Source: Haematococcus lacustris (taxonomy: Eukaryota; Chlorophyta; Chlorophyceae; Chlamydomonadales; Haematococcaceae). From it: a DNA stretch of 64,000 bases. The notes under the pieces were generated by a model that was given only the letters and a program-made list of their open reading frames with translations, searched no databases and was not told the origin of the DNA. Every line of letters begins with the position of its first letter. Position 1 is the first letter of the stretch. This document shows, piece after piece, positions 1 to 64,000 of the stretch. The translations under genes and the position numbers were made by a program. The stretch is taken from NCBI GenBank assembly GCA_030144725.1, contig JASKMD010000018.1, positions 2,558,321-2,622,320 of the forward strand, given 5' to 3'.

Positions 1-1055
1 TCAAGTACTTAGGCATGCACTTCAACCCCAGCGCCACCCCTGCTTTTGCTGCCACTCATATGAGGGCTGGCATGTTCTTCGCCATGCGCCAGGCGTGCAA
101 GCGTGCCAGAGAGTATAGGGGTCATGCATGATCCATATGCCCTGTGTCACCTCATTAGAGCGTTTGTGCTCCCCTTGGGGCTGTATGGCAGCCAGGTATG
201 GGGCACTGCATTCCTTGGGCATGGTGTACAACTCTCCAACCCAGTGCAAACACGCATGCTCAGCTTTCTCAGGTTTGCTGCCAGGGTACGTAGCTCAGTG
301 TCAGGCCTGATGGTGCTGCATGAGTTGGGGCAGCTGCCCCTCCAGCTTTACTGGCTAAGGGCTGCATGCAAGTTCTGGAACACTGCCAAACTATCCCACA
401 GTGACCTGCTAATGAGGGTCATCAAGGCAGATGTGGAGTTAGGCAGGAGTTGCCAGACCAGCTGGAGTGCTCAGTTCCAGCTGGCCGTTAGAGAGCTGAT
501 GGGGGGTGAGTTTACTTTGAGCCCGGACATGGTCCTAGGCACCAAGGCTATGGAAGTCAAGTGGCTCGAGAGGTGGGGGAGGCGTTGGGTTGGGTTTGAG
601 GAGACCCTAGACTGCCTGAGACGGTGCATCGGGAGAGATGTTCGTATGCTGCATGGTTCAAGCATGGGGACGGCATTGGCATCAATCACATGGCACCACA
701 CCTGCTTAACAGACAGCTCTCTACAGAAGTTCGCACGAGCCTGACTAGGTTCAGGTTAGGCAACAGCGGTCTGGGGGTGGAGAAGGCTCGGTTTGAGGGG
801 GTAACTTTCATTGATCGCACATGCACCAGATGCACAGAGGGGGTAGTGGATGACGCCATGCATTTCATCTTTGAGTGCACTGCCACGAGTTCCATCGGGG
901 AGCAGCCGGAGTTTGCCATGACTTTACAGAACAATTATGAGAACTTGCATGACTTCATGTTGAGCCCATGTGCACCTCTGTTTGTGCACCTTGCTTTGAA
1001 GTGCGTTACAGAAAGTCCCGAACCCCTAGAGGGGGAGGGCGGCCTAGCAGCCTAA
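1..1055 (+). pseudogene. 3' end of a decayed LINE polymerase
   Basis: The left edge reads into the end of a reverse transcriptase: a KYLGMHF stretch (the 'YLG' motif that follows the RT palm) lies at position 3 in frame 3. A stop and a frameshift near 130 move the coding into frame 1 (about 103-740, with a GLYGSQVWG segment typical of the LINE thumb/connection). A second shift near 640 returns to frame 3, which ends at 1055. That last part carries a zinc-knuckle-like pattern (CTRC about 830-840, then HFIFEC about 865-880), as in the C-terminal region of many L1-type LINEs. The 5' part lies outside the window. Two frameshifts make it a dead copy. It is unrelated to the Dualen-like LINE found further right. 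The 200 bp after it look like LINE 3' UTR and hold no gene. Confidence 0.7.
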
Positions 1056-1264
1056 CGGCTGACGGCTTAAGCGGTGTAAGCCACATCATTCCAGCATCGA
1101 GTCAGCAGGTACACGCAGTGAAGCGAAGCGGAGTAGGCCATCTTTACTCTTGTCAATTGACCCGGCTCTCAAATCTGTTTGCGCCCAGTCATAGTGCTTG
1201 TTGCTGGGACACTCAGGTGTGTGTTGGGCCCAGGCTGTTGCTGCACCTGCAGGGCTGTGACGTG

Positions 1265-4200
1265 TCATACTCCGCCTGTCAGCCTGGCCCCAGCATCCAT
1301 GAGGCGGCGCACAACCCCCTGGTGCCCCTTGGCAATGGCGCACCAGAGCAGCTGCTCCCCGGTGCTGCCCTCGGCTAGGGCGCCTGCACTCAACAGCAGT
1401 CCCACCACCTCCTGCACGATGCAGGACAGCAGGGCTTTGGTGCTCCATAAACAGTATGTCGGCGGCAGCGGCAGCGCTCGCAAACGTGAAGTGCAAATTG
1501 CGGCAGAGCACACGACGGCGATGGTGGTGTCCTGACGGGGAACACATCGTGGGATATCCGGTCGGCGCCTCACCTCGTGCCCGTTGTCTGCGGCCCACAG
1601 TAACGCCTCGCCGTCGCTTCCTCGCACGTCTGCACCAGCTGCTAAGAGCTCCCGGACAGCAGCAAAAGCGCCCATGGAGGCGGCAGTACGCAGGGGGGCA
1701 TCATCCGACACGTGCACGTCCGCTCCGGCCGCAATCTGCGCAGCGGCGAAGTGCGACCGGGCGCTGGCTGCGCGAGACACTCCCCTGGCAGCCTCCCTCC
1801 TGCTGCCGGCTGGAAGCTCAGGCAAGGCCTAGGTGGCACACGCCCTGACTCCTGTTTGTTTGAGGTGAGCAGTTGGTGGCTGGACTCTCCTGTCATGCCT
1901 GAGCAGTATGATTGAGGGCAACCTGGTTAAATGCTGATAGCTACTTGATGGCTGTTGTGAGCACATGGATGTCCCAGCCACGGACTCAGGGCAGGGGCTA
2001 GGGACGGGGGTTGAGGGGGTTCCTTTGGGTTCTTAGGATGGGTAGTGGCAGCAGGCCGCGCACCCTCCAGGCAGAAGCTCCTCCCTTCCTGCACGCTGGC
2101 GCTTCCGGAGTAGTCCTTTTGTTTTTTCTTTCTAGCGCAAAGTTGTAAGCTCTCATGCCCCTGGCAGGCTGTTGGCCGGCCCTGTGCTGGCGGCGGACCT
2201 CACCAACAGTCTCAGCAGTTGGACATTGCCAGTGCGTGCCGCAGCCTTCAGGGGCGCCTGGCCACGCACGCTGACGTCTGCTCCATGCGCCAGCTGCAAG
2301 GCATGCATGCAGGCATGAGCTCAGAAGGAGGCATGCCCCACAGCTCCCAGCCAGAAAGTCCAGGGTTGGCATATGATCGCCTTGCCCTTCAGCTATCCCA
2401 GCTGTGCTCTGGAAGCTGGTGGAAGCTGGTGGAAGCTGGGTAGCAGCTGGTGTCTCAGACCAATACCACTCGCCAGCAGGCACCCAGAGCCAGCTGTGGC
2501 CAGCCGTCCCTCAACAGCTTCGCAAAGGCCAGCAGCAGGCCCCAGCAAGCTGCACCAGCTGGGTGCCACCAGCACCCGCCCAACAGCCTAGCTGGGCACC
2601 GCCGTCCGCATGCCTGACCCTGACCCTGACCCTGACCGCTACCTTGATTCCACCCGGAGGGGTCTGCAAGACATGGCATGGCAACTCTGCACGCATGTCA
2701 GCTGACGCACCAGCTTGTATCAGGCCCACTGCATACTGTTGTGCTACAGACTCCCTCTGCAGGCTCCCTTTTCAGGCTCCTTGCACAACGCCCCTGCTCC
2801 CCCTAACGCCTCACCAGCAGCTGTGCCGTGGCCACGTGTTGGGCCTCGCAGGCCAGCCGCAGCGCCTGGCCCTCCACAGCGTTGACCAGGGCCCCATGGC
2901 CAAGCTGCAGCCAGGCAGGGAACACACACCAGCTCAGCTGCCTGCTGCTGCTGCCTACTGCTGCGCAACCTCCTGCTGCGCCACCTCCTGCTGCGCCACC
3001 CCTGTGCCTGCACTTCCCTGGATGTCGGGATTGGAGGGTGCAGGGCAGGCGGACCCGGGAGGCATAGCTACCGTGCACAGCGCCTGCTGCTGAGGGGCTG
3101 TTCCGTGTTGTGGGGTCTGCCTGGCTGTGTCCAGCTGGGGGGGCACTCGGGGGCGCATCAGCCTGCCTGCTCACCCAGCTGGTGTGGCCCCTGCCTAGGT
3201 CCCTGCCTGGCTGTGTCTGCCCTCTGCTGCTGCCGTACCAGCAGCTGCACCACCCCTAGGTGGCCGTGGGCCGCAGCCAGCCGCAACGCCTCCTCCTCGT
3301 TGGCGTGGCCATCAACAGACCTAGCAGGGGCAGGCAGGTTAGCAGGCAGGGTTAGGGCCAGGCAGGCAGCTGCAACAGTGTGAGAAGCTGCTGCTTCCAG
3401 GCACCAAGCGCCAGGGTCAGGTCAGGGCCTGGGTGAGAGTCAGGATCTGGTTGAAGAAAGGGTCAGGGTCAGGGTCAGAGTGAGGGTCAGTGTTAGGGGG
3501 CAGCAGTTACGAAGGCCGGCAGATCTGCGGCAGGATGCTGGCGAGCTCACTGTGCCAACAGGAAGCTGACCACGCAGCGCTGCCCCTCACGTGCAGCCAG
3601 CACCAGGGCAGCAGGCGCCCGGGCAGCTGCCTGGCCAGCGCCACCAGCCCCCCATAGAACTCTACATTGCAGCAGCAGCAGCAGCGGTGGCGGTAGCGAT
3701 GGTGGTGGCGGCGGTGGATTGGGGGGCAATGGGGGTTGAGTGGGCAGCTGATGACCCTGCCGGCCTGGTGCTGGTCAGCGGTGGTGACGGCAGTGGCAGC
3801 ACAGGAAGTGACTTCATTGAGGGAAGGGTGTGATGATGACCTGACGGGTGCAGTTTGGTAGAGAGAAGAGGTATGCCGGCAGTGTGGCCGTCAGCACTAG
3901 TGCCCGCCCACATGAGCTGACGGTCACGGCAGTTGTAAATGTAACGGTGTAAAGCCGGCACTGGCTGTTGCAGGGCAGGCAGGCATGGCAGCGCAGGTTT
4001 GAGGGCATGGGCATATGTGGCCTTGGTGGGTGTGGGTGTGCACTGGATGCTGGTGTGGTTCGTGGGTGTGGGCGTGGCTATGGGGTAGCTATGGGCAGAA
4101 ACGCACTGCAGGGCAGAAACATGCCTGCCTGCCTACTGCAGGCAGACCTACTGCACCCGCCTGCCGTCTCCTGACTACAAGCACCAGCAGCAATGTGGCA

Positions 4201-5889
4201 ATGGGGGCGAAGCAGCATGGCAGGAGGCGGGGCGCACTGTAGGGCAGAAACATGCCAAGCCTGGACAGGCTGTCACCTCAACTGTGCACCGGCCTCTGAC
4301 ACCCTACCGCTAAGGCTGAGTGCAGCGGGGCGGGGCGGGGCAGGGCAGGGCAGGGCAGCCATAGTCACACACTAACTCCCTCTCTTGCTGCAGCTGGGTC
4401 AGGCTAAGGGTCAGGGCCAGGGTCATTCACGCGGCCTGCCACCGGCAAGTGGGTGGGTGGGCGGGCAGGCATGCAGGGTGCTGCTCACCTGACGGCCTCC
4501 AGCTGCCCCCGGCAGGCCGCCCTGCACAGCGCCTCGCACTCCTGCCCTGCTGCTGGGCAGCCTGCGGCACCCAGGAAGCCAGGGAAGGGTCAGGCAGCAG
4601 TGCCAGGGGGTCAGACAGAGGCATCAAATGGGTGGGACAGGGCATGTGGCAGAGCAGGAGGCAGGGTGGGGGTGAGTAGGGGGTGGTGAGGGGTGAGTAG
4701 GGGGTGGTGAGGGGCTTCAACCCCTGCCAGCAACCCTCCACCCCCAGCCAAACTGCTTGTGAGGGCCTTGCAGGGTGTGAGGTGCCTGCCCTGCAAGGCC
4801 TCAGAGGCAGCTGGGCTGGGGGTGGAGGGGGGGTAAGTGACACCCATTGCCAGGCCTCACAGCTTCTGCGGCAGGATCCTCAGGGGCAATGCATCCTTTC
4901 CCTTGGGCTACCCCCAGCTAGGCCACATGCAAGAGCTGCTCTAGATAGCCCAACATCCTACGTTTGGCTCACGGCTGCAGCGCCGCCCTGTCACTCGCCT
5001 CACTGCCCACCGTGCCCAGGTCAGCACAGACGCAGCACAGGTTGGAAATGAAGAGAGGACAAAGGAACACGCACGTACACCCAACCACCATCAACCACTC
5101 GTCAACAGCCGCTGCACAGCGGCCTGAGGATACGGGTCTATACCCACCTGCTGCCAGCAGCGCCCTGATCACGGCAACGAAGCCGTGGGCCGCTGCCTGG
5201 CTCAGGGCGGCGCTTTCGGCCCGAGCACCATATTGCAGCAGTAGCTGTACCGCTGCCAGCTGCCCAGCCCCGGCAGCGGCAACCAGCGCGGCGCTCAAAC
5301 CGCAGTATACATCCGCGACGGCACCTGCTGGGCTGCTCTCGGGAGGCGACCTCACATCGCGCGGTGCATCGCTGCCGGGACAGGTCTGACGCGTGGAGCA
5401 CAACAAATCCAGCCGGGGTAATTGAGCGCCACAGCACTGCTCGGAGGCACTGCTCTGCTTGAGCAGCATCGCCATGACCTGCGTCTGCCCCGCTGCCGCT
5501 GCTGCCAATAGCGGCGCGCCAGAGCGGTCAAGACCTGCCGCCGGAGCACCGTGTTCCAACAACAGTCGCGCGATGCTTGCATGCCCAAGCGCTGCCGTCT
5601 TGCATAGCGCGGCGTCCAACTGCTGCGTATCGGGTGGTGCGCAATCACCAGGCCGCGTCAGCCGGTGCAGCACGATACGGAGCACATCTGGCCGGCCGCT
5701 GGTGGCGGCGAGCATCAGGGCTGAGTGCGGCTGGTGGCTGAGGAGCCAGGCTGCGGCCAGCTCGGGAGTGTGGGCCAGGCGCAGGAGGGCGCGACACACG
5801 TGCGGCACCGAAGACCGCAGGCTGCAGGCAGGAAGCTGGCTGAGCACGGCCACTAGGAGCTCATGGGGCAAGCTGATGAGGTGGACCAT
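1265..5889 (-). CDS. F-box and ankyrin-repeat protein, eight exons, complete
   Basis: Reconstructed exons on the minus strand: 5889-5148, 4561-4489, 3661-3551, 3320-3239, 2904-2815, 2293-2204, 1735-1574 and 1411-1265. All introns are GT-AG and all phases agree; the sum is 1,497 nt, that is 498 codons plus TGA. Residues about 4-48 form an F-box (SLPHELLVAVLSQLP then a VCRALLRL helix), the Skp1-binding part of an SCF ubiquitin ligase. The rest is ankyrin repeats, the likely substrate-binding part, for example ADVRGSDGEALLWAADNGHE continuing across the last splice as EVVGLLLSAGA. Several exons are exactly 90 nt, one 30-residue ankyrin unit, and are phase 0. The start ATG (5889-5887) directly precedes the F-box. 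Substrate and pathway are unknown. Introns hold short tandem repeats (CTGACC at 2614-2638) and a LINE-tail-like insert at 2048-2134. Exon structure is inferred from homology and phase, without transcript support. Confidence 0.82.
2048..2134 (+). mobile_element. SINE-like or LINE-tail fragment in an ankyrin-gene intron
   Basis: About 75 bp match the 3' UTR end of the large Dualen-like LINE seen at 60480-60558 (+) and 21107-21200 (-): a GCAGGCCGCGC block, an AGCTCCTCCCTT block, TGCACGC, then CCGGAGTAGTC. A T-rich tail follows instead of the (CTT)n tail. It lies in the 1736-2203 intron, antisense to the gene. It could be a very short 5'-truncated LINE or a SINE that borrows the LINE tail. Identity was judged by eye. 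Confidence 0.55.
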
Positions 5890-6172
5890 GTGAGGCAGAC
5901 AAGGCTGCTCACAGTGCCAGGGCTGCAGGAGCTGATGCCTCTGCTACCACTGCTGTCACTGGGACTCAATCACCAGAGCCCTGAGACCGAGTGAGAGGCT
6001 GCTTCCACGCTGGTTTATATTCACCCCGCGTTAGGGCAAACCACGGGTTCAGCACCGCCTGGCACGTGAGCAGCAGCACGTGAGCAGCAGCACTGATCGC
6101 GGACGCTTAGAATTACCCACGAGGCTCGCAGTGACGACGAAGCAACTGCAGCAAGCACGTGAAGCAAGGCGA

Positions 6173-6501
6173 TTAACAAAATTCATGGTACAGAGGCCGC
6201 TGCACGGGTGTTATTGTACGCACGGGTGTTACGCGGCCGAGCTGCAGGAACAGGTTGCGCTCCGCAAAGTCCGGGATGTCGGCGACCTCAGCAGGGATTT
6301 CCTCAAAGAGCTCCTGGCCATCCGCAAGTACAGTGACGCGTGTGAAGGAGTCGCGCACCATGAGGCCCAACAGCAAGCTGGCGACCAGCGCCCTCTTGCT
6401 GCAGGCCTCCACCCAAGCCTCGATTTGCGTGACGAGCCGCGCCTCCACCACTTCGGACGGCACGACCTCGCCCGCCTCTAACCCAGCAGCGGACACCCCC
6501 C
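6173..6501 (-). CDS. hypothetical protein-coding exon, unrecognised
   Basis: An open frame on the minus strand starts at an ATG near 6501 (MRGVSAAGLE) and runs to a stop at 6173. The central part (about 6460-6240) looks like real helical protein, with segments such as VTQIEAWVEACSKRAL and FEEIPAEVADIPDF. The ends look intronic: a possible acceptor (TTAG) lies near 6480 and a possible donor (GTAACA) near 6230. No domain is recognised. It lies head-on upstream of the F-box/ankyrin gene on the same strand. It may be one internal exon of an unrecognised gene. Confidence 0.3.
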
Positions 6502-6586
6502 TCATCAAGGTATGCCGTTTGACCTTCTTTGCGTGCCATGTGTTATTGTGGTTGTGCGCCCAGTGCGCTGCACCGTTGACCTGCAT

Positions 6587-7366
6587 GTTCCGCTGAGCCT
6601 GACTTGGTTCTGGCGGCGTGTCGGCCTCACGGTCAACCTAACTGTCCGAGGCATTACGGTTACGTCTACGCTGTCTGTTTCGCTGCATTTTCCTAACGCG
6701 CTTCGCTAACTGTGGCGCTAACTGTGGCCTGCGCGGGTTTTCCTGGTTTTCCTGGTTTTACTGTTAGTTTACTGTCCGCCCACCAGCCGTGATAGGTCGC
6801 CAGTACGCCGCGGGCTAACCTCCTTCTCTACGTGACCGACGGATGCGGGTACTTGTGATGTTGTGCGTCCGCTAACCTTCGAGTCTTGATGTTGTGTCTT
6901 AACGGAAAACCCCGTGCGAAACCTCAGCACTAGCTACACTGCAGGAAGTACAGTCATGCGAGGCTTGGGTTGCAAGTTGTAGAATTGTTACGGTTGGGTT
7001 ACGGTTACCGCACCATCCCGGCCCAATGTCATATCCTTCTTGCGGTGCGCATTCCTTCATTTCAATAGACCTCCGATAATCTTAAGAGGCCCAGGTCTGA
7101 ATCGAGGCGAGTGAGACAAAGCCAAAAAAGTGTACAGTCCGTGAGTCGTATAAGGGTGAGGGTGAGGGTCTGGGACGGTCGTGTCTGGGACAGTACAGTC
7201 AGCCAAGCATGTAGCATACGGACAGATTTGTTATGTTAGCAGCTGTCTATGTGCATGCTTCCCAGGTCAAAATTAAGCCCACCCCTTCCCTACCCCAGCC
7301 CCAGTGGTGTGTGGTGTGTGAATGGGACAGCAGGTGTCAGCGTCTTAACCCAGGCGTTCTACGGCT
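6587..7366. other. intergenic region upstream of NTAQ1
   Basis: No exon is supported here. The stretch contains short imperfect repeats (TGGTTTTCC repeated near 6738-6760, GAGGGTGAGGGTC near 7155-7170) and presumably the promoter and 5' UTR of the NTAQ1 gene. No clear core-promoter element is seen. Confidence 0.4.
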
Positions 7367-9190
7367 ATGCCCCTGCTCGCCCCTCCGGCGTCCCCCTGCA
7401 CGCTAGAGCTCTCAGCCTGCCTGCACCAGCCCTGCTACTGGTGAGTGCCCACCCCCTCCCTAACCCAGCCTTGGTGGGTTGTGCCAGCCACACCACACAC
7501 CTGCATGTAGGGAGCTGACCAGGCGCTGTGCCCTTCCAACCAGCGGGTGCCCCAGCAACAGCGGGTGCCCTACCCACAGCTTTTGGGGTGGTGGGCCCCA
7601 GGGCAGGGTTGATACCTGGCTTGGCCCTGACTTAGCCTCTGCCCTGATTCTCCTCCTCGGAATGGAGGGCTTTCCAGTGCATGTCTCCCACACAACCCAG
7701 GGCTGCGTCGTCTGTAATTCAAATGTTTACCGTAGTCCTATTTGATTCCCGAGGAGTCTGAAACTATAAATTAAACATTATTCCCGAGCCCGGTAGAGCC
7801 TGGAGGTAGTCCGGATGTTTAGACTTCATATCCTACCCGCACCCCCTTTCAGGCCGGAGGCGCTTTCCTAGCATGCACTCGTGGCAGGCACCTGACCCGC
7901 AGGGCACCCTGTTGCTGGGCAGGCCATGTCGTTGGGCAGCCCGCCAGACATCCGCAAGGCACATACAAGTGGTGGTTGAGGGGTTACGGCACTGCTGACC
8001 TAGCTTGCCTGCACTGCCCTCACCCCAGTGGCCTGCTTGCTGCACCCACCAGGCCCCCACCAGCCTGCCCCCACCAGCCTGCCCCCCAGCCCCCCACCCC
8101 CCCTGCGCCCCATCAACCGCCCCCACCCCTGAGAGCCCGGGCACCTGGTGACTTGTCGCCTTGGCCTGCCTGTGGCTGCAGTGAGGAGAACGTGTGGCAC
8201 TTGGCCCGCCACCTGGTGTCGGCCGGCATCAGCCCACTGGCGGACCTGCTGGTGGTGTTCGTGTCTAACCCCATCAAGCAGGCAGGCACAGCGAGCAGGG
8301 GGAGGGGGTGGGGTGAGGGAGGGGGGCTAGGGCCTGGGTCAGTCAGGGGCCAAGGACGCATGCACCTGTTAAATGAAAACCCGCAGATGCTGGCTGTGGG
8401 GCGGCGCCGGGGCGTGTGGGGGTGATGGCAGCGGTACAGCCTGGTGCTCTGTCAGTCAGCCTAGCAGTGGGCTTTGCCAGTGGCAGGCGGATATTTATAT
8501 GTCAACCCGGTACCTGGCAGCAGTTGGTAGTTGACACTTGGTGGTTGGCATTTGTGGTTCAGGGGGACTGGCTGTCTGGAGGGGTGCCCTGGTTAGAGAA
8601 GTGTGGGGAAGTGAGAAGGCCTCAGCTTGTAGGAGGTGTGGGTGGCCTGACGGTGCTGTCAAGGGGTCAGGGCACCCAGGGTGGCCTCCTGGTCATCAGC
8701 GTGTGGGTGGCTGCAGGTGGCGCTGTGGCAGCAGAGGGCGGGCGGCTCTGACCCTGACGGCCTGGTGGTATGGGACTACCATGTCAGTGTGCCAGGCAGG
8801 GGCAGGGGCAGGGGCAGGGGCAGGGGCAGGGGCAGGCAGTGCTTTGCTGTTGGTTGTCCAGCAGCATGGTGGCAAGGAGGGGGTGGGCTGGGGTGGCTGG
8901 GGTCCCCCTAGGCCCTGGGCTCAGGGGCTGGCCAGGCTGACTTGGGGCCAGGCAGCTTGCTTGAGGCCCGCTGGCAGGCAGCTGCCTCATGGCTCATCAG
9001 CTATGACCAGCATCCCTGCCTGGCCTGGTTGTGGTGGCCTGCCTGGTGCCCTGACCTGGTGCTGGCAGTGGCCTGCTCCAGAGCAGCTGGCTGTCAGGGC
9101 GGTTTGTTGGCGGCTGTGCGGGGGGCTGCCTGCAGGTCATCCTGCTGCAGCGCTGCGCCTCACCCAGCAGCAGGCCGCTGCCCCTACCAG
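7367..9190 (+). CDS. NTAQ1: protein N-terminal glutamine amidohydrolase (NTAQ1), 3' truncated by a gap
   Basis: Four exons are visible: 7367-7440, 8182-8281, 8717-8782 and 9136-9190. They join in phase to a CYCEENVW segment, then VFVSN, WQQRAGG and VVWDYH, the diagnostic blocks of NTAQ1. This enzyme deamidates N-terminal Gln to Glu and so feeds the Arg/N-degron pathway in the cytosol. By family knowledge the catalytic triad is Cys-His-Asp. Cys25, created by a codon split over intron 1 (TG|T), and His80 (in WDYH) are present. The Asp and the C-terminal half would be in later exons, in or beyond the N gap. Intron 2 starts with GC (CAG|GCAGGC at 8282), a GC-AG intron, because no GT gives the right phase. 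Intron 3 (8783-9135) carries a GGGGCA tandem repeat. The start is the only in-frame ATG ahead of the Cys motif in exon 1. Confidence 0.85.
8793..8838. repeat. (GGGGCA)n microsatellite in NTAQ1 intron 3
   Basis: About seven near-perfect GGGGCA units. The run is G-rich on the sense strand. Confidence 0.9.
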
Positions 9191-9313
9191 GTACGTGAAG
9201 GTGCCAAGGGCTAAGGGCGGAGTGGGGAAGGGCAGGGGGCCAGGAGGCCAGTGGGGTCAAGGGGGTGATGCTGTGGGTAAGGTCGTCCTCCTAATCATCA
9301 ACGTCATCATCAT

Positions 9314-9813
9314 NNNNNNNNNNNNNNNNNNNNNNNNNNNNNNNNNNNNNNNNNNNNNNNNNNNNNNNNNNNNNNNNNNNNNNNNNNNNNNNNNNNNNNN
9401 NNNNNNNNNNNNNNNNNNNNNNNNNNNNNNNNNNNNNNNNNNNNNNNNNNNNNNNNNNNNNNNNNNNNNNNNNNNNNNNNNNNNNNNNNNNNNNNNNNNN
9501 NNNNNNNNNNNNNNNNNNNNNNNNNNNNNNNNNNNNNNNNNNNNNNNNNNNNNNNNNNNNNNNNNNNNNNNNNNNNNNNNNNNNNNNNNNNNNNNNNNNN
9601 NNNNNNNNNNNNNNNNNNNNNNNNNNNNNNNNNNNNNNNNNNNNNNNNNNNNNNNNNNNNNNNNNNNNNNNNNNNNNNNNNNNNNNNNNNNNNNNNNNNN
9701 NNNNNNNNNNNNNNNNNNNNNNNNNNNNNNNNNNNNNNNNNNNNNNNNNNNNNNNNNNNNNNNNNNNNNNNNNNNNNNNNNNNNNNNNNNNNNNNNNNNN
9801 NNNNNNNNNNNNN
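9314..9813. other. assembly gap of exactly 500 N
   Basis: The round size suggests a placeholder of unknown true length. The missing 3' exons of NTAQ1 may lie here. The right flank is a low-complexity array, a likely reason for the break. Confidence 0.95.
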
Positions 9814-11150
9814 CTGCCCTGCCCCTCCCCTCACAGCCATGCCCAGCCATGCCCCTCCCCTCACAGCCATGCCCTGCCAGCCCTGCCCTGCCCCCTCCCA
9901 GCCCAACCCTACCCCTCACCTCACAGCCCAGCCCTGACCCTCACCTCCTAGCCCTGCCCCTCCCCTCCTCTCCCAGCCCTGCCCCTCCCCTCCCCTCCCT
10001 GCCCCTCCCCTCCCAGCCCTGACCTGCCCAGCCCTGCCCCTCCCCTCCCTGCCCTGCCCCTCCCAGCCCTGACCTGCCCAGCCCTGACCCTCCCCTCCCA
10101 GCCCTGACCTCACCTGCCCTGCCCCTCCCCTCCCAGCCCTGACCTGCCCAGCCCTGCCCCTCCCCTCCCAGCCCTGCCCTGCCCCTTCCAGCCCTGACCT
10201 GCCCAGCCCTGCCCCTCCCCTCCCAGCCCTGACTTCACCTGCCCTGCCCCTCCCCTCCCAGCCCTGACCTGCCCAGCCCTGCCCCTCCCCTCCCTGCCCT
10301 GCCCCTTCCAGCCCTGACCTGCCCAGCCCTGCCCCTCCCCTCCCAGCCCTGACTTCACCTGCCCTGCCCCTCCCCTCCCAGCCCTGACCTGCCCAGCCCT
10401 GCCCCTCCCCTCCCTGCCCTGCCCCTTCCAGCCCTGACCTGCCCAGCCCTGCCCCTCCCCTCCCAGCCCTGCCCCTCCCCTCCCAGCCCTGACCAGCCCA
10501 GCCCTGCCCCTCCCCTCCCAACCTTGACCTGCCCAGCCCTGCCCCTCCCCTCCCAGCCCTGACTTGCCCAGCTCTGCCCCTCCCCTCCCAAACCTGACCT
10601 CACCTGCCCTGCCCCTCCCAGCCCTGACCTGCCCAGCCCTGCCCCTCCCCTACCAGCCCTGACCTCACCTGACCTGCCCCTCCACTCCCAGCCCTGCCTT
10701 GCCCCACCCCCTCCCAGCCCTGCCCAGCCCAGCTTAGCTCTGCCCCTCCACTCCCAGCCCTACCCTGCCCTGCCCTGCCCCTCCCCCTCCCAGCCCTCCC
10801 TGCCCCACTCCCTTCCCTCCCTGCCAAGCCCTGCCCTGCCCTGCCCTGCCCCTCCCAGCCCTGCCCCACCCCCTCCCAGCCCTGCCCCACCCCCTCCCTG
10901 CCCTGCCCCTCCCAGCCCTGACCTGCCCAGCCCTGCCCCTCCCAGCCCCTCCCAGCCCTGACCTGCCCCTCCCTTCCCAGCCCAGCCCTGCCCCATCCCC
11001 TCCCAGCCCTGCCCTGCCCCATGCCATCACAGCCCTGCCTTGCCCTTCCCAGCCCTGCCTTGCCCTGCCCCACTCCATCCCTGCCATACCCCACACCCTG
11101 CCCAACCTTGCCCTGCCCTTCCTTGCCCATGCTTGTTCTTTCATGGCCAA
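9814..11150. repeat. CT-rich minisatellite array
   Basis: The stretch is built almost only from CCCTG, CCCCTCCCCT and CCCAG words, in units of roughly 30-35 bp (CCCTGACCTGCCCAG then CCCTGCCCCTCCC), with higher-order blocks visible at 10110-10480. It decays towards 11150. Long open frames in it are artefacts of composition. Confidence 0.9.
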
Positions 11151-11305
11151 GTCCCCCCTTTCCTGCCCTTCTTACCTGCCCATTCCCATGCCAACCCTTG
11201 CCTACCCCTCCCTTGCCATGTAGAAAACCCACCCTGCTTGGGCTGACAAAGCTAACCTTGGGGATGGGCTTTGAGGTTGATATTGCACCTTGTTGTGGGA
11301 GACAG

Positions 11306-14076
11306 TCTTGAACAGAAGGTGGTAGTAGTCAGCCAACTGGTAGCAATTTTCCAGCTGGCATCCACCACAGTCAACAAAGTGTTGTTGAATCTGCAAGCCC
11401 GTGGCTTCTGGTACAAGGTAGGTCACAGTGTTCGAGCAAGGATGTAGATGTCAAGCTTGCACTGAACTGCATGCTTTCTTGTGTGTATTAGCATTGAAAC
11501 AAAAGTAGCTTTAAGCATTAGTGTTGTTTCACCTTGGTGTTATGCCTTGTATGCAGGTGTTCACTGGACCTCCCCTAGTGAAACAACTTGTACAAGCCAG
11601 CATAGTTCCTGCCTCCACCTCCAAGGTTGGTTTGGTCGACCTGCCTTGCTTGGAGGGATTGGGCAAGGAGCTGTGCTGGGGCACAGCCATCATGAGTAGT
11701 ATCATGCATGCCCAACAGCAGTATGGCCTGCAGTCCCAGCAGGCAGCAGGGAGGCTGGGCCCAAGGATGTCACCCTGCCTCCTGACTCCACCCCACCACC
11801 TCCCAGACCCTTGCCTTATGTTGAAAGGCAACTTGGGAGAGCCAGCTGGACCTGACACTGAAGTGCCCTCCCCTGCCTTCTCAACCCATTCTGACAGCAT
11901 ACCCAATGTGCTCTTGTATGCTAGCACCACCTCCACATCTAGTGCCACCTCCAGCAACAACCCATGCAGCTCAGCACCTGCAAGCAAGGACACCCATGTT
12001 GAGGATATCACCACTAGCTCAAGTGAGGACCTTGCAAGGCCAGCTGCCATCCCTCACACCCTACCCCAAGAGCCTCAGTGCAGCCCATTCCCTTCTCCTA
12101 TGCTTCAGCCTAGGCCCTCTCTGCTCCTAAGGTCAGCAGCCCCTAGCACACCCCCTGCAAGAAGAGGGTTGCAGCTTGGTGGTGGTGGGGTCCAGCCAAA
12201 GGCTTCCTTGCCTCCCCCTGCTCCCCCCCCTCCTGCTGCCCCCAGCTCCTCCTCCAAGCATGGCTTGCCTCCCCCTGCTCCTCCTCCTCCTGCTGCCCCC
12301 AGCTCCTCCTCTAGGCATGGCTTGCCTCACCCTCCTCCCCCCCCTCCTGTTGCCCCCAGCTCCTCCTCCAGGCATGCCTTGCCTCCCCATGCTCCTCCCC
12401 CTCCTGTTTCCCCCAGCTCCTCCTCCAAGCATGGCTTGCCTCCCCCTGCCAGCTTGCTTCCCCACCCAACACTTCGTGCAGTCAGATGGGTGGCTCCTGA
12501 ACTCCCCATCACCCTTCCTAGTAAACAAGAGGTTCAACAAGCCTTGCCAGCCACAGACAGGGCCAGGCTGTTGGGCACCTCCAGAGCTAGGTATGGGGCT
12601 GATGTTTTGTACCTGACCCCATGCCTCAAGAGGGAGCTTGCTGCTTTGAGGTTGTTGGCCACCAGGCCTGAGGCCAACACCTTGAGAATGCAAGTTGGGT
12701 GGCAGCATCCTCTCAGCCAGCCTACATGGGAGAGGTTCCAGGGCCTGCTGAGTAGATGGTTGGGCTTCCTTCAGCTCTTGCAACCCTCCCACCCACTCAC
12801 CTTGCACACCTATGTGCATGATACCCCCACTTTCCTCTTGTACCTGGCCTTTCTGAAGGCTAGGGCCAAGGGGTGCCCCACTGAAGCTCAGAAGCACTTG
12901 CAGCTGGCTGGGTATGTGTGCAACTGGCTAGCATTCACCAATGTGGGGGAGGAGTGGAGTTGCTGGGTGTTGAGCACCCTTGTTCCCTTCTACTCAAGGC
13001 TGTCCACAGCCATGGGAAGGGTAGGGTCTCACAGACATGCTGTGCTCGAGACTCAGGCATTGGTCAGTCCTTTGAGCCCTCCCAAGGCTCAAGAGGTGTT
13101 GGTGTGGCAAGAGAAGGTGAAAGATGTAGCCTTGGAGGCCTTGGGTAGCTTTGGGCCTGGGGAGCAGCTGCCCACGAAGGTTGCTAGGGTTGTAAGGGAT
13201 GCCAGCATGTTGTGCACTGGGTTTGGGCATAGCAGCCTGGCCCAAAGGAGCCAGGTCATGGTGACAGCCAAGGCCAGCCAGCATGCCATCACTCCTTGTG
13301 GGATGCCCAACTGCCCAGGCATGGCAGGGGGCTGCAAGGGTAATAGGTTCGAGTATGATGGTGCAACTGCAGCTTGGAGGCTGGTAGTCCCTCACAGCAA
13401 GAACAGCAGCAAGGGGGTGCCAGGCATCGTGCTTCCTCTCACTGACACCAAGGAGGTGAAGCTGCTTGAGGCCTATGAGTGCCAGGCCAGGCCTGTCCTC
13501 CTAGGCCAGATTGGTACCCGTGAGCACCTGGTGGAAGCCATGTACCTCAACAACAAGGGCCAGCCCTACACCATTGAGAGCTTGGCCATGTGGTGGAGGA
13601 GGACATACAAGTGAGTTGCCTAGAGCATTGTAGGCAGTGAAGTAGCTGCAACCACTGTTTGTGTTGCTCAAGTGTCAAACTTTCCTCCATGCACATGGGC
13701 ACCATCTCTCAGTCTTTGCATGTGTGCACCATTGTGCAGAAGCAACCAAGCCCCTTGGCCTTTTGTGCCCTTCCACGAGCTGAGGAATGTCTTCATCACG
13801 GACAGGCTGGACAACCCAGACATGCCTGGTCCTAGCATCCAGGCTGCTGCCCAAGCCATGCTCAACAGCCCTGCTCAATGGGCGGCCAGCTATGACATGA
13901 ACAAGAGGCAGAGGCTGGGCAAGGAGGCACAGGCTACCATGCCCTTGTATAGGAAGGCCATGTTACAAGCCAGCCCGAAGCCCCTGAGCAACATGGCTGA
14001 GGGGCTTGCAGGAGTAGGGCAGTTGGGCCAAGCCCAACAAGAGCGTGGTGTTGAAGAGGGTGAGGAGGAATATTGA
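11306..14076 (+). CDS. tyrosine recombinase, Crypton-like, 5' end uncertain
   Basis: Exons: about 11306-11417 (5' limit uncertain), 11557-13610 and 13740-14076, with two GT-AG introns of 139 and 129 nt whose phases agree (0 and 2). The N-terminal exon is helical (VVSQLVAIFQLASTT), then comes a Pro/Ser-rich linker with four tandem repeats (12207-12450), and then a helical core-binding-like region (12730-13000). The catalytic half has the order expected of tyrosine recombinases: an Arg candidate (codon 13246-13248, in SLAQRSQ), a Lys in a hairpin (VVPHSKNSSKG), HELR (13774-13785, the H-x-x-R box) and a Tyr at 13891-13893 in WAASYD. Cryptons and DIRS elements carry such enzymes. No reverse transcriptase is present, which favours a Crypton or a domesticated gene. 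The HNH nuclease gene is convergent, 498 bp downstream. A relation between the two is only inferred. Confidence 0.68.
12207..12450 (+). repeat. in-frame 60-63 bp tandem repeat coding for a Pro/Ser linker
   Basis: Four copies of a unit coding roughly for KHGLPPPAPPPPAAPSSSS lie inside the tyrosine recombinase exon, at period 60-63 bp. All copies keep the frame. Confidence 0.85.
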
Positions 14077-14574
14077 ACAGATGCAAGAGGAGGCGCTGTG
14101 TATGGAGATCCTTGTTTGGCCGGGCTTACTAAAAGAACTCATTGGGTTATGTGCTTTAATGCCAGGCTGTTGGTGCAAAAGGGGGCATGCCTCTGTTCTA
14201 ATGTTCCTAACATGGTCACGTGTCCATATTGTTGTGGTTGCGCACACATTGCATCGTGCTTGATGTGCTTGTGTCTCTTGCATGATGTTTTGTGCGAGAG
14301 GTACCGGGTTCGAGCCTTCGTCCAGGGAGCTGAGTGCCCTGTGTCCCTCGTGTATGTGTTGTGTCATGCTGGACCCGTGCACGCTTCAGGCCCTTACACC
14401 ACGCCGCCACAACCAGATAGTTCCACTGGTACCACTCAGCCATGAATAACACTGGTTCACCCCAGCACACCTGCAGTGTACACAACCTTAACCATCACAG
14501 CTTACAACCCACTGCCTACCATCCACCTAGCAACACCCTGGCAGGGTGTCCCACCACCACACCTAGTCCTTATG
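14077..14574. other. intergenic region between convergent genes
   Basis: This holds the 3' UTRs of the recombinase and nuclease genes. No open frame, repeat or RNA gene is recognised. Confidence 0.5.
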
Positions 14575-14970
14575 TCAAGTGCTGACCATGAAACGTGCCT
14601 GCCTCTTCTTTGCCAACTCCACAGCTAGCTTCTTCACCCCTTGCTTCAGCTGGGTAGCAGTCTCTTCAGGCAGGGCCTTCCTCTTCTTCTGCAGCTGGGT
14701 GGGGCTCAGTGCCTTGTTGTCAGCTTTGCTTCCCTGCATACAACAGCAACCACATCGTCAGTGCCCCTAGCGAGAACAAATGTCCACCACATGCCTGCCC
14801 ACTCACCCATACTAGGTGGGAGGGGTTCAAGCAGTGCCTGCTGCCACACATGTGGAGGACCTCGTGCTGAGGCTCTTGGGGTGGGCCATCAAAGGCCCAC
14901 AACACCAGCCTGTGAGCCACCTCATGGTACCCTGGTGCCACCTTCATGTACAAGTACCCATTTTGCTTCT

Positions 14971-15015
<45 letters not shown>

Positions 15016-15496
15016 CCTCCAGCTTCTGGAAGTAGCAACCATGCTCTTGGCCCACAGACTTGGGGAGGGTGGAGGGGGTTACTAGGCACAGCTTGCTTGC
15101 TAGCTGACCTGGGTCTCTCATGTCCACTGCATGGTGGCTCTGTTCCTGGCTCACCACCGCCAGCCCCCCTTGGGCTTGTCCTTTAGGTGTTAGGCATTGG
15201 TGCAGCCTAGACAACACCCTATCCCCAAACTGCTCAATGCTCAGCCTAGGGTCCAAGGGGAAGGTGCCAATGGCTGGGTCTAGCACAGCCACTGGGGGTG
15301 TTGCAACCCCACCTCCTGCCCCACCTGCCCCAGCTGCCCCTGCTGCTCGGGATGCTGCTTGCAGTGCTTGTCTCATCTTGGGCAGCAGCAGCCCAGCCTC
15401 CTGCCCATCACACTCCCCTAGCTGCTTGCACCTCTGTGGCACCCTCTTGTACCACCACTGATGTTGCTGTAATGGGGCTAGTAATTGTTGTGCCAT
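14575..15496 (-). CDS. HNH / His-Me finger nuclease, two exons seen
   Basis: Minus-strand exons 15496-14807 and 14733-14575 join in phase 0 across a 73-nt GT-AG intron (282 codons plus stop from the ATG at 15496). The C-terminal third carries a zinc-binding His-Me finger endonuclease pattern of homing type: HRLVLWAFDGPP, then HMCGSRHCLNPSHLVW. After the splice it continues with GSKADN, which completes the usual 'NPxHLxWGTxxxN' shape of HNH enzymes. This splice-restored motif is strong evidence for the intron. A Ser run comes from a CTG/CAG repeat (14971-15014). The C-terminus is Lys-rich. An upstream open frame (to about 15701) may be a further 5' exon, since a good acceptor (CTGCTGCAG) lies just before the ATG. 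It presumably nicks or cuts DNA. It could be a free-standing homing-type nuclease or part of a mobile element with the recombinase. Confidence 0.7.
14971..15014. repeat. (CTG)n trinucleotide repeat
   Basis: About 14 CTG units lie inside the nuclease exon and are read as poly-Ser (AGC) on the minus strand. Confidence 0.95.
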
Positions 15497-16217
15497 TCCT
15501 GCAGCAGCACACGTGCACCGGGTGGGCTAGGGCCAAGAGCATACACACGCTGCTGCTGTTTTGAATTTTTGCAGTGCATGGGGGCTGCCTCAGCTGGATT
15601 TCGGCTTGCGCCTCGCTCACCACCTCGGATCGTGCCAAGACTAGGCGTTGCGCAGTCGGAATTCGCGATACACTAGGGATGCCACCCAGCTGCGCAGTCA
15701 AACACCCCGCCGTTTAAATATTTGCGCAACTGCAAGCCGCGAGGTGGTCACACATTTCCAATAAAACATCCAGGCCGAGCCAGCAACAGAGTTTGCTAGC
15801 ACGCGCTGCACTCAAACAACACATCCGCACACAGCAGCCATGGAACAGCTAGCAGTCGCGACCCCGTAACCGCTGCGGTCAACACCAAAGATGGAGCCCA
15901 GCTGGGACGCCAAGGAGCAAGGTGGGCGGCTAGGACCAAGGCCAGGTGGAGCGGAGCAGAAACGAGGTGAGCCAGCCCCGCAAACAGTCTTGGCAGCCAC
16001 AATTTGCCTTGAATAGCACGCCTTGGAGGGATCGCATAGGGCTAGCCCCAGCTATCGGGGCTATCCCGTAACTAAACTAATATTGTTGCCCATTGCCCGC
16101 ACTCGCAGGACTGCTCACCCCGCGGGCCACGACGGGACAACGCGAAGCTCAAGGACAGCAAGACGGCACACGTGGAGCTGAGCTAGGTGCAGGGCAGGCC
16201 AGCAAAAGGTGAGATGG
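15497..16217. other. intergenic, nuclease 5' region
   Basis: A possible 5' exon of the nuclease (minus, about 15701-15550) is the only coding hint. The remainder to the telomere array shows nothing recognisable apart from an AT-rich patch near 15713-15725. Confidence 0.35.
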
Positions 16218-16225
16218 TTAGGGTA

Positions 16226-16311
16226 TTAGCTAACCCTAACCCTAACCCTAACCCTAACCCTAACCCTAACCCTAACCCTAACCCTAACCCTAACCCGGAC
16301 TAACCCTAACC
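16226..16311 (+). repeat. interstitial telomere array (CCCTAA)n, outer edge of the palindrome
   Basis: About 13 CCCTAA units, with a single variant near the end (CCCGGACTAACCC). It is preceded by TTAGGGTATTAG, an inverted single unit. It stops 5 bp before the left palindrome arm begins (16316). The unit on the other strand is TTAGGG, vertebrate-type. Confidence 0.92.
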
Positions 16312-16633
16312 CGCCCGTGACCGTTGGTATGCCGCTGCATGTGCTTCACCTGTGCGCTGCCTGCGCGTTGCTGTGCCGCCGAAGCGCTGATGTTTGCATG
16401 ATTGATGCGTCCGTAGGACTGTAGGTATTTAGGGTTACACTCAAGCTGTATCGTCAGCTTGAGATTCCTCAACGCAGTGCTCTGCTAGGTGTTAGTAGTT
16501 GTGCTGGAGGCATCGACAGCTCAAATCGTGTAAGCGAACCGCGGTGATTGCGCCCGTGACTTTCCTGTTCAGTGGCAGCCGTGCTCCTGCAGCATTGCCT
16601 GCTTGTCCCTGACGAAAACCTTCTAATCTCAAG

Positions 16634-17089
16634 CTGCTTCCTCGTCGTTCCGAGCGCCTCCGCGGCCCGCGTCGGGTTCGGGTCGAAGGCACCTTCCAGT
16701 TCCAGGACAACCTCGCGTTTGAGGGCGAGGAGGGCTCACATCCTGCGGACGTTCCTCTGCCGGACAACGACGCCCTCGAGGGCCTCTCACCGCACATGGC
16801 AGCTCCTGCCCCTTCCCGCCAGGGTTTTGTCATTCAGCACCAGCTGCCCTCAGCCGGCAGCGTGCTTGCACCTCATGAGTTGGAGCGTGCCTTGCAGTGT
16901 GTCAGCAGCTTCCTCACAGTCCTGTGTGATGACCTGTCTGATGATGTGCTTCCCCGTGCACTTGCCAAGCTGCCACAGCGGGCAGCTGCCTATGGCGCAT
17001 TTGCTGACGGATGCGCTAAGCCTTCTATTGTATATGCATCAGGTCACAGCGCAGTTATGAGGCGCGACAGACATATTGTGAAAACATAG
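16634..17089 (+). pseudogene. unrecognised exon in the palindrome (left copy)
   Basis: An open stretch follows a plausible acceptor (CTAATCTCAAG at 16623-16633) and runs to a stop at 17089. It reads an acidic segment (EGTFQFQDNLAFEGEEG) and a helical one (LERALQCVSSFLTVLCDDLS). No family is recognised. The right-arm copy is 41602-41147 with an I/V change near the end, so it is conserved but recently duplicated. It may be an internal or last exon of a gene captured by the duplication. Confidence 0.35.
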
Positions 17090-17330
17090 TCAATTTAAAC
17101 TATTATATTTACAAGCGTATGATCTAGCGCCAGACTCGCACCTCGTCTAGCAGCGCGGGTTGAGCGGTGCACAGCGCTGCTGTTGTTATCTCAAACCTGC
17201 CACTAGATAACAACTACCCCAAAATGGCTGAAAAGTAGCAGCCATGCAGCAGCCATGAGGCGTGCAAGCCCAGTGCCGCAGCACAGCTAACCACAGCATG
17301 GCCTGCACCCTTGCAAGGTGACACTACTCT

Positions 17331-17441
17331 CGTCAACACACCCCGGTGGGAGGGTAGCAATGGCACACCCCGAGGCTACTCTCCCCCCTTAATGCACGCC
17401 CGACGGCGAGGGCGTAGTCTTTCTTTCTTTCTTTCGTCATC
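17331..17441 (+). mobile_element. LINE 3'-tail-like fragment, (TTTC)n tail
   Basis: The order CCCTTAATGCACGCC, a short hairpin (ACGCCC...GGGCGT) and GTAGTC, then (TTTC)n at 17417-17440, parallels the 3' end of the Dualen-like LINE (CCCTTAATGCACGCC, hairpin, GTAGTC, (TTC)n). It is a related but distinct family, mirrored at 40795-40905. Confidence 0.5.
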
Positions 17442-17745
17442 ACACCAACACACACCAGAACACCAAGCCCTCGGACGCAAGACACATTCAATGACAACAA
17501 CCACAACACTAGGAAACTAGCAGCTCGTACCTGGAGAGCACACAGATAACATACCAAGCCAATGCAAAGCGGGGATGAGCAACACGAGCGTGGTGCAAGC
17601 CGCTGGCCCTGTGGGAAAAAAACGTAATTTTCAAACTTAGTTTTGACCAGCCCGATGCAACCAAGCCTCGTCTTAAGCGCCGTGCACGCTACACCCCGCT
17701 ATTGTGTAGTGCAACACGACGCCATCGCGGCAAGCAACAGCCCAA

Positions 17746-18052
17746 ATGCAACAGCTCGAAGGCTCTAAGCGAGCAAAGCGAGGCGGATGGGCAATGTGGA
17801 CTAGCGAAGAGGAAGCAGCGGTGCCACAAGGTAAGCTTTAGGCTCTGGCACGCTGTAGCATACGTTGACTGCGATGGATTAGAGCGTTTGGTAGGCCATC
17901 CCACACACAATAAAATGCTCTTGCTCCGAGGTTGTGTCACCGTGTGCCTACGCAGATGTGCCAAGTCCTGCACCCCCACAGCGCCGCACACAAGTACAAG
18001 GCGTGCAAGCTCGAAGGGGCGTCGAACTTGGTGCGCGCATCGAAGAGCACGG
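17746..18052 (+). pseudogene. spliced 5' gene fragment ending at a telomere-like repeat
   Basis: Exon 17746-17830 (ATG, ends phase 1 before GTAAGC) and exon 17956-18052 (after TACGCAG, ends before GTGAGC) join in phase to about 60 residues with GGWAMWTSEEEAAV, faintly like the start of a Myb/SANT helix. Nothing coding follows the last donor: 28 bp later comes TTAGGGTATTAACCC and a telomere array. It looks like a gene broken at this point. The mirror copy is 40490-40184 on the minus strand. The family is not identified. Confidence 0.35.
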
Positions 18053-18080
18053 GTGAGCTGACGCATAGTCCAGGAACTAG

Positions 18081-18120
18081 TTAGGGTATTAACCCTAACC
18101 CTAACCCTAACCCTAACCCC
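18081..18120 (+). repeat. short interstitial telomere array inside the left arm
   Basis: TTAGGG then TATT, then four to five CCCTAA units. The mirror copy is at 40116-40155. The inverted unit at the start resembles the one at 16218. Confidence 0.9.
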
Positions 18121-18886
18121 ATTTCGAGCGAAGGCGTGAAGACCTCCGGGCTGACGACAAGCGATTCGGCCAGAGTTGGTCTCGGAACTTTTTGCTTACA
18201 GGACTATGCCAGGGTCAGCTTAAGAAGACACCTCTCACTCCCTCTCATCCCATCACTTCAACTTGACAGTCCGGTGATAGCTATCCTGGTACATCACCGC
18301 ATGCTCATGCAAAACGAAAAATACTACCGTTCATCCTGCATTCGAAATAGCACTGTTTCACCTTCCCTCTGGAGCCTGGTTTGCATGGCCGCCCTTGATG
18401 CGATGGACTTTGGCCGTCGCCGTCTCTGGGCTCTCACCCATCACCCCACCACTCAAGCGACCGCTCCTACCACCCTTTCTGTAACAGTTCACAGGCCTAG
18501 CCAGGATGCATGGAACAGGCTGCATATTTTCATTGTAGGATCTCCATGCAGGATCTTGTGAGATTTGATTTTGCATCGTCTTGAGAGAAGTCCAGATGGT
18601 TGTTCAACACTTGTTTACAGAGTTAACGACAGACCCACATTGTAAGCACAGTCATCTAACGCTGTCTCTATAGAACATCGAGTTGCAGCCTCCCGGCCGC
18701 CATCGCATCTGATCTTCCCTGGACGAGTGTCGTTCACCGCGTCGCGTCCTTAAAGAGTACGCTACCAATAGTAGTAGCCTAACAACGCGTCAGATCAGCT
18801 ACTGTTGTGTTGTCGCTGTAGTGCCGCCAGCCGTGCAAGCCGCTATTTAGCCATGCACCCCAGCGACCCAGTAGCACTGTTACATT

Positions 18887-18905
18887 TGGTTTCCTCAGTT
18901 CGATC
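18887..18905 (+). promoter_or_regulatory. candidate primer-binding site of gypsy A
   Basis: TGGTTTCCTCAGTTCG starts 2 nt after the likely LTR end (GTTACA). The second gypsy element has the same layout (GTTACA, TTT, TGGTGCCC). Complementarity to the 3' end of a host tRNA was not tested. Confidence 0.4.
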
Positions 18906-18912
18906 ATCGTGA

Positions 18913-19467
18913 CCTGTTTGCGCAGTGCCCCACAAGCGATCCGGAGACTGGACGGTCGACGACATCCTCAATAGCGAGGACCCGGACGACCCAGCGGCCA
19001 CCGCTGAGCCTGCTCCCAGAGCAGAGAAGCCTGCTCCACGAGCAGAGAGGCGTTTCACGCCTATTCCCATCCCGCACTTCGCGGAGGCACCGCCGCAGGC
19101 AACTGCGAGAACTCCGCCCCGCAAGGAGCGAGACTTCATACCACCACGCCAAGAGCGAGGTACATCAAGTACGGCAGCCCAACCTCCAGCTCCACCACAG
19201 CCCCGCCACCACCCTAAACGTCAGTTCGAGCAAGACTGCCCGCGCTGCAAGCACTACAAGCAGACCGCTGACCAACTACACGCCGTCAACCGAGCTCTAG
19301 AGAAGGAGAAGGACAACCTGTACGCTTTGCTCAAGCAACACACGACGCCTCAGAATCCAGGTGCTGCGGCACAGCCTATTGTCATCAACACACAGCCGCA
19401 GCCACACCCTAACACGGCATTTGTCGTAGCACGCAGAGCTCGCAAAGCAGCCAGAATCCAGCCATAG
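18913..19467 (+). CDS. gypsy A ORF0, upstream of gag in the same frame
   Basis: An open frame from just after a TGA at 18910 to a TAG at 19465-19467. It codes a basic, Pro-rich protein with a CPRCKHYK segment and a predicted coiled-coil (DQLHAVNRALEKEKDNLYAL). No ATG lies near the start; an acceptor-like TTGCGCAG before codon CCC suggests a spliced leader, or a non-AUG start is used. The amber stop is followed directly by the ATG of gag in the same frame (TAGATG). Termination-reinitiation or readthrough would couple the two. Its function is unknown. It is identical in layout in copy B. Confidence 0.5.
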   Translation, partial: PVCAVPHKRSGDWTVDDILNSEDPDDPAATAEPAPRAEKPAPRAERRFTPIPIPHFAEAPPQATARTPPRKERDFIPPRQERGTSSTAAQPPAPPQPRHHPKRQFEQDCPRCKHYKQTADQLHAVNRALEKEKDNLYALLKQHTTPQNPGAAAQPIVINTQPQPHPNTAFVVARRARKAARIQP

Positions 19468-20460
19468 ATGGAGACCCAGGCTCAGACTTATGACCAACCA
19501 GCCACACCAGACATGTTAACAGTCATGGCTGCCTTGAATGCATTGCGGGCTGAGGTACAAGTAGTGTCACAAAACAATAGCACCGTGATGCAGGCATTGC
19601 ACTATCTTACCACTCCTGCCCCTGTCCCATCACCTCCCACCCCACCCCCACCCCCAGCTGTACACACTGCCTCATCAGTGCAAGGCCTGATCAAGTTGAG
19701 TGAAGTGAAGGAGTTTGATGGCAAGGGTGATGTGAACAGCTTCCTTTTCCAGGTGGAGGACATCTTTTCTTTGTATCACAGTTTGTCTGATGAGCAGAAG
19801 ATTGTGAGCACCAGTGTAAGATTGGATGGCCTGGCTAAGGCGTGGTACCGTTCAGTTCGAGGTGACCCTTCCCTGTTCCTCTCATGGAGCACCTTCACAG
19901 CTGGACTAAGAGCAGCCTTCCGTACTAAGTCTGAGGTAGCTAAAGCAAGGGACCAGCTGCATGAGGCCTCTCAGAAAGCCAACCAGACAGCACTATCCTT
20001 TGCCACACAGCTGAGACACCTGTTCCTTCAGATCCCTAACATAACTGAGGATGAGCAGCTAGACCGGTTCCGCCGAGGCCTGCACCCCACCCTGCGTGCT
20101 ATGGTTGACATCCATGCACCAGAGACCTTTGCCAACGCAGTAAACATAGCTGTGGCTCATGATTCAGCTTACAGAGACGCTGGCATGTCCACTGCAGTTC
20201 CAATGCAGCTGGGTACCATGAAACAGTCCAGGACACCTTGGCATCGCAACTCACAGCCTGCAACACCATCTACACGCCCTGCAGCGTACAACGCCGCACC
20301 AGCCAAACCTAAACCTGAGTGGCGCCCGCTAACTGCAGAGGAAAAGGAGCAGTACACAGCCAACAACAAATGCACATTCTGCCGCAAGGAGGGCCACATC
20401 CTGCGAGACTGCACGCATCCCAAGAAGAATCGCTACAGGGATGGAGTTCCAAAAAAATAG
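19468..20460 (+). CDS. gag: gypsy A gag
   Basis: 330 codons from ATG to TAG. Residues about 70-210 form a retrotransposon gag (capsid) domain ([19 protein letters not shown], then AWYRSV), and the C-terminus has a CCHC knuckle, [14 protein letters not shown]. It assembles the virus-like particle and binds the RNA. The last codons are CCA AAA AAA TAG, a slippery A-AAA-AAA site, and the protease/pol frame is -1 to gag. Copy B (34428-33436) differs by A to V and N to H. Confidence 0.88.
   Translation: METQAQTYDQPATPDMLTVMAALNALRAEVQVVSQNNSTVMQALHYLTTPAPVPSPPTPPPPPAVHTASSVQGLIKLSEVKEFDGKGDVNSFLFQVEDIFSLYHSLSDEQKIVSTSVRLDGLAKAWYRSVRGDPSLFLSWSTFTAGLRAAFRTKSEVAKARDQLHEASQKANQTALSFATQLRHLFLQIPNITEDEQLDRFRRGLHPTLRAMVDIHAPETFANAVNIAVAHDSAYRDAGMSTAVPMQLGTMKQSRTPWHRNSQPATPSTRPAAYNAAPAKPKPEWRPLTAEEKEQYTANNKCTFCRKEGHILRDCTHPKKNRYRDGVPKK
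20451..20457 (+). promoter_or_regulatory. -1 frameshift heptamer A AAA AAA at the gag stop
   Basis: Seven A's in the zero-frame register X XXY YYZ sit immediately before TAG. A -1 slip enters the frame that reads ATA GCT TGC and leads to the protease. Copy B has the same run (33445-33439). Confidence 0.7.
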
Positions 20461-21106
20461 CTTGCGCGGCATTAACCTGCCGCGAAGTACGCCCAGCAAC
20501 CCAAGCTGAGACCACTGAAGTACGCCCAGCAACCCAAGCTGAGACCACTGAAGTAATCCCAGCAATCCCAGCTGAGACCCAAGAAGCACCCGCAGCTGTA
20601 GAGCCTAATCCGCGATTTCGCATCACAAAGCTCAGCAGCGCTGCAGACCAGGCAGATGCCGACCTTCTCATCTTTGCGGGCTCTTACAAGGGCCATCCCA
20701 CACGCATCTTGATAGATGGAGGAGCAACTGCGTCGTTCATAGACACCGACTTTTGCACACGCCATGCAGTCGACACAGCCACAAAGCATGACCCTGACTG
20801 GATCCGTCTTGCTGATGGGCACCAGCAGGAGAGCACAGCACTCATCCCTGACGCTCGTATCAGAATGAGCACTTACAAGGGAAAGCAGACATTACATTGC
20901 ACCAAACTGCACGGCTTTGACATCATTCTAGGCAAGCCGTGGCTGGCTGAGCTTAACCCACACATTGACTGGAAACGCAACATCATGACCTTCAAGCACG
21001 GTGGCAAACGGCACACACTCAGGGCACCACCACCTCCTAGGGACCCTGACCGAGACCGCTACACCATCAGCACATCTGGTTTGTATGCCGCCGTCCGCAC
21101 CAAGCA
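20458..21106 (+). pseudogene. pol: gypsy A protease, pol part 1
   Basis: The -1 frame reads a linker with a duplicated 15-residue unit ([11 protein letters not shown] twice), then an aspartic protease: [13 protein letters not shown] with the catalytic Asp in a DGGA rather than the usual D[ST]GA context. It is cut at 21106 by the LINE; the continuation is at 28638. Confidence 0.8.
21093..21106 (+). repeat. target-site duplication, left copy (14 bp)
   Basis: GTCCGCACCAAGCA, repeated at 28638-28651 on the other side of the LINE. It is present once in the uninterrupted copy B. Confidence 0.92.
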
Positions 21107-21229
21107 GAAGAAGAAGAAGAAGAAGAAGAAGAAGAAGACTACTCCGGTATTCACCGGCGTGCATTAAGGGAGGAGCTACCGCATGGGGCGCGGCCTGCTC
21201 CCACCAATCGAGCCGAGGAAGAGACCCCC
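21107..21229 (-). promoter_or_regulatory. LINE 3' UTR with conserved hairpin and CTT tail
   Basis: On the minus strand: AGCTCCTCCCTTAATGCACG, then CCGGT-GAAT-ACCGG (a 5-bp stem), AGTAGTC and (TTC)n. The same order occurs at the ends of copies 2 and 4. In copy 2 the stem is 8 bp (ACGCCGGT/ACCGGCGT). This is a likely recognition site for the element's own RT. Confidence 0.65.
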
Positions 21230-24200
21230 CTACCCTCCCTCCCTCTTAGTAGCCCTGAGTCTGTAGCTTGTCTTTGCAATGGAGTGGGCTGTCTCCACCG
21301 CGTGCCTTGTTAACTTGTGTAATAGTTTAGTAGTGTTATCTTGTGAGACCCCCAAGGCCAGGAGGTGTTGCCGTGTGTGTGCTTCGTACGTTATGCCACC
21401 GATGCCCAGGAGGATAGGTCTGATCTCCACCATGTGGCCTTCCTTGCGTATGGTTTGAGCTAGATTGGTGTGTTGGTTGAGTGCCTTGTCTAATTGATCC
21501 GTCCACCTTGAGTCCGAGCAGTATTTGATTTCTATAATCGTGACCCGTTTGGTGGCTGTGCCACGTTTGCCCGTCTTCGTTGGTGGCATTACCATGAGAA
21601 TGTCTGGTCTGGTGGTGTTTTTGGTTGCTGTTGTCTTCAGTCCGAGTGTTCGTAGTGTTGTGTGTAGTGTGTCGTTAGGGAGGTCGAGGTCTTCTTTTGC
21701 GCCCTTCTCCCAGCTGCCGGTGTCCGCGAAGCTGATGTACCCGCCTAGGGTACCCTTGCTTATGGCCTTAGCGATGAGGCGGCCAGCCCCGTTATGCCTT
21801 TCTTGCACCATCGGTAGTGTCTCGCTGCAGCCCGAGAGGAGGTGAGTGGCACTATCAGCTTCCCCGCAGAGTGGGCACCGGTCGTCGGTCGCCCGTTTCC
21901 AACGCATGGCCAGCTTTTGGTTATAGAGCCCGCCGGTGCGGTAGAGAAGGGCAGTTCGTTGCGCGGGTGTGGAGATGTTCGTGTCGGCCATCACCCTTTC
22001 GCCAGCTCCTTTCGCCGCGGCTTTGGTGATCTCGTGGGACATCTGGTAGTAGATACTGTCCTGATTGGCGAGACCGAGGCCGTGTTTGCGGTGCATGTGT
22101 GCTCGCACGCTTTGGCGGCAATCCGGCAGTGGGGCGGGGGTTTCGCCGTCGGCTTCGTTGTTGAGCCAGGTGTTGGTCTCTTTCCGTGTGGTAGGGCGGT
22201 AGGCCGGGGTGTTGGCAAGCTCTGGGTGTACCGCCGCGTGCTTGGCGAGGGCATCGGCGCCTTCGTTGCCGATAACTCCCGAGTGGGCCCGTACTTTGTA
22301 GAAGTGGATCGTGACGGGGCTATCGATGATGAGGGTGGCGATAGCGGTCAGGATGTCATTATGCCTGTGTGTGATGAGCGACATCGGGTTAGCGAGGGCT
22401 CGGCGTATCTGGTAGATAGAGCAGAGGCTGTCGGTGGCGATGCGTGTGGCCCCTGCTTTGAGTGCCGCGTGTATCGCCGTGAGTTCCGCCTTGTTGATGG
22501 TATTGCCTTCAGGGTCGTCCAAGGCGACGGTGATGAGGACGTTGGTCTCCGGGATATAGACCCCCGCCCCGACGCTCGCTGGGGCTGTCCCCGAGGTCTT
22601 AATGCAGCTGCCGTCCGTGTACGCGATCGTGGCCCATTCGGTGATGGCCATCCGTGGCTGCGTCGTGGAGTGTTCCGTGAGCTGGTTGTGGCTGCGTTGG
22701 TGCCCCGAGGTGGGGAGGTCCCTGTCCGACGGCAGGCGCATGTGTTGTTTGTGGCCGCTGGGGGGTGTGGCCGGCTGGCTTTGATTCGTTGGTCTGTTGT
22801 GGATTGGGTGTGTGTCTCGTTGAGGGTGGAGGGCAATGGCAGTGCTAGCCAGCCATCCTTGGGGGTTGCCTTTGGTGACGAGTTGTTGCCCTGCTGCATT
22901 CCAGATGACGTAGATGTGGAGGTTGGCGTGCTTGCCTGGCTTGGAGCAGGTGGGCTTGGTGGGGGGTATGCTGGCCAGGTGCTGGCAGTATTCTGGGTAG
23001 CGTCTTAGGGTGTCTATGTGTTTGGGGTAGGAGATGCCCTTTTTCCCAGGGATCAGCATGATGGTGGCCATAGCCTCCTCCTGGGTAGCTGAGTGTATAG
23101 CATGGTTGACGCATTTGAGTGCCACCGCATCGTCTGCCGGTACGTTCCATGTGGATAGCCCAGTGTGGCGTACCAGTAGGCAGTTGTGGTGTGCACCAAA
23201 GGCCGTGTCATTGGTGTCAGGGCTCCAGTAGGTAGTGGTTTCCGGTCTAACTGTGAGTGGATCAGCCCACCTTTGGACGGTACTTGGAAAGCTGCGTGTG
23301 GTGTGTAGGGTGGCAAGGGCTTTGTCTTGTGCCGCTCTCATGGGGTGGTGGTTGCTCTGTGTGTCATGTCTCCTTAGGAGGGCCACCAACTCTGTGGCTA
23401 GGTTGCGTGTGTGTTGTGGTGTGTGTTGTAACCAAGCGTATAGGTGTTGGTGTTGTTGTTTAGTCAGAAGACCTACTGTGCGACCCGACTCGTCGTGAGC
23501 CGTTACATGTTGCACTAGGTCGTGCTTGGGCATGTTGGGCTCCCCCGTGTTGAAGCTCGTCGCGGGAGTGGTCATGTGGGGGTGTAGTTGCAGAAAGGTT
23601 TCGCATTTGCCCGTTCCAACGATGTCCGTCTGCGGGTTGATGGGGTACGTGTGGAAGGTGGCCTTCGAGTGCAGGTTGGTGCACCGGGGCAGCCAGGTGT
23701 GCGGGTCCGGTAATCCTTGCCGGGTGTGGTCCGGCAGGTTCGCGTCAGGCCTCGCATGTCTTCCCTCTTGTATCGTCCTGTTTTCCTCGTCGTAGATGTT
23801 GCGCTTTGCCATGTAGTCCAGGTGTGCCGTGATGAGCGGCGCCGGTTCGAGAGTGGGGTGCCAGTGTACTCGTATAAGGTCCGAGTGCGCTGACTGACGC
23901 ATGGTCGTCTTGAAGTCATTGCTGCCAAACTTGCATATGGGGCACAACCAGTAGCCTGGTTCCTTGTGTCCTGACAGGAGGGTTTGCTCGAGGCAGGCTG
24001 GGTGGTAGGCCCTCTTGCAGTTGTGGCACGTGGGGCAGTCGCCTCTTGGTAGCCAGCACAGCTCACAAGTGCATACATCTTTAGCCTCTTCCCTATTGAT
24101 GGTCTCTATGTGTGTGGGTGTATAGCCTTCTTTTGCACATAGGTGTAATGCCCATCGTTCTATGACTGTAGGTTTCCAGTGCACCTTGTAGTAGCTTTCC

Positions 24201-27200
24201 TTATTGATGCCGTCCCATTGCCAACCGTCTATGTTGGTGATGACCTCCTGGTGGTCGTACATGGCCCCTAGTATGTGCCCTAGGTCCGTGAGCTTGCACC
24301 GGCAGGCTTTGTCCACCTTCCAGCTTGAGAGCCCCGGGAGGTCAAGGCCCGGTATGCGCACGATGTCGGCCGGGATTGTGTGGACATGTCTGCCATCCTT
24401 GTTCCGCTTTGTGCCTGCCTTGGGCCGGGTGGGCTCCGTTGGGTTCGGTAGTGTTGCTCGTTGCTCTCTTTGCAGCAGCCGTGAGCTCGACCTAATGGCC
24501 CCGTGGGCTACGGGCGCCGCTGCTGCCCGCACCGTCGTGTCTGGTTGCGTGGCTTGCTTGACCGCATACGCTTTCATATCCATATAGCGGGTTCTGGTGT
24601 CTGGCACTGCGGGTGTGGGCGCAAGTTCCGTGAGACCCGCGGCCCAGGGTGTGATTTTGCGTTGGTCGGGCGGTAGGGTGAGTGATGTGTTGCGGCTGTC
24701 CCGGATGGTGCGCGTTGCGGTCGCGTCAGGGCATGAGGGCTGGGCCGCCATGGCCGCAAGTTTGTTGAGGGCGATAATGTGTTTCTGCTTGACCTTTTTC
24801 CCGTATTTCGATGTGAGCATGCTACCCGTGATGATGTGTGTGTTGCCCTCGCAGCTGAGCTCAGATGCGTGGGTGATGCCTAGGCTTTTGAGGCAGGTGA
24901 TGCTGGCGCTGACCACATCGTGTGCATGAGAGCTGTTGGCTTGCGTGATGAGGCGGCCGAGTGTGTGGCATTCCTCGGGGTAGAGGGGTAGTCCCCCTTC
25001 CGTGGCTGATAGCCCGGCTAGTGAGGTATAGACTAGTTGCCGTGCCCTGAGGGTATGTTGGAAGAGGGTGAGCATGCGGTGTCCTTGAGTGTTGGCCTGG
25101 GTATTGAGCCATGTGATTTGTTTGTGTAACATGCTCCTTGAGATGTGAGCGTGCGTCACATCTGTGGACTGGAGGCTTTGTGTGAGGGCTGTTGTGTTGC
25201 GAGCGTGGTATTCCTGGGCTGTGGAGCTGATGCCCATGCCTAGTTTCCCGGCGTCTTCTCTGACGATGGCGTTGGGCGTTCCCAGGGGGAGTCTGAGTTT
25301 AAGCTTAACGCATTGATTAATGGACCTGTCGTACAGCTCAAGGTCCCCTGGGGTGCAGGGCACGGCGCAGAAGCTGTAGGCTAGGCTGGGTATGATGGCC
25401 GTGCGAATGATGTGTATGGCCTGTCTAGCGCTAGCAAAGGAGCGTCTGAGTCTCTCTAGTTTTTGGCGTAGCTGGGTTATCATAGCGGCGTGTTGTGGTT
25501 TCCAGTCCAACGTCATGGTGATGAGCACACCCAGGTAGGTGAAGGGTGAGGTCGGGCGGTGGTATGTGACGGGTTTCCCTTGTAGGCTGACGGTTTGGAG
25601 TTGTTGGCGGGCCCGCTTGTCCGCTTCGGCCGCGTTGCTGCACATGCCTGTTTCGACCGAGTGATGGAGCGCTGCTGTAGCGAGGGTTTTACTGTGTGAG
25701 ATGATGAGGTGACCCCAGTCCGAGAAGGCTGAGAGTTTGTCCGCTTGGCAGCGGAGGTTGCGGAGTGTGTTGCAGAGGATTGCTATGTCGTCGGCATAGT
25801 CAATGCTGCTGACGATGGCACGCTCTCCGCTGTCAGCCGTCGCGGATTTGAATTTATAGCCCCTCGCGCCCACCTGCAGCCAGCGCAGTAGGGGTTCAAT
25901 ATAGATGAGGAACAGGAATGGTGAGAGTGAGTCGCCCTGGATGGTGCCCCGGTCTACGGGTACCGGGTCGGTGGGGCCGTAGGGAGTTCTGAAGCGCGTT
26001 GTAGCGCCCGTGTATAGGTCCTTCACTGCGTCCGTCGCGTCCGTGGGGAAGCCTAGGTCGTGCATGATCCAGAGTAGTTTGTCTTGGCAGGTGGTGTTGA
26101 ACGCACTGGTGAAGTCGACCAGGAGCGCGTAGATATCTGCCTTGGCCAGCTTAGCATCTTCAAGGGCCATGACAAGCATCTGTAGCTGTTGTGTAGTGTT
26201 CCTATGGGAGCGGAACCCTGCTTGGTTCTTGCTGAGCATCCCATTGGCTTCAGCATACTCAGAGAGTATCTTAGTTATGAGGCTGGTCCACAGCTTGTAG
26301 ACGGTGTTGGCTAGGCCCACTGGCCTGTAGGAGTTAAGGTCCGTTTCATGCCCTTTGTCTTTGTTGAGCAGGCATGTGTCACTGGTCTTCCACGTGGTTG
26401 GTGTGCAGCCTGTAGCCCACATGATGATGAACAGCTGGTGTATGGTGTCCCTCATCTCCCACGGCATCATCTTGATGATCTCGTTCTCAATGCCGTCTGG
26501 TCCCGGGGCTTTGCCCCCTGACAGCCTACTGAGGCATTCCTGGAAGCCTGCCTTGTCCATGATGGCTGTGTGTAGCCAATGTACGTTTTGGCAGGTGTGC
26601 ATCGTAAAAGGGTCGTCCGCTTTGGCGCGGGCCCACGGGTAGTTTCGAGTCTGCGTGTTTGTGTAGTTGCCAGTTTTGGGGGTCGGCGGCGCCAGCTTCG
26701 TTCCATAGGCCTCGGTAATTATCCGGTTCAGGTCGGCCGGGGCCGTGCATATCTTGTTGGTGATGGGGTCGGCTAGCGCCTGCAGGCCTTTGTGATCGGT
26801 GCGGGACGGGCGTAGGATGTATTTGTTCGCTTTCTTAGGCTGGGTGCTTATTAGTTGTTGCATTCTGACACGGGCTTGGGCAATGGCGAGTGCGGAGTCG
26901 TCGTCGTCTAGCTTGTGAATTTGGTCGCGGTACGAGTTGGTCAGCCGGGCGAGCGCGGCCTGCACGTGGTTTTCGGTTGTGTCGTCGCCCTGGCGCGCTT
27001 GTACCGCCTCCCTTGTTTCCGCATTTGTCGTATCTGTCTCTGGGATGAGTTCATCGATGGTTGGGTGCACGTTGTTTTGCTTGAAAAACACTCTAGCCCT
27101 ACGGCTGAGTTCTCTGGTGGTTTTGAGCTTATTGCCTAGTGCCTGTCTAATCCTACACATGGTCCTGCGTTGGTAGTGTTGGCCTCCCCTTGTTAGGGTC

Positions 27201-28637
27201 TTAGTATTGCAAGTCTTAATAGCTGTCGTCCTGCAGGTTTGCAGTAGGGTTGTGAGCATGGTAGCTGCGGTGTCTACAGCTTCCCTGGCTGGGAGGCCTG
27301 CTACCAACGTTAGGCGCTGTGGTTGTTGGGGGTTGGCCTTGTCGATTGTGGTCAGGAAGTGGATAGCATCGGTGTACATGGGAGCGAGGTATGCTGTCAG
27401 GTGTGCATGCAGTTGTGGGGCACCTGAGCTGGGTTGTTGCACTGCCAGGCGGTAGGCTTCCCTGTCCTTATTGGTAATGGGGGTGGTAAGGATGGTGTGG
27501 CTGTGCTTCTGAGGTTTTTGTGGGGTTGCCAGGTCTATGCCCAGTCGGGCTGTACTCAGTGTGGCGGTGAGTGGTCTGTGGTCACTAAGATATGCGTGTG
27601 TGTCGACGTGCGTGCGGTGCTCAGGGCCGTGTCTTGCATCGCGCGTCAGGATGGCGTCGATGCGGCTGTTGCAGTGCGGTTGTTGGTAGGTCCAGGCCCG
27701 GTCGCCGGAGTCAGCTTCGGACAGGCGCATCTCTGTGGCGAACTCCCTCATCATGGTGTCTTGTGTGTATTCGGTGTGTTCGGAGCGATCCTCTGTTTTC
27801 ATCGTGGCGTTGATATCTCCCGCCAAAATGAGTGAGCCGGGCAGGTGCCCAGTGGCTGTTCGTATATACTCTTGCATCTTCCTCCGTAGTGGGAGCGCGT
27901 CGTCGTTGTTCCCGGAGGGCCAGTACGTGGCGACGAGTGTGAGCTCTTCGCTTTGTCGTTGGCGGAGGCTCAGGATGACGCAGCGGGTGTTTACATCCGC
28001 GTCTGTGCACGGTTGTACCATGGTAGCTTGCATCTTGATGGCTAGATCATGTCTGATGCCAATGAGGACTTCGCTGTGGCCTTGGTGGCGGTGGACAGTG
28101 TAGTTGGGCATAACCCTCTTCAGCCAGCCAGAGCTAGGGTTGTTGCTCCTGGGTTGGGTCATGGTTTCAGTAAGGATCAGGATGTCCGGGCTTTGGCTAT
28201 GGACAAGGTTCAGAACTTCGTTTCTAGATCTGTGTAGGCCTCTGACGTTGAAGGTTGTGAGGGTGATGTGTTGCCGGTTGGGGTTGGGTGGCGGTGGGGG
28301 GCTGTGATGTTGGTTCGTACCAAGGTCGATGTCGGGCGTGGATTTAGGTGGCTCGTCTATGGTGGAGACTGGCCCAGTGTTGTGGGCCCTAGCGGTGGGT
28401 TTGCAAAGATATTTGAACATGAGGGTTTGAGTGTGTGTGTCGTTACCGTGTCTCTTGGTGACTCGAACGCGCTTTTTGGCAGCGTCGGTGGCGTTGTCGA
28501 GGGGCGTAGTGGGTCGATGAATACGTGTCGTTGTTTGCGGACGGAGAGTGACCGTGGGTGTGTCCCGGCGCTGTCGCAGCCGGGTAGGCTCGTCGTGTGG
28601 GGGGATGCCCTCCGCTGTCGCCCTGCGCGTGCTATCG
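21230..28637 (-). CDS. dual-endonuclease LINE polyprotein, copy 1 (5' truncated, otherwise open)
   Basis: One open frame of about 2,470 codons inside the element. In order: a basic linker; an APE/EEP endonuclease (about 28270-27560; TFNVRGL, LTETM, GDINAT, SDHRPL with the expected E, D-x-N and SDH residues); RT (about 26400-25400; QGDSLSP, YADD at 25798-25787, YLG); a canonical PHD finger, C4HC3 (about 24085-23930); RNase H (about 22635-22235; [22 protein letters not shown]); a C-x2-C-x7-H-x4-C knuckle (about 21880-21810); and a restriction-like endonuclease with RPD and EIK (about 21610-21525). APE plus RLE in one protein defines the Dualen/RandI clade. It reverse-transcribes its RNA at a nicked target. 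It is probably not mobile alone because the N-terminal part is missing. Confidence 0.9.
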
Positions 28638-28651
28638 GTCCGCACCAAGCA
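28638..28651 (+). repeat. target-site duplication, right copy (14 bp)
   Basis: GTCCGCACCAAGCA, identical to 21093-21106. Confidence 0.92.
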
Positions 28652-30341
28652 ACCCTTGTTCCTTGTCAACATCACGCCAGCTGACACTGCTCCAGCTGAG
28701 AAGCATCCGCACCAGGTCATGGACTGCACGACCATCCTCCAGGACTACGCCTCTGTGTTCCCAGACGACCTGCCAGCTGGCCTGCCACCCCAGCGTGCTG
28801 TAGACCATCACATTGACCTGGAGCCAAGCCACCGTCCACCGGTGAGAGCCACCTACAACATGTCCACCTGTGAGCTTGCAGAACTCAAGAAGCAAATCAC
28901 AGAGATGCAGGAGAAAGGTTTCATCAGGCCTAGCACATCACCATATGGCGCAGGCGTGCTGTTCGTGCGCAAGAAAGACGGCTCCTTCCGCATGTGTGTC
29001 GACTACAGGCCGCTCAACAGGATCACAGTCAAGAACAAGTATCCCTTACCTCGGGTAGACAACCTGTTAGACCGCCTCCACGGAGCCACAGTGTTCAGCA
29101 AAATCGACCTTCGCCAGGGGTATCATCAAATTCGCATCGCCCCTGAGGACATTCCCAAAACCGCATTCCGCACACGCTATGGGCATTTCGAGTTTACAGT
29201 CCTGCCATTCGGCTTGTGCAACGCACCTGCCACTTTTCAGCGCCTCATGAACGACATTTTCCGCAAGGAACTAGACGACTGTGTCATTGTGTACCTTGAC
29301 GACATTCTCATCTTCTCACGCAACCAGCAAGAGCACGCACAACATCTGCGACGGGTACTAGACCTGCTGCAAGAACACAAACTCTACGCAAAGCTATCAA
29401 AGTGCGAATTTGGCCTGGACAAGACAGAGTTCTTAGGCCACATCATTTCATCTGCCGGCATTGCATGCGACCCTGCCAAGGTAGCTGCTGTCGAGACATG
29501 GCCTGTTCCAACCACTGTGCATGATGTGCGCAGCTTTCTAGGACTTGCTAACTTTTACCGCCGCTTCATCAAGAACTTCTCTGATATAGCAGCACCTCTC
29601 ACTGCATTGACTCAGGCTGATGGGCATGACAAGCAGGGCAAGGTGACATGGACCTCTACCCAGCAGTCAGCTTTTGATGCTCTGAAGCATGCACTCACCA
29701 CCGCACCGGTGCTCATTGCACCAGACCCCACACAACCATACACACTCCGCTGTGACGCCTCTGGCATTGGCATTGGCGCCGTCCTCACACAAGGCACAGG
29801 TCCTGCTGAACGTGTAGTAGCTTACCACTCTAGGAAGCTGCTCCCAGCAGAGAGAAACTATCCCACCCATGAGCAAGAGCTACTCTCTTTGGTGGAGGCA
29901 CTCAAGGTTTGGCGTCACTACCTCCTAGGCGTCAACTTCACCCTGCTCACTGACAACTGGGCAAACAAACATCTGCAAACACAGCCACGACTTGATAGCA
30001 AGCGCCAAGCTCGCTGGATGGAAGTGCAACAGCAATACAACTGTCAAATCGACCATATTCCAGGCAAACACAACGTGGTGGCGGACGCGCTATCCCGTAG
30101 GCCTGACTATCACGTGTATGCTCACATCATGCAGCTGCACACACTCAAATCGGGCACCACCGCCCAGGGCACAGAACACTCGCACGTCTCTGTCACCCAA
30201 CAAATCCTGAGCACTGTCGGCACCACCGCCGCAGCTGACGCACAGTACCAGCATCACTTCGCTGCTGTACTTGCTGGCAAAGCACGCCAGTTCGAAATCG
30301 AGGGCAGTCTGTTGTACCACACAGGCCGGGGGCTCCGCAGG
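28638..30341 (+). pseudogene. pol: gypsy A pol part 2 (RT and RNase H)
   Basis: Continues pol after the LINE: RT with [44 protein letters not shown] and YLDDIL, then a Ty3-type RNase H ([29 protein letters not shown]). The frame ends at the inner edge of the palindrome arm, before the integrase. Together with 20458-21106 this would be one polyprotein. Confidence 0.88.
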
Positions 30342-30342
30342 G

Positions 30343-30510
30343 TTGGGTTGGGTTACGTATATCCGCAAATTTGTACGAGGCAAGTTACAATTGCAAGTCA
30401 AGTGGTTGGGACATCCTGATCACGAGAACACCTGGCTACCTTTGCAGCAACTACAAGAAGACCTTACCAAGACGTTCCTAAAGAAGATCATGAAGACCTA
30501 TGCAGGTAAC
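30343..30510 (+). pseudogene. orphan gypsy chromodomain
   Basis: Reads [20 protein letters not shown] then ENTWLPLQQL, a chromodomain-like fold as found after the integrase of chromoviruses, where it steers integration to chromatin. RNase H joins it directly at the arm boundary, so the whole integrase core has been lost on this side. Confidence 0.7.
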
Positions 30511-30607
30511 CTGCTGCTCGTGCTTAGCTTGTTCTGCTTGTGCATGCCTGCCTGTTTGCTTGTTTGTCTGACCCGCTCCGGGACGGAGCTCTTCGGAGTG
30601 GGGGAGA

Positions 30608-30843
30608 GTGAAACAGTGCTATTTCGAATGCAGGATGAACGGTAGTATTTTTCGTTTTGCATGAGCATGCGGTGATGTACCGGGATAGCTATCACCGGAC
30701 TGTCAGGTTGAAGTGATGGGATGAGAGGGAGTGAGAGGTGTCTTCTTAAGCTGACCCTGGCATAGTTCTGTAAGCAAAGTTCCGAGACCAACTCTGCCCG
30801 AATCGCTTGTCGTCAGTCCGGAGGTCTTCACGCCTTCGCTCGA
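30608..30843 (-). repeat. third copy of a 236-bp arm segment (uninterrupted)
   Basis: Matches the reverse complement of 18126-18361 and, in two pieces, 35535-35676 plus 40015-40113. It has a few substitutions and a 2-bp deletion relative to the arms, so it is older than the arm duplication. It shows the empty site of the CACTA-like insertion (TCTTCTTAAGCTGACC). Confidence 0.85.
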
Positions 30844-30973
30844 GCTAATCCAAGAGTATGTGATCTGCTTCAGCAGCAGCAGCAGTTGTAGAGCACTACT
30901 GCCCAGCCTAGTCGGAAATGCAATTTAAATAGCTCTCAGCCATGCATCCTGAAATGTGCAAGCATCCTATTAC

Positions 30974-33438
30974 ACGCGGCCAAAAGAAATGGCGGGATAG
31001 ACGATGGTATGTCTTGTCCCTACCGAGATGACCAGAGATGGGTATGTCATGTGCCTCACGTAGCAGGTCGGTGCGCAGTGGGCCGGCAGGGATGTAAAGC
31101 CTGCGGAGCCCCCGGCCTGTGTGGTACAACAGACTGCCCTCGATTTCGAACTGGCGTGCTTTGCCAGCAAGTACAGCAGCGAAGTGATGCTGGTACTGTG
31201 CGTCAGCTGCGGCGGTGGTGCCGACAGTGCTCAGGATTTGTTGGGTGACAGAGACGTGCGAGTGTTCTGTGCCCTGGGCGGTGGTGCCCGATTTGAGTGT
31301 GTGCAGCTGCATGATGTGAGCATACACGTGATAGTCAGGCCTACGGGATAGCGCGTCCGCCACCACGTTGTGTTTGCCTGGAATATGGTCGATTTGACAG
31401 TTGTATTGCTGTTGCACTTCCATCCAGCGAGCTTGGCGCTTGCTATCAAGTCGTGGCTGTGTTTGCAGATGTTTGTTTGCCCAGTTGTCAGTGAGCAGGG
31501 TGAAGTTGACGCCTAGGAGGTAGTGACGCCAAACCTTGAGTGCCTCCACCAAAGAGAGTAGCTCTTGCTCATGGGTGGGATAGTTTCTCTCTGCTGGGAG
31601 CAGCTTCCTAGAGTGGTAAGCTACTACACGTTCAGCAGGACCTGTGCCTTGTGTGAGGACGGCGCCAATGCCAATGCCAGAGGCGTCACAGCGGAGTGTG
31701 TATGGTTGTGTGGGGTCTGGTGCAATGAGCACCGGTGCGGTGGTGAGTGCATGCTTCAGAGCATCAAAAGCTGACTGCTGGGTAGAGGTCCATGTCACCT
31801 TGCCCTGCTTGTCATGCCCATCAGCCTGAGTCAATGCAGTGAGAGGTGCTGCTATATCAGAGAAGTTCTTGATGAAGCGGCGGTAAAAGTTAGCAAGTCC
31901 CAGAAAGCTGCGCACATCATGCACAGTGGTTGGAACAGGCCATGTCTCGACAGCAGCTACCTTGGCAGGGTCGCATGCAATGCCGGCAGATGAAATGATG
32001 TGGCCTAAGAACTCTGTCTTGTCCAGGCCAAATTCGCACTTTGATAGCTTTGCGTAGAGTTTGTGTTCTTGCAGCAGGTCTAGTACCCGTCGCAGATGTT
32101 GTGCGTGCTCTTGCTGGTTGCGTGAGAAGATGAGAATGTCGTCAAGGTACACAATGACACAGTCGTCTAGTTCCTTGCGGAAAATGTCGTTCATGAGGCG
32201 CTGAAAAGTGGCAGGTGCGTTGCACAAGCCGAATGGCAGGACTGTAAACTCGAAATGCCCATAGCGTGTGCGGAATGCGGTTTTGGGAATGTCCTCAGGG
32301 GCGATGCGAATTTGATGATACCCCTGGCGAAGGTCGATTTTGCTGAACACTGTGGCTCCGTGGAGGCGGTCTAACAGGTTGTCTACCCGAGGTAAGGGAT
32401 ACTTGTTCTTGACTGTGATCCTGTTGAGCGGCCTGTAGTCGACACACATGCGGAAGGAGCCGTCTTTCTTGCGCACGAACAGCACGCCTGCGCCATATGG
32501 TGATGTGCTAGGCCTGATGAAACCTTTCTCCTGCATCTCTGTGATTTGCTTCTTGAGTTCTGCAAGCTCACAGGTGGACATGTTGTAGGTGGCTCTCACC
32601 GGTGGACGGTGGCTTGGCTCCAGGTCAATGTGATGGTCTACAGCACGCTGGGGTGGCAGGCCAGCTGGCAGGTCGTCTGGGAACACAGAGGCGTAGTCCT
32701 GGAGGATGGTCGTGCAGTCCATGACCTGGTGCGGATGCTTCTCAGCTGGAGCAGTGTCAGCTGGCGTGATGTTGACAAGGAACAAGGGTTGCTTGGTGCG
32801 GACGGCGGCATACAAACCAGATGTGCTGATGGTGTAGCGGTCTCGGTCAGGGTCCCTACGAGGTGGTGGTGCCCTGAGTGTGTGCCGTTTGCCACCGTGC
32901 TTGAAGGTCATGATGTTGCGTTTCCAGTCAATGTGTGGGTTAAGCTCAGCCAGCCACGGCTTGCCTAGAATGATGTCAAAGCCGTGCAGTTTGGTGCAAT
33001 GTAATGTCTGCTTTCCCTTGTAAGTGCTCATTCTGATACGAGCGTCAGGGATGAGTGCTATGCTCTCCTGCTGGTGCCCATCAGCAAGACGGATCCAGTC
33101 AGGGTCATGCTTTGTGGCTGTGTCGACTGCATGGCGTGTGCAAAAGTCGGTGTCTATGAACGACGCAGTTGCTCCTCCATCTATCAAGATGCGTGTGGGA
33201 TGGCCCTTGTAAGAGCCCGCAAAGATGAGAAGGTCGGCATCTGCCTGGTCTGCAGCGCTGCTGAGCTTTGTGATGCGAAATCGCGGATTAGGCTCTACAG
33301 CTGCGGGTGCTTCTTGGGTCTCAGCTGGGATTGCTGGGATTACTTCAGTGGTCTCAGCTTGGGTTGCTGGGCGTACTTCAGTGGTCTCAGCTTGGGTTGC
33401 TGGGCGTACTTCGCGGCAGGTTAATGCCGCGCAAGCTA
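30974..33438 (-). pseudogene. pol: gypsy B pol, uninterrupted to the integrase zinc-binding domain
   Basis: Protease ([13 protein letters not shown]), RT (YLDDIL), RNase H ([11 protein letters not shown]) and the start of the integrase HHCC domain ([25 protein letters not shown]) are in one frame entered by the -1 slip at 33445-33439. Homology breaks near 30974, inside the HHCC domain, before the two Cys; the frame then runs into foreign sequence and stops at 30908. No integrase core, so it is not autonomous. Confidence 0.87.
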
Positions 33439-34428
33439 TTTTTTTGGAACTCCATCCCTGTAGCGATTCTTCTTGGGATGCGTGCAGTCTCGCAGGATGT
33501 GGCCCTCCTTGCGGCAGAATGTGCATTTGTTGTGGGCTGTGTACTGCTCCTTTTCCTCTGCAGTTAGCGGGCGCCACTCAGGTTTAGGTTTGGCTGGTGC
33601 GGCGTTGTACGCTGCAGGGCGTGTAGATGGTGTTGCAGGCTGTGAGTTGCGATGCCAAGGTGTCCTGGACTGTTTCATGGTACCCAGCTGCATTGGAACT
33701 GCAGTGGACATGCCAGCGTCTCTGTAAGCTGAATCATGAGCCACAGCTATGTTTACAACGTTGGCAAAGGTCTCTGGTGCATGGATGTCAACCATAGCAC
33801 GCAGGGTGGGGTGCAGGCCTCGGCGGAACCGGTCTAGCTGCTCATCCTCAGTTATGTTAGGGATCTGAAGGAACAGGTGTCTCAGCTGTGTGGCAAAGGA
33901 TAGTGCTGTCTGGTTGGCTTTCTGAGAGGCCTCATGCAGCTGGTCCCTTGCTTTAGCTACCTCAGACTTAGTACGGAAGGCTGCTCTTAGTCCAGCTGTG
34001 AAGGTGCTCCATGAGAGGAACAGGGAAGGGTCACCTCGAACTGAACGGTACCACGCCTTAGCCAGGCCATCCAATCTTACACTGGTGCTCACAATCTTCT
34101 GCTCATCAGACAAACTGTGATACAAAGAAAAGATGTCCTCCACCTGGAAAAGGAAGCTGTTCACATCACCCTTGCCATCAAACTCCTTCACTTCACTCAA
34201 CTTGATCAGGCCTTGCACTGATGAGGCAGTGTGTACAGCTGGGGGTGGGGGTGGGGTGGGAGGTGATGGGACAGGGGCAGGAGTGGTAAGATAGTGCAAT
34301 GCCTGCATCACGGTGCTATTGTTTTGTGACACTACTTGTACCTCAGCCCGCAATGCATTCAAGGCAGCCATGACTGTTAACATGTCTGGTGTGGCTGGTT
34401 GGTCATAAGTCTGAGCCTGGGTCTCCAT
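33436..34428 (-). CDS. gag: gypsy B gag
   Basis: 330 codons, the mirror of gypsy A gag with at least two substitutions. Capsid domain, then the knuckle [14 protein letters not shown]. It ends in the same seven-A slippery run before TAG. Confidence 0.88.
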
Positions 34429-34983
34429 CTATGGCTGGATTCTGGCTGCTTTGCGAGCTCTGCGTGCTACGACAAATGCCGTGTTAGGGTGTGGCTGCGG
34501 CTGTGTGTTGATGACAATAGGCTGTGCCGCAGCACCTGGATTCTGAGGCGTCGTGTGTTGCTTGAGCAAAGCGTACAGGTTGTCCTTCTCCTTCTCTAGA
34601 GCTCGGTTGACGGCGTGTAGTTGGTCAGCGGTCTGCTTGTAGTGCTTGCAGCGCGGGCAGTCTTGCTCGAACTGACGTTTAGGGTGGTGGCGGGGCTGTG
34701 GTGGAGCTGGAGGTTGGGCTGCCGTACTTGATGTACCTCGCTCTTGGCGTGGTGGTATGAAGTCTCGCTCCTTGCGGGGCGGAGTTCTCGCAGTTGCCTG
34801 CGGCGGTGCCTCCGCGAAGTGCGGGATGGGAATAGGCGTGAAACGCCTCTCTGCTCGTGGAGCAGGCTTCTCTGCTCTGGGAGCAGGCTCAGCGGTGGCC
34901 GCTGGGTCGTCCGGGTCCTCGCTATTGAGGATGTCGTCGACCGTCCAGTCTCCGGATCGCTTGTGGGGCACTGCGCAAACAGG
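34429..34983 (-). CDS. gypsy B ORF0
   Basis: Mirror of 18913-19467, ending in the same amber stop immediately followed by the gag ATG. The reading frame is kept in both copies. Confidence 0.5.
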   Translation of the reverse strand, partial: PVCAVPHKRSGDWTVDDILNSEDPDDPAATAEPAPRAEKPAPRAERRFTPIPIPHFAEAPPQATARTPPRKERDFIPPRQERGTSSTAAQPPAPPQPRHHPKRQFEQDCPRCKHYKQTADQLHAVNRALEKEKDNLYALLKQHTTPQNPGAAAQPIVINTQPQPHPNTAFVVARRARKAARIQP

Positions 34984-36039
34984 TCACGATGATCGAACTG
35001 AGGAAACCAAATGTAACAGTGCTACTGGGTCGCTGGGGTGCATGGCTAAATAGCGGCTTGCACGGCTGGCGGCACTACAGCGACAGCACAACAGTAGCTG
35101 ATCTGACGCGTTGTTAGGCTACTACTATTGGTAGCGTACTCTTTAAGGACGCGACGCGGTGAACGACACTCGTCCAGGGAAGATCAGATGCGATGGCGGC
35201 CGGGAGGCTGCAACTCGATGTTCTGTAGAGACAGCGTTAGATGACTGTGCTTACAATGTGGGTCTGTCGTTAACTCTGTAAACAAGTGTTGAACAACCAT
35301 CTGGACTTCTCTCAAGACGATGCAAAATCAAATCTCACAAGATCCTGCATGGAGATCCTACAATGAAAATATGCAGCCTGTTCCATGCATCCTGGCTAGG
35401 CCTGTGAACTGTTACAGAAAGGGTGGTAGGAGCGGTCGCTTGAGTGGTGGGGTGATGGGTGAGAGCCCAGAGACGGCGACGGCCAAAGTCCATCGCATCA
35501 AGGGCGGCCATGCAAACCAGGCTCCAGAGGGAAGGTGAAACAGTGCTATTTCGAATGCAGGATGAACGGTAGTATTTTTCGTTTTGCATGAGCATGCGGT
35601 GATGTACCAGGATAGCTATCACCGGACTGTCAAGTTGAAGTGATGGGATGAGAGGGAGTGAGAGGTGTCTTCTTAACACTCCTGGCAATTAAGGGCTGGC
35701 TGGCTCGGCAAACTTGCGAGTTGAGGTCTGAGACTTGGCATGTAGGCTGCTGTGACCTAGTGGAGGAGAAGACTCCCTTGGGCCAAAGTGAAATTCTTGG
35801 TCATTGCGGAGCTGCTGGACCAGTGGCTGAGCCCTCACCCCGAATTTGGCTAAGGGAGATGGCGCTTACTGACTGAAGTGACTTTTTAAAATATCTGAGT
35901 ATGAGGAGTTGTCAGGCATCAGAATAGAAGCACAACCTAGTAGGTAGCATGTGCAAAGTCAGTGCCAGTAAGGAATGGGGGCCAGTTTACTGAAACCCTG
36001 CACACGGTTTATTCTCACTTTGAGGCTCAAGGGGCCTTT

Positions 36040-36612
36040 GAAACCTTGTGCAGGGTTTCACATGACCTTGTGCAGGGTTTCGCAAACCTTGTGCAGGGTT
36101 TCGCAAACCTTGTGCAGGGTTTTAAGACCGTGTGCAGGGTTTTGCCGACCTTGTGCAGGGTTTCAATCCAAGCATCGATTTTTTCTAAGTAAACCCTGAC
36201 CTCGTGCAGGGTTTCGCTAACCTAGTGCAGGGTTTCGCTGACCTTGTGCAGGGTCTCGATCGAAGCATCGATTTTACTTAAGTCAACCCTGACCTCGTGC
36301 AGGGTTTCGCTAACCTAGTGCAGGGTTTCGCTGACCTTGTGCAGGGTCTCGATCAAAGCATCGATTTTACTTAAGTCAACCCTGACCTCGTGCAGGGTTT
36401 CGCTAACCGTGTGCAGGGTTTTACTGACCTTGTGCAGGGTTTCAATCAAAGCATTGATTTCTTCTAAGTCAACCCTGACCTCGTGCGGGGTTTTGCTAAC
36501 CTTGTGCAGGGTTTTACTGACCTTGTGCAGGGTTTCGCAACTATGTTTTCACCTAAGTCAACTCAGACCTTGTGCAGGGTTTCGCCGACCTCGTGCAGGG
36601 TTTCGTTCCTAG
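36040..36612 (+). repeat. left subterminal repeats of the CACTA-like element
   Basis: About 20 copies of CTTGTGCAGGGTTTCG and variants at about 20-22 bp spacing. A larger unit of about 95 bp with GCATCGATTTTACTTAAG recurs at 36170-36440. Confidence 0.9.
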
Positions 36613-37411
36613 TTTTGTATTTTATATTTAGTATTATATTAGTTTTCGCCAACCCCGCTTTCTGCATGTGACTTGCATGCAAGAGCGCGAAAACTGACGG
36701 GCTTGGTATTGGGATCTGCGCTAGCTGCCACCAAGCATGCCGTTGGTGTGCCATGAGGTCGCGAGGCGCCATGAGAGGAAACCATGTCGACCTCGCAAAG
36801 CCCGCAGTAATGCAGCAACACGCAACACGCGACACGTCCATCCCCAACTCAGCATTAGCGACATCAACAGCGCCCAAATGCGCAGCCTCGCAGCCGGCCA
36901 TGAAATGCGGGCCAGCTAGCCTTCGCAGCCATCAATCATCAGCCAAGAGGCCAGCATGCAGCTCGGTTTCGCAGCCATTAGCGATCAGCGAAAGGAATAG
37001 GGTATTTGTGATCAAGCACAGAGTTGAGGGCGAACGGCTCAAAGGTAGCTTGCAAAGGTGCGATGCATAGATGCGACTCTGAGGTGCGACCGCGAGGTTG
37101 GAGCGTGGCATGTGTCATGTGCCATGTGTTGCTTGAGCAGGTTCGGTGCCAAGGCGCAGTGGCACCTTCCATCAGCCAGAAGCAGCAACCACAACGGCAA
37201 CAAGTAGCGGCAGCCAGGGCGGCGGACAAGAGCAAAAGCGTACCCTCCTCCCTCCTCGCTCTTCCCTCCTCCCTCCTCCCTCCTCGCTCTTCCCTCCTCC
37301 CTCTTCCCTCCTCCCTCCTCCCTACCACACTGCCCACCACCACCTGCCAGATCCCCCACTCCCCCTCTCCCTCCCCCTAAGGAATGATCAAGGGACCGCA
37401 TGGAGCAAGCA

Positions 37412-38728
37412 GTGAGTGTGCTAGCCCCACGCACATAAGTGACCCCTTGTACCCAGCCTAACCGCTAGCACGCCCCTTGTTTGCTGCAGGTGTGATGGTC
37501 AGCTCAGCAGCCACAGCGGCAGCAAGGAGCAACAGGCCCCCTCCCCTCCCCCTCCCCTCCACTCCACTCCACTCTCCTTTCCCATGCCTCTTCTCCCTCC
37601 TCCCCCTCACCTCCTCCCCCTCACCTCCTTCCCTCACACCCCCCTCCTCACCTCCTCACCCTCACCCTCACCCTTGGTGGCACCACCTGCCAGACCCACC
37701 ACTCCCCAGGAGGCGCAACCAAGAGGAGTAGCCAAGAGGAGCAGCCAGGAGCGGCAGCCAGGAGCACCAGCTAGGAGTGGCAGCCAGGAGTGGCAGCCAG
37801 GAGGCATGGGCAAGGCAAGTGGTTGGCCAAGGCCAAGAGGCCCATGCCCCCCACAGCCAGGAGGCACAGCCAGGAGGGAGGAGCAGCAGCCAACAAGGAG
37901 GCAGCAAGGAGTCAGCAATGGCACATGGATATAACAGTGAGTGGCCAGCCCCTTGCACATCAGTGGCCCCCATTGCCCAGCCTTACCGTGAGCACGCCCC
38001 TTGTTGCTTGCAGGTGTGACGGTCACACGCCCACCCCTTCCCCACCCCAACCCTCCCCTATCCCACCCCACCCCACCCCACCCCACCCCACCCCACCCCA
38101 CCCCACCCCACCCCACCCCACCCCACCCCACCCCACCCCACCCCACCCCACCCCACCCCACCCCACCCCACCCCACCCCACCCCACCCCACCCCCACCCC
38201 ACCCCACTCGTGTGCCCTGCAGGGCAAACGAGCCACAGCCGAGGTGTTCCCCTGCCTTCACGCTTGGCTAGAAGAGCACGACAACGTGATGGATCTTGAT
38301 ACCGCCACCATGCAGCCTGCTGCCATCCCTAGTGATGAGCAGCAGCCAGCCTCCCCCTGCCCCACAGACCATCCCCCCCTCTCCACCAGCAGCCATATCC
38401 CCGTGGAACCCCCCCCACCTTCACAGCAGCAGAGCAACCTCCCTGAGGAGGAGCAAGACGGGGAAGGGCGGGGCATGCAGCAGCTGGGCTGGGCACAAGC
38501 AGATGCGCAAACGCAGGGGGAGGAGAGCCAGCACCCTGCCCCAGCCCCGTCCTGCAGTACGAGCACCGGCTGTGAGGCTGAAGGCCGGGGTGACCTACAC
38601 ATGCTGCAACGCCAGTCCACTGCAAACGGTGAGTGGCCACCCCAGCAAACGGTGAGTGGCCAGCATGAAGCAGATTTGTGGCTCTTGGTACCAAGCCTGA
38701 TGGCTAGCATGCCCCTTGTTTGCTGCAG
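37412..38728 (+). repeat. triplicated intron-like module in transposon cargo
   Basis: Three related segments of 78, 77 and 77 nt (37412-37489, 37937-38013, 38652-38728) all begin GTGAGT, share GCTAGCA(C/T)GCCCCTTGTT and end in TGCAG. Each is followed by GTGTGATGGTCA-like sequence. They look like true introns multiplied with their flanks, as in captured gene fragments. The open frames between them are Pro-rich and match nothing I recognise. Confidence 0.55.
38062..38207. repeat. (CCCCA)n microsatellite
   Basis: About 28 perfect pentamer units inside the CACTA-like element. Strong strand asymmetry, so the length may be unreliable in the assembly. Confidence 0.95.
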
Positions 38729-39559
38729 GTCTAATGTTTACACCCTTCCCTTGTCCTTCCCCTTACCCACAAACTCACCCGTGTCGCTCCGCTTCCCCCC
38801 TCCTGCGCTACACTGCAGCCCCTCCCCTACCTTACCCTCACCTTACCCCACTTCCACCACCACCTCCCAGGCCATCAATAGCAGCCCAGGGCAGCAGCCC
38901 GGAGCAGCAGCCTGGAGCGGCAGCTAGGAGTGGCAGCCATGAGGTGGTACATGACGTGTGTAGCCATGAGCCAGCTGCCATGTGGCAGGTGTGGCAAGGC
39001 ATGAGCAACAAGGAGCCTTAAGAGAGCAACAAGGAGCCAGCTGCTATGGGGCAGGTGGTGCAAGGCATGATCAGCCAAGAGGCAGCTGCAGCGCGGCTGG
39101 TGCAGCCTTCCCCCCATCACCACCACCACCTCCTAGCTGTCAACAGCAGCCAAGTGCAATGGCCAGGACCGGCAGCCAGAACTGGCAGCCAGGGGTGCGC
39201 ATGCCATGAGTGGCAGCAAAGAGTGCACATAGTAGGAGTGGCAGCTAAGAGAGGGCATGTGTGGAGAGGCATCCAGGAATGCGAATGCCATGAGTGGTGT
39301 CTTGTACATGTCTTTGCGGGGTTGTCGAGCGCCGTGCCATGTGGTTTAGCGAGGTGTACCGAGTTGTTTCGAAGTGTTTGTGCGTCGTGACATGTTGTTT
39401 GCAGTAGTGTAGCGAGGTGTTTGCGAGGTGTTTGTGCGTCAAGACATGTTGTTTGCAGTGGTGTAGCGAGGTGATAGCGATGTTGTTGTGAGGTGTAGCG
39501 AGGTGTTGCGATGTTGTTGCAAGTTGTAGCTAGGAGTTCGTGTGTAAGGAACTGAGCCA

Positions 39560-39870
39560 CACCAAACCCTGTGCACGGTCTATGGAACCCTGTGCGAGGT
39601 CTATGAAACCCTGCACTAGGTCTCTGAAACCCTGCACACGGTCAGCGAAACCCTGCACACGGTCGGAAACGCCTAGGAACTGAGCCACACCAAACCTTGT
39701 GCACGGTCTATGAAACCCTGTGCACGGTCTTTGAAACCCTGCACACGGTCAATGAAACCCTGCACACGGTCTATGAAACCCTGCACAGGGTCAAGAACTG
39801 GCTTGACGGCCACCTAGGGGCTGAGCCATTTGAAACCCTGTGCACGGTTTGGCGAAACCCTGCACAAGGT
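39560..39870 (-). repeat. right subterminal repeats of the CACTA-like element
   Basis: About a dozen copies of AAACCCTG(T/C)(G/A)CACGGTC at about 21 bp spacing, in inverted orientation relative to the left array. Confidence 0.9.
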
Positions 39871-40115
39871 TCTGCACCTTCAGCTAAAGGCCGATTACAG
39901 CCCAACCACGTCGATTAAAATCATGAAACATATGGCGATGGAACGGCCTTTGAAAGGGCTATCTGCAGTACCCCTTACCTAAAATCGCCGACTCGGCCTT
40001 ATTCTCCACGAGTGAAGCTGACCCTGGCATAGTCCTGTAAGCAAAAAGTTCCGAGACCAACTCTGGCCGAATCGCTTGTCGTCAGCCCGGAGGTCTTCAC
40101 GCCTTCGCTCGAAAT

Positions 40116-40155
40116 GGGGTTAGGGTTAGGGTTAGGGTTAGGGTTAATACCCTAA
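40116..40155 (-). repeat. interstitial telomere array, right-arm copy
   Basis: (TTAGGG)n read on the plus strand; mirror of 18081-18120. Confidence 0.9.
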
Positions 40156-40183
40156 CTAGTTCCTGGACTATGCGTCAGCTCAC

Positions 40184-40490
40184 CCGTGCTCTTCGATGCG
40201 CGCACCAAGTTCGACGCCCCTTCGAGCTTGCACGCCTTGTACTTGTGTGCGGCGCTGTGGGGGTGCAGGACTTGGCACATCTGCGTAGGCACACGGTGAC
40301 ACAACCTCGGAGCAAGAGCATTTTATTGTGTGTGGGATGGCCTACCAAACGCTCTAATCCATCGCAGTCAACGTATGCTACAGCGTGCCAGAGCCTAAAG
40401 CTTACCTTGTGGCACCGCTGCTTCCTCTTCGCCAGTCCACATTGCCCATCCGCCTCGCTTTGCTCGCTTAGAGCCTTCGAGCTGTTGCAT
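40184..40490 (-). pseudogene. spliced gene fragment, right-arm copy
   Basis: Exons 40490-40406 and 40280-40184, mirror of 17746-18052, with the same splice sites. Confidence 0.35.
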
Positions 40491-40794
40491 TTGGGCTGTT
40501 GCTTGCCGCGATGGCGTCGTGTTGCACTACACAATAGCGGGGTGTAGCGTGCACGGCGCTTAAGACGAGGCTTGGTTGCATCGGGCTGGTCAAAACTAAG
40601 TTTGAAAATTACGTTTTTTTCCCACAGGGCCAGCGGCTTGCACCACGCTCGTGTTGCTCATCCCCGCTTTGCATTGGCTTGGTATGTTATCTGTGTGCTC
40701 TCCAGGTACGAGCTGCTAGTTTCCTAGTGTTGTGGTTGTTGTCATTGAATGTGTCTTGCGTCCGAGGGCTTGGTGTTCTGGTGTGTGTTGGTGT

Positions 40795-40905
40795 GTTGAC
40801 GAAAGAAAGAAAGAAAGACTACGCCCTCGCCGTCGGGCGTGCATTAAGGGGGGAGAGTAGCCTCGGGGTGTGCCATTGCTACCCTCCCACCGGGGTGTGT
40901 TGACG
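40795..40905 (-). mobile_element. LINE 3'-tail-like fragment, right-arm copy
   Basis: Mirror of 17331-17441, with the (GAAA)n tail at 40796-40819 on the plus strand. Confidence 0.5.
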
Positions 40906-41146
40906 AGAGTAGTGTCACCTTGCAAGGGTGCAGGCCATGCTGTGGTTAGCTGTGCTGCGGCACTGGGCTTGCACGCCTCATGGCTGCTGCATGGCTGCTA
41001 CTTTTCAGCCATTTTGGGGTAGTTGTTATCTAGTGGCAGGTTTGAGATAACAACAGCAGCGCTGTGCACCGCTCAACCCGCGCTGCTAGACGAGGTGCGA
41101 GTCTGGCGCTAGATCATACGCTTGTAAATATAATAGTTTAAATTGA

Positions 41147-41602
41147 CTATGTTTTCACAATATGTCTGTCGCGCCTCATAACTGCGCTGTGACCTGATGC
41201 ATATACAACAGAAGGCTTAGCGCATCCGTCAGCAAATGCGCCATAGGCAGCTGCCCGCTGTGGCAGCTTGGCAAGTGCACGGGGAAGCACATCATCAGAC
41301 AGGTCATCACACAGGACTGTGAGGAAGCTGCTGACACACTGCAAGGCACGCTCCAACTCATGAGGTGCAAGCACGCTGCCGGCTGAGGGCAGCTGGTGCT
41401 GAATGACAAAACCCTGGCGGGAAGGGGCAGGAGCTGCCATGTGCGGTGAGAGGCCCTCGAGGGCGTCGTTGTCCGGCAGAGGAACGTCCGCAGGATGTGA
41501 GCCCTCCTCGCCCTCAAACGCGAGGTTGTCCTGGAACTGGAAGGTGCCTTCGACCCGAACCCGACGCGGGCCGCGGAGGCGCTCGGAACGACGAGGAAGC
41601 AG
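41147..41602 (-). pseudogene. unrecognised exon, right-arm copy
   Basis: Mirror of 16634-17089. It differs from the left copy by a Val for Ile near the C-terminal end. Confidence 0.35.
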
Positions 41603-42069
41603 CTTGAGATTAGAAGGTTTTCGTCAGTGACAAGCAGGCAATGCTGCAGGAGCACGGCTGCCACTGAACAGGAAAGTCACGGGCGCAATCACCGCGGTTC
41701 GCTTACACGATTTGAGCTGTCGATGCCTCCAGCACAACTACTAACACCTAGCAGAGCACTGCGTTGAGGAATCTCAAGCTGACGATACAGCTTGAGTGTA
41801 ACCCTAAATACCTACAGTCCTACGGACGCATCAATCATGCAAACATCAGCGCTTCGGCGGCACAGCAACGCGCAGGCAGCGCACAGGTGAAGCACATGCA
41901 GCGGCATACCAACGGTCACGCGCGGCTATGCAAGCCGCCCATGCAAGATAAGAAAACACGCAACTCCTAACGTCGTCGATCAACACCTTCAACCGCTACC
42001 TAATTGTCAACCATATCAACAGGATTCATTGTCGTTACGCATTATGACAGCACACGCATTAGGACATGA

Positions 42070-42418
42070 CACTCGCGCCGATTAAGGCCGGAAGTCGCCT
42101 ACGTCATTTCTTCCCGGGAGGCATACTGCAGATAGCCCCATGAAAGGCCGACTCATCGCCGTTGTAATCATTGAAAAACTCAAAGTTGCTGCGATGTTAA
42201 AACCATTTGAAAAGTTACCTAACCCTGTACCGGGTCCTACCGACCCTGTACAGGGTCCTGGGCCACAGGGTTCTGCCGCACGGCTACAGGGTCCTGCGAC
42301 ATTTGTCTACAGGGTTCTGCCGCACGGCTACAGGGTCCTGCGACAAATGACTACAGGGTCCTGCCGCACGGCTACAGGGTCCTGCGACGTTTGTCTACAG
42401 GGTCCTGCCGCATGCCTG
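42070..42418. mobile_element. terminus of a second CACTA-like element, truncated by a LINE
   Basis: Begins CACTCGCGCCGATTAAGGCC, matching the inverted terminus of 35677-40014, followed by the same inner block (CTGCAGATAGCCC near 42126, found inverted at 39953-39968). Then come its own subterminal repeats, CTACAGGGTCCTGCCGCACG (42215-42415). The other end is missing: LINE copy 2 starts at 42419. Confidence 0.65.
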
Positions 42419-45150
42419 AAGAAGAAGAAGAAGAAGACTACGCCGGTATTCACCGGCGTGCATTAAGGGAGGAGCAGCCGCCTGGGGCGCGGCCTGCTCC
42501 CACCATCAAGCTCGAGAAGCAGCCGACCCCCTACCCCCCCCCCTTTCTAGTAGCTCTAAGTCTGTAACTTGTTTTGGCAATGGTGTGGGCTGTTTCTACC
42601 GCATGTCTCGTGAGCTTGTTTAGTAGTTTTGTAGCGTTGGTTTGAGTGACCCCAAGGGCTATGAGGTGTTGACGTGTGTGTGTTTCATAGGTAATACCGC
42701 CTATACCCAGTAGGATTGGTCTGATCTCAACCATGTGGCCTATCTTGCGCATGGTGTGTGCCAGTTTTGTGTGTTGGTTTAGGGCCTTGTCCAGTTGCTC
42801 CATCCACCTCGAGTCCGCACAGTATTTGATTTCTATGATGGTGATCTGTTTAGTGGCTTTGCCGCGTTTGCCCGTCTTCTTTTGAGGCGTCACCATGATT
42901 ATGTCCGGTCTGGTAGTGTTTTTGGTCGCTGTTGGTTTCATACCGAGTGCCCGTAGCGTGGTGTGTAGTGTGTCGTTAGGGAGGTCAAGGTTTTCTCTAG
43001 CGCCCTTCTCCCAGCTGCCGGTGTCCGCAAACCTGTTGCATCCGCCCAGGGTTCCTTTGCTGATGGCTTTGGCGATGAGGCGGCCAGCTCCGTTGTGCCT
43101 CTCTTGCACGAGTGGCAGGGTCTCGTTGCATCCCGAGAGCAGGTGTGTGGCACTGTCGGCCTCCCCACAGAGGGGGCAGCGGTCGTCTGTCGCCTGCTTC
43201 CAGCGCATAGCTAGTTTCTGGTTGTATAGTCCTCCGGTACGGTAGAGTAGGGCGGTCCTTTGCGCGGGGATGGAGATGGTCGCATCGGTCATCACTCTTT
43301 CGCCCGCTCCTTTTGCCGCGGCTTTGGTGATATCTTGGGTCATCTGGTAGTAGATGCTGTCTGGGTTGGCGAGACCTAACTTGTGCTTGCTGTGCATGTG
43401 TGCTCGCACGCTTTGTCGGCAGTCCGGCAGCGGGGCGAGGGTTTCGCTATCGGTCCCGTGGTTGAGCCAGATACCTCTCTCCTTGGGTGTGGTCGGGTGG
43501 TACTCTAGTGTGTTTGCCTGCTCCGGGTGTAGCGCTGCGTGTTTAGCGAGGGCATCAGCGCCTTCGTTGCCGATGATGCCCGAGTGGGCCCGGACCTTGT
43601 AGAATTGGGTCATGACGGGGCTAGCGATGATGAGGGTGGCGATGTCCGTCAGGATGTCGTTGTGTCTATGATTAATGAGGGACATCGGGTTAGCCAGGGC
43701 TCGGCGGATCTGATAGAGAGAGCATAGGCTGTCGGTGGCGATGCGTCTGGCCCCCGCTTTCAGTGCCGCGTGTATCGCTGTGAGTTCTGCCTTGTTGATG
43801 GTGTTGTTCTCTGGGTCGTTCATCGCAATGGTAAGTAGGGCGTTGCTTTCCGGAATATAGACCCCCGCCCCGACGCGCGCCGGGTCTGGCTCGGATGTCT
43901 TAATGCAGCTGCCGTCAGTGTACGCTATCGTGGTCCATTCGGTGATGGCCATCCGCGGTAGCGTGGTGGAGTGGTGCGTGAGCTGGTGTTGGCTGCGTGT
44001 GTGCCCCAGCGTGGGTAGAGCCCTGTCCAGCGGGAGGCGGAGGTGTTGTTTGTGGCCACTGGGGAGGGCGGCTGGCTGTTTTTGATTGTGAGGTCTGCGA
44101 AGGAGAGGGTGTGTCTCCCTGTCCGGGTGTAGGGCAGTGGCTGTGCTAGCCATCCATCCTTGTGGGTTGCCTTTGGTGGTGAGTAGTTGCCCTGCTTCAT
44201 TCCATATGACGTACACGAGGAGGGTGGCGTGCTTGCCAAGTTTGGAGCAGTTGGTATTGTTGAGGGGTATGCTGGCCAAGTGCTGACAGTACTCTGGGTA
44301 GCGTCTCAGGGTGTCAATGTGTTTGGGGTAAGAGATGCCCTTCTTACCAGGGATCAGCATAATGGTGGCCATGGCCTCCTCCTGGTGTGCTGAGTGTATA
44401 GCATGGTTGACGCATTTTAGGGCCACCGCATCATCGGCTGGTACGTTCCATGTGGATAGCCCAGTGTGGCGTACTAATAGGCAGTTGTGGTGTGCCCCAA
44501 AGGCCGTGTCATTGATGTCAGGGCTCCAGTAGGTAGTAGTTTCTGGTCTAACTGTAAGTGGATCAGCCCACCTTTGGACGGTGCTAGTGAAGGATCGTGT
44601 GGTGTGTAGGGTGGTAAGGGCTTTGTCTTGTGCCAGTCTCATGGGGTGGCGGCTGCTCTGTGTGTCCCGTCTCCTTAGGAGGGCCACCAGTTCTGTGGCC
44701 AGGTTTCGTGTGTGTGGTGTGTGTTGTAACCAAGCGTGTAGGTGTTGGTGTTGTTGCTTGGTCAGGAGGCCTACTGTGCGGCCCGACTCGTCGTGGACCG
44801 TTACGTGTTGCACTAGGTCGTGTTTGGGCATGATGGGCTCCCCCGTGCTGAAGCTCATCGCTGGGGTGGTCATGTCGGGGTGCAGTTGGAGGAAGGTTTC
44901 GCATTTGCCCGTCCCGACGATGTCCGTCTGCGGGTTGATGGGGTATGTGTGGAAGGTGGCCTTCGAGTGTAGGTTGGTGCACCGGGGTAGCCAATTGTGC
45001 GGGTCCGGCAGTCCCTGCCGGGTGTGGCTTGGTAGTTTCGTATCAGGCCGCGCGTATCTAGCTTCTTGTATCCTCTTATTCTCCTCTTCGTAGTCATTGC
45101 GTCGCGCCAGGTAGTCCAGGTGTGCCGTGATGAGATGCAACGGTTTGCAT
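42419..45150 (-). mobile_element. Dualen/RandI-type LINE, copy 2 (5' truncated)
   Basis: A (CTT)n tail on the minus strand (42419-42436), the 8-bp hairpin form of the 3' UTR, then the C-terminal third of the polyprotein. Homology fades near 45140, next to the likely start of the gypsy-2 LTR. No convincing target-site duplication is seen. Confidence 0.88.
42531..45140 (-). CDS. LINE copy 2, RNase H and restriction-like endonuclease part
   Basis: About 870 open codons, starting after the PHD finger (first homologous residues [13 protein letters not shown]). Contains RNase H (YTDGSC, DALAKHA), the CCHC knuckle ([17 protein letters not shown]) and RLE (RPDIIMV, then EIKYC). No frameshift. No start codon of its own is expected. 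Confidence 0.87.
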   Translation of the reverse strand: MHLITAHLDYLARRNDYEEENKRIQEARYARPDTKLPSHTRQGLPDPHNWLPRCTNLHSKATFHTYPINPQTDIVGTGKCETFLQLHPDMTTPAMSFSTGEPIMPKHDLVQHVTVHDESGRTVGLLTKQQHQHLHAWLQHTPHTRNLATELVALLRRRDTQSSRHPMRLAQDKALTTLHTTRSFTSTVQRWADPLTVRPETTTYWSPDINDTAFGAHHNCLLVRHTGLSTWNVPADDAVALKCVNHAIHSAHQEEAMATIMLIPGKKGISYPKHIDTLRRYPEYCQHLASIPLNNTNCSKLGKHATLLVYVIWNEAGQLLTTKGNPQGWMASTATALHPDRETHPLLRRPHNQKQPAALPSGHKQHLRLPLDRALPTLGHTRSQHQLTHHSTTLPRMAITEWTTIAYTDGSCIKTSEPDPARVGAGVYIPESNALLTIAMNDPENNTINKAELTAIHAALKAGARRIATDSLCSLYQIRRALANPMSLINHRHNDILTDIATLIIASPVMTQFYKVRAHSGIIGNEGADALAKHAALHPEQANTLEYHPTTPKERGIWLNHGTDSETLAPLPDCRQSVRAHMHSKHKLGLANPDSIYYQMTQDITKAAAKGAGERVMTDATISIPAQRTALLYRTGGLYNQKLAMRWKQATDDRCPLCGEADSATHLLSGCNETLPLVQERHNGAGRLIAKAISKGTLGGCNRFADTGSWEKGARENLDLPNDTLHTTLRALGMKPTATKNTTRPDIIMVTPQKKTGKRGKATKQITIIEIKYCADSRWMEQLDKALNQHTKLAHTMRKIGHMVEIRPILLGIGGITYETHTRQHLIALGVTQTNATKLLNKLTRHAVETAHTIAKTSYRLRATRKGGG

Positions 45151-45159
45151 GCATGCTTG

Positions 45160-45361
45160 TCCATGCAGCCCGGCAGCGGTGGTATTTTTACATGTCATGC
45201 ACGGTTAGATATCATCTGTTTTCTGCATGGAACCTTCTAGATATGTGAGACGGTGTGAGCTACCCTGTTATAAGCACAGAACAGTTGTTTATGGACATTC
45301 CGTGTAAGACGCAAGTGCGTGTCACCGCTCTCCCGGATTCCTGTGGCTTCTCCCCGTTACA
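45160..45361 (+). repeat. putative 5' LTR of gypsy element 2
   Basis: Runs from a TGTCCATGC start to GTTACA (TG...CA ends), with a TATAAG motif near 45271. The 5' limit is inferred because there is no second LTR. Confidence 0.5.
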
Positions 45362-45364
45362 TTT

Positions 45365-45382
45365 TGGTGCCCTCAATCGGGA
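45365..45382 (+). promoter_or_regulatory. candidate primer-binding site of gypsy 2
   Basis: TGGTGCCCTCAATCGGGA, 3 nt after the likely LTR end. The TGG start fits pairing to a tRNA CCA end. Confidence 0.55.
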
Positions 45383-45415
45383 CAAACCGCCTTAACTACG
45401 GAGACTAGAGACTTG

Positions 45416-46327
45416 ATGGAGGAACTATCGCCCATTGCGTATCAAGTCTCCGAGCTCATGCGCCAAGTCGGCGAGCTCACTCTTTTGACCGGCAGCCTGC
45501 GGCAGCAATTCGAGCACTTCGTCACAACGCAGCCCGTTGCTACCCCCGCTTCAACACCTCTAGAACTTTCTGGACAGTCCGCCCCTCCCGCAGCCACCTC
45601 CGTTCCGCTACCTTTTCGGCCCCCTCCACCACCGTCCTTCTGTGGGACCCCAAACGCGGACGCGGGTCAATGGCTGTGGCGCATCGACAACCATTTTGAC
45701 CTTTTCGCCATGCCTGCCCAACAACGGCTGTTGGCTGTTGCTTCCTACCTCGACGGCGCTGCCCTCACCTGGTACCGCAGCCTGCTGTCCAGCCAGGCCC
45801 TCAGCTCTTGGGACAGTTTCAAAGCCAGTTTCACGCGCCAGTTTACTCCTGTGAACCAGCAGCGGCATGCAAGGGATCAGCTGGCAGCCTGCCATCAGAT
45901 CACATCAGCCCGGCAATACATCATGGAGTTCAGCAATCATTGCCTCCTCATCTCTGACTTGTCTCCTGCTGAGAAACTGGATCGTTTCCTTAGAGGTCTC
46001 AAGCCGGCTGTGAGGCGGGAGCTGGAGCTGAGGGAGCCTACCTCTTTTGAGGAGGCTGCCGCCATGGCTGACCGCGTTGATGCTATCACCTTTGGCAGCC
46101 GCCCATGCCTCCTCAAGCTCCCGGAATCTGAACCAGTGGCTGCCATGGAGCTTGATGCCCTGCAGGTCAGCAAGGGCCCCCGCTTATCAGCGGCTGAGCG
46201 CCAACAGCTGCGTGCTTTGGGAGCTTGCTTCTATTGCCGCAAGCCTGGCCACCTAATGAAGGATTGTCCCAACAAGCCACCACGCCCAAACGACGTTGGG
46301 GGCGTGCGGGAGGCAGCCCGCCGCTGA
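45416..46327 (+). CDS. gag: gypsy 2 gag
   Basis: 303 codons from the ATG at 45416 (the first in the leader frame) to TGA. N-terminal short coiled region, Pro-rich linker, capsid domain ([33 protein letters not shown]), then the knuckle [14 protein letters not shown]. The pol frame overlaps by about 100 nt at -1. Confidence 0.88.
46285..46291 (+). promoter_or_regulatory. candidate -1 frameshift heptamer C CCA AAC
   Basis: CCCAAAC in the correct register (CGC CCA AAC) just after the gag zinc knuckle and inside the gag/pol overlap. A -1 slip continues as CGA CGT TGG into the pol frame. Confidence 0.55.
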
Positions 46328-48304
46328 GCCCACCATCCCTTCTGCCACCCTCTTCCTTAACTCCTCGCTTTGAGCTGGCTCCTCGTGTTCCCTACCACCT
46401 ACCTCAACTCCCCGCTCCTCTTCCTCGGCCTCCTCCCCTTCGTCCTCCTCCACCTCCTCTTCCTCGGGCTCCTTCTCCCCGGCCTCTTCCCCCTCCTCTT
46501 CGGCCTCTTCTCCGTGCCCCCTACTGGCTACCCACACTCCCTCTTCCTCCTACACCACAACCCTCTCTTCCCTCTCCACGTTTCCGTGCCCCGCTCTTCT
46601 GCCTTACTGCGCCCTGCCTGGCCCGCGGTGCTAAGTGCCCTCCACGCAGCCCCCTTCCTCAGCAGTCAGCTCAACCCATGGGCAGCTCCAAGTCTCCGGG
46701 ACAGCCTACTCTGGCTGTAGAGTCCTCCCCATGCCCATCCGCACCTGTGGGCAGTGGTACTCCGTGTCACTCCTCGTCGCCTAGCCTGTCAGAGCCCCTA
46801 GTCATGTCGTCGCTCTCCGTGGACTCCAAGCCTTTCATCCTCCATGGAACCTTCTCTGGACACCGTGCTCGTTTCCTGCTGGACAGTGGTGCCACGGGCA
46901 ACATTGTCAGCAGCCGCTTCTTGCAGCAAGCCGGCCTGCGCATGGCGGGCAAAGCTGCTCCTGGCCGTCTGCTCCTTCCTGGGCCCTCCCCTTCCTACCT
47001 TCCCACCTATGAGCTTTCCCACTGCACGGTACACCTCTCTACCTACCATGATCGGGTGCCTTTCGTTATGGCTGATATCAGCAACGCCGACTACGATGTG
47101 GTGTTGGGCAAGCCATGGCTCACAGCGAAGAACCCTGATATTGACTGGCCTCTCGAGCGCATCACTCTCCGCCATGCCGGGGCCGTACACACCCTAGCTG
47201 CTCCACCTTTTCCTGCCCCCAACCCCTCAGCCTCCCAGCTGTTGTCACCTGCGCGCTTCCGCAAAGCCGCCCGCAAGGACGCCGTATTCGTGGCAGTTCT
47301 CACGGACTCAAGTCCTCCACTTTCACCCTCTCCAGCTGTGCCCTCCTCCCACACTTCAACCTCAACCTCCCCGCCACCTGCTCAACCACAGTGGCCCCCT
47401 TCTCTTTCCCCAAGCGCTACCGCCCTACTATCTGAGCACATCGAGGTCTTTCCCAAGGAGCTTCCATCCGTGCATGATCTACCACATCGCTCTGTTGATC
47501 ATGTGATCCAGCTGGAATCCGGCACCCCTCCCAAGCGCCCTGTCTATCGCATGTCTCAAGAGGAGCTAGACGAGCTCAAGCGGCAACTGGACGAACTCCT
47601 AGCCAAGGGCTACATCAGGCCATCCACGTCACCTTTTGGCTCTGCAGTCCTCTTTGTGCGCAAGAAAGACGGGAGCCTACGCTTGTGCGTAGACTACCGG
47701 GCCCTAAACCAGCTGACCATCAAGAATCGCTATCCCCTTCCCCGCATTGACGACCTCCTGGACCAGCTGGCTGGTGCTAGAGTCTTTTCCAAGATTGACC
47801 TCAAGTCTGGGTACCATCAGATCCGAGTGGCCGAGGCTGACATCCACAAGACAGCATTCCGTACCCGCTACGGCCACTATGAGTACACCATCATGCCATT
47901 TGGCCTGTGCAACGCCCCCGCCACCTTTCAACGCCTCATGAACGACATCTTCCGCCCACACTTGGATCAGTTTGTACTAGTCTACCTGGACGACATTCTC
48001 ATTTACTCCCGGTCTGAGGCTGAGCACCTGGAGCACCTCCGCACCGTTCTAGGCCTCCTTCGCCAACACCAGCTATATGCCAACCTCTCCAAGTGCGCCT
48101 TCTTCCTTCCCTCTATGGACTTCCTGGGTCACATCATCTCGGCTGCGGGCATCCATCCTGACCCAGCTAAGATTCGTGCCATGGTTGAATGGCCGGTACC
48201 CCGCAATCTCAACGACCTCCGCTCTTTCCTCGGCAGTGCCAATTACTATCGTCGCCACATCCACCACCATGCCCACCTCATCCTTCCCCTCACCAACCTC
48301 CTCA
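46291..48304 (+). pseudogene. pol: gypsy 2 pol (protease and RT), truncated
   Basis: Long Pro-rich linker, aspartic protease ([13 protein letters not shown]), then RT with [44 protein letters not shown] and YLDDILIYS. Coding is lost after [13 protein letters not shown] where LINE copy 3 begins, so RNase H and integrase are absent. Confidence 0.88.
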
Positions 48305-51300
48305 AGGCCCTCCTCGGGGCTGGTATTCTGTGTGAAGAGTTGTCCAAGCAATTTGGTTTCCTTAGGGTAGAGTTCTTGTCCTTCCTGGGTGGCAGTGAGC
48401 TGCGCCGTGGTGGCATGTAGGAGTTGTCTGGCTCGTAGGGTGTGTCGCAGCATAATGAGCATGCGGTGTCCATGCTTGGCAGCTTGAGCGTAGAGCCAAG
48501 TGATCTGTTTGTGTAGCATGCATCTGGTTATGTGGGCATGTGTGGTGTCTGTGGACTGGAGGCTGTGTAGGAGGGCTGTAGTGTTTCTGGTATGGTACTC
48601 TTTGGCGGTTGAGCTGATGCCAAGGCCGAGTTTGTCGATGTCCTCCCTGACAACGGCATTGGGTGTGCCTAGTGGGAGTCTGAGTTTTTTCTTAATACAT
48701 TGATTAATTGCTCTGTCGTAGAGGTCTAGGTCTCCTGGTGTGCATGGGGCTACGCAGAAGCTATAGGCCAGACTGGGGATGATGGCTGTTTTGATGATGT
48801 GGATGGCTTGTCTGGCGCTGGCGAATGAGCGTCGTAGTCTTTCTAGTTTCTGTCTGAGTTGTGTCATCATGGCTATGTGTTGTGGTTTCCAGTTGAGCGT
48901 CATGGTAAGTAAGACACCGAGGTAAGTGAAGGGGGAGGTCGGTTTGAGGTAGGTAACAGGCTTCCCTTGTAGCGTTACGGCTTGCAGTTCTCTACGGGCT
49001 TGCTTTTCCGCTTCTGCCATGGTGCTGCATCTGCCGGATTGGTGCGCTTTGTGGAGCGCCGCTGTGGCGAGGGTTTTGCTGTGGGATACGATTAGGTGGC
49101 CCCAATCCGAGTAGGCGGAGAGCTTGTCTGCCTGACAGCGTAGGTTGCTGATCGAGTTGCATAGGATAGCGATGTCATCGGCGTAGTCGATGCTGCCGAT
49201 TGTAAATCGCCCGGCGCTGTCGGTTGTGTCGGATGTAAATTTGTACCCCCTCGCTCCTACTTGGAGCCAGCGCAGTAAGGGTTCGATGTAGATGAGGAAC
49301 AGGAAGGGTGAGAGTGAGTCGCCCTGGATGGTGCCCCGGTCTACAGGTACCGGGTCGGTGGGGCCGTAGGGAGTTCTGAAGCGCGTTGTAGCGCCCGTGT
49401 ACAGGTCCTTCACCGCGTCTGTGGCGTCGGTGGGGAAGCCAAGGTCGTGCATGATCCATAGCAGTTTGTCTTGGCAGGTGGTGTTGAAGGCACTAGTGAA
49501 GTCGACCAGGAGCGCATAGATATCTACTTTGGCTAGCTTGGCGTCTTCAAGGGCCATGACCAGCATTTGGAGCTGTTGTGTGGTGTCCCTATGGGAGCGG
49601 AAGCCTGCTTGGCAGTTACTTAACATCCCGTTAGCCTCAGCATACTCGTACAGCGTTTTGGTGATGAGGCTGGTCCAGAGTTTGTAGATGGTATTGGCCA
49701 GCCCAACAGGTCTGTAGGCGTTGAGGTCTGTTTCTTGGCCCTTGTCCTTGTAGAGCAGGCAGGTGTCACTGGTTTTCCATGTTGTGGGTGTGCAGCCAGT
49801 GGCCCACATGATGATGAACAGTTGGTGTATGGTGTCCCTCATCTCCCATGGCAGCATCTTGATGATCTCGTTTTCAATGCCGTCTGGGCCAGGCGCTTTG
49901 CCCCCTGCTAGTCTGCTGATGCATTCTTGAAATCCCGCTTTGTCCATGATGGCTGTGTGCATCCAATGTACGTTTTGGCAAGTGTGCAACGTGAAGGGGT
50001 CCACGGCTTTGGGGCGGGTCCAGGGATAGTTTCTGGTTTGTGTGTTTGTGTAATGGCCTGTTTTGGGGGTCGGCGGCGTGAGCTTTTGTCTGTAAGCGGC
50101 GGTGATAATCCGGTTGAGGTCGGCCGGGGCAGTGCAGATGTTATTGGTATCGGGGTCGGCTAGTGCCTGCAGTCCTTTGTGGTCGGTGCGAGAAGGGCGT
50201 AGTATGTACTTGTTGGCTTTTTTGGGTTGGGTGCTGATGAGGTGTTGCATTCTGAGACGCGCCTGTGCGATGGCAAGTGCGGAGTCGTCGTCATCTAGCT
50301 TGTGGATTTGGTCGCGGTAGGAGTTGGTCAGCTGGGCGAGCGCGGCTTGCACGTGATTTTCGGTTGTACCGTCGCCCTGGCGTGCTTGCACCGCCTCCTT
50401 TACCTCCGCGTTGATCGTGTCTGTCTCTGGGAGTAGGTCGTCGATAGACGGGTGGACGCTGTTTTGTTTGTATAACATTCTAGCCTTCCGGCTGAGTTCT
50501 CTGGTGGTTTTGAGCTTTTTCCCTAGTGCCTGTCTGATCTTGCACATGCTCCTGCGTTGGTAATGCTGGCCTCCTCTGGTCAACGTTTTGGTGTTGCATG
50601 TCTGCATGGCAGTTCCCCTGCAGGTTTCCAGGAGCGTTGTGAGCATGGTGGCTGCGGTGTCGACAGCTTCTCTAGCCGGTAGGCCTGCCACTAGTGTCAA
50701 GCGTTGTGGTTGTTGTGGGTTGGCCTTGTCTAGTGTGGTCAGGAAGTGGGTAGCATCTGTGTACATGGGAGCTAGGTATGCTGTCAGTTGTGCATGCAGT
50801 TGTGGAGCGCCTGAGCTGGGTTGTTGCACTCCAAGCCGGTATGCTTCCCTATCCTTGTTGGTGATTGGGGTGGTGAGAATGGTGTGGCTGTGTTTTAAGG
50901 GTTGATGTGTGGCTGCTAGATCTATGCCCAGTCTGGTAGTGGTGAGTGTGGCGGTGAGCGGTCTGTGGTCGCTGAGGTACGCGTTTGTGTCGACGTGCGT
51001 GCGATGCCTAGGGCCTTGTCTCGCGTCGCGCGTCAGGATGGCGTCGATGCGGCTGTTGCAGTGTGGTTGCTGGTAGGTCCAGGCCCGGTCGCCGGGGTCA
51101 GCTTCGGATAGGCGCAGCTCTGTGGCGAACTCCCTCATCATGTGGTCTTGTGGGTATTCAGTGTGTTCGGAGCGGTCCTCTGCCCTCATCGTGGCGTTGA
51201 TATCTCCCGCCAGGATGAGTGAGCCGGGCAGGCGTCCAGTGGCTGTTCGTATGTGTTCTTGCATCTTTCTCCTTAGCGGGATCGCGTCGTCGTTGTTCCC

Positions 51301-51612
51301 TGACGGCCAGTACGTGGCAACGAGTGTGAGTTCCTCGCTTTGCCGTTGGCGGAGGCTTAGGATGACGCATCGGGTATTTACATCCGCATCTGTACACGGC
51401 GGCAGCATGGTGGCTTGCATCTGGATAGCTAGATCGTGTCTGATGCCAATGAGGACCTCACTATGGCCTTCGTGACGGTGGACGGTGTAGTTGGGCATAA
51501 CCCTCTTCAGCCAGCCACAGCTAGGCTTGTTGCTCTTGGGTTGGGTCATAGTCTCAGTGAGGATCAAGATGTCCGGGCTATGTTTGTGCACCAGGTTTAG
51601 GGACCTCGTTTC
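48305..51612 (-). pseudogene. LINE copy 3 APE and RT region
   Basis: Rejoins the frame after the single-base shift ([18 protein letters not shown]). APE with GDINAT and SDHRPL, then RT with [17 protein letters not shown] and YADDIAIL. Homology ends at LLGQLFTQN. Downstream residues in the same frame are antisense of gypsy 2 and not part of the element. Confidence 0.85.
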
Positions 51613-53680
51613 TAGATCTGCATAGGCCTCTGACATTGAAGGTTGTGAGGGTGATGTGTTGCCTGTTGTGGGTTGCTTGGGGCGGTTCGGTTGGGGGGTT
51701 ATTGTGTTGGCTCGTGCAAGAGTCATTGTCCGGCGTGGTTTGTGGTGTCTCGGCTATGGTGGGGTTGAGCCTTGTGGAGTGGGCTCCGGTTGTGGGTTTG
51801 CGGAGGTATTGGGACATGAGGGTTTGTGTGTGCGTGTCGTTGCGTTGTGCCTTGGTGGCTCGTACCCGCTTAGCGGACGGGCCAATGATGGTATCGACCC
51901 GCGTGGTGGGTCGATTGGTACGCGGCGTACCTGAGGGGGCTGGCGGGCGGAGGGTAACAGTGGGAATGTCCCGGCGCTGTCGCGACCGGGCAGGTTCCTC
52001 GTGTGATGGAGTGTCCTCTACTGTAGTGTTGCGGTTGGTGTCTTGTGTAGGGTTCTTGTCGGCGTCCATGGTGGTCCCGGGCGGTGGGGCGAGTGTCTCT
52101 CCTACCTCTATGTTGGTGAGATCAATCGTGTGATCCTGAAAGTGTGCTGTTAGTGCTGATGCGGTGGTGGCCTCCAGCGGGTCCGCTATCCAGATCTCTC
52201 TCCTAACGAACCTTGTGTGTCTTACGTTGCCTGTGCAGATGGTGAGCATGTTCCCTTGGAGGCGTCCCCAGTCGTTAGGTGTGGAGAGTGGTTTGGGCAC
52301 ACGGTTGAGTGAGTCCAGCTGGTACCAGCCTTGTTGTGTGTGTTTAAGGACAGTTGCATGGTGGTGTGATAGCAAGATAACAACATCAGTATGTGTCGCA
52401 CCCGTGCTAGCGATAGCTGTAGTGATCGCCTCAGGTGTGATACTGGAGGTTGGTAGGTAGGCCGTTGCTGGGTGCAGGTACGTACGCATCTCAAGGTGTT
52501 TGCGGTGTAGGTAGTGGTTCAGTGTGTCCGACGAGAATCTGCCTTTCTCGTGGTAGATGTGATCAGTATTGAAGGTTCGAATTGTATGCCCTTCTTCCCG
52601 TGCTGTTTGTGCTAGGTATTGTAGGTGCTCGGCTAGATCCTTGCAGTGTCTGATGGCTGCATGGTAGTCTATGCATTTCTTTCCCATGGCCATGTTGAAA
52701 GCATGCACTAGGCAACACTCTTCGTACTGCCCTTCCATGTAGATTTGTGTGGGGTTTTGGACCGGTGTATACGTGGGGTCGGTTGCTGTGGTGTTGTGAT
52801 CGTGGTTGCTTGGTTGTTCCATATGGCTGATAATGTTGTTGATGCCTTTTTCTTCGCACCGGCGTATCTGTTCCCTTGAGCGGGTGTTGGGCGTGATGAC
52901 AAAGAGTTGGTGCACATTCCGTTTGGTTGCGGTAGGGACATGCAGGAGGGTTGTGGCTGTCGTTTCCATGGAATCCAGTAGGTACCAAGCGCCGTTAATG
53001 CACTTCATGGCCATGCTGTGGCCTGTTTTTTTGCACAAAAAAGTGTGTGTTCCGTATTGGCCGGCAAGGTTCCCAAGGTTGTCATTGGTCCAGTCACTGG
53101 GTTGGGTGAGTAGGGCAACGCTCTGTACTGCTAGGCCGTAGTGGGTATGTAAGTACATCTCTATGACTTCGTCGGAATAGCCGTCAGCGCCTCGTGCCAT
53201 TAGCCATGCGCCGCGCTCAAAGTGATCCGCTATTCGGGGGAGCCTGCTCTCATAGAAGTTGTCTATGTCTTGCATGGTGACCCATTCATGCCCCGCGGCA
53301 TTGTTCAGGGAGTAGACTTGACACGCGGAGCTGTCTGTATCTTGTTTAAAATGTTTAATAGCTGGGCCTGGGTTAGCTTCCACGTCCCCGGCGGCTAGTA
53401 GGAGCCAGGCCACGTAGACTGCCCGTGCGGCGGCTATGGGGTTAAAGGTGCATGTGGTCCAACTAGTTTCGCCTGTAGTTGTTTGATAACAACAGTAGAC
53501 ATGGAGAGTGCTGTTGTATTGGTAGGCTGTGTATGGGCGGCCGTCCTTAGCTCCATGCGTGGAGAGGTGGAATCTGTTGGCGAGTTTGCTTATAGAGCTA
53601 GAGGCGGCTAGGGTGCCATCTAGGCCGGTCATAAGGTTGTACCCGATGGCTCGTGTTGTGCATCTGTAGGAGCCTAGTCG
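51578..53680 (-). pseudogene. LINE copy 3 N-terminal region: leader, 2A, two Josephin-like protease domains, start of APE
   Basis: Open from the N gap to a stop at 51578. A leader of about 100 residues is seen, ending in YVAWLLLAAGDVEANPGP. Domain 1 (about 53340-52950): Cys in SSACQVYSLNN (codon 53323-53321), His in TGHSMAMKC (codon 53020-53018), then WYLLDS. Domain 2 (about 52745-52290): QYEECCLVHAFNMAMG, then LSHHHATVLKH and GWYQLDS. The Cys, His, Asp/Asn order and spacing resemble Josephin deubiquitinases. A Pro/Thr/Arg-rich linker leads to the APE domain ([12 protein letters not shown]), which is then frameshifted by one extra base near 51612. The protease assignment is inference from motif order; other papain-like folds are possible. 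Confidence 0.7.
53363..53389 (-). other. 2A ribosome-skipping motif in the LINE leader
   Basis: Codes G-DVEANPGP. The core D-V-E-x-N-P-G-P consensus is complete, and hydrophobic WLLLAA precedes it, as usual. By known 2A action the ribosome skips the bond between the last Gly (53368-53366) and Pro (53365-53363), releasing the leader from the protease/APE/RT part. Confidence 0.85.
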
Positions 53681-54180
53681 NNNNNNNNNNNNNNNNNNNN
53701 NNNNNNNNNNNNNNNNNNNNNNNNNNNNNNNNNNNNNNNNNNNNNNNNNNNNNNNNNNNNNNNNNNNNNNNNNNNNNNNNNNNNNNNNNNNNNNNNNNNN
53801 NNNNNNNNNNNNNNNNNNNNNNNNNNNNNNNNNNNNNNNNNNNNNNNNNNNNNNNNNNNNNNNNNNNNNNNNNNNNNNNNNNNNNNNNNNNNNNNNNNNN
53901 NNNNNNNNNNNNNNNNNNNNNNNNNNNNNNNNNNNNNNNNNNNNNNNNNNNNNNNNNNNNNNNNNNNNNNNNNNNNNNNNNNNNNNNNNNNNNNNNNNNN
54001 NNNNNNNNNNNNNNNNNNNNNNNNNNNNNNNNNNNNNNNNNNNNNNNNNNNNNNNNNNNNNNNNNNNNNNNNNNNNNNNNNNNNNNNNNNNNNNNNNNNN
54101 NNNNNNNNNNNNNNNNNNNNNNNNNNNNNNNNNNNNNNNNNNNNNNNNNNNNNNNNNNNNNNNNNNNNNNNNNNNNNNNN
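53681..54180. other. assembly gap of exactly 500 N
   Basis: Separates LINE copy 3 (-) from LINE copy 4 (+). The 5' ends of both copies are missing here. Confidence 0.95.
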
Positions 54181-57100
54181 CGACCACAGGCCACTCACCG
54201 CCACACTGAATACAGCCCGACTGGGCATAGACCTGGCAGCCCCACACAAACCTCCAAAGCACATCCACACCATCCTCACCACCCCCATCACCAATAAGGA
54301 CAGGGAAGCCTACCGCCTGGCAGTGCAACAACCCAGCTCAGGCGCCCCACAATTGCATGCAGAACTGACAGCCTTCTTAGCCCCCATATACACAGAGGCT
54401 ACCCACCACCTGGCTACACTTGGCAAGGCCAACCCCCAACAACCACATCGCCTGACAACAGTGGCAAGTCTCTCGGCCAGGGAAGCTGTAGACACCGCAG
54501 CCACCATGCTTACACATCTCCTACAAACCTGCAGGACGGCAGCTATAAAGACATGCAACACTAAGACCCTTACAAGGGGAGGCCAGCACTACCAACGCAG
54601 GACCATGTGTAGGATTAGACTGGCACTGGGCAGAAAGCTTAAGACCACTAGAGACCTCAGCCGGAAGGCTAACTCCCTCTTTAAGGAAACCAACGTGCAC
54701 CCGACAATCGACGATCTCATTCCAGAGACAGATGCGACAAACGGAGAGATAAGGGACGCGGTGCAAGCGCGCCAGGGCGACGATACAACCGACAATCACG
54801 TGCAAGCCGCGCTAGCCCAACTGACCAATACGTACCGCGACCAAATCCACCAACTAGACGACGACGACTCCGCACTCGCCATCGCGCAAGCCCGCGTCAG
54901 AATGCAACAACTGATCAGCACCCAGCCCAAGAAGGCTAACAAACGTATCCTACGCCCGTCCCGCACCGACCACAAAGGCCTGCAGGCGCTAGCCCCAAGA
55001 CCGGCCACTACACTAACACACAGACACGAAACTACCCGTGGGCTCGCGCCAAAGCAGACGACGCCTTCGCAATGCACGCATGCCAAAACATACACTGGCT
55101 GCACACAGCCATCATGGACAAGGCAGGTTTCCAAGAATGCCTCAGCAGGCTGGCTGGAGGCAAGGCACCGGGACCAGACGGTGTGGAAAACGAAATCATC
55201 AAGATGCTGCCATGGGAGATGAGGGACACCATCCACCAGCTGTTCATCATCATGTGGGCCACTGGCTGCACACCAACCACGTGGAAGACCAGTGACACAT
55301 GCCTGCTCTACAAGGACAAAGGGCAAGAAACGGACCTTAACTCCTATAGGCCAGTGGGCCTAGCCAACACCGTTTATAAGCTATGGACCAGCCTCATCAC
55401 CAAGACGCTGTCTGAGTATGCTGAAGCTAATGGGATGCTCAGCAAGAACCAGGCTGGGTTCCGCTCCCACAGGAACACCACGCAACAGCTGCAGATGCTT
55501 GTCATGGCCCTTGAGGATGCTAAACTGGCCAAGGCAGATATTTACGCGCTCCTGGTCGACTTCACCAGTGCGTTCAACACCACCTGCCAGGACAAACTGC
55601 TATGGATCATGCATGACCTAGGCTTCCCCACAGACGCTACTGACGCAGTTAAGGACCTATACACGGGCGCCACAACGCGCTTTAAAACCCCGTACGGCCA
55701 TACCGACCCGATACCCGTCAACCGGGGCACCATACAAGGCGACTCCCTCTCGCCCTTCCTATTTCTGATCTACATCGAACCCCTCCTGCGGTGGCTGCAA
55801 GTGGGCGCGAGGGGCTATAAATTCAAATCAGCAACAGCCGACAGCGGGGAACGCGTCACCGTCAGCGGCATCGACTATGCAGATGACATCGCTATACTAT
55901 GCAACACCCTTCGCAACCTCCGATGCCAAGCAGACAAACTCTCAGCCTTCTCGGACTGGGGTCACCTCATCATCTCACACAGTAAAACCCTCGCTACAGC
56001 GGCGCTCCATCACTCGGTCGAAACAGGCATGTGCAGCAACGCGGCCGAAGCGGACAAGCGGGCCCGCCAACAACTCCAAACCGTCAGCTTACAAGGGAAA
56101 CCCGTCACCTACCACCGCCCGACCTCACCTTTCACCTACTTGGGTGTGCTCATCACCATGACGCTGGACTGGAAACCACAACACACCGCTATGATTACCC
56201 AGCTACGCCAAAAACTAGAGAGACTCAGACGCTCCTTTGCTAGCGCTAGACAGGCCATACACATCATTCGCACGGCCATCATACCCAGCCTAGCCTACAG
56301 CTTCTGTGCCGTGCCCTGCACCCCGGGGGACCTTGAGCTGTACGATAGGTCCATCAACCAATGCGTCAAGCTCAAACTCAGACTCCCCCTGGGAACGCCC
56401 AATGCCATCATCAGAGAGGACGCTAGCAGACTAGGCATAGGCATTAGCTCCACTGCCCAAGAGTATCACGCCCGCAACACGACAGCCCTCACACACAGCC
56501 TGCAGTCCACAGATGCGGCACACGCCCACATCTCGAGGAGCATGCTGCACAAACAAATCACATGGCTCAGTGCCCAGGCTAGCACACAAGGACACCGCAT
56601 GCTCACCCTCCTTCATCATACCCTTAGGGCACGGCAGCTAGTCTATGCCTCTATATCAGGGTTGTCGGCCACGGAAGGGGGACTACCCCTATACCATGAA
56701 GAGTGCCAAACACTCGGCCGCCTCATCACACAAGCCAGCAGCTCTCAAGCACACGACGTCGTTAGTGCCAGCATCACCTGCCTCAAAAGCCTAGGCATCA
56801 CGCACGCTTCTGAGCTCAGCTGCAAGGGCAACACACACATCATCACCGGTAGCATGCTCACATCAAAGTACGGGAAAAAGGTCAAGCAGAAGCACATTAT
56901 CGCCCTCAACAAACTCGCGGCCATGGCGGCCCAACCCTCATGCCCAGACGCGACCGCAACGCGTGCAATCCGAGACAGCCGCAACACATCACTCGATCTC
57001 CCGCTCGACCAACGCAAAATCACAACCTGGGCCGCGGGCCTCACGGAACTTGCGCCCACACCCGCAGTGCCAGATACCAGAACTCGCTATATGGATATGA

Positions 57101-60100
57101 AAGCGTATGCGGTCATGCACGCAACTCAACCAGCAACGGCGGACCGGGCCGCAGCGGCACCCGCAGTCCATGAGGCCATTCGGACGAGCTCACGACTGCT
57201 CAAACGAGAGCAACGGGCAACACAATCGGCCCCAACGCAGCCCAATCCACCCAAGGTGGGCACGAAACGGAACAATGAGGGCAGACAGACCCAAACTATC
57301 CCGCAAGATATAGTGCGCATAGTAGGCCTTGACCTCCCAGGACTGTCCAGCTGGAAGGTGGATAAAGCCTGCCGATGTAAACCCAAGAACATAGGCTGCA
57401 TACTAGGGGCCATGTACGGCCACCAAGAGGCCATTACTAGCATAGATGGATGGCAATGGGACGGCATCAACAAAGAAAGCTACTACAAGGTGCACTGGAA
57501 GCCCACAGTCATAGATAGATGGGCATTACCACTATGTGCAGAAGAAGGCTATACACCCACACACATAGAGACCATCAGCAGGGAAGAGGCTAAGGACGTG
57601 TGCACCTGTGAGCTGTGCTGGCTACCAAGAGGAGACAGCCCAACGTGCCACAACTGCAAGAGGGCCTACCACCCAGCCTGCCTTGAGGAAGCCCACCTGT
57701 CAGGGCACAAGGAACCAGGATACTGGCTGTGCCCTATATGCAAGTTTGGTAGCAATGACTTCAAGACTACCATGCGTCAGTCAGCGCAGTCGGACCTCAT
57801 ACGAGTACACTGGCACCCCACCTTCGAACCGGCGCCGCTCATCACGGCACACCTGGACTACATGGCAAAGCGCAGCGAATACGACGAGGAAAACAGGCAG
57901 ATACAAGAGGCCAGACATGCGAGGCCCGACACGCACCTGCCGGCCCACACCCGACAGGGTCTACCGGACCCGCACATCTGGCTACCCCGGTGCACCAACA
58001 TGCACTCGAAGGCCACCTTCCACACCTACCCCATCAACCCGCAGACGGACATCGTCGGGACGGGCAAGTGCGAAACCTTCCTCCAACTTCACCCCCACAT
58101 GACCACCCCCGCGATGAGCCTCAGCACGGGAGAGCCCATTATGCCACAGCACGACCTAGTGCAACACGTCACGGTCCACGACGAGTCGGGTCGCACGATT
58201 GGCCTCCTGACAAAAGACCAACACCAACACCTACACGCTTGGCTACAACACACACCACACACACGCAACCTGGCCACAGAAGTAGCTGCCCTCCTAAGGA
58301 GACAGGACACACAGAGCAGCCACCACCCCATGAGGGTAGCACAGGACAGGGCCCTTACCACCCTGCACACCACACGATCCTTCACTAGCACCGTCCAAAG
58401 GTGGGCTGATCCACTCACAGTTAGACCGGAAACTACTACCTACTGGAGCCCTGACATCAATGACACGGCCTTTGGTGCACACCACAACTGCCTACTGGTA
58501 CGCCACACTGGGCTATCCACATGGAATGTACCGGCAGACGATGCGGTGGCCCTGAAATGCGTCAACCATGCTATACACTCAGCTACCCAGGAGGAGGCCA
58601 TGGCCACCATCATGTTGATCCCTGGGAAAAAGGGCATCTCCTACCCCAAACACATCGACACCCTAAGACGCTACCCAGAATACTGCCAGCACCTGGCCAG
58701 CATACCCCCCACCAAGACCACCTGCCCCAAGTCAGGCAAGCACGCCAACCTCCACATCTACGTCATCTGGAATGCAGCGGGACAACAACTCGTCACCAAA
58801 GGCAACCCCCAAGGATGGCTGGCTAGCACTGCCACTGCCCTCCACCCCCAACGAGACACACACCCAATCCACAAGAGACCAACGAATCAAAGCCAACCGG
58901 CCACACCCCCAAGCGGCCACAAACAACACATGCGCTTGCCGTTGGACAGGGACCTCCCCACCGCGGGGCACCAGCGCGGCCACCAACAGCTCACGCAACA
59001 CTCCACGACACAACCACGGATGGCCATCACCGAATGGGCCACGCTCGCGTACACGGACGGCAGCTGCATTAAGACCTCGGGGGCAGCCCCAGCGAGCGTC
59101 GGGGCGGGGGTCTACATCCCGGAGACCAACGTCCTCATCACCGTCACCCTGGACGACCCAGAAAGCAACACCATCAACAAGGCGGAACTCACGGCGATAC
59201 ACGCGGCACTCACAGCGGGGGCCAAACGCATCGCCACCGACAGCCTCTGCTCTATCTACCAGATCCGCCGAGCCCTCGCTAACCCGATGTCGCTTATCAC
59301 ACACAGGCACAACGACATCCTGACCGCGATCGCTACCCTCATCATCGATAGCCCCGTCACGATCCACTTCTACAAAGTCCGGGCCCACTCGGGAATTATC
59401 GGCAACGAAGGCGCCGATGCCCTCGCCAAGCACGCGGCGTTACACCCAGAGCTTGCCAACACCCCGGCCTACCACCCGACTACACGGAAAGAGACCAACA
59501 CCTGGCTCAGCAACGACGCCGACGGTGAAATCCCCGCCCCATTGCCGGATTGCCGCCGAAGCGTGCGAGCACATATGCAACGCAAACACAAGCTTGGCCT
59601 TGCCAACCAAGACAGCATCTACTACCTGATGTCCCAAGAAATCACGAAAGTCGCAGCGAAAGGCGCGGGCGAAAGAGTGATGACCGACACGCACATCTCC
59701 ACTCACGCACAACGAACTGCCCTACTCTACCGCACCGGCGGGCTCTACAACCAAAAGCTAGCTCTGCGCTGGAAACGGGCGACTGACGACCGTTGCCCAC
59801 TTTGCGGGGAAGCCGACAGTGCCACTCACCTCCTATCGGGCTGCAGCGAGACCTTACCGCTTGTGCAAGAAAGGCACAACGGGGCCGGTCGCCTCATCGT
59901 TAAAGCTATCAGCAAGGGAACCCTGGGTGGGTACATCCGGTTCGCGGACACCGGCAGCTGGGAGAAGGGCGCGAAGGAACACCTTGACCTTTCCTAACGA
60001 CACACTACACACAACGCTAAGAGCACTCGGACTGAAAACAGCGGCAACCAAAAACACCACTAGACCAGATATACTCATGGTGACGCCGCAAGCGAAGGTG

Positions 60101-60558
60101 GGCAAAGGCGGCAAAGTCACAAAACGGGTCACCATCATAGAAATCAAATACTGCTCGGACTCAAGGTGGACGGATCAATTAGACAGGGCACTCAACCAAC
60201 ACACCAATCTAGCTCAAACCTTACGCAAGGAAGGCCACATGGTTGAGATCAGACCTATACTCCTTGGCATAGGTGGCATAACGTATGAAGCACACACACG
60301 GCAACACCTCCTGGCCTTGGGGGTCTCACAAGATAGCACTACTAAACTTCTACACAAGTTAACAAGACACGCAGTGGAGACAGCCCACTCCATTGCAAAG
60401 ACCAGCTACAGACTCAGGGCTACTAAGAGGGATGGAGGGTAGGGGGGTTGTCTCTCTTCTTGCTTGGTTGGTGGGAGCAGGCCGCGCCCCAGGCGGTAGC
60501 TCCTCCCTTAATGCACGCCGGTGAATACCGGAGTAGTCTTCTTCTTCTTCTTCTTCTT
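54181..60558 (+). mobile_element. Dualen/RandI-type LINE, copy 4 (3' complete)
   Basis: Enters from the gap at the SDHRPL motif of APE and runs to a 3' UTR with the hairpin (60510-60530) and a (CTT)n tail (60537-60558). It meets the 3' end of an unrelated LINE tail-to-tail at 60559. Confidence 0.9.
54182..60442 (+). pseudogene. LINE copy 4 polyprotein, broken twice
   Basis: Frame 2 from 54182 to about 54993, where an out-of-frame deletion of roughly 90 nt relative to copy 1 shifts coding to frame 1. That part runs to 59997 with RT (YADD near 55876), PHD finger (57610-57760), RNase H (59035-59445) and CCHC knuckle (about 59790-59845). An extra T near 59990 (CCTTTCC for CCTCCC) shifts the last part, with RPDILMV and EIKYC of the RLE, to another frame ending at 60442. 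Confidence 0.88.
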
Positions 60559-62476
60559 AGGAACGCACTACGCCCCCACCAGCAACCCTGCAGCTCAGGC
60601 TGGCTCGACGGAGAAGGGGACGGGCCACTGCAAGGAGAGGCGAACCACTAGCTCTCCCCCCCCCCTGCGCCCTGCCCTCCCCCTGCCTAGGCCTCCCTGC
60701 TGCCCTCTCCTCCTGCACTCCTCCTGCCCCAACCCTCCCCTCTGCCCCCTCCTGCCCTCCCCTCCGCTCCCTCCTAGGCTGCTTGGCAAACCAGACCCCC
60801 GACGCCTCGGGCCACTGCTGGTCGAAATGGGCAGCGTCCAGCTCCGGGTCCTTTCCCTTGAACCAGGTAGAGGGCACAGCGCCGCAGAGGCCCACGCGGA
60901 TGTCCCTCCCCACCCGATGCCAGTCACGCTTGACGGCCGTGGTGAGGGTGGAGATGACCTCCTCCACTACCCGCCTCGCCACCTGTTGTGGCTGCAGGGT
61001 TGTAGCGGCTCCTGAGCTGCGGAGGAGCCACACTGCGCCCAGATAGGCCACGCGCAGACGGAGCCACAGCAGGCTGTCATGGGGCTGGAAGGGGGGGGCC
61101 TCGCCGCGGGTGGGGCGCCCACTGAGGAGCAGCATGGCGTCGCCCAAGGGGGGGCGGGTGCCTGTGAGGCGGCCGTACACGTCCAGCATCCACTCCCAGG
61201 CTGGCACCACGGCGGGGCAGAGTAGGAAGGCGTGGGTGAGGGTCTCCAAGTGCCCCGGCTGGCAGAAGCGGTAGGTGGACGAGCCCGGGGCAGCCGCCCC
61301 CTTGAGGATGTGACCCCACAAGGCCCCGACCATGAGGCTGGCGTGAAGCACCCGCCAGGCCACGATGACGTGCTCCCGACGGAGGGTGGGGTCTAGCAGC
61401 TCCTTCCACACCTTCGCACACGGCTGACCCGCCTGAACACCCACAGCCAGCTGGTCCACGGTGTCGGCCCGGGGGGCGGGCTGAGCAACCTGGCTGCCTG
61501 CCCCCACGCCGCTGCTGGGCCTCCAGCTGCCGCTCAGCCTGCTCGGCCGCCCTGTCCTGCGGCGAGGGACGCGGGTGCGCCCTGGCGGAGGTGTCAAGCC
61601 AGCGAGGCGGTTGGCTGCCCTGCACCTCCTCGGGGAGCCGCTCCTCCACATCCCTGCCCTGCTGCTCCCGCTCCCCCGCTGCCCCCTGTCCTGCCACCTG
61701 CTGCGCGCTGGCCTCCCACTTGAGCTCCAGCTCCCTCAGGGCCCCATCAGCCACCGCTGCCACCTCCGCTTCGCCCGCTGCCCGGGGGGGGCGCACACCC
61801 CACAGCGCAGGCCACAGGCCCCCACTGGGTGGGTAGAGGGGGTCGGCACTGACGCGCTGGAGCTGGTGGAGGCGCACCCTGGCATGCTTGACCGAGAAGT
61901 CCAGCAGGGTGGTGGTGCCCATGCCCCACACCTGAGGGTCCAGCTGCGGGTGAGCCCAGGGGCCCAAGAGCCACTCCTCCTTAGGCCAGGTGCCAGGCCC
62001 CTCGTCAGCTGGGTCGGCAGCCTGCCCTCCCGCCCCGCCCCCTGCGCCCCTACGCCCTCCACCTCCTCCACGCCCTCGCCCCCTGACCCCGCCCCGGACG
62101 TGGGTCCAACCTGCTCAGCTGCTGCCTCCCTTGCTGCTGGGTTCATGCGGACTTGCGCGTTGTACCACAGCGGCTCTGCCAGCACCGAGAAGAAGGACTG
62201 GCTAGCGGGGGGCACCGCACGGAACAGCTTGAGCTCAGCCAGGGCCGCCACGTGAGCTTGCAGCCGCGGGCTGATGCCTCGCGAGGGGGTGGCGGTGGGG
62301 TCGGTGATGACCCACGTGCTGAGGCCGTGGGAGGGGTCTGCCAGCAGGCTGTGGGTAAGAGGCTGCCAGGGACGAACCCGGGGCGACCAGAGGTGGGCCA
62401 GCATCTTCGCTAGCATGGCCGTGCTAGTGACCCCCAGGTCGGGAAGCCCCACCCCTCCCTCCCCCCGGGGCATCAC
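60557..62476 (-). pseudogene. LINE X C-terminal region with frameshifts
   Basis: Starts in the same frame as the endonuclease fragment, after the stop, with MPRGEGGVGLPDLGV, the block just after the RT in many LINEs. Coding then changes frame near 61940 and back near 61500. The last part has a zinc-binding-like segment (CQPGHLETLTHAFLLC at about 61265-61218) followed by WEWMLDVYGRL. The RT core is deleted between it and the endonuclease part. Confidence 0.7.
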
Positions 62477-63375
62477 GCAGATGGCCTTGCTAGGGTAGAG
62501 GCGGCTGCTGTTGGGGCTGCGTTCCTAGGGCAGGTCTGAGGCTGCCACAAAGCGATTGACAGCCATGGCCTGGATGGTGGAGGGCTTGACCAAAACCAGA
62601 CAGCCTTGGGAGCTGCCGGTGCCAGAAGTGTAAAACCACTGCCCCCGCCAGGCGGGCTTGGCCCCCGATTGGGCTTCTGCCCACTGCCACACGCTCTCCG
62701 CCCTATGGCACTCTTGAATGGAAACCACTGGCGCCGGGCTTTCAGCGGCCCAGTCAAGCAGGGCCTGCACTTTGTGCGGCTGGGCAAGGCCCTGCACGTT
62801 GAGGGTGACTGCCAAGAACCTGGCGGCCACACCCGGGCGCTGCATGGCTAGTCCTGGCTTGCCCCCGCGCGGGCTACGCGTGTGTAAAGGAGGGTGGGTG
62901 GGCTGGGAAGGGGAGGCGGACCTGGCAAAGGAGGAGGGCCGGGGGGGGGGGGGCGGGGTGGCCTCAATGCACGCCAACTTGGCCCCCGGGCGGCGCAGGC
63001 GGACCCGAGGCTCACGTGAATAGATGGCCAGCGGGGCCCGAAGGGGCATAGGACCGAGCTGCTCGACCTCCTCCCCAAGCTGAGCTGCCTGCTCGGGCTG
63101 CTGGCGCTTAGGCACCCTCAACCTCCCCTCCCGGGGCCCTGCTGACTCAACTACAGGGCTGTCACAAGAGGCCCCCAGCGAGCTGGCCAGGCTAGCAGAG
63201 GCCCTCCACCCTGGCCCTACCCATCCCCACAAAACTACCCACACTCACAAGAGCCTAAGCCCAGCCAGACGACCTGAAACATTGACCCCCCCCCCCCCCC
63301 CCTTCACTCCAACCAAGACCACCTAAGCCCCCGGTCCCCTAACACCCAGACAACCCCCCGAGGCCTAGCCCGCCC
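60559..63375 (-). mobile_element. APE-type LINE (family X), copy 1, internally deleted
   Basis: 3' end at 60559 next to the tail of LINE copy 4; 5' UTR up to about 63375 with a long C run (about 63286-63302). It carries an endonuclease start and RT C-terminal region with the RT core missing. Copy 2 begins at 63380 in the same orientation. Confidence 0.75.
62525..62845 (-). pseudogene. LINE X endonuclease N-terminal part
   Basis: ATG at 62845, then RFLAVTLNVQGLAQPHKV and PVVSIQECH, the first two motifs of an APE endonuclease (N and catalytic E). It stops at TAG 62525, about 106 residues in, with the catalytic D/H region missing. Confidence 0.7.
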
Positions 63376-63379
63376 CACC

Positions 63380-64000
63380 CTAGGAACGCACTACGCCCCC
63401 ACCAGCAACCGTGCAGCTCAGGCTGGCTCGACGGAGAAGGGGACGGGCCACTGCAAGGAGAGGCGAACCACTAGCTCTCCCCCCCCCCTGCGCCCTGCCC
63501 TCCCCCTGCCTAGGCCTCCCTGCTGCCCTCTCCTCCTGCACTCCTCCTGCCCCAACCCTCCCCTCTGCCCCCTCCTGCCCTCCCCTCCGCTCCCTCCTAG
63601 GCTGCTTGGCAAACCAGACCCCCGACGCCTCGGGCCACAGCTGGTCGAAATGGGCAGCGTCCAGCTCCGGGTCCTTTCCCTTGAACCAGGTAGAGGGCAC
63701 AGCGCCGCAGAGGCCCACGCGGATGTCCCTCCCCACCCGATGCCAGTCACGCTTGACGGCCGTGGTGAGGGTGGAGATGACCTCCTCCACTACCCGCCTC
63801 GCCACCTGTTGTGGCTGCAGGGCTGTAGCGGCTCCTGAGCTGCGGAGGAGCCACACTGCGCCCAGATAGGCCACGCGCAGACGGAGCCACAACAGGCTGT
63901 CATGGGGCTGGAAGGGGGGGGCCTCGCCGCGGGTGGGGCGCCCACTGAGGAGCAGCATGGCGTCGCCCGAGGGGGGGCGGGTGCCTGTGAGGCGGCCGTA
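63380..64000 (-). pseudogene. LINE X copy 2, 3' end, continues beyond the window
   Basis: Nearly identical to 60559-61180 (a few substitutions, such as CAGCTGG for CTGCTGG near 63640). Same strand, so the two copies are in tandem, head to tail. Confidence 0.85.

Follow-up and report, generated by a model that had tools for sequence, protein, structure and literature searches.

The window analysed here (a stretch of 64,000 nucleotides of Haematococcus lacustris DNA) carries on its minus strand a copy of a non-LTR retrotransposon (LINE), whose parts follow one another in the order leader, 2A, Josephin-type protease domains, APE, reverse transcriptase (RT), RNase H and restriction-like endonuclease (RLE) (Table 1). 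The copy is broken, as an N run cuts the leader, the frame changes, and an LTR-type element is inserted at about 45.3–48.4 kb. In other copies, the open frames around the protease reach up to 4,916 codons (C2:1206960). The RNase H domain (PF00075) is found in both window copies, with E-values of 2.2e-16 and 3.1e-15, and the plus-strand copy shows in addition a match to a PHD finger (PF00628) between RT and RNase H, which is weak (E = 0.014) and below its cut-off. Because the plus-strand copy begins inside the APE, its 2A site is out of view.

Table 1. Features of the two LINE copies in the window
Feature	Position (nt)	Strand	Basis
Restriction-like endonuclease domain with CCHC, RPD and ExK motifs	42534–43211	-	motifs and R2 profile match
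RNase H (PF00075), past the inserted LTR-type element	43533–43931	-	Pfam
Reverse transcriptase (PF00078)	48913–49725	-	Pfam
APE-type endonuclease (PF03372)	50965–51597	-	Pfam
Frame change between protease frame and APE frame in the window copy	51578–51753	-	ORF translations
Best stretch of the second Josephin domain (PF02099); whole-protein E = 4.1e-14	52280–52726	-	Pfam; Josephin-2 profile match
First Josephin-like domain together with the beginning (Pro1) of the downstream protein, borders approximate; conserved Cys at residue 15 post-skip	52964–53365	-	alignment
2A core GDVEANPGP; skip predicted to fall between Gly and last Pro (53365–53363)	53363–53389	-	translation
Extended 2A, TFNPIAAARAVYVAWLLLAAGDVEANPGP, 29 aa	53363–53449	-	translation and family comparison
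Leader protein, C-terminal part; remainder inside N run 53681–54180	53450–53680	-	translation
Second copy in head-to-head orientation beyond the N run, beginning inside APE	54181–60442	+	RT and RNase H by Pfam; RLE-type C-terminus in translation

The inserted LTR-type retroelement (45308–48420, plus strand) lies within the minus-strand copy between RT and RNase H, and its translations include zinc-knuckle gag-like and pol-like frames with YLDD. Two N runs of exactly 500 each occur in the window (9314–9813 and 53681–54180), representing either assembly gaps or withheld stretches; the latter parts the two head-to-head LINE copies and masks the 5' ends of both.

The last 226 residues of the element contain CCHC, RPD and EIK motifs, and a profile of the RLE domain (nine rows) matches the C-terminal endonuclease end of the R2 proteins 9nl3 (E = 2.8e-6) and 9dou (E = 7.4e-6). 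With an APE upstream of the RT and an R2-like RLE downstream of it in one element, both endonuclease types are therefore present, and this combination is the defining feature of Dualen (PMC4640811). The sequence-only reading had called the element a dual-endonuclease LINE, and the Pfam matches to APE, RT and RNase H, together with the CCHC, (R/K)PD and ExK motifs and the R2 profile match of the RLE, agree with it. By its domain content the element is evidently of the Dualen/RandI kind; the APE, RLE and RNase H are shared with the published description of Dualen/RandI of Chlamydomonas, also a green alga.

The 2A motif, AWLLLAAGDVEANPGP, is encoded on the minus strand, in frame within the LINE (core at 53363–53389). 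The segment ARAVYVAWLLLAA precedes GDVEANPGP (53389–53363), and the wider translation around the core reads ...TFNPIAAARAVYVAWLLLAAGDVEANPGPAIKHFKQ.... The sequence NPGP occurs only once across the six frames of the window, and the frame that bears it is open from the N run at 53681–54180 to nt 51578, continuing into the Josephin domain. Both the core and the hydrophobic run before it (ARAVYVAWLLLAA), which the sequence-only reading had reported, are confirmed by the translation, and the domain order bears out its suggestion that a 2A at this position would separate the leader from the protease, APE and RT part.

The motif was compared with known 2A (StopGo) systems. A survey of about 10,000 viral StopGo sequences (2026 PNAS, PMC12846837) gives the core as (D/G/C/N)(V/I)ExNPGP and describes L-rich motifs upstream of it in which (A/S/C)G is followed by the Asp; it also reports that four motif representatives, one of them L-rich, were all active in reticulocyte lysate. 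The window copy has this core, in frame within a longer ORF. The stretch WLL[LM]A[ACS]G is common to all 12 family representatives compared, and across the genome WL[LM][LM]AxG, which formed no part of the search pattern, lies directly upstream of the core in 114 of 116 sites read (see below), the two exceptions (L055 and L168) both being without a leader match. The ending (A/S/C)G is found in 111 of these sites, with five outside the surveyed class (4 GG, 1 VG). The algal sites thus share with the L-rich viral sequences (motifs 2 and 6, LLLLSG-like, in PMC12846837) an L-rich stretch, (A/S/C)G, Asp and then (V/I)ExNPGP, but differ in placing a Trp before the Leu run (114/116) and in having Ala at the x position in 96 of 116 sites, where the survey associates Ser.

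A search of the genome (308 Mb, 597 contigs) gave 408 matches to the coding pattern of DVExNPGP against 3 for the reversed pattern, and 182 matches to that of DIExNPGP against none. A chance origin of the motif was rejected on these counts (590 vs 3). Of these 590 sites, 116 were read (100 listed DVE sites and 16 DIE sites picked to cover codon variants), and a leader and/or Josephin match adjoins the motif in every one. In 92 of the 116 loci neither a stop nor an N run interrupts the frame between -150 and +197 aa. The same leader and 2A are found in protein P0127, which has a different locus-tag prefix (V8C86DRAFT). Locus L019 has two different LINE types on its plus strand, 1.6 kb apart with an N run between them, an F2-type leader with DVEANPGP (1501–1524) and an F11 sequence with DIEENPGP (3107–3130).

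Ascertainment bias, the loci having first been fetched by the motif, was met by a protease-based search blind to the motif and by codon counts on WLLLAAG. The query of the blind search was the protein immediately downstream of the 2A, which gave 147 scored hits from 750 candidates. Contigs C1–C56, whose listing of DVExNPGP sites was assumed to be full, gave 37 Josephin hits, and in 35 of these the motif stands unaltered where it was expected; among the remaining 110 hits 58 were read, with the core kept in 56. In total 91 of the 95 copies read (of 147 hits) keep the 2A core; these are not independent events, because copies within a family share descent. Two of the four misses have unrelated upstream sequence (L102, L124) and two are mutated, L103 breaking after NP and L143 reading DVVANPGP. 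The possibility, raised in the sequence-only reading, that the motif might be missing from other copies is thus contradicted by its retention in this motif-blind set. The motif was likewise present in all nine proteins, among the first 126 fetched, whose profile match spans the site (P0004, P0008, P0011, P0020, P0027, P0028, P0031, P0033 and P0039), although in P0020 the residues immediately upstream of it differ.

Conservation was measured on an alignment of 12 family representatives, and codon differences were counted over all of their pairs, which are not independent of one another. In this alignment a 17-column window at the 2A is the most conserved of the leader-protease region (0.863 vs a mean of 0.48). 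The pN/pS ratio of the 2A core is 0.067, but since the core was itself chosen by the search pattern, the fairer test of selection is WLLLAAG, for which pN/pS is 0.095, with 246 differences that are synonymous and 54 that are nonsynonymous when all pairs are summed; an ungapped comparison of the preceding 13 codons gives 0.942. Over the nearly constant peptide pS is 0.59–0.71. The constraint, as judged from these counts, evidently acts on the peptide rather than on the nucleotide sequence, and it is a sign of selection, not of skipping activity. That the motif is short, and that all of its families lie in one genome, is what chance resemblance or a functionless hitch-hiking sequence would have in its favour; set against the 590 matches to 3, and the high pS over a nearly unchanging peptide, such an origin has a negligible probability.

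Taken with its upstream context, the motif is very probably a 2A of the working type in a family of Dualen/RandI-like LINEs, by which one ORF would give rise to a leader and to a protease-APE-RT-RNase H-RLE protein. A ribosome completing ...WLLLAAGDVEANPG would release the leader as the nascent peptide, and translation would then restart at the Pro, which would become residue 1 of the second protein. The latter would contain the protease, APE, RT, RNase H and RLE domains and have a free N-terminus, separate from the leader. In Chlamydomonas the 2A of FMDV functions, with variable efficiency (PMC6952782), which favours the proposed skipping.

The leader has about 150 conserved residues, is basic, and in most families includes a hydrophobic stretch. 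Of the 28 loci that have about 1.5 kb of sequence upstream of it, 23 show a frame still open where the sequence ends, partly by way of tandem repeats, and any placing of the translation start would be conjectural. Such repeats were seen at L004:2242–3023 and L014:3032–3315, with units of 114 and 117 bp (each divisible by 3), and proteins P0008 and P0027 have repeats within the N-terminus. The tandem repeats upstream of the leader may be promoter units of a 5' UTR rather than protein.

A 19-aa hydrophobic peak overlapping the 2A was seen in 11 of 12 families, and in 8 of 12 a second hydrophobic stretch begins 137–167 aa before the 2A. These stretches hint that the leader may be membrane-associated, in which case selection could favour freeing the enzymes from it. 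They would also suit a different explanation, in which selection preserves the segment chiefly for its role as a membrane anchor or hydrophobic signal and skipping is absent or partial, an unskipped fusion being membrane-bound and a skipped protein free, as with the 2A-like signal sequences of sea urchin; a precedent for dual targeting is described in PMC4981915. A pure anchor, however, would need no DxExNPGP, whereas the polar core is constrained like the hydrophobic part (it was in the search pattern) and persists in 91 of the 95 blind copies, and the 2A is here internal, not N-terminal. An anchor as the main function is accordingly considered unlikely.

The protein downstream of the 2A has two Josephin stretches by the count of Pfam PF02099, which gives a location for the better one alone. 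In this second domain C, H and D are invariant in 15 rows, and in a profile search against solved structures they align with the Cys, His and Asp of Josephin-2 (6pgv, E = 1.3e-4), so that the catalytic Cys, His and Asn/Asp of a Josephin protease are predicted to be present. The first stretch is a weak match to the family, and the solved-structure profile matched the second domain only; the first was taken as a Josephin-like domain of its own because Cys, His and Asp are invariant there too. Counted from the skip, the conserved Cys of this first domain is residue 15 in the family of the window copy, and residue 26, 36 and 38 in L005, L022 and L027, which belong to families with an insert. The LINE polyprotein thus shares PF02099 and the aligned second-domain residues with the Josephin (ataxin-3/JosD) cysteine proteases, but differs from them in having two tandem Josephin-like domains, the first weakly matched.

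As the Josephin domains follow immediately and the motif lies at a domain border, the motif might be thought to be where the proteases of the element bind or cut, the split then being proteolytic. This is highly improbable, given that the motif fits the 2A core, that its upstream context falls within the surveyed class in 111 of 116 sites, and that Josephin relatives exist outside Haematococcus without it.

Among the 120 RT matches listed (of 226), 84 were relatives outside Haematococcus, and NPGP was found in none of these. Most are uninformative on the 2A site, because the N-terminal profile matches no more than 5 of the 84; these 5 lack the 2A, and its conservation is therefore shown within one genus only. 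The nearest species-named RT match outside the genus, among the matches listed, is from Parachlorella kessleri (44%). A search by N-terminal profile for 2A-bearing relatives gave four hits, none clearly outside Haematococcus (two from Haematococcus and two labelled Bosea sp.). No relative was found in the viral contigs searched, and the GTDB genomes searched gave one, without a 2A; these searches outside the genus were of low reach, candidates being limited by shared words and length. Josephin matches lie near the N-terminus in some outside relatives (from residue 10 in P0060 and residue 38 in P0120), and others have long parts upstream of the match (P0068, P0108, P0111).

Some of the database entries call for comment. 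Proteins P0001 and P0004, labelled Bosea sp., carry the algal LINE and are probably Haematococcus contamination of a bacterial assembly. Locus L029 (PUMO01000201.1, labelled Mollicutes bacterium, MAG isolate B1Sed10_225, from sediment) has two Josephin-like domains and no 2A, in a frame of 1360 codons that is open at both ends; it is a relative at 25% identity and is likely to be eukaryote contamination. PF12237, the PCIF1 domain, occurs in related LINE proteins from metagenomes (P0042, P0048, P0054 and many more), whereas the precomputed domains shown for the Haematococcus hits do not include it.

Within Haematococcus, the identities and trees of the leader and of the first Josephin-like domain (Jos1) disagree between families. 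The leader of F3 (L005) is 75% identical to that of F2, while its protease domain is 65–67% identical to F8/F10 and only 41% to F2. In F6 (L009) the leader is nearest to F5 (43%, vs 22–24% to F1 and F2), whereas the protease domain is 82–87% identical to F1 and 52% to F5. Loci such as L008, L010 and L019 have an F2-type leader joined to an F1-type 2A and protease, with 21 F1-like residues before the core Asp; best hits also place L036 in this class, which it represents in the trees. Between P0008 and P0011 the RT is 99% identical while the leader is 27% and Jos1 38% identical.

The exchanges were further examined by AU tests, for which the groups were named after the trees were seen. Leader data reject the grouping of F6 with L013 (p = 1.6e-7) and of L036 with F1 copies (p = 0.0016), and Jos1 data reject F2 with F3 (p = 5e-75), L036 with F2 (p = 1.5e-51) and all three together (p = 1.2e-7). 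Two groupings, whose rejection would have completed the case for exchange, were not rejected at the 0.05 level, F3 with F8/F10/L094 on leader data (p = 0.092) and F5 with F6 on Jos1 data (p = 0.063). When leader and protease were typed by best BLAST hit to 17 references (groupings of our own, five of the references being among the counted loci), the 116 loci showed seven combinations: A-a (52 loci), A-d (17), B-a (13), C-c (13), B-b (10), B-d (3) and D-d (3), the other 5 loci being typed on one side only. The 2A is present in all seven, as follows by construction from the motif-based fetch, and the blind set shows rare loss. By these comparisons families have evidently traded leaders and proteases, the breakpoints lying next to the 2A, and the clearest cases are supported by trees. 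Since in F3 the identities switch between the two protease domains too, the 2A is one favoured joint and need not be the only one.

The 2A could, more speculatively, be the joint at which the LINE is rebuilt, any leader being placed before any protease and the free protease N-terminus being restored, a reading to which we give rather less than an even chance. Leader and protease would then need no mutual fitting, because the 2A would cut the products apart during translation, and a free protease N-terminus might itself be a selected trait; such an N-terminus is found in at least two relatives without a leader.

2A-like sequences are known in LINEs of trypanosomes and animals, in elements of the APE type such as L1Tc of Trypanosoma cruzi and those of sea urchin. 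As in these, a D(V/I)ExNPGP core lies in frame within the protein of the algal LINE, which differs in being a dual-endonuclease element with the 2A placed before Josephin proteases. A full-text search of the open-licence literature found no report of a 2A in Dualen/RandI or in any green alga, so that the statement of the sequence-only reading that none was known for this clade holds within those texts. As judged from this literature, the use of a 2A appears to be new for a Dualen/RandI-type clade, for a green alga and for a position ahead of a Josephin protease; a survey of cellular proteomes (Rao 2025), mentioned in PMC12846837, might list these proteins.

According to the viral survey (PMC12846837), recoding by 2A is rare other than in viruses, and here about 590 coding matches occur in a transposon family of a single algal genome. 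As the leaders of distant families differ down to 15–34% identity, natural variation in the context of the 2A can be read directly, and these native algal sequences are candidates for co-expression tools. The use of 2A would be extended to the dual-endonuclease clade of LINEs and to green algae, and the arrangement suggests a route by which a LINE may obtain two proteins from one frame while trading its 5' modules.
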